A DNA stretch of 64,000 nt from Gymnopus androsaceus JB14 (taxonomy: Eukaryota; Basidiomycota; Agaricomycetes; Agaricales; Omphalotaceae). The stretch is taken from NCBI GenBank assembly GCA_009733575.1, contig ML769518.1, forward strand, positions 103,533-167,532, given 5' to 3'. A program made the translations under genes and the position numbers. The notes below the pieces were generated by a model. The model saw only the letters and a program-made list of their open reading frames with translations, was not told where the DNA came from and did not search any database. Position 1 is the stretch's first letter. Each line of letters starts with the position of its first letter. Below, in pieces: positions 1 to 64,000 of the stretch.

Positions 1-335
1 CTCCTGTATCTACCTTATAGGGAAGAAGATTCCCATGGTTACATAAGCAAATCCCCAGGGACATTGGACCCAATTGATCCCACAGATGCAATCTGCTTTG
101 CTATGCTCCTGGTCTATCCCCTGCTGTCAGAATTTTAGGACATTGAATTCAAATATCACAAAAGTAATTACTTCTTTGAGTGATCTCTGTCAAATCTCTG
201 TTGGTTAACACTGCCTCTAATCATTACAAAACCAGTCATATTTTGGGATTTTGCACAAACATATTCATTTTAGATGATGTTACTAAAGTAGTTTTTGTTT
301 AATTCAAGCATTCTAGATGATAACTCATAGGAGGG
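1..335. other. flanking sequence, nothing recognised
   Basis: This AT-rich stretch lies just outside the repeated block that begins at about 336. I see no coding exon, terminal repeat or RNA gene in it. The matching position beside the second copy of the block (before 55402) is an unrelated inverted-repeat arm, so the block boundary is real. Confidence 0.4.
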
Positions 336-597
336 TCAGAGAACCATGGGCAAACTATCCTGTGCCTGCCAAATGTGTAAAAAATGCATAAAACATGTGA
401 AAGTATTGATTCCAGGCCATATTGCTGCAATAAATTAAGCTCAGAAATTTTAGTCTTAAGGCCTCTTGACCCCACCCTCCCCTCCCAACCCTGTATGGGC
501 GCTTAAATTCCTGTACACCCCTTGGGAAAAATGGTCTGGGCCCAGGGCTGACTTTGGGTTGACCCACAATGACCTAAAGAGACTTAAGGGTACTTAG

Positions 598-928
598 GCA
601 TCAGCAAAAACTGTTTTGAGCCCAGGAGGATCTGAGGTCTCCTAGACCTCTTAGGCAACCTGTGGCATCCTAGCTGGCCCAGGAAAAAGGGCAAAACTTT
701 GGACACCTCAGGTACCCTAGTCATCCTGGGTGTCCTGGGACATTCTGAGACATCCTAGGACATCCTGTGATGTCCTGGGGCATATCCTCAGGACAATTAG
801 GATGACTAGGATACCTGAGGTTTCCAAAGTTTTGCCATTTATCCTGGGCCAACTAGGATGCCTCAGGTTGCCTAAGAGGACTAGGTGACTTTGGATCCTC
901 CTGGGCCCAAAACATTTTTTTCTGATGC
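598..928. repeat. foldback element rich in CCTAGG-like words
   Basis: The left end (GCATCAGCAAAAACTGTTTT then GAGCCCAGGAGGATC) is the inverse of the right end (GATCCTCCTGGGC then CCAAAACA and TCTGATGC), giving imperfect arms of about 35 bp. The interior is dense in short self-complementary words built on CCTAGG, TCCTAG and GTCCT, so the whole unit could fold extensively. The second copy is at 55663-55982. No target duplication is clear and no coding capacity is seen. Confidence 0.6.
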
Positions 929-1103
929 TAAGAGTACCTAGGTCTTCTAGTTTGCCTAGGTTGCCTAGACTGCCTCAGTTTCTTTGAGATCACCTGGGTT
1001 GACTAGGATTTAGGGATAAACCTTGGGAATTTGAGGCAACCTGAGTAAACCTGAGTAGACCTGAGGTAGCCCGGGGTAGCCTGGAAGACCCAAGGTGACC
1101 AGT

Positions 1104-1109
1104 TACTTA
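1104..1109. other. possible excision footprint (TACTTA)
   Basis: In the right copy of the block the equivalent site holds a 232-bp element (56170-56401) flanked by TA on both sides. Here the site reads TA-CT-TA with no element. Two TAs separated by a couple of terminal bases is the kind of scar Tc1/mariner excision leaves. The inference rests on one comparison. Confidence 0.45.
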
Positions 1110-1409
1110 ACCCATTTTTGCTGATGATAGCAGGTCATAGCAGGTCATAGTTCTATAGCTGCTATAGCATCTATGACAATTATTCAGGTTTTGCTGATGT
1201 GAGTAAACCTGAGGTATAGGATTGAGATGTATTTGGTACTAAATCTCATGTATACTCTTTTCACACACCCATGTGTATTCAGCTGGCACAAGGTATATGT
1301 TGTGTATTCCAGGGGTATTCTTCAATGTATCTTGGCTAAAATACCACCAGAACACATCTTCAGAGGTCTTAAATTTGTAAGTTCTTCAATTTACTCTTGC
1401 GTACTGTCC

Positions 1410-1547
1410 CATCAGCAAAACCTGTATTGACTGGGACTCTCTGGAAGTGCTGTCAAGCGCTTGCCGGCACTGGGATGTGCCGGCCAGTGCCGGCGAGTGC
1501 TAGCCAGCGCTACCAGCGGGTCCCAGCCGATACAGGTTTTGCTGATG
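1410..1547. mobile_element. MITE with CATCAGCAAAACCTGTAT inverted termini
   Basis: The element starts CATCAGCAAAACCTGTAT and ends with its exact inverse. It has a GC-rich core of GCCGGCA/CCAGTGC words. The flanks here are CC and TC. The second copy (56698-56935) has TC on both sides, which suggests a 2-bp target duplication. It is non-coding, so it is presumably moved by a transposase encoded elsewhere. Confidence 0.7.
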
Positions 1548-1701
1548 TCACTGTAAAGCATCATACTCCCAAGTCATTTCTATAGAATCCCTCCCTCTAG
1601 TCCAATTTCTCCTTCTCTGATATATTCTTGCTCTCATTACTGACCTCAACAATATCTAACATCAAGACTGCCCAGATGTTCTGACAAAAGCCAGTGGACC
1701 A

Positions 1702-3044
1702 CATCAGCAAACCTGGATAATGGTCATAGCAGCTCATAGCAGGCCATGAGCTGCTATGGGATCACCGAGCATTAGTGCCAGCTGTCATTCTCTCGGATCT
1801 CTCTTGCCAGCACTATAAGAATTGATGCAAAGACTTGTCGAAGTTCAACTTACCTTTATTCTTCCCCATCACTTTAGTTTACTATCAATCTTAACTCTTG
1901 TGGGCATTCAAAGATGTAATCTACAAATATTCTTCCTAAATAGTTTTAGTTCTAGTGCCATTGTTATTGTCCTAGGTACTACAAACATAGTAATATATGA
2001 ATTTATTTGGATTTTATGTTTTTGGCAGACCATCTCCATCTTGTCATATTGTGGCAACACTACTAGCAAGCGGCGGGCTGCTCGGAGCTATTGGAATGGA
2101 AAACAATTCAATAAGCAATATATTTACTATTGAATAGAATCTGACAGCTGATGTTCCTGCAGTAAGTATAGCGATCCATAGCAGTTCATAGCACCCCATA
2201 GCAATCCATAGCTCTGGATAGATGGGGACCTTGCGATGCATCAGCAAAACCTGTATGTGCTCTAGAGTGCTCCAGAGCACTACAGAGCACTCAGAGCGTT
2301 CAGAGCAGCCAAAGCAAGGGTAGTAGCTCCAGAGTGCTCTGGAGGACCATTGAGTTCTCTGGAGCTCTCTGGCGCTCTCTGGAAACTCCCCATCATTCTG
2401 CCCATCATGCGCAAATTTTAGGTTAGAGCCCCATTTAATGAAGAATTTCATATTATAACCATTCAATAAGTGTTAAGTTCATATGTGTCATTTATTGTGC
2501 AGTTAGTACCGAAACACAGCAGTCTAGATAACACTACTACATAGTACTAAGTACTGCTTCTAGCCAGCTTGAATGTTTCCCAATTTCTGCCTCCCCATTT
2601 CCCACTCTCTGAGTCTTCCTCTGCCTCCATAACCCTCAGACATATCTGAACACCAGCCAATCAATGCCAAAATAGATAAGAGCCCACCATGGGAGGAAAG
2701 AAAGTTGTCCCAAGGTTGTGACACTGGAAGGAAGCAAAAGAAAAGCACAAGTCCGATGTTCGACCTTGAGTTCATAAACGGCAACACTTTTATACAACGT
2801 CCTGACAGTTTACAGCATTTTCATCAGTTCTGTTGGTTATGTCACTTAACTGACAGCTGTCCATCAATTCCCTCAGCTCCTACAGCTTCGGAGCAGCCAG
2901 AGCAGTCAGAGCACTCCAGAGCACTCCAAAGCATCAATTCAATGCTCTGACTGCTCTGGCAAGATACAGGTTTTGCTGATGTGAGTGATATGGGTGCTAT
3001 GAGTGCTGGATAGCGCTATCCAGTACACACAGGTTTTGCTGGTG
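1702..3044. mobile_element. CATCAGC-type element, carrying a nested one
   Basis: The termini are CATCAGCAAACCTGGATAAT and the inverse ending TTTTGCTGGTG, flanked by CA at 1700-1701 and CA at 3045-3046. The second copy is 600 bp (57090-57689) with the same CA flanks. The subterminal parts are packed with CCATAGCA/TGCTATGG words. Here it is longer because another member of the family sits inside it at 2239-2981. The only long reading frames are low-complexity, and no transposase was recognised. Confidence 0.7.
2239..2981. mobile_element. CATCAGC-type element nested in another, 743 bp
   Basis: The element begins CATCAGCAAAACCTGTATG and ends ATACAGGTTTTGCTGATG. It is flanked by TG (2237-2238) and TG (2982-2983). 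The matching place in the right copy of the block (about 57613) is empty, which confirms insertion and supports the 2-bp duplication. The arms are rich in AGAGCACTC/GAGTGCTCT words. No transposase is encoded. Confidence 0.75.
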
Positions 3045-3056
3045 CAATGAACAAAT

Positions 3057-3421
3057 AGCTTGGTGACCTGCCTTCTAGAGGATGTCGGAATAAACTCTAG
3101 AATCTTTGTAGAAGACTTGGTAAAACGGATACAAAAGTTGGCAGGAAGTTTAAGTGCCCCCAGTACAGATTTTTAAAACCTTCCTAATTGGGGCTGCGGT
3201 GCGCGGAATGTGGAAGCTCCGACATGGCGATGCCTCCTTATCTCGCACCATAGCACTGATTAGGAAGGTTTTAACTAAATATATAAGGCTAATCAACTGA
3301 CCGATTAGCTATAATAAGGCATTGAAAACTCCCCGCCAACTTTTGCTTCCATTTTCCAGGCTCCTCTATGAGGATTCTAGTAATTATACCAACATCCTCT
3401 AGAGGGGACTGCTTTAGGCCT
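3057..3421. mobile_element. Mutator-like MITE, 365 bp, 11-bp target duplication
   Basis: AATGAACAAAT (3046-3056) and AATGAGCAAAT (3422-3432) flank the element. The right copy of the block has a single AATGAGCAAAT at this place and no element. The terminal inverted repeats are long and imperfect, sharing TCTAGAGGATGT and, further in, AAAAGTTGGC. A duplication of 9-11 bp with long inverted repeats is the usual pattern of Mutator-like elements. The element is too short to encode a transposase. Confidence 0.75.
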
Positions 3422-3694
3422 AATGAGCAAATATGTATGTGGACTCATGTCATTGGAAGCAGATGAGAGTGACCAGCATCTCATTAATGGCAGGACTGGG
3501 TGTCCTGTCAAACTCAGATGATATATGATAAAGTGTGTATTCTCTTTTTGCTGTTTCTATTTTATATGTGCTAAACTCGAGTCTTCTAGGATGCTGATAT
3601 GTCTCATCAAAAATATTCCAAGGAAGCCAATCACTGATGTACTGCAGAATTCTTGCATGTAGAAGAAAACTGATAGTAGTGATAGCAAGTAATA

Positions 3695-4071
3695 CTGTAC
3701 TCTTCCGACCAAGTGTTCAGTCACGCATCACATCAGCCCAAAATGAACAGTTCACAGAAGGGTGTCACTGGTCACTTGGGGTTGTGAACACCATGACAAC
3801 CAAAACAAAAAAAAATTCTCAAGATAGTTCAAAAAATACTTTTAAAAAACTCAAATTTTCCTCAGTCTACATATAAACAAACCAAAAATAGTTTCAAATA
3901 AGGTAAAATGAAGATCATATTATGAAATAAGTACAGATAATCCACCAGAATCCACTCCCAGTGAACAGTTCACAGGTTGGTCACAGGTCACTGTGATCTG
4001 TGAACACTTAGAATTCTGAACAGGGTAGGTCACTTGTCACACCCCATGAACACTTGGTCGGAAGAGTACAG
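3695..4071. mobile_element. Tc1/mariner-type MITE, 377 bp
   Basis: TA is present on both sides (3693-3694 and 4072-4073). The left end CTGTACTCTTCCGACCAAGT is the exact inverse of the right end. Subterminal copies of GAACAGTTCACAG and GTCACTTG are visible in both halves. It is non-coding. The TA duplication and the CTGTA-type end fit the Tc1/mariner group. Confidence 0.8.
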
Positions 4072-4140
4072 TACATAGATTGGATTATCACAAACTTGCA
4101 AATAGAAAAGTGACGAGGAATTGATGGGAGTTGAGATTGG

Positions 4141-4260
4141 CATCAGCAAAACCTGGACAATGGTCATAGAAGCTATAGCAATCCATAGTAAGAAGATCAT
4201 AGCAGCCATAGTGCTATAAAATGCTATGGTTTTCTATGAGCTCCTAAGAGATTACCAGGT
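4141..4260. repeat. single CATCAGC-type terminus
   Basis: CATCAGCAAAACCTGGACAA followed by CATAG/CTATG words matches one end of the CATCAGC-type elements. I cannot find the opposite end nearby, so this is probably a truncated copy. Confidence 0.5.
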
Positions 4261-5356
4261 ACTCAAGTCAATTGCCAACATCTTGACAGGTGACATTCAC
4301 TCCTGCAAATGATACATAAGAATCAATGCATCATTATAACTTCCCCAACTTGAAGTTCCCTTCCTTCCTGCTTCCTTCCTCAAGTTTCTTTTTTTTCAAA
4401 GTTGATTCTGAGTCACTTTAGTTTGACATTGTTAGTAAGTCTCGAGCCCAGAACACAGATTTTGTATACAAAAACTATTACAATTGTAGGTAATATCAAT
4501 GTCTACAAATTATTTACAACTGTAGGTACAATCAATTTTGATATAGTAATACAATCTGGCGTGCAAATTTCGGGCCCAAGCCACTCTGATTGCTTGTTGC
4601 TACACAATGACAAGTGATCACATTCAAGCATATCACACATCTCACAAAGTGGATTCAAGAACTGAGGCCTCTCTTTCCTCACACTCGAGAGAGCCCTCCT
4701 TGAGTAAACATTCACATGGCTAATCATATCTACAACTTTCTCAAGCTTTTTGGCCCTGTCATTTCCTGGTGGTGTTTTCCTTTTGAACACCTCATTGGTG
4801 TATTACAAAAAGTCAATACCAATGACCACATTGGCGGTGAGTTTGGCAGTCAAGATTAAACAACGCTCTAATCATGTGTGTAGGACCTTTGGAGAGTATG
4901 ATCATGAAATTGCAACTTCACATTGCTAACATTCATTGTTGGCTCCATTGAACAGACTGTCCTGAGGCACTCAAACAGCTGAAGATTCTTTTCAACAAAT
5001 GCTTTGTACCTACAGAGTTGCCTGAGGAGCATTTCAAGCCTGGCTCACATTGTTCCTATATCAAGTGCAATGGCACTGTGTTCTCCCCTTATCTCACACA
5101 TGAAGGTAACGCCACAATAGTCTACCAACCAAACCAAACGAGAACCCCATAGCTGGTTGTATCAAACAAACTGACAATATTGTCCAGGGTTGCAGCGCTT
5201 GACCTCGACCCGGCGGTTGACCCAGTTGGTCCGGACTATTGACCGAGTTTGACACCAGGTTCCCACAGGTCAAGCCGGTCAACCGCCCTTTTCTGTTTTT
5301 ACACATTTTTCACTATCTCTGTGCTTTGTAGACTCTTTATCTTACTTTTTTGTTCC

Positions 5357-8300
5357 ATGCCGGCTGCTTCAGAAGTATGGGACCACTTTCACAAAGATTT
5401 CCGTCATTATAAAAACAATCATTCGCATAAACAATCACTTTGCAAGTATTGTGTAAAGATTGTCAACTTCCTCGTATATCAGGACAATGCAGCATTGGCT
5501 GTTGGAAGGATTTCGACATTCAGGGATCCCACTGTTATTGAACAGGAAGGTGAGTTAATTGTTTACTTAGAGAAAGTATAGAAAGCGGATTGATTTTTAC
5601 ATTAGTTGTTGACACAACGTTCAGTGGTGATCTGGATATCCCTCACACCTTCAGTTCCTCGATTGAATTACGGATTCTTGCTGGAAAGGTTGACCACTTA
5701 TGGAAGCACCTTTGTAACTGCCCATATGCTCCTACTGCAGTTAAAGATCTTGCAAATGCAAACATTGCAGCCAAGCATCAGCGTTCTGCAACTCGAGCTG
5801 TCAAAAACATCGAAACAGCTATACCAGGAGGTCCTACATTGAATTCATCCAGTGCGTCACAGGGTATTGAAGCAACCCTTGCACCTCCGCTTCCATCACG
5901 TGCTTCTTCCCGCTCTTCCAGTATTTCCTCTGTGCATTCAGTTATGGTAAACATACCATTTTATGGGGAGACTGCACCTCGTCCAATTCCAAGTGCAATG
6001 TTGAGCGAATTTCATGCTGACTTGTGCTGGTTGATGGTGTCAGGTATTGTTTCTTGGCGTGTTATTGAGCATCCTTTTTGGCATCATTTTTTTTGCCAAA
6101 TGTGTTCCGGGCTCTGTTTTACCTGGCCATGATGTTTTGTCTGGATGGATCCTTGATGAGGAAGTTGCAAAGGCTGATGCTCGAACCAAGGATGAGGTTC
6201 AAAATTGCTACGCTACTGGGCAAGCTGATGGCTGGAAGAATATTGCAAAGAAGAGTCTTATTGCAGGTATGATGAATGTTGAATATCAGGTATGCTGAAC
6301 GATTGAATCCTTATCCATCACTAACCTAATTTTATAGCCATATATCCTCAACATCACAGACATTTCATCAAAGCCAAAAACTGCTGAAACTCTCCTTGAT
6401 ATCATTCTTCGGGAGATAGAGTATGTTACGAAGGTTCTCTTGGTTCTTCTCGTTGCATGGTGTACAGATGCAAGCGGCGAATCCGCTAAAATGCGCTGTC
6501 TACTCCGTGAAAAATATGCTTGGATTGTTGTTTTAGATTGCTGGGCTCATCAGTTCAATCTCGTAACTGGCGATGTTCTCAAGCTCAAGCTTCCTCTTAT
6601 CAATGTGGCTGACCGAGCACTCGAAGTCATAAAATGGTTTTCAAGCCACAGCATTGCGCTGGGTTTGTTGAATGAGGAGCAATGTCATTCAGGTACGGCA
6701 ACACCTCTTGTTCTAATTCTTCCTGTCATCACACGTTGGACGTTGCACTACCTTTCTATGGATTGCTTGGTGACCCTGGAGGTCCCCTTTCACCGCCTGA
6801 TTTTAGATCAGGCTACAAAGAACAGACTTGTTCTTTCTGCGGGAAAACAGCGCGAGGCCAAGGACAAGGCCCGGAGGATTTTGAAAATCATCGAGGGACC
6901 TAGTTTTTGGATCAACATCAAGAGGTATGTAGAAACACTCTTGCAATCTTTTTTCTTTCTTTGACATCCTTACTCTTTTAGCTTGCGTGATCTCCTCCGG
7001 CCATTTGCTATCGCTACAAATGCTGCACAGGCTGATAACTGCCACCTTGATACTGTTCTTCTGCTTATGGGATATCTTTATTATGTTCATACAGGTCATT
7101 GTATTGACTCTCGGATTCGAAAGAAGGTTCATGCTAGTCTGGAGAAATGCTGGAAAAACACTGATCAGGACATTTTTGTCTTGGGACTTGTATTTAACCC
7201 ATATATTCGCTGGAAAGCATTCAAGTAAGGAAGTCCATTTCAGACTGTCGCAGGACTGTGGAATATCATCTGTAGGGTTTATGTGTGCTTTTATGATAAG
7301 GAACCCAATGGAACCTTTCGGAACATCAGCAAAACCTGGATAATTGCCATAGCTGTTATAGCAAGCCATAGCAAGCCATAGCAGCCATAGAACTATGAAC
7401 TGCTATGAATTGCTATGGGTAGCTATGAGTTACTATGGACTTCCCAAATTATATTGCCTGTTGACAGATGTCATGCTCTATAGCAATCCATAGCAGCCCA
7501 TAGCAGTCCATAGCTCTGGATAGATGGGGACCTTGCTATGGGTGCTATGAGTGCTATGAGTGCTGGATAGCACTATCCAGTGCTATCCAGTTCACCCAGG
7601 TTTTGCTGATGAAGACCTTCACCAAGTATCTTGGTGGAACTGGAAAATGGTCTGATGAAAGAATGAGCCTCCGATATCATCGCGACAATGCAAAAAGTCG
7701 AGTAAGTCTATCAGTTCTCATCTTCACTATGTGGTTCCTAACAAATTGTATCAGAATACATATGTGAACATTGTTCAAATCTGGCGAGAACATTCAAGCA
7801 ATCCTAGCAATGCTGCTGGAAGTAGTATGGTGGACATGGCTATGAGAATCGAAAGCATGGCTCCCAATTCAGCATCAACAGAGCGCTTCTTCAGTCTTCT
7901 AACAGGAACCCACACAAAGGTACGGAATTGGATGGGTGCAGAAAAAGCGCGAAAGACTGTTGTCTTAAAACAGCATATTCATTGAGAACATGGAGCACCA
8001 CCAAGCTACCAACAAAAGCATACACACGAGGACGACATTAATCGAATCAACCTGGCTATGACTCCTGCTCCAGCTTCTGACAATGTAGAGGCTGAAATCT
8101 CAGCAGGGTTGGATGAGCTCGACATCAATGATCCTGAGCCAAGTGCTGAACCTGATGAAGAGCAAAGTCCAACGGCGGAACCTCGGGTTTCAACCTTTGA
8201 TGAGGTCACAAGAGATCTGAGGGAGTCTGCAGACAAAGATGTGGAAGAGACTGAGGAGGAAGGGTTGGAGTTGGAGAGCATAGGTGATCCCATAACAAAC

Positions 8301-8393
8301 ATACTTACAAGCTTCATGCCAATCCTATGTTTCACCCTTGGTACATCAACTAGTGCATCCAATACTTTATCCCAAACAGGAGCTTTCTTCTAG
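5357..8393 (+). pseudogene. hAT transposase, decayed and interrupted
   Basis: The transposase is read in several exons. A BED-like zinc finger lies at the N terminus (from ATG 5357, with CKYC and a following HLWKHLCNC). A Ser-rich linker follows. The central catalytic-domain remnant at about 6430-6960 includes the words DCWAHQFNL and TRWTLHYLS. The C-terminal hAT dimerisation motif at about 7850-7960 has NSASTERFFSLLT. Introns of about 45-60 nt can be placed between these pieces. A MITE sits between the central and C-terminal parts. A TGA at 7983-7985 stops the frame, yet the same frame continues open and acidic to 8393, so the TGA looks like a mutated codon. The gene is inactive in this copy. 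Confidence 0.75.
7324..7611. mobile_element. CATCAGC-type MITE, 288 bp, inside the hAT
   Basis: CATCAGCAAAACCTGGATAA at the left and the inverse CAGGTTTTGCTGATG at the right, with AA on both sides (7322-7323 and 7612-7613). The inner sequence is made of CCATAGCA and TGCTATGA words, as in the element at 57090-57689. It interrupts the transposase reading frame, so it arrived after the hAT. Confidence 0.8.
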
Positions 8394-9067
8394 CAAAGGC
8401 TCCAAACTTGGCAAAAGAGCTCATAGCCGTGGGGTTTTATAAGCATCTCAATACGAGCATACGCGGTAGTCTCGGTGAGTGCCCTTTCTCATTTATGAGC
8501 TCGAGCGCATTATTTAAACAACATCCTTCAGACACATTGCCTTTTATCTATTCAGTTCATTTGATCAGGTGCAGGATTCCAATGAGGGCTCTATTCATGA
8601 AAATAATGCATATAACTGTTGAACTGTAAACGTACAATACATATTTTTACATTAAATAACTAACCGTAGTCTTAAAACGCTTTGTGCTGGCGAGAAAACG
8701 TCGACGAGCACTTGGCATTCGGGGCTCGGCCCGTTGATTGACCTTGCCGGTCTATGGTCCTTGACTTCGGTCTAGATGGGTCTAAATTTAGTCAAAACCT
8801 GGTAAATACCCGGTCAACTGCAACCCTGATATTGTCACACTAAACGGCACCCACACGCACCTCCTGGTTTGTGCTCATCTACCTCTTCCCAAGGCTTCAT
8901 ATGATCCTTTCGGAATCTTCCCCGATTTCCTGGCAAGGACATACTCCACTCACATGAAGGATTCCCTTGACATCATTGACCTTGATGATGTTGTTGCTCG
9001 TGCTGCGCGTTTTGACTTTTCACACAATTGTTCTGTCTTTCTGAACTTGTCACAAGCATAATGGTGT

Positions 9068-9712
9068 CACACTGCCAATGATAATACTTCAGCCAGGCTG
9101 AAGTACTGTGAGAAATGAATTATTTCAGTGCATAAGATAAATGTACTTTTTCATACAAGTATATAAAATAAATATTTCAATGAACTTATGAAGGAATTAC
9201 ATTTAGACCCTCTGAATATTGAAATTTAAACAGACTTCCAAAAGAGTGCTTTTCAATTGAGCTCTAAAAACAACAGTTTCGATGCGGACTGAATACTTTT
9301 GCTTCACAATAAGAGTGAAAGCAACTATTTCAAAGAAGCTTTCAGCTGGTTCCCGAAAGACAATACTTCGATTCTCGGGCCGATCCGGGCCACTGCCAAA
9401 CCGCACAGCGAAAGGCAAAATTTCAGTGGAAAATTGAATTGTTCTCCAAAACAATTACTTTCACTCTTATTGTGAGAGCAGGGCTTTCAAGTCCACATTG
9501 AATCTATTGTTTCCAGAGTCTGATTGAAAGCCTCTCTTTTGCACATCTATGTAAAGTTCTCACTTCAGAATGTTGGAATTCAATTTATTCATTGCTCTAT
9601 TGAAATATACAACTTCTACATTTTTCTGAAAAAGTACACTTCGTATAGGGATTGAAATAATCTATTTCCCATTATGCTTCAGCCAAGCTGAAGCATGATT
9701 ATTGGCAGTGTG
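9068..9712. mobile_element. MITE-like element with a palindrome inside each terminus
   Basis: The ends CACACTGCCAAT and ATTGGCAGTGTG are inverse. Just inside each lies a near-perfect hairpin, CTTCAGCCAGGCTGAAG at the left and CTTCAGCCAAGCTGAAG at the right. The interior is AT-rich and repeats CACAATAAGAGTGAAAG-like words in both orientations. An inverted, 5'-truncated copy is at 52440-52974. No coding sequence; the target duplication is unclear. Confidence 0.7.
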
Positions 9713-10386
9713 TGTGTAACCCCTTCTTGCTGCAATTACATGTCTACTGACCCTGCGTCAACAGAGAGATTGCATATGCATCAGGAACTTATCCCATCCG
9801 TGGTATATAGCTCAGCATGACACTTGGACTATCAGCCAAACTTTCTTCATTGCATTCCTCTGTGCAGAAACCTGCACTATCAAACAATTTTTCTCCTGCG
9901 CTCATTTTCAATATATCACTTTCAGTGTTGTAACATGAGAAATTCCCGGTTTCGCATACCATATATTTTCATAGGAGATTTTGAATATTGTTGAATAAAT
10001 ATCATAGAATGAGACATCTTTTTTCCTACCATTTTTAGGCAGGGTTGAATTCATCCGTGAAATTCACAATATCGCACAAGATTTACAATAAAGTTTACTA
10101 TCTCAAGGTAATCAATGTATCCACAATGCTGAGAGTTCAGATGATATATATATGAAAATTCCCTTCAAAATTCTTGCGTGAAGAATTTTTTCCATTTCCG
10201 GTGTGTTAATGTAAGAACTATTGAATTATTTTCAATGGATAACGGCAAGTGGAGCAAATTTGTTCAGTAAACACCATCAGTAAACAGCGTTTCTGCAAAA
10301 CTGTGCTACGATTTTGCAATCAGCTGTAATCATACCAGGAGTATCTGTCTATGACGAACAGCCATAGGATGTGTATCTGGGTATTT
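9713..10386. other. AT-rich stretch, nothing recognised
   Basis: I see no exon chain, terminal repeat or RNA gene here. It may contain the decayed end of the gypsy remnant that follows on the minus strand. Confidence 0.3.
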
Positions 10387-11535
10387 TCAATAACATTGAC
10401 AGCAATCCCGAGACAATCCCGAGCAGCGTACAGGACATTCGATGTTGATGTTAAATATGCCGTAATAGACCCGCCAAGTAAATTGATGTTCACTAAGTAA
10501 AGTTCGTAAGTGTGGGAAAAAATAAGTTAACTTGATTGAATTGAAACATGTTACTTTGCTCCCACTCAAATAATTCACAAATCCCAAAAACTTCTGAACA
10601 TCATTATAGTTACACGGCTGTCTCCACTTGCGAATCTTAGCAAGTCTATCGGCATCAGCGCGTAAGTAACCCCCGGTCATCAATTACATCACTTTTGCAA
10701 TCCATAACTGCTGCATACGGCTCAACTTTACTAGCTTTCAGGAATAGGTGTTGTTTCCTAAGGCTGTCGAATACTATCTGTAAATGTTTCTCATGCTCTT
10801 TGATTGTATCACTGAACACGAATATATCATCAATGTAAACATGCATGAATACGCCGATATAATCTCGGAAAATCGTATTCATCAAACTGTTAGGAAGCAT
10901 CGCACTTCCTAATAAATCAAAAGGTCAAACCCGGCTCACCACGTTCATCTCCGCGGAGCTTAAATAAACTACATCAAACTACATCAATTAATCTTTCCTC
11001 TTACAGTAATTTGCATTGAGAACGTTACTTAGTCGAAGATTTTGACAACCTTGTTTGTTTGGACTCAACGGCAGCTCGGCCCAATTGAAAGTGGCGCTAA
11101 TGATAATACAGTCCAGCTGGTCTTGAGCTGGTCCAAGCAAGCACATTTAAACCAGGTCGTCAGAATCTTTGACTAACGTTTCATTCCGTTTAACCGTGAT
11201 TTAAACCGTGCAACTCTGGTTGACACTCCGGCTATTCCCTGGTCATTGTTCCGACTCCCTCGTCTCCAACACTACCCCTATATACAATCACCGTGGCCTG
11301 TTTCCTCCAGTTTCCAGACTTCATCAGTAATCACACGAATCTGCTCACATGCGTCCGATAAGTCAGTCTTTGATCTAATCTTCCGCCTCGCTACGTCTAT
11401 TCTCAATGTATCCTGATCTGGAAGCAGAGTCACATCTTTGAATGTATTTGTATTCCGTTCCCTGCAGTCGATGGTGGAACCCTCTATCCTTTTTAGGCAA
11501 ACAGAGCATAGGCGATGCCAACGGACATATTCCAC
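10387..11535 (-). pseudogene. Ty3/gypsy pol remnant (reverse transcriptase)
   Basis: On the minus strand, 11535-11278 gives the N-terminal part of a gypsy reverse transcriptase, with a degenerate VARRKIRSKTDLSDACEQIR that matches the usual family motif. 10900-10655 gives the catalytic strand VYIDDIFVFSDT, the YXDD box in its Y-I-D-D form. 10683-10387 gives the RT/RNase H connection with KFLGFVNYL. Frames change between the pieces and part of the palm domain is missing. No LTRs were found. It is an old, dead fragment. Confidence 0.75.
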
Positions 11536-11639
11536 CAGTCATCAATCAATGGGAATGATTTACCTTGCACAGAAGCACCCATTATATATTTGCAAGTTTC
11601 TAGCCACCGATCACGGAGATGTCCTTCTCAGTACTTGAT

Positions 11640-12632
11640 TTGGTCTAATAACGGTGTAGAGTTGTGATAATTCTATTGAACACCATTGGCGTCAGACAAC
11701 CTCAAACAACCATTACCTTTGGGCAGAGGGTATTGACATGGAAGAAATGATACCAAGTCCTGATAAACACACGCATTCAGAGGACAGCTGGCATGATGGA
11801 AACTGCTCAACTCAAGTCTCATTCCACTGTTGCTTTCCTGAAACAAGGATTTTTAGGGTTCGACGCGTTAACCGCCCAGAGAAACCTGTTTCTGATTAGA
11901 AATATCCCTAGCCTTAAGTTAAATTTCAAGTTACTTAAATACTTTGGTAGGGATTGTAAAGCACGTATCATTCCTACATTTTTTTCCCCTGCCCCATGGC
12001 TTCCTCAGCTGCATTGACGACGTTTTCTCATTCATCTGCAATGTCTTCAAACTCTCCTTACTTCGAAAGATGCAACTTCACTTCCAACAATGGTACACTT
12101 TTCTCACAGTCAAGTAACTTCAAAATCGACCGAAGTAGCTTCATCTTCAATGATTCTTGTGCATACTACTCTCAGTATTTCTTCTGCCATTAAGCTGACT
12201 GACATGCTTAACAGCGGTACGTCATATTGTTGGCATGTTACAGAAGTTCATGCTGAATATTCGAGTCTGTATGGCACAGATAATTTCCTATGTCAAAGGA
12301 CCTTTATCAGTTTCTTGCCCTAAGTATTTCATTATTGGTTGCCAGTCTCTCGGGACACCAGGCGAGAGTGAGCATATTGTTCGGAGGTTCACAACAGAAG
12401 AGGAGCGAGATAGATTTGATTTATTGTTACAAAGATTTGGGTAAGTTTTGTGGTACTTAGCTAATAATTGAAAAAAGCATGAATCATTTCTCGATCTTCT
12501 CAAGGTGGTCAGCATTTACTATGAAGCCACTGTGGAAGGAGACCTTTTGTGGAGATCCTTGTTTGGTGCTATCTTCTGCAGGTGATGTTTCATTTCTTTG
12601 CCTGCATTCAATTCTGCTATCTAATTTTAAAG
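11640..12632 (+). other. possible 5' exons of the unknown spliced gene
   Basis: Several coding-like stretches occur: an open frame from 12041, one at 12235-12440 ending at a good donor (12441, with a CTAAT branch point and an AG at 12477), and one at about 12478-12587 ending at a donor GTGATG with branch point CTAAT and acceptor at 12632. I cannot join them in one frame to the exon that starts at 12633. Either my exon boundaries are wrong or there are small indels. The start codon of the gene is therefore not determined. Confidence 0.3.
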
Positions 12633-14123
12633 GAAGCTGTATATACGTTGAGGGACATGCTAGGAGAGAGGGTTTACCGTTGGAGTAGAGTAAATATGGT
12701 AAGACATAATTCCTCTTTTAATTTTGGATCCATCTCATCATGCAGAAAAGAGCATCAAGATTTCAGTATGATTGATATTATGCGTTTCAGGGGATCTAGA
12801 TTGATGGTGTCACAGGCATTTTTCATGAGCAGCTCAGAAGTTTATCCTGGTAGATGGGACTGGAAAAAATTGTGGAAGAATGAAGGTCCATATGAGGAGT
12901 TGAAGCTTTTTGATAGATATGGAAACTTCATAGTAGATGTGGAGCTGCTTGAAGCCCGTGGTTTACTTTTCCATGGGTATACAGAGTTTCAGGTGAGGAT
13001 GGCGAGTTAATAATAATAAGCAGAGAGTAATGGACATCTCCTAGATGCATGGAGACACAATGCTAGCTGCAAAAATGATAGGGGACCTGAATGAGATGAA
13101 GAGGTTGAAAGGTGAGCACAAGATATATGGAAGGATATATGAGTTTCAGAATGGACATATTTCAATAGGAAATGCCATTTTAAGTCAATCATTGAATAGA
13201 CATTTGAAAGAAGTAGAGGTAAGAGGATGATTGAATCATGTGGAATATTAAATTTACTGCTATTATCATCCCTCTCTTTCCCCAGCCTGTGAGTCCCTCC
13301 TCCCTCCTTTCCAGTGTGCAGCATGAATGCTCACTGCCATGCCCATCCCTCTCTTTCTCCAGGATGTGAGTGCTCCTTCCCTCCTCTCCAATTAGTTGTG
13401 TGAATTCTCACTGCAATGCCCATTCTGTCTTTTTCCAGGCTGTGAGTCCCCCATCCTTTCTTAGCAGTGTGCTTTGTGAGTGCTCACTGCCATTGTCATC
13501 CCTCTCTCCTTCTCCAGCCTGTGAGTCCCATCTCCCTGTCCCAAGTACTGTATGAGTGCTCACTGCCATTCTCATTCCTCTCTTTTCTGCAGCCTGTGAG
13601 TCCCATCTCCCTTTTCCCATGTGCTGTGTGATTTCTCACTGCCATTCTCATTCCTATTTTCCGCAGCCTGTGAGTCCTCCTTTGCCCAGTGTGCTGTGTG
13701 AATGCTCACTGCCATTGTCATCCCTTTCTTTCTCCAGCATGTGGGTCTCCCTCCCTTCCAGTATGCTATTTGAATGCTCATTTCTATTCTCATCCTTCTT
13801 TTTCTGCAGTTTGTTAGTCCCCTTCTGTTCTGCCCAGTGTACAGTGTGGATGTTCACTACCTTTGTCATCCCTCTCTTTCTATAGGTTGTGAGCCTCTCC
13901 TCTCCAGTGTGCTGCATGAGTACTGGCTACTATTCTTATGCGTTTCTTTCTCCAGCTTGTGAGTCCCCTTCCCTCCCTTCTAGTGTGTCATGTGATTGCT
14001 TACTGCAATTTACATCTCTTTCTTTTTCCAGTCTGTGAGTCCCCATCTTCCAGTGTACTATGTGAATGTTCACTGACATTTCCATCCCTCTCTTTCTCTA
14101 GCCTGTGAGTCCTCCCCTATCTG

Positions 14124-14161
<38 letters not shown>

Positions 14162-15753
14162 GCTTACTGCCATTCTTATCCCTCCCTGTCTCCAGTTTGT
14201 GAGTCTCTCTCCCTCCCCTTCCAGTGCATTGTGTGAATGCTCACTAACATCAACCCTCCCTTTCTGCAGCCTGTGAGTCCTCCTTCCCTTCCCTTCCAGT
14301 GTGCAGACTATGTGCTGAGTAAATGCTCACTGCCATTTTTATCCCTCTCTTGCTCCAGTTTGTGAGTCTTCCCTCCCACTCTCCAATGCAATTGTGCATT
14401 GTGTGAATGGTCACTGACATTCCCATCTCTCTCCTTCTCCAGGATGTGAGTCACTCTCCTCTCCTTGACTTTCAGTATGTCATGTGAATGCTCACTGCTA
14501 TCCTCATTTTTCTCTTTTCACAGGCTGTGAGTCCTCATCCTTCCCCCCAGATTGCTATGTGAATTCCCACTGCTGTTCTCATTGCTCTCTATTTCTAGTT
14601 TGTCAGTCCTTCTGCCCTCCTCTCCAGTGTGCCATGTGATAGCTTACTGCCATTCTCATCCCTCCCTTTCTCCAGCCTGTGAGTCTCCCCTCCCTCTCCT
14701 TCCAAGTACTGTGTAAATGCTCACTGCCATTCTCATCCCTCTCTTTCTCAAGCCTGTGAGTCCCCTCTCCCTTCTCCCCACTGTCCCAGTGTGGTATGTG
14801 AATGCTCACTGCTATTCTCATTTCTCTCTTTGTTCAGCCTGTGAGTCTCCCCTCCCTTCTCCTTAGTATGCTATATGAATGTTCACTGCTATTCTCATTT
14901 CTCTCTTTCTCCAGGATGTGAGTCCCTCTACCTCCCTTCCAATGTATGATGTGAATGCTCACTGCTATTCTCATCTCTCTCTTTCCATAGGATGTGTGTT
15001 CCCTCATCACAGTCTTCTGTGTGAATGCTCACTGATACTTTCATTGCTCTCTTTTTCCAGGATGTGAGTCCCTCTCCCTCCCCCTTCCAGCATGCTATGT
15101 GAATGCTTGTTGCTATTCTCACCTCTCTCTTTCTCTAGTTTGTCAGTTCTCCCTCCTTCTCCAGTGCACTGTGTGGATGCTCATTGTCATTGTTATCTCT
15201 CTCTTTCTCTAGTATGTGAGTCCTTCTCCCTCCCCTTCCAGTGGGCTATGTGGGTGCTCACTGTTATTATCATCCCTCTCTTTCCACAGGCTGTGTGTTC
15301 CCCATCCCTCCCAAGTTTGCTGTGATGTTGACTGTCAAAATTCTCTTCTCCTTCTTTTTCTCAGATTGTAAGTCTTTCTTTTGCTCTTGTGTCCACATAT
15401 TACCACTTTTCCCTCTCAGGACAATGACCGGTTTCAAGAAATATCAGATTCTGAAATTTGTGATGAATCATCAAACATTGAAATGGTTGAAATGGAAATT
15501 TCTTCAGATGATGTACCTCTCCATCATCTAGAAGTGGCCATGGATTATGCTGAAATTGTACAATCTGAAGAGCCAATGGACATAGAACCAGGTATACCTG
15601 AAATTGCACTTGCATCTGGCTTCTGTCCACTCAAGACCTCTGCTATTCTTGAGCTACATTATGGTCACTAAAATTGACTCATGTTTTTTTACATAATTAT
15701 TTAACTTTTTATATTTAGATAATGACAGCATGTCCCTTTGTGAGCCCTGGTAG
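12633..15753 (+). CDS. unknown protein, 3' part, with an array of 3-nt microexons
   Basis: Exons supported by frame are 12633-12992, 13045-13218, 28 triplets inside 13219-15419, 15420-15591 and 15719-15753 (TAG). The first two exons give about 178 residues, including the words PGRWDWKKLWKNEGPYEELK and FHGYTEFQ. The last two give an acidic tail rich in Asp, Glu and Ser. Exon 15591 ends in phase 1 and joins 15719 in frame. Exons 13218 and 15420 are both phase 0, so the frame holds whether the triplets are spliced in or skipped. A 47-nt GT-AG stretch at 12699-12745 is not used in this model because removing it gives a stop. I recognise no family. The 5' end is unresolved. Confidence 0.6.
13219..15419 (+). 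repeat. tandem array: 29 GT-AG intron units separated by 28 NNT triplets
   Basis: Each unit begins GT (20 of 29 are GTGAGT; others GTGGGT, GTTAGT, GTGAGC, GTCAGT, GTGTGT, GTAAGT, GTAAGA) and ends in a pyrimidine tract plus AG, typically TTTCTCCAG. About 30 nt before the AG is a conserved TGCTCACTG, a branch-point-like word. Unit lengths are 52-91 nt, mostly 67-76. Between units stand triplets starting at 13286, 13363, 13439, 13518, 13593, 13667, 13738, 13810, 13886, 13956, 14032, 14102, 14196, 14270, 14359, 14443, 14524, 14599, 14676, 14753, 14838, 14915, 14991, 15061, 15139, 15213, 15290 and 15365. Nine are CCT, five GAT, five TTT, three GCT, and one each CAT, GTT, CTT, TCT, TAT and ATT. All end in T, so none can be a stop codon. 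Confidence 0.85.
14127..14157. repeat. (TG)n microsatellite
   Basis: An uninterrupted TG run of about 31 nt lies inside unit 13 of the intron array and accounts for that unit being the longest (91 nt). It does not touch either splice site. Confidence 0.95.
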
Positions 15754-15956
15754 TGTGATTGTTACTGGGTCACTATTTGGTAGGTGATTTACATCATCTC
15801 TCTCTTCTATCCACTCATTGGTTTCCCTAGCAACAGTCACAAGGCAACAGCCTGAATTTGATTGACACTGGCAATAAGACTGCATTCCTGGATCTATAAC
15901 TTGTCAAGTTGGTAGTTGAAATGTTCTTGGTTTTCATATGAATAGCTGCATAAGTA

Positions 15957-16219
15957 CTGTATAATTACGACCTAAAGTGCCGGGGTTTTATGTGTTACGG
16001 TGAGAACTTCAAAAAGTGGAGTTCTCAGGCCCAAAATCAGTGTTACGGAAAAGATTTCTAGTGTTTTTTGGGCATTTTGGCACAATTTTTGGAAATTTGA
16101 GTTACTATTTTGCAAAATTCAAGGTTCCTTGAACCCCATTATGCGTTACGATTTTCAAAATGACCAAGTTCCCAGGGACCGTGTTACGATTACGGGAACT
16201 TTAGGTTGTAATTATACAG
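15957..16219. mobile_element. Tc1/mariner-type MITE, 263 bp
   Basis: TA lies on both sides (15955-15956 and 16220-16221). The left end CTGTATAATTACGACCTAAA matches the inverse of the right end with about one mismatch. GTTACG words recur inside. It is non-coding and sits about 200 bp downstream of the stop of the unknown gene. Confidence 0.8.
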
Positions 16220-16221
16220 TA

Positions 16222-17886
16222 CTGTTATTTTTTGATATCTCACTGGCTGTGAAGGCAGATAAATGTTGTAAGTGAGGAATAAGTATGGATAATTCTATCA
16301 ATCAACCCTGCTGCCTGAACGCAATCCCACTACAACCCTCCTTCAATAAGTTGCCTCTGTAGCAACCCCATTGGCATAGGCGGAGCGCTGCACAGAGCCC
16401 ACCGAGAATGTCACAAGTAGCTAAATCAATATATTCTACCTTTGACCTCAGCCAAATTCGGTCTCTCAATCCCTCCAACATTGCCAGCATCAAGTCCGCA
16501 ATTTGGCTTGACGGCTCTAACATTGCTTGTACAGTCAGATATAGAGGTGGGAGTTGGACTGGATGAGGGTGAAGTAGACTGGAATAAAGACCAGGGACAG
16601 GAATATATTAGCACTGAAGACAGATGACTGATGACCAGCACTTTTTGTGTGCACTGAAAACAGACAACTGGAAAAGAAGGACCAGACAATGGCAGTGAAA
16701 CTGACATCCGAAAGATGATATAGCAAAGAGGCAAGGTACAAACTGGATTCAAGCTCTCCCAATGGCAAGATAGATGATTGAGTTTTAAGGAGGTGCCAAG
16801 GATGCTGGCGAGAACAGTGGAGCGTCGGAAAGAGTGGTGATCAAACATAACCATCATTGTACAATTGAGAATATAGTAATGCTAAAATTCACTGGTCCTC
16901 AGTCACATCACTCCGAACCTCCGCTGCTTCATAACCTCAACAAAAACAATCTGTAGGCCGGGTTGTTACAATCTGTGTCAAAAGGAGGGATTGTGTTTGG
17001 GCAGGAGGGTTGGTAAATAGAATTGTCCAATAAGTATGGTTTCCACACCAGGATCATTCAGTACAAATGGTAATTGATAACAAAATATTGGGAACTCTGG
17101 ACATCTGCAAAAGTGTCCTATTACCCAGGGATATATAAGTCAAAATCAGGTACGCTCATGTGCCTGTAACACCCTTGGACATCCAGGGAGCACTCATTCC
17201 ATTATTAACCAGCATTTCCATCAAATTGCTACTCCTCTCCACTGACTAGCACTTTCATTCACCCTTTGGAAACTAGCTGTACATGCTCATGAGGGATTTA
17301 CACTCCTAGATCTTAAACATACTTCTTTGGAGATTGTCAAGTAAGTCTAAATGGAACTGGACTTAGGTCAAATGTCAGAAACTCAGCCAAAATATCAATG
17401 ATTATTATCATCTCAAATGGGTTGGAAAGAAGCAACAGAGATTCACATTGATGGTAGAAGGAGGTTGCTTTTAACAGCAAGGACCATGCACTGAAGGCCT
17501 TGGCAATTGTTGTTGTTCTCTCCATTGTTCCTCATGCTGCTGAAATCAAGTGAGTCTTTCCTGATCTCCATGTTATCTAGTGTCTGAAGCATAATAACCT
17601 CAGTGCTCCTACCTTTTGAAGCTTAACACTGCAAAGCAGTTACAGAGCTGAATAAGGCTCAGCATTTAAAAGGTATGAAGATTGGGAAACTTGGGCAAGG
17701 GGCCCCAAAAAAATATTTTCATACCAGGGTTCAGAATTTTTTTTCTCAGCCTCAGTGCTAGACCTTCCCTCCCTTCATGTGACATTGTTATCACATGACC
17801 TTGTTGAACAAATGATGATATCAGTCATCATCTTGGTCATATGATGCTATCAGTCATTACCGAGGTAGACTTACTCAGCCTCAGTA
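16222..17886. other. no gene recognised
   Basis: Short open frames occur on both strands at 16302-16857, but they overlap each other and show no family features or consistent splice sites. No terminal repeats were found. I can offer no annotation. Confidence 0.4.
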
Positions 17887-19003
17887 TGTGAGACCCGGTG
17901 CACGAAACGGATCTCGGACCAACGTATCCTGAATGTCTCGCACCTAGATGTAGGTGGAGACCAAATGCAACCACCCGGGGTAACCGTGCCGTAAGGTGGG
18001 TCTGGACAGTAGTATGAGTGTTGTATGGAACAGTACAAGCCTCAGAAGTGCAAGGAACAGTGTACGGGCCACCCGCTGACGTAATCAGGAGGAAGCGGGT
18101 GGTATTGTGGTCCGACGACCAGAAATGAGTGGGAGCGGATGGAATATGGGTGAAGGGGTGGTCCAAAAAGGTGTAATAAGTCCAAATATGGATAATGCGG
18201 ATGGAATACAGCAAATGCGGACGGAAATAGCGTGAGAGCGGGTGGAATAGGGTGAAAGCGGGCGGAAATAGCGTGGGAGCGGACGGAATAGTGCAAAAGC
18301 GGACGGAAATAGCGTGGGAGTGGATGGAATAGGGTGAAAGCGGATGGGAATAGTGTGAGAGCGGACGGAATAGCGTGAGAGCGGATGGAAATAGCGTGGG
18401 AGCGGACGGAATTGAGTGAAAGCGGACGGTCCCCGAGGTTCTAGAGGTAGCAAAACCCAAATAGGAAGCTCCCGAGGAGCTTTGGTTGTAAAGTTGTAAA
18501 CAGAGATAGAAGACAGTGAGCTCTGGACGTAGATTGGGTATCTACGGACAGAGCCTCGCAGTTAATGTAGATGACAGTGGGCCTTCGAACGGAGCTCGGA
18601 AGGCACAGCTGGTTAGAACAGATAGAAATAGAGAGACAGAGACAGAGACAGAGCAAAATGGGATTGATTCGGTAACAATGGTAATAACAGACTAGGGTGC
18701 ATGGACTCGGGGTGTCTACTTATATACTGTAGGGTGGCTGTGTAAGTCGTCGGGAGGGCCTGATGGATGGTTATCAAGTGCGGGAGGCACCCGGGAGGCA
18801 GGATAAGTGGTAATCACATGTAGAAAGTGCCCGGCAGGCAGGATAAATGGTAAATAAGCATGGAAAGCGCCCGCAATGTAGGTAATGAGTGCAGGAAGTA
18901 TCCGCAGACGGTCAGGAAGCGTGGGAAGTATCCGCGGACGGCCAGGAAGCGTGGGAAACATCAGCGGGTGGATAGCGGATGAGAAATGAGCCAAGGCCTG
19001 ACA
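17887..19003 (-). mobile_element. solo LTR, 1117 bp, 5-bp target duplication CAGTA
   Basis: The unit starts TGTGAGACCC and ends CCTGACA, and CAGTA stands on both sides (17882-17886 and 19004-19008). It has the TG...CA ends of an LTR and no internal retroelement domains. A TATATAAG word on the minus strand near 18723 suggests that orientation. It contains a minisatellite at about 18190-18430. The orientation call is weak; the LTR-like boundaries are well supported. Confidence 0.7.
18190..18430. repeat. minisatellite of about 20-nt units
   Basis: Units such as AGCGGACGGAATAGCGTGAG and close variants (GGATGGAAATAGCGTGGG, GGGTGAAAGCGG) repeat about a dozen times. Read on the minus strand they give low-complexity frames rich in Pro, Ser, Leu and Phe, which I regard as an artefact of the repeat. 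Confidence 0.85.
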
Positions 19004-19073
19004 CAGTAGTATCTTAGTAAGTAGCTTTATGGACAACATCATAGGTCATGCACATGGAACATACTAGAAGAAT

Positions 19074-21330
19074 TAGTGCTGCCATGGTGCGGTTCATGAA
19101 CCTTGTGAACCCAGTTCAAACCCGAACCGCACCCAAGGTTCAGGTTCACTTGGCTGAAGGTTTGATAACAAGCTGTTGGTCCATTGGTTCAAGTAGTGTA
19201 GAGCAATCAACACTAAGTGATCGGAACACAGGGAGTTTGGTTATCAATTTAAATAGCAAGGGTGCATTGTCAAAGGTTCTGCAAAGCAAATACTCTGTCT
19301 GTCTCTCAAAAGTGACTGGTGTTTCTCGAAGTGATGCTGGTAGATGATTGAAGGATAGGGTCTCCTTTTCTAATCAATTCATACCAATTTGGGGCAATGA
19401 TAGGGGCAACAATATAACTATGACAACAAAAAGAACCACCAACAATATGGCTTGGTTCAACAAAGTGATTCCCAACAGTAGGGCAAAACCACTCAGGACA
19501 ACAGACAGTTTGTTTCCTGTACACCTGAGCTCAGTTGCAACAGATGGTTGTTTCTTGGTGGTCACACTAGACTCCTCGAAACTAAAACAAAAATTTGACT
19601 TGGTATAAGTCGGGGTTTTCACAGTTGTCAGGATTATAAGTCTCTAATGCTGGGTGCAATAAACAACTCTTTCCATACCACACAAAGTATTACTTTGGTT
19701 CACAAGGGAGTGGTATCTTTCCTGTCTCAGCCATAGCTACGTCAACAAGGATTCACACTAGCAACAAATGAGGTCCAAAGGTAACTTGTTTTGCAAAGGA
19801 AATATAGCTAGGCTTTTATACTACTCTCGGCCAGAAACTGGTTAAATAATAAAGTACTTCGAGAATCCAGAGAAATGGTACAACTTGTTCAGAAAAAGGA
19901 GAAATTATAATAAAGTAGTCTGTATATGCATATATCTGCAACCCTAATGTCCATTTGTATGCCTCTCATGGGTGTTATACCCTATTTCTATTTGGGTTAT
20001 ACACCTTTTGGTCCTTTCCTGGGCAACACGTACTGCTATGTAGCTGATACATGTCCAGTGCCGTGCTCACTAATCCCATCATAGTTCTGTTTCTTGTCAT
20101 AACTTATTGTGTCCTCCTTTCCTTCTTTCGTATTATCATTCTCCATCCTCATAGCTTCCCAACCATACCCATATCTCTATATCCCTGCAGTATATTCATG
20201 CAGGAAAACACCAACTAATGCACGGTGTTATTCTCCTGGCTCAAATCTGTCTATTACGTGTTGTTTCTTCCGTTTCTCAGCAGACATGTACACCTTCCAA
20301 TACTGGTACACGTCACACTTTGAGGGTCTATGTATGCTCTCTTGGCTTTGTCAATCCTTCTGCTCTTGTTTCATTCTTTCAGCATACGCCGTTTATCCAT
20401 TCTTTGGTGCCAAACAGATTATTAGCGCTTCCTTGGTATTAAGCTTCAAAGTACCCTTCAGCTATCATGACAATCTCAACATCAGCCCACTTGAATTGGT
20501 TCTGTCCTGTTTTGCGAAGTCCATTTCCTTCCATAATCCCTGAGTTACTTGTCTTCAGAGTGTATCCTTTTGAGCTTGAGTCTATGTGGGCGATGTGCCT
20601 CTTTTAATATGAGTTCTGGCATTGACATGCCAGTGAGACTCCGCTACCGGATTATGGATTCCTACAAACTACTTAGAGCTGATATTCAGTTCAATACTGT
20701 GGCTCTGTTGGTCTGAGTACTTCCACACTTATTAGACTCGTTACAGCTATCAGCTTGGGCTCACTATAGCTCTCTTATACCATCTCTAGAAGCAAACTTG
20801 TCAAGAATTGCATTCTCAAGGTCTTGCCAAAAATTTGGCATTTTGTCAAGAACCAAACCTTTAGGTGCAGGTTCGGAAATTTTTGGAAGGTTTGCACCTG
20901 CACCAAACCTCCCAGCCTCAGTTGTCTTAAACCATCATTTTTCCTGCATTTTGTATGAGAAAAGGGGCCAAAGCGTAATATATCAACCTTCAAATCTATA
21001 GATGGTAAATTTTTGACTATAAATTAAACCATTAGGGTATTTATCATGCTTGGGAAATTTTACCTAAGCCTTGATCCCCAACTTGTTCACTCTTACAGAG
21101 TCTTATCTTGACAATCACTTGGTTATTCTCTCTGCAAAACAGATGGTGGCACATTGTTGGAGTAAAATTCAGAACATGTAATAAATTAAAAGCCACATAC
21201 AAGTGATCCTGGGCCTCAGTACACAGTTATAAAAAATTTGGGTTTGAACCTGTTCAAACCTGCACTGAACCCTGAACCTAGGTTCAAGGTGCAGGTTCGA
21301 GAAATTGTGAACTGCACCACGGCAGCACTA
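19074..21330. mobile_element. non-autonomous hAT element, 2.26 kb
   Basis: The ends TAGTGCTGCCATGGTGCGGT and the inverse CACCACGGCAGCACTA match closely. The flanks AGAAGAAT (19066-19073) and AGAAGGAT (21331-21338) agree at 7 of 8 positions, the hAT duplication size. Both subterminal parts hold GGTTCA/TGAACC words. No BED finger or dimerisation domain was found in the interior, so the element is probably non-autonomous or very decayed. Confidence 0.75.
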
Positions 21331-21338
21331 AGAAGGAT

Positions 21339-21828
21339 ACTGCCATATGTGTAATGAATACAGTACAACAGTATATAAGGACTCTTGAAGTACTGCTAAT
21401 GATAACAACTTCTACTAGGCTTGTACCTCTCTCTATCTACTCTACCAGCTTAACCACTTGGTGAGTGCTAGTCACTGCACCTCCTAGCTTATATGCTGTG
21501 CAACAGGTTATGGGCCTCAAGGCCCTCTTGTTGTTGTGCTTTACAATGATCAGGTTGCTTTGGCCCTGTTCATGTACACCTTGAGGGCTGTCCGTAGCCT
21601 TTGAGTGTGGTTGGTGATTGCTGTAGGATGGTCATGATATTAGGCTGTAGCATGAATTCAAGCCCCAAAATTTACATACAATACCTTCTTTCTTTCATGA
21701 ACCCAGGTATCAGGCTAAATCTTACATTGCTCCTGCCAGTATGCTGAAGAAGGATTGAAAGGCTCCACAGTTCCCTTATTGATGTGAACCATGTGGCACA
21801 TTGATTACTATACAAATTTTTATCATGA
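21339..21828. other. no gene recognised; possible promoter-like TATATAAGG
   Basis: A TATATAAGGACTCTT word at about 21374 resembles a TATA box, as in LTRs. I cannot define LTR ends around it, and no reading frame of interest follows. Confidence 0.25.
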
Positions 21829-21830
21829 TA

Positions 21831-22377
21831 CAGAGGCAAACCCCCAGACAAAAATACCCCAGGCAAATTTTTTGATTTTCCTGTGATTTGTAGTAGGTTT
21901 TAGGCTTCAACTTTTTTGATATAATATCTAGACCACATCTATGTTAAGTTTATAGCATAATTAATATGCCTAGACTACATCATGTACCAAAAAAAAATTA
22001 AACAATAAAAAGTCGGAAAAGCATGGATGATCCCTTGCACTGCATGGCCAACATCCACAATTGGGCTATGAGCTTACCCAAAGTGTATAAGGATACTAGA
22101 GCATGTCCAGAAGGCTGGAAAAGCAATTTTACAATACATTATGGCCGCATTTGATGGTCACATGTGATGTTTTGCCTGGCGGTTTTTAGCACTTTTTCTT
22201 GAATAGCAGTAATTGATTTATGTAGACACTAAATATGCTCAGAAAAATCTGAAAATTTTTTGCTATAATGTTATGATGCATATAATTTGATTGCCAAAAA
22301 GGATTTGCTTAAATCCATCACCAATTCGAATTATTGCCTAATCTTTCGAAAGTTTTTTGCCTGGGGGTTTGCTTCTG
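21831..22377. mobile_element. Tc1/mariner-type MITE, 547 bp
   Basis: TA lies on both sides (21829-21830 and 22378-22379). The left end CAGAGGCAAACCCCCAGACA is the near-exact inverse of the right end TGCCTGGGGGTTTGCTTCTG. The interior is AT-rich and non-coding. Confidence 0.75.
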
Positions 22378-22934
22378 TACATCTTTTTTAGATAGATCTA
22401 CATACAAATTCCCCCTGATGGCTTAAGTCCCTTAAATGATCAAATGATTGATGCTTACTTAATTGTTGCTGCTCATCATGAGATCTTTCAATCTGCCATA
22501 CAGGATCTTTTTAGATAGATCTTAGATGCTCAGATGGAATGGCTGAGATCTAATGATGGAAAGGTGATCATTGGTTACCATGTGTACAGGTGACATGCAA
22601 CATGAGCATGATTTGGTTTCAAATCTGTTTCATAATAACAGCTACTAATCAGCTGTCTTTCACAGATCAACCCAATTTTTTGAAATGTCTTCCACTTTGA
22701 GCTCCAATGCATCTGGTCTCAACAGTGTTCCCATGCATGATGGTAGTAACCATAGGGATCTACACCATACTGTATATGGTTGTGGCTGTATACTTTACAG
22801 TAGATTATGGGTCCTTCCTGTATTGTACCCATACTGTAAATTCTTTTTGGAAGAGCTTACAGTATGGTACGGTTATTTTACAGTATATGGATGGGTAATA
22901 TGGCTGTAAAATCACGTATTATTCAAAAAAAAGC

Positions 22935-23349
22935 TCTATGCATCTAAGGTAGCCTTTAAAGCATCTTTGAGCATTTTGCGCTTGAGTCTAAGTAGGTGTT
23001 TACACAACATCAACACCTGAATTGTCTCTAGCTTCAAATAAGCATGACAGAGAGATAAAGTATCCCTTCCCCCAGAAAAATACACTCCACAGCAACCACC
23101 AAACATTTGACAAAGATCATTCTTGGAAATGCTTGAAAATCAACAGATGCATACCTGGGATTGCCATAAAATTGTGGGCCATTTGATACAAGCATAGAGA
23201 CTCAGTCTTCCGGGAATACCACCACTGAACTGGTTTGGTTTGGGCAGCTGCATGCAGTGCATCAAATTACTGCTCCAATTCATTGCTTTCTTCTTCTTCA
23301 TCAGACCCCTAGTCAAATGCTGAAAAGTCAATGACCAGTAGCCCAGCAT
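22935..23349 (-). pseudogene. C-terminal remnant of a hAT transposase
   Basis: On the minus strand, frame-shifted pieces resemble the hAT dimerisation region. One has the words LYACIKWPTILW, similar to the usual YP-L-AR/MA-D-L core. A downstream piece reads GGRDTLSLCHAYLK followed by a basic tail. Frames are broken and no inverted termini were identified. A plausible but old fragment. Confidence 0.45.
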
Positions 23350-24335
23350 CAGTTGTCACCTTAAGTTGAGGTATTGTGGCAGTTCTTTTGTCGCCTTGCT
23401 GGCTTTTCATCTTTTATATTTTTGTTTTTATCAATGTGTCTGATAGTCCACTGGACTTTAAACATATTGTCAAGCAACTCATTCTATACTTATGCCCAAA
23501 TTTTTTGTATATAGTAGCATAGTAGAATTGAGTTTGTAAATAGTCCAATAAAAGGAGTTTTAACTCCAGTTTCTTGTTTATTTTGGTGCAAAAAACCTAA
23601 GCAAAATCACTAAGTTGTGTAGAGCAATTTCATAGCTCATGAAGACCTTTCTAAGTATTTTGTTAAGTCCTTCAGTGCAGCAAAGTACCAAACTCAAAAC
23701 CAGTCACCACAGCCATCTGTTAAGACTTGCATGCGGGTGTTTTGGCTCAATGTATGCAGTTTTTGTGTGCCATTCTTATCTCGAGAATGCAATGCTTACA
23801 ATGCTGCTTATTGGACCTTTGTCATGGTGAAACTTTTCACTTGGTCTCGGCCAACTAAGGATTTGGTTCCTCGATGGTTTTACCATGACCAGTGCCGCTT
23901 CTGACCACAGCGGACTTCTTCTGTCCTAAGCTGTCAAGCACATCATATGGTTTTGATGGTGGCATTATGCCACCTTGTTATCAAGCAAGAGTTTGATTGG
24001 TCAAAGCATCAGATTCAAACTATTTATTGCAGACTAGTTTTCATGCTGAGCACGTTCAGGCCTACACGTGACCCGTAGGAAAATAAGGCCGTGTTTTCGT
24101 CACGTTGCCGTGATCCCACGTCTCGAGTTTCTCCATTCTCTCTTCTTACCACTGACATAGAGTTTCTCAACCTTGAAGAAACTCTCTAATTCTTCGTGTA
24201 AATAATTAAGATTAATTTCTCATTCCGCATTTCCAAAAAATCCTCCAAATCACTCTTTTGAATTGCTTGCTATTTCACATCTCCGCGACATCTCCCAAGT
24301 TGTGCCCTCGAATCGCCCTTATTTCATCAGTCAAC
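23350..24335. other. no gene recognised; probable 5' flank or leader of the tyrosine-recombinase retrotransposon
   Basis: Short inverted words GTCATGGTGAAAC and GTTTTACCATGAC at about 23822-23886 are visible. The start of the retrotransposon should lie here, but I could not find its terminal repeat. Confidence 0.3.
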
Positions 24336-25806
24336 ATGGTGAACACTAGGAGCACCAACAAGGACACAAACAATGCAGGAGATGCCTTCAGTGCCCAAGC
24401 TGGTCGACAGCAACCCCAAAGGGCCATAGCAACATCCTCAGTGGGAGGGCAACCAGACCAGCAGCATTAACAGTGCCCTAATGGCTCGCTTCTATACCTT
24501 CTGAATGAGCAGCATGTCAACCCTATTCCTCCATGGGCTTGTCCTCAACCAGCTTCTGCTCCTCCAGTGGCCAGCCGTGCACCATGGAATGGCATCAGGG
24601 CACCTCTGGTGCCTCCCACTTCTCCATCTGCTATCTCCAGAACGCTCTCCGTTCCTGGCAGTTCCCTTGCTCCACCAGCTCCTCCACCCAACGAACGTTG
24701 CTGGGGAGGGATTCTGACACCTAACGCCTTTCATGCGGAATTTGGTGGCCAGGATCACTCCTCTTCAGCTTCGAGGTGTGGGAAGGAGGGCTCCTCTGCT
24801 GCCCAAGATCAGCAAGGTGAGCTATAGTTCTTTCCATGCCATCATTTCTCCTCGATGGCACGCCGTTTCTCCTCAACGCACTCATCATTTCTCCTTGATG
24901 AGTTCTTTCCTTTTTCTCAGTTGTTTCTCCTCAACCTTTTCATCTGTCATCTCTCTGTACATGACATTTGCTAATTTATATTTATCCATCCAGTTCTAAA
25001 CCCTGGCTCCTCGCATTCCAGGATCTTTGAATTTGAGTGACAACTTTGGGTACCTGGACAATTTGTCTGGGCTCCACCTCTTCCTCTCTGCAGTCCCTTC
25101 GCAGGCTCCCTGCCTCCACCATGTTCTCCATGCTCCCAGGGACATGCTCAGCCCAACTGTTGTTCCCACTCACCTTGCAGACAAGAGTCTTGTCCAACTC
25201 CTCAAACGCAGGGCTCTGCAGCCCCAGCTGCTGAGGACACTGGTGCTGGTAGCAAGATCCTGATTGCCAACAACTCGAGTCTGAAGGGCACCTGGGGCAA
25301 TCCAAGCCAGGCTCAGCTCCACTCATACATGGAGCCCTTCCAACTAGAATGCATAACAAACAATCTAGTTGGTGCCACACTCCGCAATGGACTCAAGACA
25401 TTCATCCCTCTTGCTTAGTTTGCATCGCGCTTCGCTGACTCTTCACTAAAGTCAGTTGATTCTGCTGATGCCAGTGCTATCATCCTTGACAGCGTTGGGG
25501 GGATAAAAGTAAAATCAAAGTCCTTCACTGATGTCCCACTCTTGCAGATTGATCTCAACAACTTCAATAGTCTTCCTCGGGGCATGCCAAGAGCGTTTCA
25601 TCAACACTTTGTTCCGAAAGGAGCAGATGCTCCAGGCCATAGGCTAGCGCTAGGAATTGCTGACATGCTGGATGCCATGTTCAACATGGTCAAGGATTGA
25701 TCCGACTTTGAGCTGGGTTTCGAAATATACAAGCTCTATGTGGACAGGGCGTACCGCCAGTGGTTCACATTCCAGGACACGAACATTCACATCGATCTGT
25801 TTCATG

Positions 25807-28800
25807 TAGTGTTGGGCACGGGTAGGGGGTACACCCGCGGTGTTGACCTCTCGGGTGACTCGGGTACGGGTACGGTTTCTTCATTCAGCAGACCCGCGAT
25901 TACCGCCACCCGGCCCGCGGGAACCGCGGTTCTCTCTGGCCGGTTTTATTTCTCGGCTTGAGACATGCCATGCACTTACATGGCAACTCTTGTTTTCACA
26001 CTGCAATGGCCGCCGTCCGATAATCGCCAATAACATCGCCGCATCGATCGCGTCAACACACATTTACGCCACAGATACTGAAGACGCGTTCCGCACAATG
26101 CATTACACAGTAATGGGTATCCACCTAATGGTCTAGCGGTGAGATTAGCTCTTCTTTTTTTTCATGTTGCGAATATCTGAATATCTCAAAATATCTGAAG
26201 AGTATTGGCATTCACTATGGTTTTTGGGTCCGTTTGTGATGGCAGGCTATGTACGTTGGTCTCGTTGGTCTCGGAAAAAGGTATGTGTCTCAGACTTCTC
26301 ATTTCTCAACTAATACCTTCCCAAAACATAGGACTTCTTGATATCGATAGACACGTTATTCAATCCGCTACATATGTATTGTGGCCACTCTCCTTGTTTG
26401 TGTATCCCTAGCCTGTATTCTGGCAATAATACATCCAAAATACTTCCATCCACCGCTTTTTTGTTCTACTACTGGTGACATTGGCAATTTAGGAATTATC
26501 GGACGTGTTTCGCTGCTCTGGGCCCTTCTCCGTTAATTCCCATTGGTCAAGTAGCCTCTGAGTACCGCATGTACCTCAAACTATCGGATGACTCGGGCAA
26601 CGAGAAGTCGGAGGTAAATTCAGTATAAAAGATATATCTGAAAGAATTCCTAGGCTCAGAATCATGGCCACAAAAGACCATGCTGCTCGTCCCAGTAAAA
26701 AGGCTCGTAAGGCCCCATCTTCTGCAAGCTCCGAATCTGCTCGCTCTTCTCTTCGCTCTACCGCTTCGAAAGTTGTCACCGCTATCAAACATGTCAGTGG
26801 AAAGGTTAAAAAAGTGCTTAGACGTTCTTCCTCTAAGGTCTCTTCAGCTCCTGGTACGTGCATATAATTACTTTCTTCTGCATTATTCTCACTCTTTCAG
26901 CAGATGTGATCGAAATCCCTGACGGCGACAGCAATGGCAATGGAAATGGTTCAGCTCAGGCTCTTACTCAAGCCGAGAGAGACCAAGCAGAGATTGGTCA
27001 GTTTTCTTTTGGCTTGATTCCGCAACTCTGTCTGAGCTAATATGTTTCGTAGATTCTCTGCGACCTCATTGGACCTCTCCTGTATATTCATTCTTTGATT
27101 CAAAAGTCACGGTTGGCTATGAGGATAATCGGAAGTATCACATATTCAAATGTGCTGCTCATCGCTGTAAAGGGAAAGGAATTGTACGCCGTTATCTGGA
27201 CAAAGGCGACAAGTCTTCAACCTCCAATCTTCGAACTCACGCTGTACGTTGTTTCGGTGAAGATGCCGTCGCTGCTGCCACCAAAGGTGCTTCTCACTCC
27301 CGTCCCGATGGTTCAATACATGCTGCATTTGGTCGACAAGGCTCGCAACCTATTTCAGTTACGCACAGAGCGCATACTAATCCTCAGATAAGGTGTGTTC
27401 AGGCCTGTATGTTCATCCCTACTCATGTCAAATGAATATTTTTAGGGCTAATCTTGTGCGCTGGGTCACGGAAAGCAATCGCTCGCTCTCAATTATTGAA
27501 GATCGCAAGTTTCGTGAGCTCATGCTAGCTGGTCGGCCTCAGGCAGAAATTCCTACTCGTCGCACGATTGCTCGTGATATTCAAGCTAGTTTCAACCGCT
27601 GTGAAGAGCGTATCAACAGGCTACTTCAGGTATACACAATTTTTCATTGCTTGCGCTCTACTAATGCCATTATAGGAGTATCCGGGGCACCTCAATTTTG
27701 CCACAGATGCATGGACCTCACCTAATCATCGTGCTATGGCTGCTTGGACAGTGCATCTCCAACATGAGGGTACACCGCTTGTCTTCCTTCTAGATATCTT
27801 CGAGATTCCAGAGGTAATACTTTATTTTTACATCAGACGAAATGAGCTTACATTGTTGTAGTCACATACGGGGGAGGTGTTAGCTCGAGAGTTTGATGAA
27901 ATGTTGGCTCGACATGGTATACAGAATAAGGTATGTACGTGGACGATCTATTAACCATCTTAACTAATTTTCCATTTAGGTTTTGGCTTTTACCGGTGAT
28001 AATGCGACATCAAATGACACTCAAACCTCAAATCTTGCTGAGAACCCAAATAATACATTCGAAGCAACTAACCGTGTTCAATGCTACAACCATACCCTCA
28101 ATCTTTCAGTAAAGGCCCTTCTCAAACCCTTCGGTGTCGAGAAGAAACGTAGGACTGGGAAACATACAGGTGATGGGACTGACTTGGAGGAGGAGGTGAA
28201 CGTAGACCCGGACTCGGATGTAGGCAAAGATGACCTGCCAGACCTGGTAGATGTCTCAGACTCGGACGATAGCAATGGCGATGATGATGAACAGGAGGAG
28301 GATGATATGGATGAATTTGACAAGTTGGATGAATCCGAAAAGGCGCGGGTTTTAAATGATACAGAGGAAGTCCGTTCGGTCATCTCCAAGGCATGACATG
28401 ATTCTTTTTATGATAAACCTGGCTAATTAAGTTATTATCATACTGTATTAGATTTGAGGACTTTCTTTCGCCATAATCCATTCAACTACTATTGCTCTCC
28501 CTGCTTGGTGTGAAGCCTGCACAACACATGGCCTCAATGTTCGTCTCCTCCCTCGTGATGTGGCGACTCGCTGGAACTCTACGTACGACATGATGAAGGT
28601 CGCGCGTGAGTATACTGCCGTTGTTGATGAGATCACTGGCAACAAGAGTCTTAACCTTCGCAAATTTGAGCTCTCAGACAAACAATGGGATATTGTTGAC
28701 GATCTATTACATGTTTTGGAGGCAAGTGCAAACATCAATCTTTTAATCTGGTGTACTAACATCTTTCCATTGATTCAGATATTCAAGTCAGCCACTCTTC

Positions 28801-30062
28801 TTTTCTCAAGGGATAACATCAGTACTATTGCGCAGGTTATTCCTATGATGGATGTCATTGACGATTTCTTCACCGAAACTCCGACAAGAATGTTACATCC
28901 TGCAGTCAAGTCGGCTCTCACTTTAGCTCAAGCAACCCTCAACAAATACTACTCACGTACTGATGATTCAAATGTATACAGGATTGCAATGAGTACGTCT
29001 TCTCTATCTTTAACTATATCAGTATTAACTCCACCAGTACTGACGATGTTCAATGTAGTGCTTCATCCAAACTTTAAACTGGAGTACTTTTGCAAACGGG
29101 GATGGGATCAGGTTTGGATAAACACTGCAGAAGAAATCCTCCGTGAGGAATTCAAGCCTTACGTTGATATGGATGCACCTGCTCCTGAAGACCCTAAAGT
29201 ATGTGCTCACGGAGTTGACATTGGGTATTGTTATAACTTATTCATTCTTTGTTGATAGCCAGCAGCTGGCACGTCCTCCGCATCATCATCATCAGGTGTA
29301 TTTGATCTTTTCGCTCACATCAATATGCCTGTTTCTACTGTGATTCGGAATGAACTTGACGACTATTTGACCACCAACATCGAGGCCATTGAGGACCCAC
29401 TCAAGTGGTGGTGGAACAAACGACGCTTATATCCTAAGCTTTCGCAAATGGCATTGGACTACCTTTCTATACCAGGTATGGTATTTCATTGCTCAATAAT
29501 CGTTCTAGGTATTAATACTGTATTAGCTACTTCCACTGCTGTCGAGCGTGTTTTTTCACAAGGTCGACATCTTTTGCATTTCACACGCAACCGGTTGAAT
29601 GGGCGGTCGATCCGCATTCTGCTCTGCCTTGGAAGCTGGTCTCGTCATGATATGATTCGGGATGAAGATGTTCTTGCAGCAATTAATGATAACATGGGCA
29701 AGGGGAAGCGTAAGGCTGTTGATCTTGAAGAGACTACTACTTAAATTTTCTATTATCACTGACCAGTGTCTTTGTAACTAAAGGTCTCGCTTTAGCATTG
29801 TTGTTAGAGTTTTTGCTAGGGATGTTCAACCACGGGCTGATGACCATATTATATACAGAATAAATTTTTCAACAAAATTTCGGAATACATAAGTACTTAT
29901 AACCGCGGTTTAACCGTATTAAACCACGGGTCTAGGACGGTTTCTGATAACCGCAGTATTGCGGGTACGGTTTTACACCCCTAACCGTGGGGGTAAGGTG
30001 TTGGCGGGTGCGGGTCCGGTGTGCATTCCAAATACCCATACCCGTACCCGTGCCCAACACTA
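25807..30062 (+). mobile_element. hAT transposon, 4256 bp, nearly intact
   Basis: TAGTGTTGGGCACGGGTA at the left and its inverse TACCCGTGCCCAACACTA at the right. GTTTCATG stands on both sides (25799-25806 and 30063-30070), an exact 8-bp duplication. The subterminal regions hold many ACCCGTACCCG and ACCGCGGTT words. It carries one spliced BED-type transposase on the plus strand. The exact termini and duplication, and a transposase with only one clear lesion, suggest recent insertion. Confidence 0.92.
26664..29744 (+). pseudogene. BED-type hAT transposase, about 11 introns, one premature stop
   Basis: It would cut and paste hAT elements in the nucleus. Domains in order are a basic Ser/Lys-rich N terminus from ATG 26664, a BED zinc finger (about 27130-27260, with FKCAAHRC and TSNLRTHAVRC), a catalytic core with FATDAWTSPNHRAM and LAFTGDNATSND, an acidic Asp/Glu insert at about 28180-28340, TRWNSTYDMM, and the C-terminal dimerisation domain with WWWNKRRLYPKLSQMALDYL and STAVERVFS. 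Introns of 45-60 nt join these in frame. Two use GC instead of GT donors (about 28393 and 28722), the second with a perfect TACTAAC branch point. TGA at 28455-28457 stands where family members usually have Arg, so this copy is probably inactive unless read through. Confidence 0.85.
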
Positions 30063-30778
30063 GTTTCATGGGACCCTGTACCAGGAGTGTCTACTATCAT
30101 GGCAGACTCTGAGGGTGAAGGAGGAGGAGGCTCGCAGGAAGACACAGAAACAGGTCCATCCCTCCTCATCTTTGAAACCCCAAGGTCATGGCCAGAAACA
30201 TTCATTTTGAGATGGGGACTCATCATTGAAAGAGAATTCGCACTCTGGAGGCAAGTGGAAGTGCTATCTATGCGGGTCGATGGAGTACAACTGGAATCAG
30301 CACAAGCCACGGTCCTCAGACTTCTTACAAAAGTCAGGTCACCTCTTCGTCAATGCTGAAGGCACAGCCTACTGCCACAGCTTCAATGGCCCCTTTGGTT
30401 GCTCAAAATCTCCATGCACCTTTGCCCACAAATGTGGTTTGTGTGGCTCCACTGAGCACGGATCTCAGGGGCACCAATGCTAACAATGTTTGGTTCTCCA
30501 CCCACCTCATCCCTGAGGCATGGGAGCGTCTTCTCAAGGAATCCGATGCCCCTGAGAAGTTTGCTGGGATTCCGAAAGGTCTCACTGAAGGTTTTTGTAT
30601 CGGTCTAGACATCAACACACTTGCTTCAACATACATTCCACCAAATCATTTCTGTACAGAGGAACATGCAAACATTATTCATGCAAAGTTTGCCCAAGAA
30701 ATAGAACTTGGCTGAATCTCCCATCCCTTCCACCCTGATGAGCTACAGGCCCAAATTGGTTATTTCACAACCGCTCCC

Positions 30779-32164
30779 ATGGCTGTCATTGAGCAGCAAC
30801 CGGGAAAATTTAGACTTGTAATAGATCACTTGTTTCCCTGCAAACCCCTACCTCCAGACTTCCCATGCAATATCCCATCCCTACTATCCAATGGACGTCC
30901 TACCCCTCCTATTGAGTTCGATGTGTCAGAGATATCCATCAAAGCTCTAATTGACGCTGATGACTTCCCTTGTGATTGGGGCTCCTTCTCTGAATGCTAT
31001 CTCATGGTAGCCAAGGCACCTCCAGGTACATATATGAACATTAATTACCTATGCATGACACGCTAACGAGTCCCTTTCTATAAAGGCACCGGGGCTGCCA
31101 TCTTTGATGTTGACGCAGCCTTCCGCAACATCCCAATCCATCCCTCTGCACGCTGTTTCGTTGCCCTGATGCTTGACAGCTTGATAAATCTAGACCTCAT
31201 GCTCAACTTTGGGAAGAGGCCAGTGCCTGGCATCTGGGGTCATGTTGCAGATGCTATGGCATGGATCCTCAGGTTCAAAGGTGTTGAAGCCCTACTCAAG
31301 TGGGTCGATGACTTCATCTTCTTCCAATACCCCAAAGGCCGCAATTCGGATAATTCATACATCTTCTCATACGATGACTCTCTTATCTGGTCAATGGCCG
31401 CAATTCTTGGATGGCCCTGGGCCCCAAGCAAGTTTGTACCCTTCGCATCCTTTTTCAAATACATTGGTTTTCTCTGGCATATTGAGGAGAAGACCATACA
31501 GCTCCCAGAGGAGAAGAAGGAGAAGTACATCTCCCGACTAGCTCCCTGGGTAGCAAAGAAATGCCAATTCGTCAATAAAGTGGAAGAGCTCATTGGCACC
31601 CTTAACCACATTGCCCTTGTAGTCCCCACTGGAAAAACAAGGTTGATCAATCTATTCAACTTTCGCGCTGGTTTCAAATCATCCAAGAGATTTGTCCTGC
31701 ATTCCATACCAGCCAAGCTCCAGGAAGACATCAACTGGTGGAACAATCTGTTACACCAGCCCTTCGTTGGAATGGACATCATCAAACTCCCTGATTTCAT
31801 TGAAATTGAACTCTTTGTGGATGCTTCAACCTCCTGGGGAATCAGTCTCACATTGAACGGGAAGTGGCTGACTTGGGAATACAAACTGGGTTGGACAGAC
31901 TCGGAGCGACAAATAGGATGGAGAGAGATGGTAGCAGTAGAATGTGTTATGGACCCTCATCTCTTCTGGTTACAGGAATGTCAGCATCCATCTCTGTTCA
32001 GACAACATCGGTGCCATCAGGGCCCTAAAGAAGGGAAGCTCTCGAGGCTATGAGATCAACCTAATCCTACGGAAGATCATTGAACTCATGCAAGAATTCA
32101 AGGTCTGGATTGAATGCACATGGATATCCACGCATGACAACCCAGCAGACGCACCTTTGAGAGG
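30779..32164 (+). pseudogene. reverse transcriptase-RNase H of the tyrosine-recombinase retrotransposon
   Basis: The RT fingers include GKFRLVIDH and YMNINYLCMTR. The palm has FDVDAAFRNIPIHP, and the catalytic box WVDDFIFF replaces the YXDD of LTR elements, as is usual in DIRS-type elements. RNase H follows at about 31800 with IELFVDASTSWGISL and later STHDNPADAP. A TAA at 31064-31066 interrupts the RT in frame. A frameshift near 31940 and a 157-bp tandem duplication starting at 32008 break the RNase H. The copy cannot make a full enzyme. Confidence 0.8.
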
Positions 32165-32223
32165 TCGGTGCCATCAGGGCCCTAAAGAAGGGAAGCTCTC
32201 GAGGCTATGAGATCAACCTAATC
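32008..32223. repeat. 157-bp tandem duplication, second copy split by the gypsy element
   Basis: TCGGTGCCATCAGGGCCCTA occurs at 32008 and again at 32165. Copy 1 is 32008-32164. Copy 2 is 32165-32223 plus 42613-42710, parted by the gypsy element and its duplicated TAATC. The unit length is not a multiple of 3, so it shifts the RNase H frame. The duplication must predate the gypsy insertion, since that lies in the second copy. Confidence 0.9.
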
Positions 32224-32834
32224 TGTTAGGACCGTGCTACCGGAGGGGAGCCGGGCCTGAAAGAAGTCAAGCCGGGTCGGACCGAAGTATAAACCGAAGC
32301 AACCGAAGTAGTTGCCGACCGGAGACACGAGAAGGAAGCGGACCGCGGACCGTCTATTAGGACGGGCCCTCGCTACGCCGAATGGTCCTGAAGGGAATGG
32401 AAGCGACGACACCGAAGGTCGTCGATAAGAATGTCCGAGATGGACTTGACGACGCCGAAGGTCGTCGGTGAGTAAAGGATCAAGGCCGGAAGGCGTTGAG
32501 TCGAGTATAGGGTTAATCCAAGTCGATATTTAAACTAAAGACTACTATACAAGATGAGTCGGCTTATATATGGTAGTCCTTATTGTTAAAATAAAGATAA
32601 TAGCTTCCCGTACGATATAGGTCAGCCAGGAAGGAGAATAATAAGTAATTGTCTTTCGGTTAGAGTAATTGTTAAACATGAGAATGAATGGGGAACAATA
32701 AGAAACGGACCGAAAGGGACCGAGGTGACCGGCCCGACCGGCTCGGTCACTTAGAAGAAAATATCCGATATAAGTACAGAGGGATCTCGGTCGTCTCGGT
32801 AAGTGTACCGGCCGTAGCTGGCATGGTCGTAACA
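32224..32834 (-). repeat. 3' LTR of the chromovirus (left)
   Basis: It begins TGTTAGGACC and ends GTCGTAACA on the plus strand. It holds several inverted copies of GACGACNCCGAAGGTCGTCG, a strong hairpin at about 32403-32468. Because the antisense accessory gene starts 200 bp to its right on the plus strand, this LTR, read on the plus strand, is the likely promoter for that gene. Confidence 0.92.
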
Positions 32835-32850
32835 GTATCCCCCTCTTAGC
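32835..32850 (-). promoter_or_regulatory. polypurine tract of the chromovirus
   Basis: The plus-strand sequence GTATCCCCCTCTTAGC abuts the left LTR. On the minus strand it is a purine run, the usual plus-strand primer next to a 3' LTR. It fixes the direction of the element. Confidence 0.7.
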
Positions 32851-33035
32851 CGGAGCCCTCGACGGCTAAGATGATGTCCGAAATCTGACTTTGAAAAAGA
32901 TCAGAGTTCTGTTGATGGAATAGTGATCGGAATGAATCTTGTTAAGATCTGCCTCATGGCTTTGATCGCCGTGATGGCTATAAAATCAGAACCGTTTCGT
33001 TGGACTTGCAAAAATTTCCTTTCTTCCCTACCACC

Positions 33036-34044
33036 ATGTCTGACTTCGATCCCTCTGCTCCCATCCCCGACGACGACATCGATATTGCAGTGATGGAGAA
33101 AGCTCTTGCCGCTGCCAAGGAGAAGAAGGAGAAGATTTGGCGCGCGAGAGAAGAAGCGGCCCGAATTGCTCGCGAGGAAGCCGATCGGCTCGCCCGTGAG
33201 GAGGCCGAGAGAAAAGCAGAAGAGGAGCGTCTCGCAAAGGAAGAGGCCGAGAGGAAAGCCGAAGAAGAACGTTTGGCCAAGGAGGAAGCCGAACGCAAGG
33301 CTCGTGAAGATGAGGCTAAGGCTTGGGCCGAGGAAGAGGAGCGCACAAGGCGTCGTGAGTCGGCCGAGAAGACTGCCGATCAGGCAATCGCTGAGATGCG
33401 TGCAGCGGAAGAAAGAATCGTTGCGGAGCAGCAGAAGAAGGAAAAGGATGCGCCTGCCGCGAAGGTGGCCGAAAGTAGTCGGTCAGGTGTGCGGGGTGGT
33501 AAAAATAAAGTAAGTTTTTCCCGTCGGTTATCTTTTCCGAGCCGAGCTAACTTATTTTCTGAAGTCCTCGAAAACGGTGGACGGATCCGACTCGGGGATC
33601 GAGATTGTAGAAGGTCCGGCACCCAAGCCTAAGTCGGGGACGGCCGATCTAGGGAAGAGGAAACGGGTATCTACCAAGGAGGTCGGTGTCGGAGAGGCGT
33701 TCCCGACAAAGTGTGGAGAATGCGAAAAGCGGGGCCGAGGCTCCTGCACCCGGTGGTCCCTCAAGGGTACCACGTGCGAAGGTTGTCACAAGGCGAAGGT
33801 AAGGTGTTCGCATACCAACCGGTCGAAGGGAGGTCCGAGGAAGAGAATGAAGAAGGACGGAGGTGAAGGGTCGGTCGCGGGTTTGTCGACTGAGTTCGAG
33901 GACGCCGTTCTCGATCGGTTGGACTGGATCGAAGCTCGGTTCGATCGGTTGGTTCGACTTTTGTTGAAGGGAAAAGGGAAGGCGAAGGAGGAGACCGAAG
34001 ATGAGGAGGATGAAGAAGAGAATGATGATGAAGATGTGGAGTGA
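33036..34044 (+). CDS. accessory gene antisense to gag-pol: coiled coil plus Zn2Cys6-like cluster
   Basis: Two exons, 33036-33509 and 33565-34044, join in phase 0. The 55-nt intron has donor GTAAGT, branch point GCTAAC and acceptor GAAG. The product is 317 aa. Residues 25-150 form a long charged coiled coil of repeated EEAERKAEEERLAK-type heptads. Around residues 208-239 six Cys follow the spacing CX2CX7CX9CX2CX6C, as in fungal Zn2Cys6 DNA-binding clusters. A very acidic Asp/Glu tail ends the protein. The frame is open and it is conserved in the second element copy. I infer a nuclear, nucleic-acid-binding or chromatin-related role for the element, perhaps in targeting or regulation. The function is not known to me. 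Confidence 0.8.
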
Positions 34045-34328
34045 GCGATCGGTCGACCGGTTCGGTGGCCGTAAAATAAAATTTTGGACTTGTATGTAAT
34101 TGAAAAATGTTTCTTCTGAGTTTAAATACGGCCGAATAGGCCGAGTAAGAAAAATTTAAGCAGTATAAAAAAATTAAAAGTCCTAAGTAGAAGGATTGCG
34201 GCCGGGCACAACCGGGCGGTAGGAGACGATCGCTCAATTTACTATCATGGCAATTGTCCCCGAGACCGCCGGAGGTCTCGGTCTGGAAACGAAAAGAAAA
34301 AAAGAAAAAACGGAGGAAGGGAAGCGTA

Positions 34329-37260
34329 CTAAGAATCGGCAGGACCGGGTTTGTTCGGATACCGAGTATGATAAGCCGGAAGTAATTCATCTGCTGACAG
34401 CTCGTTGGCTGCTATCCATGAAAACTCTTCGTCTGTTCCTTTGTAACCTCGCCACCGGATGTAGTACCGAAGCGGGCATCGTTTGTATCGTCGGTCATAT
34501 TTCGAGTCCAGTATCTCGGCGACTTCGAATTCGGTTTCACCATCAACCTCTACCGGCGGCGGCGGTGGTTGAACTCGGTTTGGAATGGAGTTGGGAATAC
34601 TTGGTTCAAGTTGCGAGACGTGGAAGACCGGATGGATTCGGGATAGATATTGAGGAAGCTGGAGTTTATAGGATAGGGAGCCGGGTCGGCCGATGACCTT
34701 GAATGGGCCTAGATATTTCTCGGAAAACTTCTTTGTTGGCCGGGTAGATTTGATGTGCTTCGCGAGAACGAAGACGTCGGAACCGATCGGAAACTCGGGG
34801 TGTGGAATGCGAGACTTATCGGCTTGTTCTTTATAACGATCCTGTGCGTTTTTGATTTCGGTACGGAGGTAGGAATGGAGCTCGTCAAGATTTACTGCGA
34901 AGTCACGGGCTCGGTCGGAACGGATATCAATTTCGGGTCGAACAGTGATGTTCGGATGATAACCCTTATTGGCGAAGAATGGAGAAATACCGGTCGAGGC
35001 GTTCGGCGCATTATTGTAGGCAAATTCGGCAAGTGGAAGGATCTCATCCCAGTTGTCCTGTTGATAGGAAGTGTAGATTCGAATATATTGCTCTAGCGTC
35101 TGATTGACTCGTTCGGTTTGACCGTCGCCTTCGGGGTGATAACCGGAAGTAAAATGTAACTCCATAGAGAGAGCTTGGCCGAGAGCGCGGAAAAAGGCCG
35201 AGACGAATTCGGAACCTCGATCGGAGGTTACGTGGCTCGGAACTCCGTGTTTAGAAAAGACATGTAGGACAAAAAGAACAGCAAGCTGCTCGGAGGTGAT
35301 CGATGTATGACAAGGGATGAAGATACCTTGTTTTGAGGATCGGTCCACAATGACCAGTATCGAATTATAACCGTTGGAGTTCGGTAACTCTTCGATGAAG
35401 TCCATGGAAATAGAATCCCATGGCCGAAGCGGAACCGGAAGTGGTTTGAGCAGACCATATGGTCGGTGCCGGCGAGACTTATTACGACCGCAGGTTGTGC
35501 AGGAACTTACGTAGTCGCGGACAAAGTCTCGGACTTTCGGCCAGGTGTACTCTCGTCGAATGGACTCAAGTGTTCGGTTCTGACCGAAATGACCGGAGAG
35601 CGGGTGGTCATGGAAATATCGGAGGACTTGAAGTCGAAGGTCTCCGCCATTAGGTACGTAAATTCGGCTATCCAGTTGGAGTAGACCATCAGAGCCGAGA
35701 GACCAGCGAGGTTTCGACGGATCAGCGGCGGCTTCTAAGCGGCGGCTGCTTCCGCATCCAAAGGAAGAGAGAGTCGGATGGCATTATGAAGTGCCTCAAT
35801 ATCCATGACGATTGATGCTCGGAGTATCGGACCTTCGAGAAAGGTTGCTCGAAGTGATGTGGTTAGTTGTTCGTTTGTGAAGATTGGTCGGAAATTCTGT
35901 GGATTGACTTGCGCGTAGCCGATATCCCCCTCTTTCGGGTAGACGTCCCATCGTCTAGTCATAGCGTCGGGTTTTTCACCGAGCTTACCGGGACGGAACC
36001 GGATCACCATATTGAAGGTGTGGAGGTATTCGGACCATCGAACCTGTCGTCGGGTCAATATTTTCGTAGTTGAGAAATACTCAAGATTCTTGTGGTCGGT
36101 CACCACATCGATCGGTTCACCGGAGCCTTCGAGGTAATGCCGCCAGCTCCGGAACGCCTCGAAAATGGCGAGGAGCTCTTTGTCGTGAGTGTCGTAGTTG
36201 AGCTCTGCCGCTTGGAGCGTTCGGGATAAGAACGCTACCGGGTGAATTTGACCGTCATCGAGGAGTATAGAAAGGATTGCCGCGACGGCGTAGTCGGACG
36301 CGTCGGTTTCTATGATAAGGGGTCGGTTTGGTTCCCAATGTGCAAGGATCGGTGCGTGTGTGAAGGCAAACTTCAATTTGTCAAATGCTGCTTGACAATC
36401 GGCCGACCATAACCAGTCGATACCTTTTCGGGTGAGACGGTTTAGTGGAAGGACGATTTCAGAATAATTATAAATAAAATGGCGATAGAAATTAGTGAAA
36501 CCGAGGAAGGATTGGATGTCCCTGACTTTCCGAGGAGTTGGCCAGTCAGTGATTGCTTGTACCTTGTCGGTGGCCATCGTCAACCCGGCCGGCGACATGA
36601 TGTAACCGAGATATTCCACTGTATCGACCGACCATTCGCACTTCTTCGCATTAGCAAAGAGTTTGTTTTTCCGGAGCCGCCGGAGGACTTCCCGAACGTG
36701 TTCCTCATGTTGCTCGGGGGTTATCCGAGTAGATCAGGATATCGTTGAGATAGACGATGACGTTGACATCAATCATGTCCGCTAGGACTTCATTGATGAA
36801 TCGTTGCCATGCGGCCGGGAGCGTTTGTGAGACCAAAGGGCCATGACGTGTCAGGTCGTAGGAACCCCATCGGGTGCGGAATGTTGTTCTCCATTCGTTC
36901 ACCTTTGTGTGATTCGGACGAATCGGTTCTTAAAGCATGTTTAAGGTCGATTTGGGTGTATATCTGGCTTGTTCGTGGAGCAACCCAAAAGACGGTCGGA
37001 TATGCGCACGGTGGGATCATCGTGTCTTTTTCGTAATTCTGTTAAGACTTGGAAATCGACACCAAAGCCGAAGGGAGCCGTCTTTCTTCGGTGCGAAGAG
37101 ACCGGTGCTCCGTGGAGCTGAGTTGATACAGAAAATGATCCGCGTTGTTGAGATGGCTCATCGAGAAAATCTCGGGAGAGGCCTGCTGCCTCACGAGGGT
37201 GAAGAGTGGAATGATTCGACGCGAGGCGGGGAACTGCCTTTCTTTCTAGTTCAATCTTGA
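34329..37260 (-). pseudogene. chromovirus pol: reverse transcriptase, RNase H, integrase, chromodomain
   Basis: Read on the minus strand. RT palm pieces lie at 36.7-37.0 kb, including VYLNDILIYSDN (the second copy has the standard YLDD). The RT thumb and RNase H are at 36619-35735, with FLGFTNFYRHFIYNYS, IETDASDYAVAAIL and VTDHKNLEYFS. The integrase zinc-binding part is at about 35690-35480. The integrase core and C terminus are at 35405-34329, with IVDRSSKQGIF, GYHPEGDGQTERVNQTLEQY and a C-terminal chromodomain (LRYYIRWRGYKGTDEEFSW). Frameshifts occur at about 36620-36750 and in the integrase N terminus. Upstream of 36.7 kb indels are dense. Part of the damage may be sequencing error. Confidence 0.88.
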
Positions 37261-37763
37261 CAGATCATAAGGTTGTGCTATGAAAGCGACATCGGCTTTG
37301 TACTTTCGTCAAAGACATCGGGCGAAGTCACTGATATTGCCTGCGCCGGGATGCTTGGTACGCGGTGGGGTGATGCAGTTGCCGCATGATCGGCCAGGAT
37401 ACTTCAAGTGATACGGTCGTGTATCAGAAACGGTTCGGAACCCGTTTCTTTGAGAAGCGGAGAGAATGCCAGCAGCACTACCAAAAAGCGATGTCCGACT
37501 CGGGCTACCTCAGTTTTGGCGCCGCTCTTGATGGCACGAAGATAGCGGTTAGTGGGGGGTTCAAAAAGGAAAGCGCTCGGGATAGAGGCCGAAGGCTTTT
37601 TGAGATACGAGCACGGTTACCGCAGGCGTACCGCTAAACGCGAGAAACCGTGGGGGTTTTTGTCGTTAGAATTTTCGGATTGGATTCGCGACCAAAGGAT
37701 TCTGAGCGGTCGACGGCGATGGTCGGAAAAGACGTACTGAGGAATAGAGTCAGCTGCTCGGTG

Positions 37764-39683
37764 ATACCCGATTTTTCGGCTAAGGCTGGAAACTGCGCAG
37801 GACACCAATAATCTTACGTTCTGTTAGTAACAAAACACAGTCCAATAAGAAACTATAGTGCGCCCGAGGCTGATAGTTAAGAATTACTGGAGGACCTATT
37901 TCGTACCCAAGAGAGTTGCAGTAGTAACGGTACGCGCAATGGTGACCATTACCTTAACTTTGGTGAATGCCCACCTCAATTCAAAGTCCTATGCGCGGGT
38001 ATGGCGTTAGCGACGGCAAGCTTGGTGGATAACAAGTTGCCTGACCGAGGTACAGATAAACGACGCCCCACAACCAGTTATACTAGGCATATGGTCATCG
38101 AAGGATGATTACCCAAGGATCAAAGTGCTTAACGACGCATGCTTGCTTCCGCCGCGATCAGCTCACCGAGGAGTCTAAACGACACTCAAGTTTATGTAAA
38201 CAATAGCAAAGGTGGACCGAGATGGGGAAGTGACCCCTAACGGCTGCTGCCCTCAAAGTTGACGGCTCGGCTGGAAAGCGGGGGGCCCAGGGGCAATATG
38301 GAGCCCCGGGCAGTGTCCAGACGGCCGGCACATGGGACTCCACTTGCTGTAGCTACTTCGTACGAACACGGAAAGGGACCAAGGAGCTATTTGCTATCCG
38401 AGCCTTCAGCCGTTTTACCGCAGGGCATCCATATGCTACCAGGCATCTAGACTCGAGAACCACGCGGAACTAGGGATAAGCTAACCAGTCTCCCATTTGC
38501 AAGAAAAACATAGAAATACCTCCGAGGGCTGCGTTCTGCCTAAAGGAACTGGTTTGAGCCTTGTAAATAAGGAAAGTGACTCGATCGATTCGGACCAAAA
38601 CCGCCAAACAGTCGACCCAATCGAGGAAGACATAACATAAACGTAGCAGGAAAACGTCGAGGCAGAGAACCCATAGTATACACGCAGTATATGGACAGTT
38701 CTATTTCATCTTTTCGTTATTTTACTTACTCATGTTTCATCCTTATGCTCGCTCAGTTCTCTCATTGTTCCTGGATTTTCATATAATCCTCGCTCAGTAC
38801 TTATAAGGTAGCTATTCTATCTTGGACATGACAATGTTAGACGTTGATTTACCTGAAACGCAGTCATCTTAGCGACGCATGCTAGTGTTCGTGACACTCT
38901 CAAACCGCGTGCATGCATCTGCCTGCTAGCAAACCTTTGAAAAAGGGTGGTTCTTGTAACCGCGATTAGATACTGAGGACCTGTCTCAATGCTAGCTTCC
39001 CGGCTGATTAAGCTCGAGCATTTCCTGGGTTTCATCTCGAAGAGAGTGTCACAATCAGTCTTACGACGCCAGGTGGAAGCCTAACGTGCCACACCTCGAT
39101 GAGCCCGGTTGTGATTGCGAAAGGTTCTGGACCCAAACTGTCGGCTTGGGTCTAGTTTTAGGGGGTGGAAGTCTCGGAGTTGAACCTGCTTACCAACAGA
39201 TTCTACCCCTTGGCCCGCGCTCTTCGTCGCTGGAGTGTGTGTAAGAACGCCTACTCGAGCTGACTTGCGCGGCGGCTACGCTATAAGCGGTGTTAGGTAA
39301 CTCGCTGGAATCCCTGAGAGTTGGATATCATGCGCGCGACGTATAAAGGCCTCCGAGATACGCAAAGTCGGTTTGTTGAGTCGGCGTACTTGACCGTGCT
39401 TGGTGTTTGCTTCCCCTCGATTACTTCAGCGCTCATCGTTAACACAAGTGATTATAACCAAAACTGTTATTGGCTTTTCAAAAACCTCCCTCCAGAATAT
39501 AAAACCTTGTTCATTTGCCACTTATCTGTGGTCAACTGTCAAGTGCTTTTCTGTTCAAATCAATTAGTGTCGAGGGGAACCTTTGACAACTCCTCCGCAT
39601 TAAATTAAACCTTTTGATTATATCTGATTGGGGATTGTTGTTTTTGGTTTTCATACCAGCACAAATCTAACTCATCATCGGGG
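37764..39683. other. about 1.9 kb of unrelated, random-looking sequence inside the chromovirus
   Basis: The second copy reads continuously GCTCGGTGTGTCGG at 63270-63284. Here the same sequence is broken after GCTCGGTG (37763) and resumes at about 39682. The inserted stretch has even base composition over most of its length, no terminal repeats, no target duplication, no long open frame and no recognisable repeat. The element sequence on both sides is full of single-base indels. I think it is a low-quality long-read segment used to close a gap. A real insertion of foreign DNA is the alternative. Confidence 0.6.
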
Positions 39684-40794
39684 TGTGTCGGACATGTTAT
39701 ATTTTTGATGCCCAGTCAATCAACGGAATTGTAGCGGTCAAGAAAAGAATCCTAAAACAGCTTGCATGATGAGTCCAAAGGGAGTACATAAAATGTTAAG
39801 GGGAAAAGCTCGCGGATGGAAACCGGACATCGAGAGATGCGTTTCGGATTGCACTAGGTGCAAAGGTGAACCATCAACAACCGAAGTTTGATCGGAGTGA
39901 TTTTGTAGTTGTATATCATTCAAGAAACGTTAATGATCATATCTAGAAAAATGTCCGTAGAACCGGAATCGAGTAGAGTGGAAAAACTAAGTAAACCGCA
40001 AGTTCAGCTTGTTTGTTATGGCTAGAAACTGTAATGAGATTGAAACGAAGGATCGCATCGAGATCGGAAAGAGCGCGACGCGTTGAGAGTTACTTCCCCA
40101 GAATTGGAGTACGAACATAGTCAAGCAAGACTCCTGCTTCGTACCGGTACAGGTAGCCGCGGACTAATTTTCCCGGACCTCGGCTACGCCGGAAGTTCAG
40201 GCCCCTGTACAGAAGCGCGCCCCGCGGTTGAGACCATCGCTGTGTTTCGAAACCGTACAATCATCCAACTTATGCTTACACCAGCAAAATGTTACACAGG
40301 TTAAACTTTCGCGCCTTTCCAGTCCTCCGGCTTGAGTTAGCCATCGGGGCCGAGTTTTTAGCGGTGCGTTGGTGGTGACGTAACTGGAGGTACTGTAGCC
40401 GAAGGAACCGGAAGTCATTACCGGAATCCGTATTACTTTTCCAGTTTATATGTTCTGTTACCGATTTTGCCGGGGGCGTGGATTTGAAGACGAATCCGTG
40501 TGGTGATGTAGAAACTGAGCACCGTAGTAGAGGAGCCGGTGCATTACCCTTCTTGCCGGAGGGTAGACTTCCTGTTAGAATTTCAGGCACTCTCCTGTTT
40601 GCTTCTCCTCTTCACGGCCCCAGTACTGGTTATCGATCGGAGAGAACGCTTTGTCAAAACGCGGTTAGATCCCCGGGTCGGCATGGGTGAAACGAGTTTC
40701 GTCTTGATTACGACCCGCAATGGCGCGATGATATGCCCATTTAAGAGCGGATACGTCCCAGTCGGTGGATGCTGCAAGGGTGTTGAACCGGATG
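39684..40794 (-). pseudogene. chromovirus gag tail and protease region, indel-ridden
   Basis: Minus-strand pieces in changing frames match the second copy at 63270-64000, with a retropepsin-like fold hinted at by the LDVQFPSGELFPLTFYVTPL-type segment there. The gag tail at 40940-40665 continues the capsid domain. No single frame can be followed. The active-site Asp could not be placed with confidence. Confidence 0.5.
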
Positions 40795-41952
40795 TTATAT
40801 TTCCGGACCGGTTCGTTTTCCTTCCATTTGGAGAAGACCGAGTCTCTCCTCGGCGTCCCCTTGAGCGTCGTAAAGACCGAAGTCGTCTTGGAGCTCACTA
40901 ATGAGGGCTGAGAACGATTGTGTCCATGCGGGCATCGCATTAAGGTCCGGGTCTAAAATGTCAGGTTCGAACCATTCCCGAGCCGCACCACCGAGATAAG
41001 AAAGTGTATAACTGATTTTCCGTTGTTCGGTGAAATAGTTTGGTCGGTCAAGGAAAACAAGCGATAAGGAGACAAGGAACGTTTTAAGTTTCTTGGGATC
41101 GGATCCATCGAAAACATCTGGATCCTTGACCTTGTTTTTACCGGCATCGCCGTTATCTCCTTGCATGTTGCCTAAAACCTGGCCGAGAGTGTCCAAAGAT
41201 CCTGTAAAATTTTGGAACAATGCAAGGAGTTGTTGTGGAGTGGGTTCCGTAGGTACCGGTCCCACAGCTCCTCCAGCAGGAGGGCCACCAGGAGGACCGC
41301 CAGGAGGACCGCCAGGAGGACGACCAGGAGCGCCGCCAGGAGGACCACCAGGAGCGCCGCCAGGAGGACCACCAGGAGGACGGTCTCTGGACGGGTCGGT
41401 TCTATCTGGATCCTCACCTCCACCGTTACCATCATTGGGGTTTGGATTATCACCGGATTGTTCTGCAAACGGATCTTCGTCTCCTCGACCACTTGCCCTA
41501 GATGATCTACGTGTCTGGGAGCAGCCTCGGGAGACTTGGGATTGAGAGCGACTAGCATCTCTAGAATTGGTTGGGACGGCAGTAGCTCTTCGCCGAGCGC
41601 CAGCCGTCAGGAATGTTGGAGATTGTGGAACTTCTTCCGGGTCTACTACCGTCGGTATAGCAGTTCGATCTCTGACCGGTGTACGTACCGTAAATTCGTT
41701 ACCCTCATCGTCATAAAGGGTTTTAAAAACGAATTGTGTAGCTCCGCTGTTGGTATCCGTTGTTATCGCAGGAGGAACCGGAGCAGCAGAACTTGGACCG
41801 AAAGCTGTAATACGTCGGCGGGCAGTACCGAGTGCTGAAATAGATTCCGCATATGGAGCGAATGCAGATGTGTTCGTTGCGAACACATTTTGGATTGGTG
41901 CCGGTGTGGGGTTTACGGCTCCTTGGCTACGAAGTGTACGTTTTGGAGCCAT
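40795..41952 (-). CDS. chromovirus Gag
   Basis: It starts at ATG 41952, about 45 nt inside the 5' LTR edge, and reads 385 aa before a frameshift near 40795. The N terminus is basic and disordered. A striking Gly/Pro stretch of PPGG and APGG repeats lies at about 41390-41270. The capsid (retrotransposon gag) domain follows from about 41240, with DPKKLKTFLVSLSLVF and AREWFEPDILD. It forms the cytoplasmic particle that packages element RNA. The tail that may hold a zinc knuckle falls in the indel-rich part. Confidence 0.85.
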   Translation of the reverse strand: MAPKRTLRSQGAVNPTPAPIQNVFATNTSAFAPYAESISALGTARRRITAFGPSSAAPVPPAITTDTNSGATQFVFKTLYDDEGNEFTVRTPVRDRTAIPTVVDPEEVPQSPTFLTAGARRRATAVPTNSRDASRSQSQVSRGCSQTRRSSRASGRGDEDPFAEQSGDNPNPNDGNGGGEDPDRTDPSRDRPPGGPPGGAPGGPPGGAPGRPPGGPPGGPPGGPPAGGAVGPVPTEPTPQQLLALFQNFTGSLDTLGQVLGNMQGDNGDAGKNKVKDPDVFDGSDPKKLKTFLVSLSLVFLDRPNYFTEQRKISYTLSYLGGAAREWFEPDILDPDLNAMPAWTQSFSALISELQDDFGLYDAQGDAEERLGLLQMEGKRTGPEI

Positions 41953-41996
41953 AGTAATTGGTAAAAAATGGCGTAACAGATTTAGTTTAAATATAC

Positions 41997-42607
41997 TGTT
42001 AGGACCATGCTACCGGAGGGGAGCCGGGCCTGAAAGAAGTCAAGCCGGGTCGGACTGAAGTATAAACCGAAGCAACTGAAGTAGTTGCCGACCGGAGACA
42101 CGAGAAGGAAGCGGACCGCGGACCGTCTATTAGGACGGGCCCTCGCTACGCCGAATGGTCCTGAAGGGAATGGAAGCGACGACACCGAAGGTCGTCGATA
42201 AGAATGTCCGAGATGGACTTGACGACGCCGAAGGTCGTCGGTGAGTAAAGGATCAAGGCCGGAAGGCGTTGAGTTGAGTATAGGGTTAATCCAAGTCGAT
42301 ATTTAAACTAAAGACTACTATACAAGATGAGTCGGCTTATATACGGTAGTCCTTATTGTTAAAATAAAGATAATAGCTTCCCGTACGATATAGGTCAGCC
42401 GGGAAGGAGAATAATAAGTAATTGTCTTTCAGTTAGAGTAATTGTTAAACGTGAGAATGAATGGGGAACAATAAGAAACGGACCGAAAGGGACCGAGGTG
42501 ACCGGCCCGAGCGGCTCGGTCACTTAGAAGAAAATATCCGATATAAGTACAGAGGGATCTCAGTCGTCTCGGTAAGTGTACCGGCCGTAGCTGGCATGGT
42601 CGTAACA
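41997..42607 (-). repeat. 5' LTR of the chromovirus (right)
   Basis: It matches 32224-32834 along its full 611 bp with about 10 substitutions. Gag starts about 45 nt away on the minus strand, so this LTR should carry the gag-pol promoter. Confidence 0.92.
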
Positions 42608-42612
42608 TAATC

Positions 42613-43154
42613 CTACGGAAGATCATTGAACTAATGCAAGAATTCAAGGTCTGGATTGAATGCACATGGATATCCACGCATGACAACCCAGCAGACGCAC
42701 CTTCGAGAGGTGAACTCCCTCCTTGAAAGCAGATCCATTCCCATCTGCCAGCAGTACCGCACCACCTAAAACCCTACATACAGAACTTGATACAACCAAA
42801 TGACATATGCCTTCTAACTAACCAGAGATAACCGCTATCTTATTTCTACCATACAATTACATATTCATACCTTACTTCCCCATTGCGTCACCCAGAGTTC
42901 CTCTACCGCATTATATATAACTCTATACAAATCAGTAATAAACAGAATTCAAGAACGGATATGAGCTAACATGAAATGGAACAATGGTCACAAGCGTGAC
43001 CCAACCTTTCTTTTGACTTCCATCATCACTGCAGGCTGTTCAACGAGACAACCCTGTACACATTGATCCCTCACTATCCACTGAACTGCCATACATGTGC
43101 ACACCTTAAACCACTATTCCAGCTATTTACCAACCTCTACAGACACACACTGCC
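42613..43154. other. end of RNase H frame and spacer of the tyrosine-recombinase retrotransposon
   Basis: 42613-42710 completes the second copy of the 157-bp duplication and encodes the end of RNase H (WIECTWISTHDNPADAP). The remaining 440 bp before the recombinase ATG hold no gene that I recognise. Confidence 0.6.
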
Positions 43155-44249
43155 ATGCCACCATATAGAAGGAGATTCAACCCTAACTCTGACAACACTC
43201 CCTGCGTTAGCTTTGCCAATCCTGTGGACACCCTAGCTCCTAACCCAGCCAATACCCTTGATCAGAACGCTCAAAGTGTCATTGATGCTGCTGTCTCGCA
43301 GAAGAAAAAACAGAGAAAACTGCAATACACAGCAGAATTCCTGATTTGGGCTACAGATCAGGTGTTGACAGAGGAGGAGGTCCTCCCTCCCTCCGAGGCC
43401 ACGCTATGCAACTACGCTGCTTCCTTCACTGGAAAACTAGCAGGCGGAACCACAAAGGTGAAACTGTCCACAGTGAAGGGCTGGGTGCAGAGAAGGGGGC
43501 TCACATGGGAAGGTGGAATCAATCTACGAAATGTGCTCAACAGCGTAGAATGCAGAGCACCAGCCTCATCCTTCTGTGAACAACGACCACCTGTAAAGAA
43601 AGAACACATCAGTACTCTATTCAATGAACTCAATCTCTCAGGTTCGTGTGGCCTAGACCACACCATAGCTGCAGCTAGCGCAGGCTGTTTCTATGGACAG
43701 CTGAGAGGTGGCAAAATCCTCCCTCCTTCCTCTAATCCCACCGACTACAATCCCTCCAACCTTCCTACGGTGAAGGACCTGAAAGCTGCAAATGAAAATA
43801 GTGATAGGAAGCTCAGGCTTCCGAAAACCAAGACAGCTCAGTCCAAGGGAGAGGAAGTAGTCTAATCACCTCAGCCAGGTTGTACCAGTCTGACGAGAGC
43901 ATGGAGGGAGCGCATTCGAGTCAACAGGCTAGGCCCTGACAACCCTCTTCTAGCATTCAGGGACAAAAACGACAAGCTAAAGGTCCTCATGAAATCGGTG
44001 TTCTTGAAGCACTGCAATGCAGTATGGTCCAGACACGACATTCCACGTATGACTGGCCACTGTTTCTGTATTGGAGGCACAACCCACCACCTTGTCCAAG
44101 GTATTCCTCCTGACGTTATCAAGATGCTTGGTTGCTGGAAGTCAGATGTGTTCCTCAAATATTGGAGAGACCTTGACTTGCTTGCTTCTATTCATCTCCA
44201 CAGACACCATGTCCAGAATCACTATGCAGTCTGCATACAGTATCCTTAG
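43155..44249 (+). pseudogene. tyrosine recombinase of the retrotransposon
   Basis: One frame of 364 codons runs from ATG 43155, broken only by TAA at 43863-43865. It would integrate the circular cDNA by strand exchange. The C-terminal catalytic part is clear: TGHCFCIGGTTHHLVQGIPP is the H-x-x-R box, and GCWKSDVFLKYWRD holds the nucleophile Tyr. The Arg normally found in the GHSFRIGG version is Cys here, a change that should abolish activity. An N-terminal SAM-like part is at about 43300-43560. Apart from the stop and this substitution the frame is intact. Confidence 0.8.
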
Positions 44250-45824
44250 TCCTTTTTACATTTCTTCCATCGAACAGTCTGCACATTCTCGTTTTGTTAA
44301 ACATCATCTCCTTTCACCTATACTATAAAGGTCATTGTCCATACATGTCAAGCTTCACTCTAGACATAAATATATACCCTTTCTCCAATATCTCCTCAGT
44401 TTCCACAGTCTTGGGCTCATGCCCCTGTGGATTAGTCATCTTCAGAAAACCGATGTGCCTGTGGCTACTTCGCATGGGTTATTGGTTTCTGAATCCTCCG
44501 CACCCCCAGGCCGGAAAATTAATTCCATTTTCATTGCAAAAATTAATTCGCACATTGGAATTAATATTCCTGCATGCCTATGCCCAATACACATTACCAG
44601 TAACTTGCGCTCTTATAGTTTGCTAAAAATATATTATTTTCTTCATGCGAAACTTGACCGCAAGGATCACATACAAGTAAGACGAAACAGGAATAAAGTT
44701 TACAAGTTCTGGCCGGATAAGACTTAGAAACACATTTGTACCCATTCTTTAACTGTAGCTCTGAATTTTGCTCCTTTGTTCACTGGACTTGCCACAATCA
44801 ACTCTTATTTGGACTGCAAATAATCTATCTCGCCAATCCTCTCCCCCAAACTAAAAATCTCAACTGTCCCAGTTGAAGGAGAGTAGCCAAGCATAGCATG
44901 GCAAAATATTTCATGCAAAACGGACCCTTATTGAGCTTCTGGTTTCACATCTCACCGTTTGAAACTTCAATAAGTCACAAGATACTATGCAGTCTCATGT
45001 GAATTGCGTTCAATCAAATTTTGGAAGTCAGCGCTTCCTCACTTCCTTTCTTTGCACTCTTATGCCCTTCCTGTACATAGTATGTTCATTGAAGTCCGTT
45101 GAAGGTGTTTTGCTCAAGTATTTTCTATCTGGCCAAAAGTTCAAGAAGGCATGGATAGGAATAACCTGATGTGTATACATCCTTCTTTTTTTTATGTCTT
45201 CTCCAAGATTGACGTTCATTATGAATATCACTGCAGAGTCGTTCCAATGTTGCGCGAGGTATGTGAATTCAATCACTGTGAGTATCTGCAGCTTATACCC
45301 TTTTCATTTTGCACAGTTCTACTTGGAGGAGAATTTCTTCTAATGCCCTTGCAATGTAAAGCATGGAAGATGTGAAGCCGAAACTCATCCCTTGACCACT
45401 GACACTGGTCCCCATTGGCTCTCTCCTCAAGTCCTTCCTCGCCGGCTCTAATTTTTCCTTGCTGCAGTTTCACTGTGGCAATGCATCTTATTTTTTTCTT
45501 GAAGCTCTCTGCTCCAACATGATATATTTAGGGTTTCCAGATACAATTCAATTCAATTTATTTGACCTAAATCCAGCCTCCTTCCCAGGTGTTGGGACTT
45601 GCATCATTGCTTTCATAAGAAAGCTTAATCAAATTTGAGTCGATTTGCTCGTCCCAACGCCTGGCACATTTCGGTGCGTGTCTTGTTTGGCAATAGCTAT
45701 GTCGCTGCCGATCCTGTAGATAATCTTAAGATAATGTAGTAGTGCTGGCCAGTAGGCCTTGGCCCGGCGGCTGTAATAATAATAATAATTTTTTCATAGT
45801 CTTGCTGCGCGCAATATCTTTATC
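44250..45824. other. no gene recognised; small hairpin at 45585-45664
   Basis: This should include the terminal repeats of the tyrosine-recombinase retrotransposon, which I could not define. CCAGGTGTTGGGAC (45585) and the inverse GTCCCAACGCCTGG (to 45664) form an 80-bp hairpin unit. A short (TAA)n run lies at 45775-45789. Confidence 0.4.
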
Positions 45825-46220
45825 ATGCAATCAGCTCAGGATCAGGCAGTTCATGAACTTGGTGACAAAGGCGAAAAAGCTTTTGGTTTTCATCCATGTA
45901 TTCCTCAGTTACTCAGTGCTTGGCATCAGTTGCAAGGAAAGACTGTCTTCATGATAGCACCAACAGGCTTTGGCAAGACTCTTACATTCTGGATTCCTCT
46001 GTTTGCTAGCAATGACAGGATACTGATAATTGTCACTCCGCTAAATATCCTTGGGGACAAGAATGCTCAAAAGTCAATGGAAAAACTGGGGATTTTGGGT
46101 GTCAATGTGACAGGGGACAACTCGGGCAAAGAAGTGTTCAAGGTAAGAATTAATACTCACTAGTTTAAACGTAGCTGATGAAAGAAATACAATAGGAGAT
46201 CAACGATCTCAGAAAATTAG
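45825..46220 (+). pseudogene. RecQ-like DNA helicase, N-terminal fragment
   Basis: Exon 1 is 45825-46142 (106 codons, phase 0). An intron follows at 46143-46193, with GTAAGA and a GCTGATG branch point, and then the start of exon 2 (EINDL). Motif I APTGFGKT and the following VTPLNILGDKN are typical of the RecQ helicase ATPase core. The rest of the helicase is absent because a TIR-bounded element (46223-46873) begins just after exon 2 starts, and no helicase motifs were seen beyond it. RecQ-like genes are common in Agaricomycete repeats and near fungal telomeres, so it may never have been a conserved host gene. Confidence 0.65.
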
Positions 46221-46222
46221 GC

Positions 46223-46873
46223 TTAGTTTTATCTAAACAGATGAGGACTGTCCATTATTTTTTAAACACATTTAAATACTCTGTTTAAACAATAATTTTT
46301 ACCACATATTAGGGTGGAGGAGAGTCTGGTCATGTGATAAATCATGTGACTAATCACATGACTATGACTCACTAGCTAATATCCAAGGGAAAATTAAACA
46401 TGCCAATGATATGCTGTGGGATGTAGTCATGTGATCATGGAAAAGTTAAGGTCCACACATGACCTAGGTGTAGGTGGGCTAGGGGTTAGGATTAGGTTAG
46501 GCTAGGGGTTAGGAAGTTAGGGTTAGGGGTTAGGGTTAGGTTAGGTTAGGGGTTAGGTGGTTAGGGGTTAGGTTAGGTTAGGTTAGGGGTTAGGTGGTTA
46601 GGGTTAGGGATAAGGACAAAGTCTGAGGTGCAGGGCTTGCCCCACTGTTAATGAGGCTGTGTAGTCTCAGGATGAGTACTAAGGGCCTGGGAAAGAATGC
46701 AGTGCAATAGTAGTCCAACACACGGGGCAGGGGGGTGTCAGTTTTTTCCCACGATGCCCTGCTCAGGCTCTACATAAATATTTAGTTGTGTTTAATTATG
46801 TTTAAACAATATAACTCTGTTTAGACATGTTTAAATAATGCTGGACAATCCTTACATGTTCAGAGAAAACTAA
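46223..46873. mobile_element. TIR-bounded element carrying telomere-like repeats
   Basis: The left end TTAGTTTTATCTAAACA matches the inverse of the right end (TTAGTTTTCTCTGAACA), and similarity continues inward for about 45 bp around GTTTAAACA words. It lies in the RecQ-like gene. No target duplication was seen. The core contains the telomere-like stretch at 46474-46612. Confidence 0.55.
46474..46612. repeat. interstitial telomere-like repeats (GGTTAGG variants)
   Basis: About 140 bp of TTAGGGG, TTAGGG and TTAGG units in irregular order, with TAGGTGG variants. The fungal telomere unit is TTAGGG. The irregularity and the position inside a TIR element argue against a fresh chromosome end. Confidence 0.8.
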
Positions 46874-47465
46874 TACTTTTGTAGTTGGACGTATTTGGTG
46901 TGCCTTCATATGGATCACGCATGTGCAGTTTTGCTGATGCAACAGTCAGGTCTGACACTCAGATAGCACAGTAGACTCTATTGGTGAGGCTGTGTGAATT
47001 GTGATATAAATGCAATCTCCAGGCATCACGTATTGATGAGGTGTCTCTGTTTGAATGATGAAGGGAGCATGAAGAGCATGAAGAATGGTCTTCCCGGACC
47101 TCAAGGAGAGCATGGGTCACATAGGAGCAACCGAGGTGCTCGGGGGTGAAGCTGGTCATTTTTCATCCCTGCCCTCACCTTTATATACTAGCCATTGTAT
47201 CGGGTTTAGATAATTAGGCAGTTTATAAAGACCCAATGCGCAAAGCTAGTGTCCCTTCTGCCCATATCAGTTTTGAGCTTTAATAACTTGTATCATTCCA
47301 TTTTGATTCGGTAAGTTTTGTATCCTAGCAACCTTAAGTCATGATAACTCAGTACACTTGAAGCATCAGCCAAGACCTTTGGACTACAGAATTCTGCTCG
47401 AGAATTTAGTCATACCAGTGAGCCAAATATGATATCCCATACAATGTCTTGACAAGATATAGGAC
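46874..47465. other. upstream region of the TPR-CHAT gene, nothing recognised
   Basis: A lone TTTTGCTGATG word occurs at 46930. I see no clear TATA box or exon. The TPR-CHAT promoter should lie in this interval. Confidence 0.3.
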
Positions 47466-50400
47466 ATGGAGAGAGAATCTAGCCAGTCTGCACAAGATGA
47501 AGAAGAGTGGGCTGAAATTCAAAGGGCTATCAGCATGTCATTGGAGGAGCCTGAAGCACAGGTAGGTGGTAGATTTTGGTTGTGAATATGCAGCATAGTT
47601 ATCTCACAATTCCATTGTAGATCATGAGTGATTTATCACTTTATGCAGAAGGAGAAGACGAGTTTTACAAAGCTTTAATCCTGTCAACTTTGTCATCAGA
47701 GGAGGGGATTAGTAAAGTGATGTCCCGTCTCGAATCGAGAGTATGTTTCAATTAGCAGTTGGATGGACTTGAGCTTCTTACTCATTGGGACTAATTAGGC
47801 AGATGAGTTGCACAATGAAGCACTGCGATTAATGGAGTCTTTTCAGCATTCAGGAGACATATCCCAAATTGACAATGCTGTGCAACTCTTTGAGCAAGCG
47901 GTTGGACTTGCACCTCGAGCTCACATTGACATATCTGCAACAAAGCTTAATAACCTTGGTGTTGCCTTGCATTTACGGTTTCTCCATCTAGGAGTGCTTG
48001 GTGACATAGAAAGTGCTATTGTGGCCACTAAGCAAGCAGTTGAACTCACACCTGATGGTAATGCTGGCAAACCTAGTTGGTTGAATAACCTTGAAAATGC
48101 GCATAAGTCACGATTTAGCTATTTAGGAGATCTTAGTGACATAGAGAGTGTCATTGTGGCCATTAAGCAAGCGGTTGAGCTCACACCTGATGGTCATGCT
48201 GACAAAACTGCAGTGCTTAATAACCTTGGCAATGCATATGAGTCACGATTTGGCCATCTAGGAGAGCTTGGTGACATAGATAGTGCCATTGTGGCCAAGA
48301 AGAAAGCAGTTGAACTCACACCTGATGGTCATGCTGACAAACCTCAAGTGCTTAACAATCTTGGCACTGGCTTGTACTTACGATTCGGCCATCTAGGAGA
48401 GCTTGGTGATGTAGAAAGTGCCATTTTGACTCAAAAGGAAGCTGTTGAACTCACACATGATGGTCATCATGCCAAACCAGGCAGGCTGAGTAACTTTGGT
48501 GTCATGTTGCAGTCATGATTTGACCTTCAAGGAAAGCTTGGTGACCTAGAAAGTGCCATTGTGGTCAAGAAGAAAGCTGTTGAACTCACACCAGATGGCC
48601 ATCTTGACAAACCTGGCAGGTTGACTAACCTCGGCAGTGTCGGCACTGCCTTGCAGTCATGATTTCGCCATACAGGAGAGCTAGGTGACATAGAATGTGC
48701 CATTGTGGAAAAGACAAAAGCTGTTGAACTTACATCTGATATTCATTCCACAAAACCTACAATGCTTAATAACCTTGGTAGTATGAGTTACAATTTGGCT
48801 ACCTAGGAGAGCTCGGTGACATAGAAACTGCCATTTTGATCAGAACAAAAGCAGTTGAACTTACACCCAATGGTCATGCTGACAAAGCTGGCTTGTTAGA
48901 TCAATTGGGAAATGCATATCACTTAAAATTCAACCAATCTGAGGATCCATTTGACCTGGATTGTGCTTTATCTGCTTTTCAAGAAGCCAGTCTGCAGTCA
49001 TCTGGTAAACCTCATGTGCAACTACAGACTGCAATAAAGTGGTCTAAACTTTGTTCAACTCCAGCCTTGGCTGTTGAAGCATATAAAAGATTTTTTGAGC
49101 TAATCCCTCGAGTTGCCTGGCTTGGAAAAACAGTTGCTTGTCGCTATCAGGAGCTACCTCAGATCGGAAGGGTCATTGGTGCAGCAGCTGCAGCAGCCAT
49201 TTCTGCAGGAGATCTCCTACTGGCAATTGAGTGGCTGGATGAAGGTCGTAATATTGTCTGGGGACAGATACTCCAATTGCGGTCACCATTGGATGATCTC
49301 CGTCATCAGCATCCTGGAATTTCAAAAGAATTGGAGATGGTTTCCCAGGCTTTAGAAAATGCAGGGACATCTACCTCAAATAACTTTGAAAATACAGACT
49401 CAGGAAGCAAACAAGCAACTGCTGAGGAAGAAGCACAGAAGCATCGCAGATTTGCAGCTCAGTATGAAGGCCTTATAAGCCAGGTCAGGTCTCTAGATGG
49501 CTTTGAAAGCTTCATGAGACCAAAAAAATACTCTGAACTTGCTTTAGCTGCTACACATGGGCCAGTAATCACTGTGAATGTGGACAAAATTTGGTGTGAT
49601 GCATTAGTTGTATGCTCTCCTCAGGACATTATCCATGTTCCTCTTACCAAATTTTCATTGGAACTAGCACACAAGTTGCACATTAATCTGATGTCATCAC
49701 TTCATGCTAATAGTGTTCGCACTGTTAGAAATGGTGATCGACTTTCACTTGTTAAATCAGGGGCCAATCATGACCATTTTGCATTAATTTTAAAATCTTT
49801 ATGGTCTAATGTTGTGCAGCCCATTCTGTCCCGGATTGAGGATGTGGTAAGATTTAGTATTTTGACTTCTTACGTGCTCTAATAATTTTTTATTTTACTA
49901 GCTATATGACTACAGTCACGATTACATTGCTCAGGTAACATGGTGTGCAACAGGACCACTCACCCTTCTCCCCCTTCATGCAGCAGGGATATATGGTGGC
50001 TCAGTGGAGAGCAATATTGACATTTCTGATTTTGTTGTATCATCTTATACCGCCACCTTGAGAGCTTTGACTGAATCTATTCCTAAACTCAAAAAATATC
50101 AGGCCAAGCTTCCCACTGTTCTTATTGTCTCACAACCTGAAACACCAGGATTTTCCCGCCTACCTGGTACTGTCGATGAGGCAGAGGCTATTCAAAAATA
50201 TACCTTGAGCAAATATACTTGCCACCTCAATCATGATGCAGCAACATCAGAGACTGTTATGCGTGCAATAGGAAATTACAATTTCATCCATTTTGCTTGC
50301 CATGGGATTCAGGACATCCAGGATCCACTCAACAGTGCATTTGCTTTGTATGATCAGAGACTAAAGCTCAAAACACTGATGGGCTTGTCCTTGAATAGTG

Positions 50401-50525
50401 TGCAGCTTGCGTTCCTTTCTGCATGCCAGACAGCCACAGGAGATGAGAATCTCCCTGAAGAAGCTGTCCATCTTGCAGCTAGCATGCTTGCAGTCGGTTA
50501 TCCAAGTGTTATTGCATCATTGTAA
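47466..50525 (+). pseudogene. TPR-CHAT protein with two N-terminal UIM-like motifs, decayed and truncated
   Basis: Exons 47466-47561, 47621-47740 and 47799 onward join in phase 0, with introns carrying GTAGGT/GTATGT donors. Exon 1 holds EEWAEIQRAISMSLEE and exon 2 EDEFYKALILSTLSSEE, both close to the ubiquitin-interacting motif. Tetratricopeptide-type repeats of about 42 residues follow (AVELTPDGHADKP...LNNLGNAYESRF). A helical linker comes next, then, after a 55-nt intron at 49847-49901, the CHAT domain, a caspase-like peptidase fold with candidate catalytic His in HFACHG and Cys in LSACQTATGDE. Two TGA stops (48516-48518 and about 48659) replace CGA, and a frameshift lies near 48785. The CHAT end is lost where another element begins at 50524. 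Confidence 0.85.
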
Positions 50526-51430
50526 TACCCGCAGGTATTTGACCTGCGGATCCCGGTACCTGTTTCCCACGGATCTGGCACAGGTCACAGGTCATCCTTT
50601 GGGATTTTTTAATGACGTGCAGGTACCTGTGGATCCGACTACTCAAGCACTATAAATATTGAGTAATTTCATTAAAGTTGACTGATATTAGTACATTCAT
50701 ACCTAATGAAGTTATTAACACTAGTATTTGTATGTTTTGAATACAATAGTGCTAGTAAGCTATAATTAACTAGTATAATGGCTGTTTTCTCTACTTATAA
50801 TATATTGATACCAATTCCTGCATTAGTACTAGTTACTCCAGACTAAGTTACAGCTTAAGCATTAGGTACAGCATACCAGTGGTAATAGCTAGTATTACTA
50901 GTTTTCTACTAGTAAGTGTAATGCTAGGACTAAGTGATGGTGCTTGACACATGTAGTAGACTACAGAATATAACGAATGTTACCTTTATAATAATCTTAT
51001 ATGGTTTTGAAATGCAGGTACCTGTATTTCTGGTCAGTCCAGGTACACACAGGTGAGCCCTGGGTCTTTGTATGCTCTCAAACTCCTATACTTATTAAGT
51101 TGTTACTGCTAATACAATACTAGTATAGTACTGACAAAGCTTAGGCTAAATACTGTATCAAAAAGATAGTCATTGTATTACTTCCAGTCCATGCTATTTA
51201 ATACTGATACTTATTACTGGAAGCAATGGCATAAGATTTATTGCTAACAAGTACTGAAAACCTAGATTAAAATTTTTCAACAGGTCATACAGGTACCTGC
51301 AAGTATACCTGCCACGGATCCTGGTTATACCGGACCTGTTTCCCACGAATCCGGGGCAGGTCACAGGTCAGCCCTTTGAGGCCACAGGTACCTGTCTGGC
51401 GGATCCGGGTTGACCTGGATCCGGACTCGT
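50524..51430. mobile_element. element with GGTACCTG/GGATCC-rich ends that truncates the CHAT domain
   Basis: Its two ends share about 85 bp in direct orientation (CCTGTTTCCCACG, then CAGGTCACAGGTCA and CAGGTACCTGT), at about 50552-50638 and 51330-51411. The outermost bases (ACCCGCAGG... and ...GGATCCGGGT) are partly inverse. The AT-rich interior has no gene. It begins within the CHAT frame, giving the stop at 50523-50525, and ends against a copia gag frame. The class is uncertain. Confidence 0.5.
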
Positions 51431-52140
51431 GTCCATCTTTAGAACTTGAACACGAGCTGACATCAGGGAGGAATGGAAAAGTGTGGAAGGCTTGGAAGAC
51501 AAAGAGGGATATTGCCACTTCGATTATTGTCAAAAGTCTCAACACCGACCAGTATGTCCACCTCAAAGGTATTGACAATGACCCCCTCGCGATGATGGAG
51601 ACCTTGCGGAAATACCACACAGTGAAAGGACTTGGTTCACTCACATCCATCTACCAAAAGATGATGCACACCTGGAAGAAGGATGACATTTCCATTGAAA
51701 CCCACATCAAAACAATCCGTCAGTATGGAGACCTACTTGAAAGTCTCAGTGAGCCGATTTTGCCTGTTCTCATCATTGCATGCATCCTCTCCACCCTCCC
51801 TGCCGAATATAAACCTGTCATCACTGCACTCGATGGAGACCCCCAAGGGTATGATGTTCTCTACGTCACCGCTTGTCTTCAGAACTTTGCCATCACCAAA
51901 TTCACCAACAATGAAGATGATCTCCCCAGTGCTACAGCTTTGGCTGCTAATCGCTACAAGCCTTACATCCATCATCCTGTTTCCAAGATTACGTGTTTCC
52001 AATGCAGGAAACATGGTCACTACCAGTCATCCTGTCCTGAACCAGTTGAAACATTCACTGGTGCTGCGTTGACACCCATGGACACTCATGTCCTCTTGGC
52101 AGAGATGCCCTTCAGCACACACAAGGTGTTACCATTCTAG
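51376..52140 (+). pseudogene. Ty1/copia Gag, truncated element
   Basis: The frame reads 254 aa. Gag of the copia (UBN2) type is recognisable from WKAWKTKRDIATSIIVKSL and QYGDLLESL. A CCHC zinc knuckle, CFQCRKHGHYQSSC, is near the C terminus. The first 25 or so residues come from the neighbouring element, so the true N terminus and 5' LTR are lost. No protease, integrase or reverse transcriptase follows; the 3' LTR starts only 120 bp after the stop, so an internal deletion has removed pol. Confidence 0.8.
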
Positions 52141-52262
52141 GAAACAGAAGTTGAGTGGGAGCCATGATCCGTATTTCTTTATTCTTTTATTCATTGGACC
52201 TTTTACATATACATACACGCTATTGGTTTGTTTATTCCTCTTTGCAACTGTACAAGTGGGAG

Positions 52263-52439
52263 TGTTGGATATCTGGCCCATGTGGTTGTCCGGTCACTCC
52301 GAGCATTTTCCGTCCCCCTATTTAGACTTACTATATATACAAGCTAGTTATATGTGGACAATTGATCTTTCCTGCCCCCGTTCGCGCCCGCTCACTGATC
52401 CCACCTATCAAGGTGTCCACCTGGTCATATTGCTCAACA
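52263..52439 (+). repeat. copia-type 3' LTR, 177 bp
   Basis: It begins TGTTGGATAT and ends GCTCAACA, inverse ends TGTTG/CAACA. The purine run AAGTGGGAG stands immediately before it, as a polypurine tract would. It contains a short TATATATAC word. The matching 5' LTR is not in the window. Confidence 0.65.
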
Positions 52440-52974
52440 CAATAGAGCAATGAAAAAATTGAATTCCAACATTCTGAATTGAGAACTTTATATAGATGTG
52501 CAAAAGAGAAGCTTTCAACTGGACTCCGGAAACAATAGATTCAATGTGGACTTGAAAGTCCTGCTTTCACAATAAGAGTGAAAGTAATTGTTTCAAAGAA
52601 CAATTCAATTTTCTACTGAGATATTGCCTTTTGCTGTGCGGTTTGGTAGCGGCCTGGATTGGCCCGAGCATCAAAGTATTGTCTTTCGGGAACCAGCTGA
52701 AAGGTTCTTCGAAATAGTTGCTTTCACTCTTATTGTGAAGTAAAAGTATTCAGTCCACATCAAAACTATTGTTTTTAGAGCTCAATTGAAAAGCGCTCTT
52801 TCGGAAGTCTGTTTAAAATTCAAAATTCAGAGGGTCTAAATGTAATTCCTTTGTAAGTTCATTGAAATATTTATTTTATATACTTGTATGAAAAAGTACA
52901 TTTATCTTATGCACTGAAATAATTCAGTTCTCACAGTACTTCAGCCTGACTGAAGTATAATCATTGGTGGTGTG
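52440..52974 (-). mobile_element. inverted, truncated copy of the element at 9068-9712
   Basis: It matches the reverse complement of 9068 to about 9600, including the terminal hairpin CTTCAGCCTGACTGAAG and the outer CACCACCAATGATTA (inverse). The last 110 bp or so of the element are missing where it meets the copia LTR. Confidence 0.75.
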
Positions 52975-53159
52975 CCTACCAAACTAACTTGGATTTTCGA
53001 ACTCCGCTAACTTGTGCGGATCATTCTATTTGGCAACCCCCTAACAAATCTCTAATGATCACGTGATCTCCGGTCACTCTGAATGTTCACCGTTTAGTGC
53101 TAGTATTTTAATAATATAATCTAATCTACATAGCCAAATCAACCTGAGTAATTTTAGTG

Positions 53160-53320
53160 GCAGATCAAGGTGGATTATGCACTCACCGGCGCTTAAAAAT
53201 CAAGTGGACGGAGGCAGGATATGCACCCAGTGCTTAAGGACAAGAGTAGATCAGGCACCATTGGAGCAGGAGATGGGATATGCGCGCAGCGCTTAAGGGA
53301 AAAAAATGAAAGTCGGGGAA
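53160..53320. repeat. three imperfect tandem units
   Basis: GGATTATGCACTCACCGGCG, GGATATGCACCCAGTGCTTA and GGATATGCGCGCAGCGCTTA recur about 55 nt apart, each followed by an A/G-rich run. The meaning is not clear. Confidence 0.5.
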
Positions 53321-53525
53321 TGGATTCTAAGAATCCCCAAAAAATCATAAGAAATGCTGAAAAATTTAAGTTGGGGGCGGGATACTGCGGTGCCAGAAAT
53401 TAACCAAACATGTGGAATTTGAATTTGTGACCTCAATATCTCATGAACAGGGGCATATGAGAACAAGGGACTGGTGAGTATTTTATAGTGTTTTCAATTC
53501 TCCAGAATCTCCAATTTACAGATAT

Positions 53526-55403
53526 TGAATATCCTGCCTTAGTCACATGATATGGCTTCATTAGTTTTACAGTATGATTTTTTGTGTATAATTTTTGAGG
53601 ATCTTACACTTAAATAGCATAGAACAAGCAATTCTGCATTGTTTCTCATGAAACTTTTTACTGATAATGATAATAGAGGTCTTAAAATATGGTTTTTATT
53701 TACATGGTGGCGTGGTGTGAGAAATTACTCTTGCTACAGACAGAAAGTGTGATTATTGATGATCTTGCATATTACTGCATACTGTCATGCCCTGCACCAC
53801 CAATTTCCCTATCTTAACTACCAAAACCGCCCGATTGTACCCATGGTCTACTCTACAGGTCCGATAACCACCCGCTAAGCAGCACAATGGCTCCCATCTA
53901 CTTCCGTACATACTCACTACTCAGCATCCCGCACGTATATAACCGGTAGCTCTCCCTGAGAGACCCTTTGTCTTGATATTAACCTGTTTTACTCCCGTAT
54001 CTCTTGTTTTCCCTCTATTTTCTTATACTCTTGTCAATTCATCTATTTTCTCAATATACGCTTGTTCTGGCTTCCTATTTTCGACTCACGCATCGACTTG
54101 ACTACCAGCAAGCTCGTATGACAACCAGACTTGCCACCGTCGACTAATCAACATTGGCTCATACAACTAGACTCGGAACTCATATTCAGGAGCTTTGGCA
54201 TTCCCAATCCACCTGCTTCTTACCGCTAGCCTTCGACTAGCCCACCCTCACACATATTTGATCGTGGATCTTGCCTGCCTTTCATACTAAGGCCACAAAG
54301 CTACTTCCAGTACCTTTCCCTAAGACTGTCGACCCCAGTCTTACACATACACAATGTGGGGCCTGCATATATGACACTTGGAATTAGTGTACAGGGATGG
54401 TATCAACCTCACTAAAATGAAATCTGTGCTCAATAACATCATAGCACAATTTTATTCTGCATTCTTTGTGAATTCACCTCACAAAAAACACTGCTTGTCA
54501 CTTTGTGATGCAAGATATGGGAGTCTACTGTATATCAGCTACCAGGAAGTATGTGAAGTTAGTGCAGGAAACCAAATACTCCAGTTTGGTAAAGTTATAT
54601 TTGTCAAATCTTCCATCTGTGCCCATTTTCAGGCACATTTTTTTAAAAACCAAATATAACAATTAGAGTAGAGAGATTGTTGCATTTATATTTGCTCAAA
54701 TAAAAATTACCTTCAGTCATATCAGTGTCAGATTGTGTAATATGGCCAATAGAGACCCAGTAGCATGTTTGAGAACCTACAACCGAGCCATAGAAGAACA
54801 GATGGGCATGTTTGTTTTTTGCTTAATTTTTCATATTTGATTCTGGGAAAAAAAAAAAAAAGTGCATTCAAAAGAGCACAGATGGATGATTAGGCAGTTG
54901 TCCTTCTACCAGATTGAATCATTTGGTCTCCTACAGTGTTTCCACATACTTCCGGGTAGCTGATATACAGTAGACTCCCATATCTTGCACCACAAAGTGA
55001 CAAACAGTGTTTTTTGTGAGGTGAATTCACAAAGAATGCAGAATAAAGTTGTGCTATGATGTTATTGAGCACAGATTTCATTTTAGTGAGGTTTATACCA
55101 TCCCTGTACACTAATTCCAAGTGTCATATATGCAGGCCTCACATTGTGTATGCAGGAATATGCAAAATCATCAATAATCACATTTTCTGTCTGTAGCAAG
55201 AGTAATTTCTCACACCATGCCACCATGTAAATAAAAACCATGTTTTATAACCTCTATTATCATTATCAGTAAAACATTTCATGAGAAACAATGCAGAATT
55301 GCTTGTTCTATGCTGTTTAAGTGTAAGATCCTCAAAAATTACACACAAAAAATCATACTGTCAAACTAATGAAGCCATATCATGTGACTAAGGCAGGATA
55401 TTC
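53526..55403. repeat. large inverted repeat, arms about 560 bp
   Basis: The left arm (53526 to about 54648) and right arm (about 54842-55403) are reverse complements with modest divergence that increases toward the centre. They are separated by about 190 bp. The left arm is longer only because a 563-bp solo LTR has entered it. The right arm ends exactly where the repeat block of 55402 begins. Each arm encodes a similar frame of about 75-90 residues (NLTKMKSVLNNIIAQ word), seen at 54378-54659 on plus and 55120-54890 on minus. I recognise no family. It could be the long-TIR ends of a DNA transposon. Confidence 0.8.
53783..54345 (+). mobile_element. solo LTR, 563 bp, 5-bp target duplication CATAC
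   Basis: It starts TGTCATGCCC and ends GTCTTACA. CATAC stands on both sides (53778-53782 and 54346-54350). The opposite arm of the inverted repeat has a single CATAC and no insert, a clean empty site. A GTATATAACC word at 53934 may be the TATA box. It is unrelated to the other LTRs in the window. Confidence 0.9.
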
Positions 55404-56169
55404 AGAGAACCATGGGCAAACTATCCTGTGCCTGCCAAATGTGCAAAAAATGCATAAAACATGTGAAGTATTGATTCCAGGCCATATTGCTGCAATAAAT
55501 TAAGTTCAGAAATTTTAGTCTTAAGGCCTCTTGACCCCACCCTCCCCTCCTAACCCTATATAGGCGCTTAAATTCCTGTACACCCCTTGGGAAAAACGGT
55601 CTGGGCCCAGGGCTGACTTTGGGTTGACCCACAATGACCTAAAGAGACTTAAGGGTACTTAGGCATCAGCAAAAACTGTTTTGAGCCCAGGAGGATCTGA
55701 GGTCTCCTAGGTCTCTTAGGCATCCTAGTTGGCCCAGGAAAAAGGGCAAAACTTTGGACACCTCAGGTATCCTAGTCATCCCAGGTGTCCTGGGACATCC
55801 TGAGACATCCTAGGACATCCTGTGATGTCCTGAGGCATATCCTCAGGACACTTAGGAGGACTAGGATACCTGAAGTTTCCAAAGTTTTGCCATTTATCCT
55901 GGGCCAACTAGGATGCCTCAGGTTCCTAAGAGGACTAGGTGACTTTGGATCCTCCTGGGCCCAAAACATTTTTTTCTGATGCTAAGAGTACCTAGGTCTT
56001 CTAGTTTGCCTAGGTTGCCTAGACTGCCTTAGTTTCTTTGAGATCACCTGGGTTGACTAGGATTTAGGGATAAACCTTGGGAATTTGAGGCAACCTGAGT
56101 AAACCTGAGTAAACCTGAGTAGACCTGAGGTAGCATGGGGTATCCTGGAAGACCCAAGGTGACCAGTTA

Positions 56170-56401
56170 CTGTTGCATTTGATTCAATTCAACACACCTT
56201 GTGACTCTTGACCAGTATGTTGAAATTGTCATTTTGACTAATTCCCTTAAAAGGCAATCTTTATAAGCTTTTTTAGTGCTAATTCAGTCAAAGCTGTAGT
56301 TTTTGTGCAAATTTTGTGCAGTGACCTGTGACTAGTGGAAAAAATTTCGACTTTTTGAGGGCCTGTGACATCTGACTGTTGAATTGAATGAAATGGCACA
56401 G
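56170..56401. mobile_element. Tc1/mariner-type MITE, 232 bp
   Basis: TA lies on both sides (56168-56169 and 56402-56403). The left end CTGTTGCATTTGATTCAATT and the right end ATTGAATGAAATGGCACAG are inverse with few mismatches. It is absent from the left copy of the block, where only TACTTA remains at 1104-1109. Confidence 0.8.
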
Positions 56402-56697
56402 TAACCCATTTTTGCTGATGATAGCAGTTCATAGCAGCTCATAGTCCTATAGCTGCTATAGCATCTATGACAATTATTCAGGTTTTGCTGATGTGAGTAA
56501 ACCTGAGGTATAGGATTGAGATGTATTTGGTATTCATGTATACTCTTTTCACACACCCATGTGTATTCAGCTGGCACAAGGTATATGTTGTGTATTCCAG
56601 TGGTATTCTTCAATGTATCTTGGCTAAAATACCACCAGAACACATCTTCAGAATTCTTAAATTTGTAAGTTCTTCAATTTACTCTTGCATACTGTTC

Positions 56698-56935
56698 CAT
56701 CAGCAAAACCTGTATTGACTGGGACTCTCTCAAAGCGCTGTCAAGCGCTTGCCAGCACTGGGATGTGCTGGCCAGTGCCAGTGAGTGCTAGCCAGTGCCA
56801 GTGAGTGCTAGCCAGTGCCAGTGAGTGCTAGCCAGTGCCAGTGAGTGCTAGCCAGTGCCGGTGAGTGCTAGCCAGTGCCAGTGAGTGCTAGCCAGTGCTA
56901 CCAGCGGGTCCCAGCCGATACAGGTTTTGCTGATG
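56698..56935. mobile_element. CATCAGC-type MITE with an expanded 20-nt tandem core
   Basis: The termini and TC flanks (56696-56697 and 56936-56937) correspond to the 138-bp copy at 1410-1547. Here the core GTGCCAGTGAGTGCTAGCCA is repeated five or six times, which accounts for the 100-bp size difference exactly as five 20-nt units. Confidence 0.85.
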
Positions 56936-57089
56936 TCACTGTAAAGCATCATACTCCCAAGTCATTTCTATAAAACTCCCCCCTCTAGTCCAATTTCTCC
57001 TTCTCTGATATATTCTTGCTCCCATTACTGACCGCAATAATATCTAACATCAAGACTGCCCAGATGTTCTGACAAAAGCCAGTGGACCA

Positions 57090-57689
57090 CATCAGCAAAA
57101 CCTGGATAATGGTCATAGCAGGCCATGAGCTGCTATGGGATCGCCGAGCATTGGTGCCAGCTGTCATTCTCTCAGATCTCTCTTGCCACCACTATAAGAA
57201 TCGATGCAAAGACTTGTCGAAGTTCAACTTACCTTTATTCTTCCCCATCACTTTAGTTTACTATCAATCTTAACTCTTGTGGGCATTTGAAGACCTAATT
57301 TACAAATATTCATCCTAAGTAGTTTTAGTTCTAGTGCCATTGTTATTGTCCTAGGTACTACAAACATAGTAATATATGAATTTATTTGGATTTTATGTTT
57401 TTGGCAGACAATCTCCATCTCGTCGTATTGTGGCAACACTACTAGCAAGCGGCGGGCTGCTCAGAGCTATTAAAATGGAAAACAATTCAAATAAGTAATA
57501 TATCTACTATTGAATAGAATCTGACAGCTGATGTTCCTGCATTAAGTACAGCAATCCATAGCAGTTCATAGTACCCCATAGCAATCCATAGCTCTGGATA
57601 GATGGGGACCTTGCTATGAGTGCTATGGGTGCTATGAGTGCTGGATAGCACTATCCAGTGCTATCCAGTACACCCAGGTTTTGCTGATG
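57090..57689. mobile_element. CATCAGC-type element, 600 bp
   Basis: CATCAGCAAAACCTGGATAA at the left and CAGGTTTTGCTGATG at the right, with CA on both sides (57088-57089 and 57690-57691). It is the uninterrupted counterpart of 1702-3044. The ends carry CATAGC and CTATCC words able to pair. Confidence 0.75.
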
Positions 57690-57800
57690 CAATGAGCAAA
57701 TACGTATGTGGACTCATGTCATTGGAAGCAGATGAGAGTGACCAGCATCTCATTAATGGCAGGACTGGGTGTCCTGTCAAACTCAGATGATATATGATAA

Positions 57801-58410
57801 TGTTAGGACCGTGCTACCGGAGGGGAGCCGGGCCTGAAAGAAGTCAAGCCGGGTCGGACCAAAGTATAAACCGAAGCAACTGAAGTAGTTGCCAACCGGA
57901 GACACGAGAAGGAAGCGGACCGCGGACCGTCTATTAGGACGGACCCTTGCTACGCCGAATGGTCCTGAAGGGAATGGAAGCGACGACACCAAAGGTCGTC
58001 GGTAAGAATGTCCGAGATGGACTTGACGACGCCGAGGTTGTTGGTGAGTTAAGGGTCAAGGCCGGAAGGTGTTGAGTCGAGTATAGGGTTAATCCAAGTT
58101 GATATTTAAACTAAAGACTACTATACAAGATGAGTCGGCTTATATACGATAGTCCTTATTGTTAAATAAAGATAATAGCTTCCCGTACGATATAGGTTGG
58201 CCGGGAAGGAGAATAATAAGTAATTGTCTTTCAGTTAGAGTAATTTGTTAAACGTGAGAATGAATGGGAAACAATAAGAAATGGACTGAAAGGGACCGAG
58301 GTGACCGGCCCGACCGGCTCGGTCACTTAGAAGAAAATATCCGATATAAGTACAGAGGAATCTCGGTCATCTCGGTAAGTGTACCGGCCATAGCCGGCAT
58401 GGTTGTAACA
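57801..58410 (-). repeat. 3' LTR of the second chromovirus copy
   Basis: About 610 bp, TGTTAGGACC to GGTTGTAACA, followed on its right by the pyrimidine-rich GTATCCCCCTCTTGG (purine tract on the minus strand). It is clearly the same family as the LTRs of the first copy but more diverged from both than they are from each other. Confidence 0.9.
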
Positions 58411-58611
58411 GTATCCCCCTCTTGGCCGGAGCCCTCGATGGCTAAGATGATGTCCGAAATCTGACTTTGAAAAAGATCAGAGTTCTGTTGATGGAATAGT
58501 GATTGGAATGAATCTTGTTAAGATCTGCCTCATGGTTTTGATCGCCATGATGGCTATAAAATCAGAACCGTTTCGTTGGACTTGTAAAAATTTCCTTTCT
58601 TCCCTACCATC

Positions 58612-59623
58612 ATGTCTGACTTCGATCCCACTGCTCCCATCCCCGACGACGACATCGATATCGCAGCAATGGAGAAAGCCCTTGCCGCTGCCAAGGAGAA
58701 GAAGGAGAAGATTCGGCGCACGAGAGAAGAAGCGGCCCGAATTGCTCGCGAGGAGGCAGATCGGCTCGCCCGTGAGGAGGCCGAGAGAAAAGCTGAAGAG
58801 GAGCGTCTCGCAAAGGAAGAGGCCGAGAGGAAAGCCGAAGAAGAACGTTTGGCCAAGGAGGAAGCCGAACGGAAGGCTCGTGAAGATGAGGCTAAGGCTC
58901 GGGCCGAGGAAGAGGAAAGCACAAGGCGTCGTGAGTCGGCCGAGATGACCGCCGATAAGGCGATTGCTGAGATGCGTGCAGCGGAAGAAAAAATTATTGC
59001 GGAGCAGAAGAAGAAGGAGAAGGATGCGGCTGCTGCGAAGGTGGCCGAAAGTAGTCAGTCAGGTGCGCAGGGTGGTAAAAAGAAAGTAAGTTTTTTTTCC
59101 CGTCGGCTATCTTTTCCGAGCCGAGCTAACTTATTTTCTGAAGTCCTCGAAAACGGTGGACGGATCCAACTTGGGGATCGAGATTGTAGAAGGTCCGGCA
59201 CCCAAGCCTAAGTCGGGGACGACCGAGCTAGGGAAGAGGAAAAGGGTCTCCACCAAGGAGGTCGGTGTCGGAGAGGCGTTCCCAACGAAGTGTGGAGAAT
59301 GCGAAAAGCGGGGCCGAGACTCCTGCACCCGGTGGTCCCTCAAGGGTACCACGTGCGAAGGTTATCACAAGGCGAAGGTAAGGTGTTCGCATACCAACCA
59401 GTCGAAGGGAGGTCCGAGGAAGAGAATGAAGAAGGACGGAGGTGAAGGGTCGGTCGCGGGTTTGTCGACTGAGTTCGAGGACGCCGTTCTCGATCGGTTG
59501 GACCGGATCAAAGCTCGGTTCGATCGGTTGGTTCGACTTTTGTCGAAGGGAAAAGGGAAGGCAAAGGAGGAGACCGAAGATGAGGAGGATGAAGAAGAGG
59601 ATGATGATGAAGATGTGGAGTGA
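58612..59623 (+). CDS. antisense accessory gene, second copy
   Basis: Exons 58612-59085 and 59144-59623 with a 58-nt intron, the same exon lengths (474 and 480 nt) as the first copy, giving 317 aa. The coiled coil, six-Cys cluster and acidic tail are kept, but the fifth Cys of the cluster is Tyr here (CEGYHKAK for CEGCHKAK). The frame is open throughout, so the gene is conserved across two separate insertions. Its direction is opposite to gag-pol, and its start lies about 200 bp from the LTR. Confidence 0.8.
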
Positions 59624-59897
59624 GCGATCGGTCGACCGGTTCGGTGGCCGTAAAATAAAATTTTGGACTTGTATGTAATTGAAAATGTTTCTTCTGAGTT
59701 TAAATACGGCCGAATAGGCCGAGTAAGAAAAATTTAAGTAGTATAAAAAATAAAAAGTCCTAAGTAGAAGGATTGCGGCCGGGCACAACCGGGCGGTAGG
59801 AGACAATCGCTCAATTTACTATCATGGCAATTGTCCCCAAGACCGCCGGAGGTCTCGGTCTGGAAACGAAAAGAAAAAACGGAGGAAAGGAAGCGTA

Positions 59898-62745
59898 CTA
59901 AGAATTGGCAGGACCGGGTTTGTTTGGATACCGAGTATGATAAACCGGAAGTAATTCATCTGCTGACAGCTCGTCGGCTGCTATCCATGAAAACTCTTTG
60001 TCTGTTCCTTCGTAACCTCGCCACCGGATGTAGTACCGAAGCGGGCATCGTTTGTACCGTCGGTCATATTTCGAGTCCAGTATCTCGGCAACTTCGAATT
60101 CGGTTTCACCATCAACCTCTACCGGCAGCGGCGGTGGTTGAATTTGGTTTGGAATGGAGTTGGGAATACTTGGTTCAAGTTGCGAGACGTGGAAGACCGG
60201 ATGGATTCGGGATAGATATTGAGGAAGCTGGAGTTTATAGGATAGGGAGCTGGGTCGGCCGATGACCTTGAATGGGCCTAGATATTTCTCGGAAAACTTC
60301 TTTGTTGGCCGGGTAGATTTGATGTGCTTCGCGAGAACAAAGATGTCGGAGCCGATTGGAAACTTGGGGTGTGGAATGCGAGACTTATCGGCTTGCTCTT
60401 TATAACAATCCTGTGCGTTTTTGATTTTGGTACGGAGGTAGGAATGGAGCTTGTCAAGATTTACTGCGAAGTCACGGGCTCGGTCGGAACGGATATCAAT
60501 TTCGGGTCGAACAGTGATGTTCGGATGATAACCCTTATTGGCGAAGAATGGAGAAATACCGGTCGAGGCATTCGGTGCATTATTGTAGGCAAATTTGGCA
60601 AGTGGAAGGATCTCGTCCCAGTCGTCCTGTTGATAGGAAGTGTAGATTCGAATATATTGCTCTAGCGTCTGATTGACTTGTTCGGTTTGACCGTCGCCTT
60701 CGGGGTGATAACCGGAAGTAAAATGTAACTCCATGGAGAGAGCTTGGCCAAGAGCGCGGAAAAAGGCCGAGATGAATTTGGAACCTCGATCGGAGGTTAC
60801 GTGGCTCGGAACTCCATGTTTAGAGAAGACATGTAGGACAAAAAGAACAGCAAGCTGCTCGGAGGTGATCGATGTATGACAAGGGATGAAGATACCTTGT
60901 TTTGAGGATCAGTCCACAATGACCAGTATCGAATTATAACCATTGGAGTTCGGTAACTCTTCGATGAAGTCCATGGAAATAGAATCCCCATGGCCAAAGC
61001 GGAACCGGAAGTGGTTTGAGCAGACCATATGGTCAGTGCCGGCGATACTTATTACGACCGCAGGTTGTGCAGGAACTTACGTAGTCACGAACAAAGTCTC
61101 GGACTTTTGGCCAGGTGTACTCTCGTCGAATAGACTCAAGTGTTCGGTTCTGACCGAAATGACCGGAGAGCGGGTGGTCATGGAAATATCGGAGGACCTT
61201 GAAGTCAAAGGTCTCCGCCATTAGGTACGTAAATTCGGCTATCCAGTCGGAGTAGACCGTCAGAGCCGAGAGACCAGCGAGGTTTGGACGGATCAGCGGC
61301 GGCTTCTAAGCCGGCGGCTGCTTCCGCATCCAGAGGAAGAGAGAGTCGGATGGCATTATGGAGTGCCTCAATATCCATGACGAATTGATGCTCGGAGGAT
61401 CGGACCTTCAAGGAAGGTTGCTCAAGTGATGTGGTTAGTTGTTCATTTGTGAAGATTGGTCGGAAATTCTGTGGATTGACTTGCGCGTAGCCAATATCCC
61501 CCTCTTTTGGGTAGATGTCCCATCGTCTAGTCATAGCGTCGGGTTTTTCACCGAGCTTACCGGGACGGAACCGGATCACCATGTTGAAGGTGTGGAGGTA
61601 TTCGGACCATCGGACCTGTCGTTGGGTCAATATTTTTGTAGTTGAGAAATACTCAAGATTCTTGTGGTCGGTCACCACATTGATCGGTTCACTGGAGCCT
61701 TCGAGGTAATGCTGCCAGCTCCGGAACGCCTCGAAAATGGCGAGGAGCTCTTTGTCGTGAGTGTCGTAGTTGAGCTCTGCCGCTTGGAGCGTTCGGGATA
61801 AGAACGCTACCGGGTGAATTTGACCGTCATCAAGGAGTATAGAAAGGATTGCCGCGACGGCGTAGTCCGACGCATTGGTTTCTACGATAAGCGGTCGGTT
61901 TGGTTCCCAATGTGCAAGGATTGGTGCGTGTGTGAAGGCATACTTCAAGTTGTCAAACGCTGCTTGACAATCGGCCAACCATAACCAGTCGATACCTTTT
62001 TGGGTGAGACGGTTTAGTGGAAGGACGATTTCAGAATAATTATAAATAAAACGGCGATAGAAATTAGTGAAACCGAGGAAGGATTGGATGTCCCTGACTT
62101 TCCGAGGAGTTGGCCAGTCAGTTATTGCTTGTACCTTGTCGGCGGCCATCGTCAACCCGGCCGGCGACATGATGTAACCGAGATATTCAACTGTATCGAC
62201 CGACCATTCGCACTTCTTTGCATTAGCAAAGAGTTTGTTCTTCCGGAGCCGCCGGAGGACTTCTCGAACGTGTTCCTCATGTTGCTCGGGGTTATCCGAG
62301 TAGATCAGGATATCGTCGAGATAGACAATGACGTTGACATCAATCATGTCCACTAGGACTTCATTGATGAATCGTTGCCATGCGGCCGGAGCGTTTGTGA
62401 GACCGAAGGGCATGACGTTCCATTTGTAGGAACCCCATTGGGTGCGGAATGTTGTCTTCCACTCGTCACCTTTGTTGATTCGGACGAGATGGTAAGCATG
62501 TTTAAGGTCGATTTTGGTGTATATCCGGGCTTTTCGTGGAGCATCCAAAAGGTCGGATATGAGCGGCAGCGGATATCTGTCTTTTTTTGTAATTCTGTTA
62601 AGACCTCGGAAATCGACACAAAGCTGAAGGGAGCCGTCTTTCTTTGGTGCGAAGAGAACCGGTGCTCCGTGAGGTGAATTCGATACAGAAATGAATCCGG
62701 TTTTGAGATGCTCATCGAGAAAATCTCGGAGAGCCTGCTGCTCAC
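59898..62745 (-). pseudogene. chromovirus pol, second copy
   Basis: The RT reads well from 62548 downward: IYTKIDLKHAYHLVRINKGD, then VNVIVYLDDILIYSDN with the YLDD catalytic box. The thumb, RNase H (LIVETNASDYAVAAIL; the first Asp of the usual E-T-D-A-S box is Asn here) and tether follow in the same frame to 61205. The integrase zinc-binding part is at 61221-61033 (HPLSGHFGQNR... CTTCGRNK). The core is broken at about 60735-61000, and its C-terminal part with chromodomain is at 60734-59898. Frame breaks at about 61205, 60997 and 60735 make this copy dead unless they are sequencing errors. Confidence 0.88.
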
Positions 62746-62764
62746 AAGGGGAGAGTGGAATGAT

Positions 62765-64000
62765 TCAACTGAGAGGCGGGGAACTGCCTTCTTCTAGTTC
62801 AATCTTGAGATCATAAGGTCGGTGCTCTGAAAGCACATCGGCTTGTACTTCGTCGAAAACATCGGCGAAGTCCTGATATTGTGCCGGGATGTCGGTATGC
62901 GGTGGTGATGCAGTTGCCGCAGATCGGCCGGATACTTCAAGTGATACGGCGTGTATCAGAAATGGTTTGGAACTCGTTTCTTTGAGAATGCGGGAAAATG
63001 CAGCAGCACATACAAAAGCGATGTCGACGTCCGGGTACTCAGTTTTGGCCGCTTGTTGATGGACCGAAGGATAGGTGTAGATGGGTTCAAAAGGAAAGCG
63101 CTCGGATAGAGGCCGAGGCTTTGAGATGCGAGCACGGTTACCGCAAGGCGTACCGTAAATGGGAGAAACTGTTGGGGTCAGAGAATCCGGAGGGATTTCG
63201 GACCGAGAGTATTCTGAGCGGTCGACGCGACCAGTCAGAAAAGACGTCTGAGGGATAGAGTCAAGCTGCTCGGTGTGTCGGAATGTTATAGTTTTTGATG
63301 CCCAGTCAATCAACGGATTGTAGCGGGTCAAGAAACTGAATCCTAAAACAGCTTTGCATGATAAGTCTAAAGGAGTAACATAAAATGTTAAGGGGAAAAG
63401 CTCGCCGGATGGAAACTGGACATCGAGAGATGCCGTTTCCGAGATTGCACTAGGGCAAGTGAACCATCAAACAACCGAAGGTTGATCGAGCATGACTTGT
63501 CGTAGTCGGTCATACTCATTCAGAAGGAAACGTAAGATCTATCTAAAGAATGTTCCGTAAGAACCGGAATCAGAGTAGAGTGGAAAAAGTAAGTACAACC
63601 GCATTTCAGCTGATTCGTTTTATGGCTGGAAACTCGGTAAGTGGATTCGAAACAGAGGATCGATCGAGATCGGAAAAGAGCGGAGACGTTGAGAGTTACT
63701 TCCAGATTCCGAAGTACGAAAGTGTACTCAACGCGACTCCCCTGTTTCATAACGGGTACAGGGAGCCGCGGACTAATTTTCGGGAACCGTCCGGGCTAAC
63801 CGCCGGGAAGTTCAGGGCCCCTGGGGTTACAGAAGCGCGGCCCCGGTTGAGACCCGCTTGTTCGGCTTTTCGAACCTGTACAATCATTCCACTTATGCTA
63901 GCCAACCACCAGAATGTAACACAGGTTAGAACTTTTGTGCGCTTTCTAGTTCCTCCTGGCTTGAGTTTGCGTCAGGGCGAGATGTTTAGCGTGGGGCTTG
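62765..64000 (-). pseudogene. chromovirus protease and protease-RT linker, second copy, partial
   Basis: The minus-strand frame 63331-62765 contains FLTRYNPLIDWASKTITF and a linker ending HRPYDLKIELEEGSSPPLS, the usual sequence just before a gypsy RT. Beyond 63331 the frame shifts repeatedly. This is the reference against which the 1.9-kb insertion in the first copy was recognised. Confidence 0.65.

Follow-up and report, generated by a model that had tools for sequence, protein, structure and literature searches.

We analyzed a 64-kb stretch of contig ML769518.1 from Gymnopus androsaceus JB14 (hereafter the window, meaning the whole 64,000-nt stretch). On its forward strand lies a predicted gene of 38 exons and 37 GT-AG introns, which together give a single open frame of 369 codons (Table 1). 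Comparison with paralogues yielded the exon order: exon 1, a 2-nt exon, exons A to C, a 15-nt exon, exons E to G, the array, and a last exon. This comparison took in the window and loci L037, L038, and L040 to L044; the core exons of L045 to L047 were modeled separately. The site of the 2-nt exon reads AG/CG/GT (with TG for CG in L037) in 9 of 10 modeled loci, and a 15-nt candidate exon D was found in 13 of 13 loci examined, including the window (L039 is without that region). The model predicted for paralogue L044 has 42 exons, 41 GT-AG introns, and an open frame that includes 32 triplets.

A sequence-only reading that preceded this analysis had taken the exon before the array to span 13045-13218. 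Its end and its phase of 0 hold, but its extent does not: positions 13112-13168 form a 57-nt in-frame intron that is used in the deposited protein P0001, and reading through the homologue of this intron hits a stop in the three paralogues read by eye. The exon after the array probably ends at 15671, because paralogues read on at that place; the alternative is an ending at 15753 by way of one more intron.

Table 1. Predicted features of the window gene (positions are those of the window).
Feature	Position	Strand	Basis or remark
Exon 1	11996..12158	+	Predicted start ATG at 11996; open frame; ATG at the same place in L038
Exon 2, predicted 2-nt exon (CG)	12215..12216	+	Homologous sites in paralogues
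Exon A	12280..12440	+	Conservation among paralogues
Exon B	12505..12581	+	Conservation among paralogues
Exon C	12637..12698	+	Conservation among paralogues
Exon D, predicted 15-nt microexon (SIKIS)	12751..12765	+	15-nt candidate exon in paralogues
Exon E, coding exon with the highest conservation	12816..12992	+	Paralogue comparison
Exon F	13045..13111	+	P0001 matches letter for letter
Exon G, final exon 5' of the array, ends in phase 0	13169..13218	+	P0001; gene model
Array, 29 GT-AG introns and 28 exons of 3 nt	13219..15419	+	Recomputed; predicted peptide PDAPPPHFVLSPFPFDAFPPPDDDFYAI
Starts of 3-nt exons 1-14	13286, 13363, 13439, 13518, 13593, 13667, 13738, 13810, 13886, 13956, 14032, 14102, 14196, 14270	+	
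Starts of 3-nt exons 15-28	14359, 14443, 14524, 14599, 14676, 14753, 14838, 14915, 14991, 15061, 15139, 15213, 15290, 15365	+	
First 3-nt exon (CCT)	13286..13288	+	Separate exon in deposited P0001
Exon 3' of the array, acidic tail and stop	15420..15671	+	Paralogues; gene model

Recomputation from the sequence confirmed the pattern described as 29 tandem introns and 28 exons of 3 nt in its spacing, donors, acceptors, and triplet form. The 28 triplets stand between 29 GT-AG intron-like units of 52-91 nt each, with exactly 3 nt from acceptor to donor at 28/28 junctions. All 29 donors start with GT (20 of them GTGAGT), all 29 acceptors end in AG (22 CAG, 6 TAG, and 1 AAG), and the triplets are NNT in 28 of 28 cases. 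Across 27 aligned units, 6 of 77 columns are invariant, namely the G and T of the donor, the G at +5, the A and G of the acceptor, and the third base of the triplet. The motif AGNNNGTGAGT occurs 22 times in the window when both strands are counted, versus 2.15 expected under dinucleotide shuffles, and 20 of the copies lie inside the array. The array also contains a (TG)n run at 14127-14157. Matches to AGNNTGT at 13982 and 14474 sit inside units and are not junctions. Tandem repeats are also present elsewhere in the window.

Searching the same 83.3-Mb genome with the flanking exons and the array DNA, we identified 13 further loci (L036 to L048). Arrays of the same anatomy were found in 13/13, with 5-53 parsed exons in the best-scoring run, and the family as predicted from sequence comprises at least 14 arrays including that of the window. 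A homologous upstream exon is present in 12 of the 13; L039 (C674) keeps the downstream exon only. L049, a near-copy of L041 full of small indels, was left out. Intron sequence varies by subfamily (for example L040 and L047), and what recurs across subfamilies is GTGAGT, a CTGAC/CTCAC-like branch site, a pyrimidine tract, AG, and the 3-nt spacing. A genome-wide search for GTGAGT-(45-75)-CAG-NNN-GTGAGT gave 212 matches versus 11 for a reversed-pattern control, and 202 of the 212 fall within the fetched family loci. Ten matches lie outside these loci; the four of these among the matches listed are each alone on their contig. When the exon length in this pattern was set to 0, 1, 2, 4, 5, or 6 nt, the fetched loci gave 0, 0, 3, 3, 3, and 0 matches, respectively, versus 202 for 3 nt.

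The copies differ in their state of preservation. The array of L041 is broken by an insertion, the L038 model is out of frame, L045 has a frameshift, L048 has a stop, and L036 and L039 have a disrupted upstream part or none. Splice-site loss is seen in some units of the paralogues; in L037, for example, a CAG has become CGG, and in L043 a CAG has become CAA. For the genes with complete in-frame models (which L036, L038, L039, and L048 do not have), dN/dS of the core exons was 0.22-0.56 in 36 of 36 pairs from nine genes, as computed by our own script without a significance test; L045 was kept out of this range, and out of the codon counts below, on account of its frameshift. The uniformly low ratio suggests that the core exons are under purifying selection. 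The window gene differs from each of the eight others by a dS of 1.1-2.0, which implies that the anatomy of the array is old compared with its sequence.

Several features of the triplets are those expected of codons. With a parser that allowed exon lengths of 0-12 nt, 273 of 284 array exons at the 14 loci measured 3 nt. The parsed chain is the best-scoring run per locus, so that the counts are minimum values where an array is interrupted (in L046, 20 of 37 candidate junctions were parsed), and the 28 window triplets were set by hand, replacing a parser chain with one 11-nt artefact. Of the 11 off-length exons, inclusion of five (2 nt long in L037 and L047, 4 nt long in L040, L042, and L047) would cause a frameshift; the remaining six sit at array ends or are parser artefacts. 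A count made without chains agrees: YAG lies exactly 3 nt upstream of GTGAGT in 258 of 301 cases at the 14 loci, the next commonest spacing being 0 nt with 12 cases. Stops are absent from the 273 triplets, versus 9.86 expected from column shuffles within each locus and zero reached in 0 of 2,000 trials, a figure weakened by mutual dependence, since blocks of units were duplicated and neither the triplets nor the unit pairs compared below are independent. The sequence-only reading had pointed out that no NNT triplet can encode a stop. This argument applies to some copies only; the paralogues also use TGG, AGA, GAA, CAA, TTG, CTG, and other triplets, and are still stop-free. Its proposal that each triplet could add one residue is supported at the level of sequence by the 13 additional arrays and the stop count. 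The predicted array peptides of the window and L044 are PDAPPPHFVLSPFPFDAFPPPDDDFYAI and FSHLFWRLLWLWSPLDFYHDHDLFWRDWLWWP, respectively.

The units also carry features expected of splicing at each junction. A branch-site-like motif was found in 250 of 270 introns versus 72 after shuffling, with the caveat that the motif was picked after viewing the introns; the stricter motif CTRAY is present in 194 of the 270. These motifs, together with a 3-nt spacing that is kept despite turnover of the introns, support the earlier suggestion of selection on splicing. Triplets for Lys, Gln, or Glu are all AAA, CAA, or GAA, with GAG, CAG, or AAG in 0 of 17, versus 39% G-ending codons in the core exons. An NAG triplet would create a second acceptor, and its absence therefore fits splicing at each triplet. 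We set aside two further observations as coding evidence. The first is the T at the third position, which is mostly CpG avoidance: a third-position C would form CpG before the donor, so the missing C (0 of 116 two-fold codons in triplets; 5 of 99 two-fold codons before G in core exons) was not counted. The second is the number of stops met when the joined triplets are read in the other two frames (2 and 57 of 253 each), which is largely a by-product of GAT runs.

The earlier reading, which is supported in part, had missed the high variability of the triplets relative to the introns, and from the window alone it could not have known of the family of arrays. Triplets are more diverse than the intron mean in all 11 arrays with at least eight usable units (L039, L041, and L043 have fewer), with an excess ranging from 1.4-fold in the window to 17.7-fold in L047. 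Only 4 of 778 intron columns are as diverse as triplet position 1, and 8 of 778 as diverse as position 2; the third position varies less and is fixed in the window and L040. We also compared units whose flanking introns are nearly the same, in ten of the 14 arrays (all except L039, L041, L043, and L045). Where about 140 nt of flanking intron carried one or two differences, the triplet differed in 97 of 155 unit pairs, and these pairs held 201 triplet-site differences versus 5.7 expected from the intron rate. With identical flanks, the triplet differed in 4 of 13 pairs. In L044, nine units with an identical 68-nt upstream intron carry CTT, TGG, GAT, TAT, and CAT. Such a pattern would not be expected from neutral turnover, because conversion or exchange would homogenize triplets and introns alike. 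The likely cause, judged from these sequence comparisons, is either diversifying selection that acts on the triplets as translated codons or a process of change that targets them.

Based on these observations, we think it probable that splicing joins the triplets into a hypervariable peptide that stays in frame, with a conserved N-terminal part before it and a C-terminal tail after it. The architecture, the open frames of the window gene and L044, the 3-nt spacing, the absence of stop triplets, and a diversity above that of the introns can all be read directly from the DNA. The deposited protein models disagree on the array, and we count this against the codon-array reading, whereas the 3-nt exon in P0001 and the 2-nt exon in P0003 count in its favor. 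The window sequence yields P0001 (BT96DRAFT_119996, Gymnopus androsaceus JB14) exactly, and two paralogues yield P0002 and P0003 in the same way. P0001 includes one 3-nt exon of the array, then GAT and read-on to a stop; P0003 (paralogue L041) uses the 2-nt exon; P0002 to P0004 stop upstream of the array; and P0006 (assigned to C403) reads parts of its own array as long exons. The Agaricales genomes paper lists this species and, in its excerpted text, describes the use of RNA-seq for better annotation of its fungal genomes (PMC8480192).

We weighed four other explanations. In the first, alternative splicing is the main role of the array: in-frame skipping of codons would generate many isoforms, and diversification at the DNA level would be secondary. 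The frame does survive any subset of triplets, and the near-uniform splice sites within arrays make mispairing plausible. However, GTGAGT donors, pyrimidine tracts, and branch-site-like motifs in most introns would favor constitutive removal, and the observed diversity is already explained by codon variation between units and genes, so that we consider this emphasis unlikely. The triplets might instead never reach the mRNA, if the array were a minisatellite within one long intron, grown from a founder unit that held both intron ends. Minisatellites typically consist of tandem units with block duplications, other tandem repeats occur in the window, and the first donor and last acceptor alone could remove the whole array. 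We regard this as decidedly improbable, as it leaves unexplained the 3-nt spacing, the absence of stops, the variability of triplets above that of introns, the branch-site-like motifs, and the absence of NAG.

Stepwise removal of a long intron, an option raised by the sequence-only reading, would make the triplets splicing way-stations without a coding role. Acceptor and donor are nearly back to back at every junction, and the chains of L036 and L038 each open with a junction that reads AG/GT, with zero bases between. Published ratchet points have acceptor and donor juxtaposed (PMC8605326, as excerpted), whereas 3 nt, hypervariable and stop-free, stay between them here, AG/GT junctions without a spacer being parsed solely at those two array starts. 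The stretch is also short (2.2 kb in the window). Recursive splicing gives no reason for stop-free, hypervariable triplets; we found no support for it and give it very little weight. Finally, introner-like mobile introns inserted side by side with a 3-nt target duplication would account for many intron-like copies at 3-nt separation, but adjacent triplets often differ and so are not target duplications, and, with 202 of the 212 pattern matches (control, 11) in this one family, dispersal of copies through unrelated genes is largely lacking, which makes this explanation barely credible.

For the codon-array reading, we propose the following sequence of events. The introns would be removed successively by intron definition; introns this short are probably recognized as introns, in which case the tiny exons need no exon definition. 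Unequal exchange and conversion between the repeated introns would add, delete, and reorder single codons, and since each exchanged unit comprises a single intron and a single codon, the frame would be kept. Runs of triplets recur in L040 and L044 and resemble block duplications. Selection, or less likely targeted mutation, would keep the codons diverse while the introns are homogenized. Skipping of a triplet would preserve the frame and could yield extra isoforms. In a bolder form, to which we hold only tentatively, the locus is a peptide diversifier in which introns serve as recombination handles and codons as beads diversified by targeted mutation or tract-limited conversion, giving strain-specific recognition peptides that in-frame skipping would multiply.

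As to function, our guess is that the peptide is a variable recognition or binding segment. In Pfam searches on behalf of the conserved part, P0001 and two predicted proteins matched no family at E values up to 1, and six aligned members gave only weak matches, all below the cut-off. A PDB search with the conserved part gave nothing better than E 0.18, and the AlphaFold model of P0003 has a mean pLDDT of 41.8. A non-exhaustive search of a set of 5.8 billion proteins, in which P0001 was not relisted the last time, returned Gymnopus androsaceus proteins and one ENA protein only. P0005 found no relative among viral contigs. A two-junction pattern occurs in 9 stretches of viral contigs and in 46 within 257 Gb of prokaryote contigs.

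By analogy, the closest known system in anatomy is the micro-exon gene (MEG) family of schistosomes. These are described, in the text available to us, as a gene family with numerous very short exons, whose lengths are mostly divisible by three and which automatic annotation handles with difficulty (PMC10526429). The predicted arrays likewise have numerous very short exons with lengths mostly divisible by three (273 of 284 at 3 nt). Most MEG exons measure 15 bp (6-81 bp in the text and 3-81 bp in the abstract of that partly available source), with introns of 0.1-5 kb (PMC10526429), whereas the array here consists of dozens of consecutive 3-nt exons with hypervariable codons and repeated introns whose lengths in the window are 52-91 nt. 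No relationship to MEG proteins was found, the protein searches having given Gymnopus androsaceus and one ENA protein only.

In evolutionary behavior, the closest analogues are the NOD-like receptor (NLR) repeats of Podospora and the HYP effectors of nematodes. The het-d/het-e repeats have high internal conservation and are alike except at hypervariable sites, according to the excerpted source (PMC12222747). There, the homogenized WD40 repeat is itself coding, whereas here the predicted intron is homogenized and the variable triplet alone would code. Homogenized repeats with hypervariable codons are common to both as an analogy only, and Pfam searches of the family proteins found no NACHT/NB-ARC, WD40, ANK, or TPR domain. 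TALE repeats, which are bacterial, coding, and intronless, likewise hold their information in a hypervariable residue pair within near-identical repeats. A hypervariable site in near-identical repeats is common to TALEs and the array, and introns are found only in the array. Alleles of HYP effectors differ in the number and order of motifs within a variable domain, through rearrangements described as apparently flawless; motifs of a domain are rearranged there, and the excerpted text makes no mention of single codons separated by introns (PMC11228951).

Exons this small can be spliced. A functional single-nucleotide exon has been published (PMC4674806, as excerpted), and exons of 1-15 nt are spliced in plants, as in APC11 and VPS55 (PMC4674806; PMC8831610). 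Unlike the array exons, these are conserved and occur singly or as adjacent pairs, and the available portions of both sources describe neither arrays nor variability. The combination of homogenized introns with hypervariable single-codon exons is absent from the excerpted descriptions of MEGs, NLRs, HYP effectors, and plant microexons.

Among the open-access literature matches listed, we found none for consecutive one-codon exons as a protein segment. If the triplets are spliced in, this family would have a protein segment written as dozens of consecutive one-codon exons, and this would be a new route by which a genome makes protein diversity. The repeated DNA needed for recombination would be uncoupled from the protein sequence under selection, and a repeat-free peptide could grow, shrink, and reshuffle residue by residue without a frameshift. 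The arrays would, moreover, put the spliceosome to an extreme natural test on exons too short to define, and the source of the hypervariability, selection or targeted change, would become directly testable.

A predicted exon of only 2 nt, which lies upstream of the array and has a counterpart in the paralogous array locus L041, recurs at the homologous place in nine of the ten loci modelled in the paralogue comparison, with TG instead of CG in the paralogue L037. The deposited protein P0003, which matches L041, makes use of this predicted exon. The array of L041 (C267) is itself split by an insertion of approximately 1.6 kb, as estimated by eye, and the same insertion is carried by L049, an error-ridden near-copy of this locus.

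The window also holds other repeats and retroelements, whose positions are collected in the table together with those of the 2-nt exon. By eye, the 135-bp tandem repeats resemble the TPR type; no Pfam match was found in the single repeat frame scanned. In the two closely similar retroelement copies, Pfam searches of single frames identified an integrase and a chromodomain in the first, and a reverse transcriptase and RNase H in the second.

Positions of the 2-nt exon, repeats and retroelement sequences
Feature	Window position	Strand	Further details
Predicted 2-nt exon (CG), flanked by introns	12215-12216		L041:2584-2585
Minisatellite, 20/41 bp	18217-18429		
Retroelement, first copy	34329-36733	minus	
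Telomere-type repeat, GGGTTA-like, internal	46476-46609		
Open frames containing 135-bp tandem repeats	47799-49882		GDIESAIVAKKQAVELTPDGHADKP-like
Copia-type gag polypeptide frame	51271-52140		Pfam PF14223
Minisatellite, 20 bp	56765-56898		97% matches
Retroelement, second copy	59898-62764	minus	

Three sequence types of array intron were read by eye, those of the window and of the paralogues L040 and L047. In all three, a recurring stretch rich in pyrimidines lies mid-intron, about 25 nt past the donor, and ends in CAG.

At the first junction of the array in three paralogues, L036, L037 and L038, the acceptor directly abuts the donor (AG|GT, 0 bases between them). This junction was obtained as output of our intron- and exon-chaining parser for L036 and L038, and was seen in the sequence for L037. 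The same AG|GT juxtaposition characterizes a recursive splice site.
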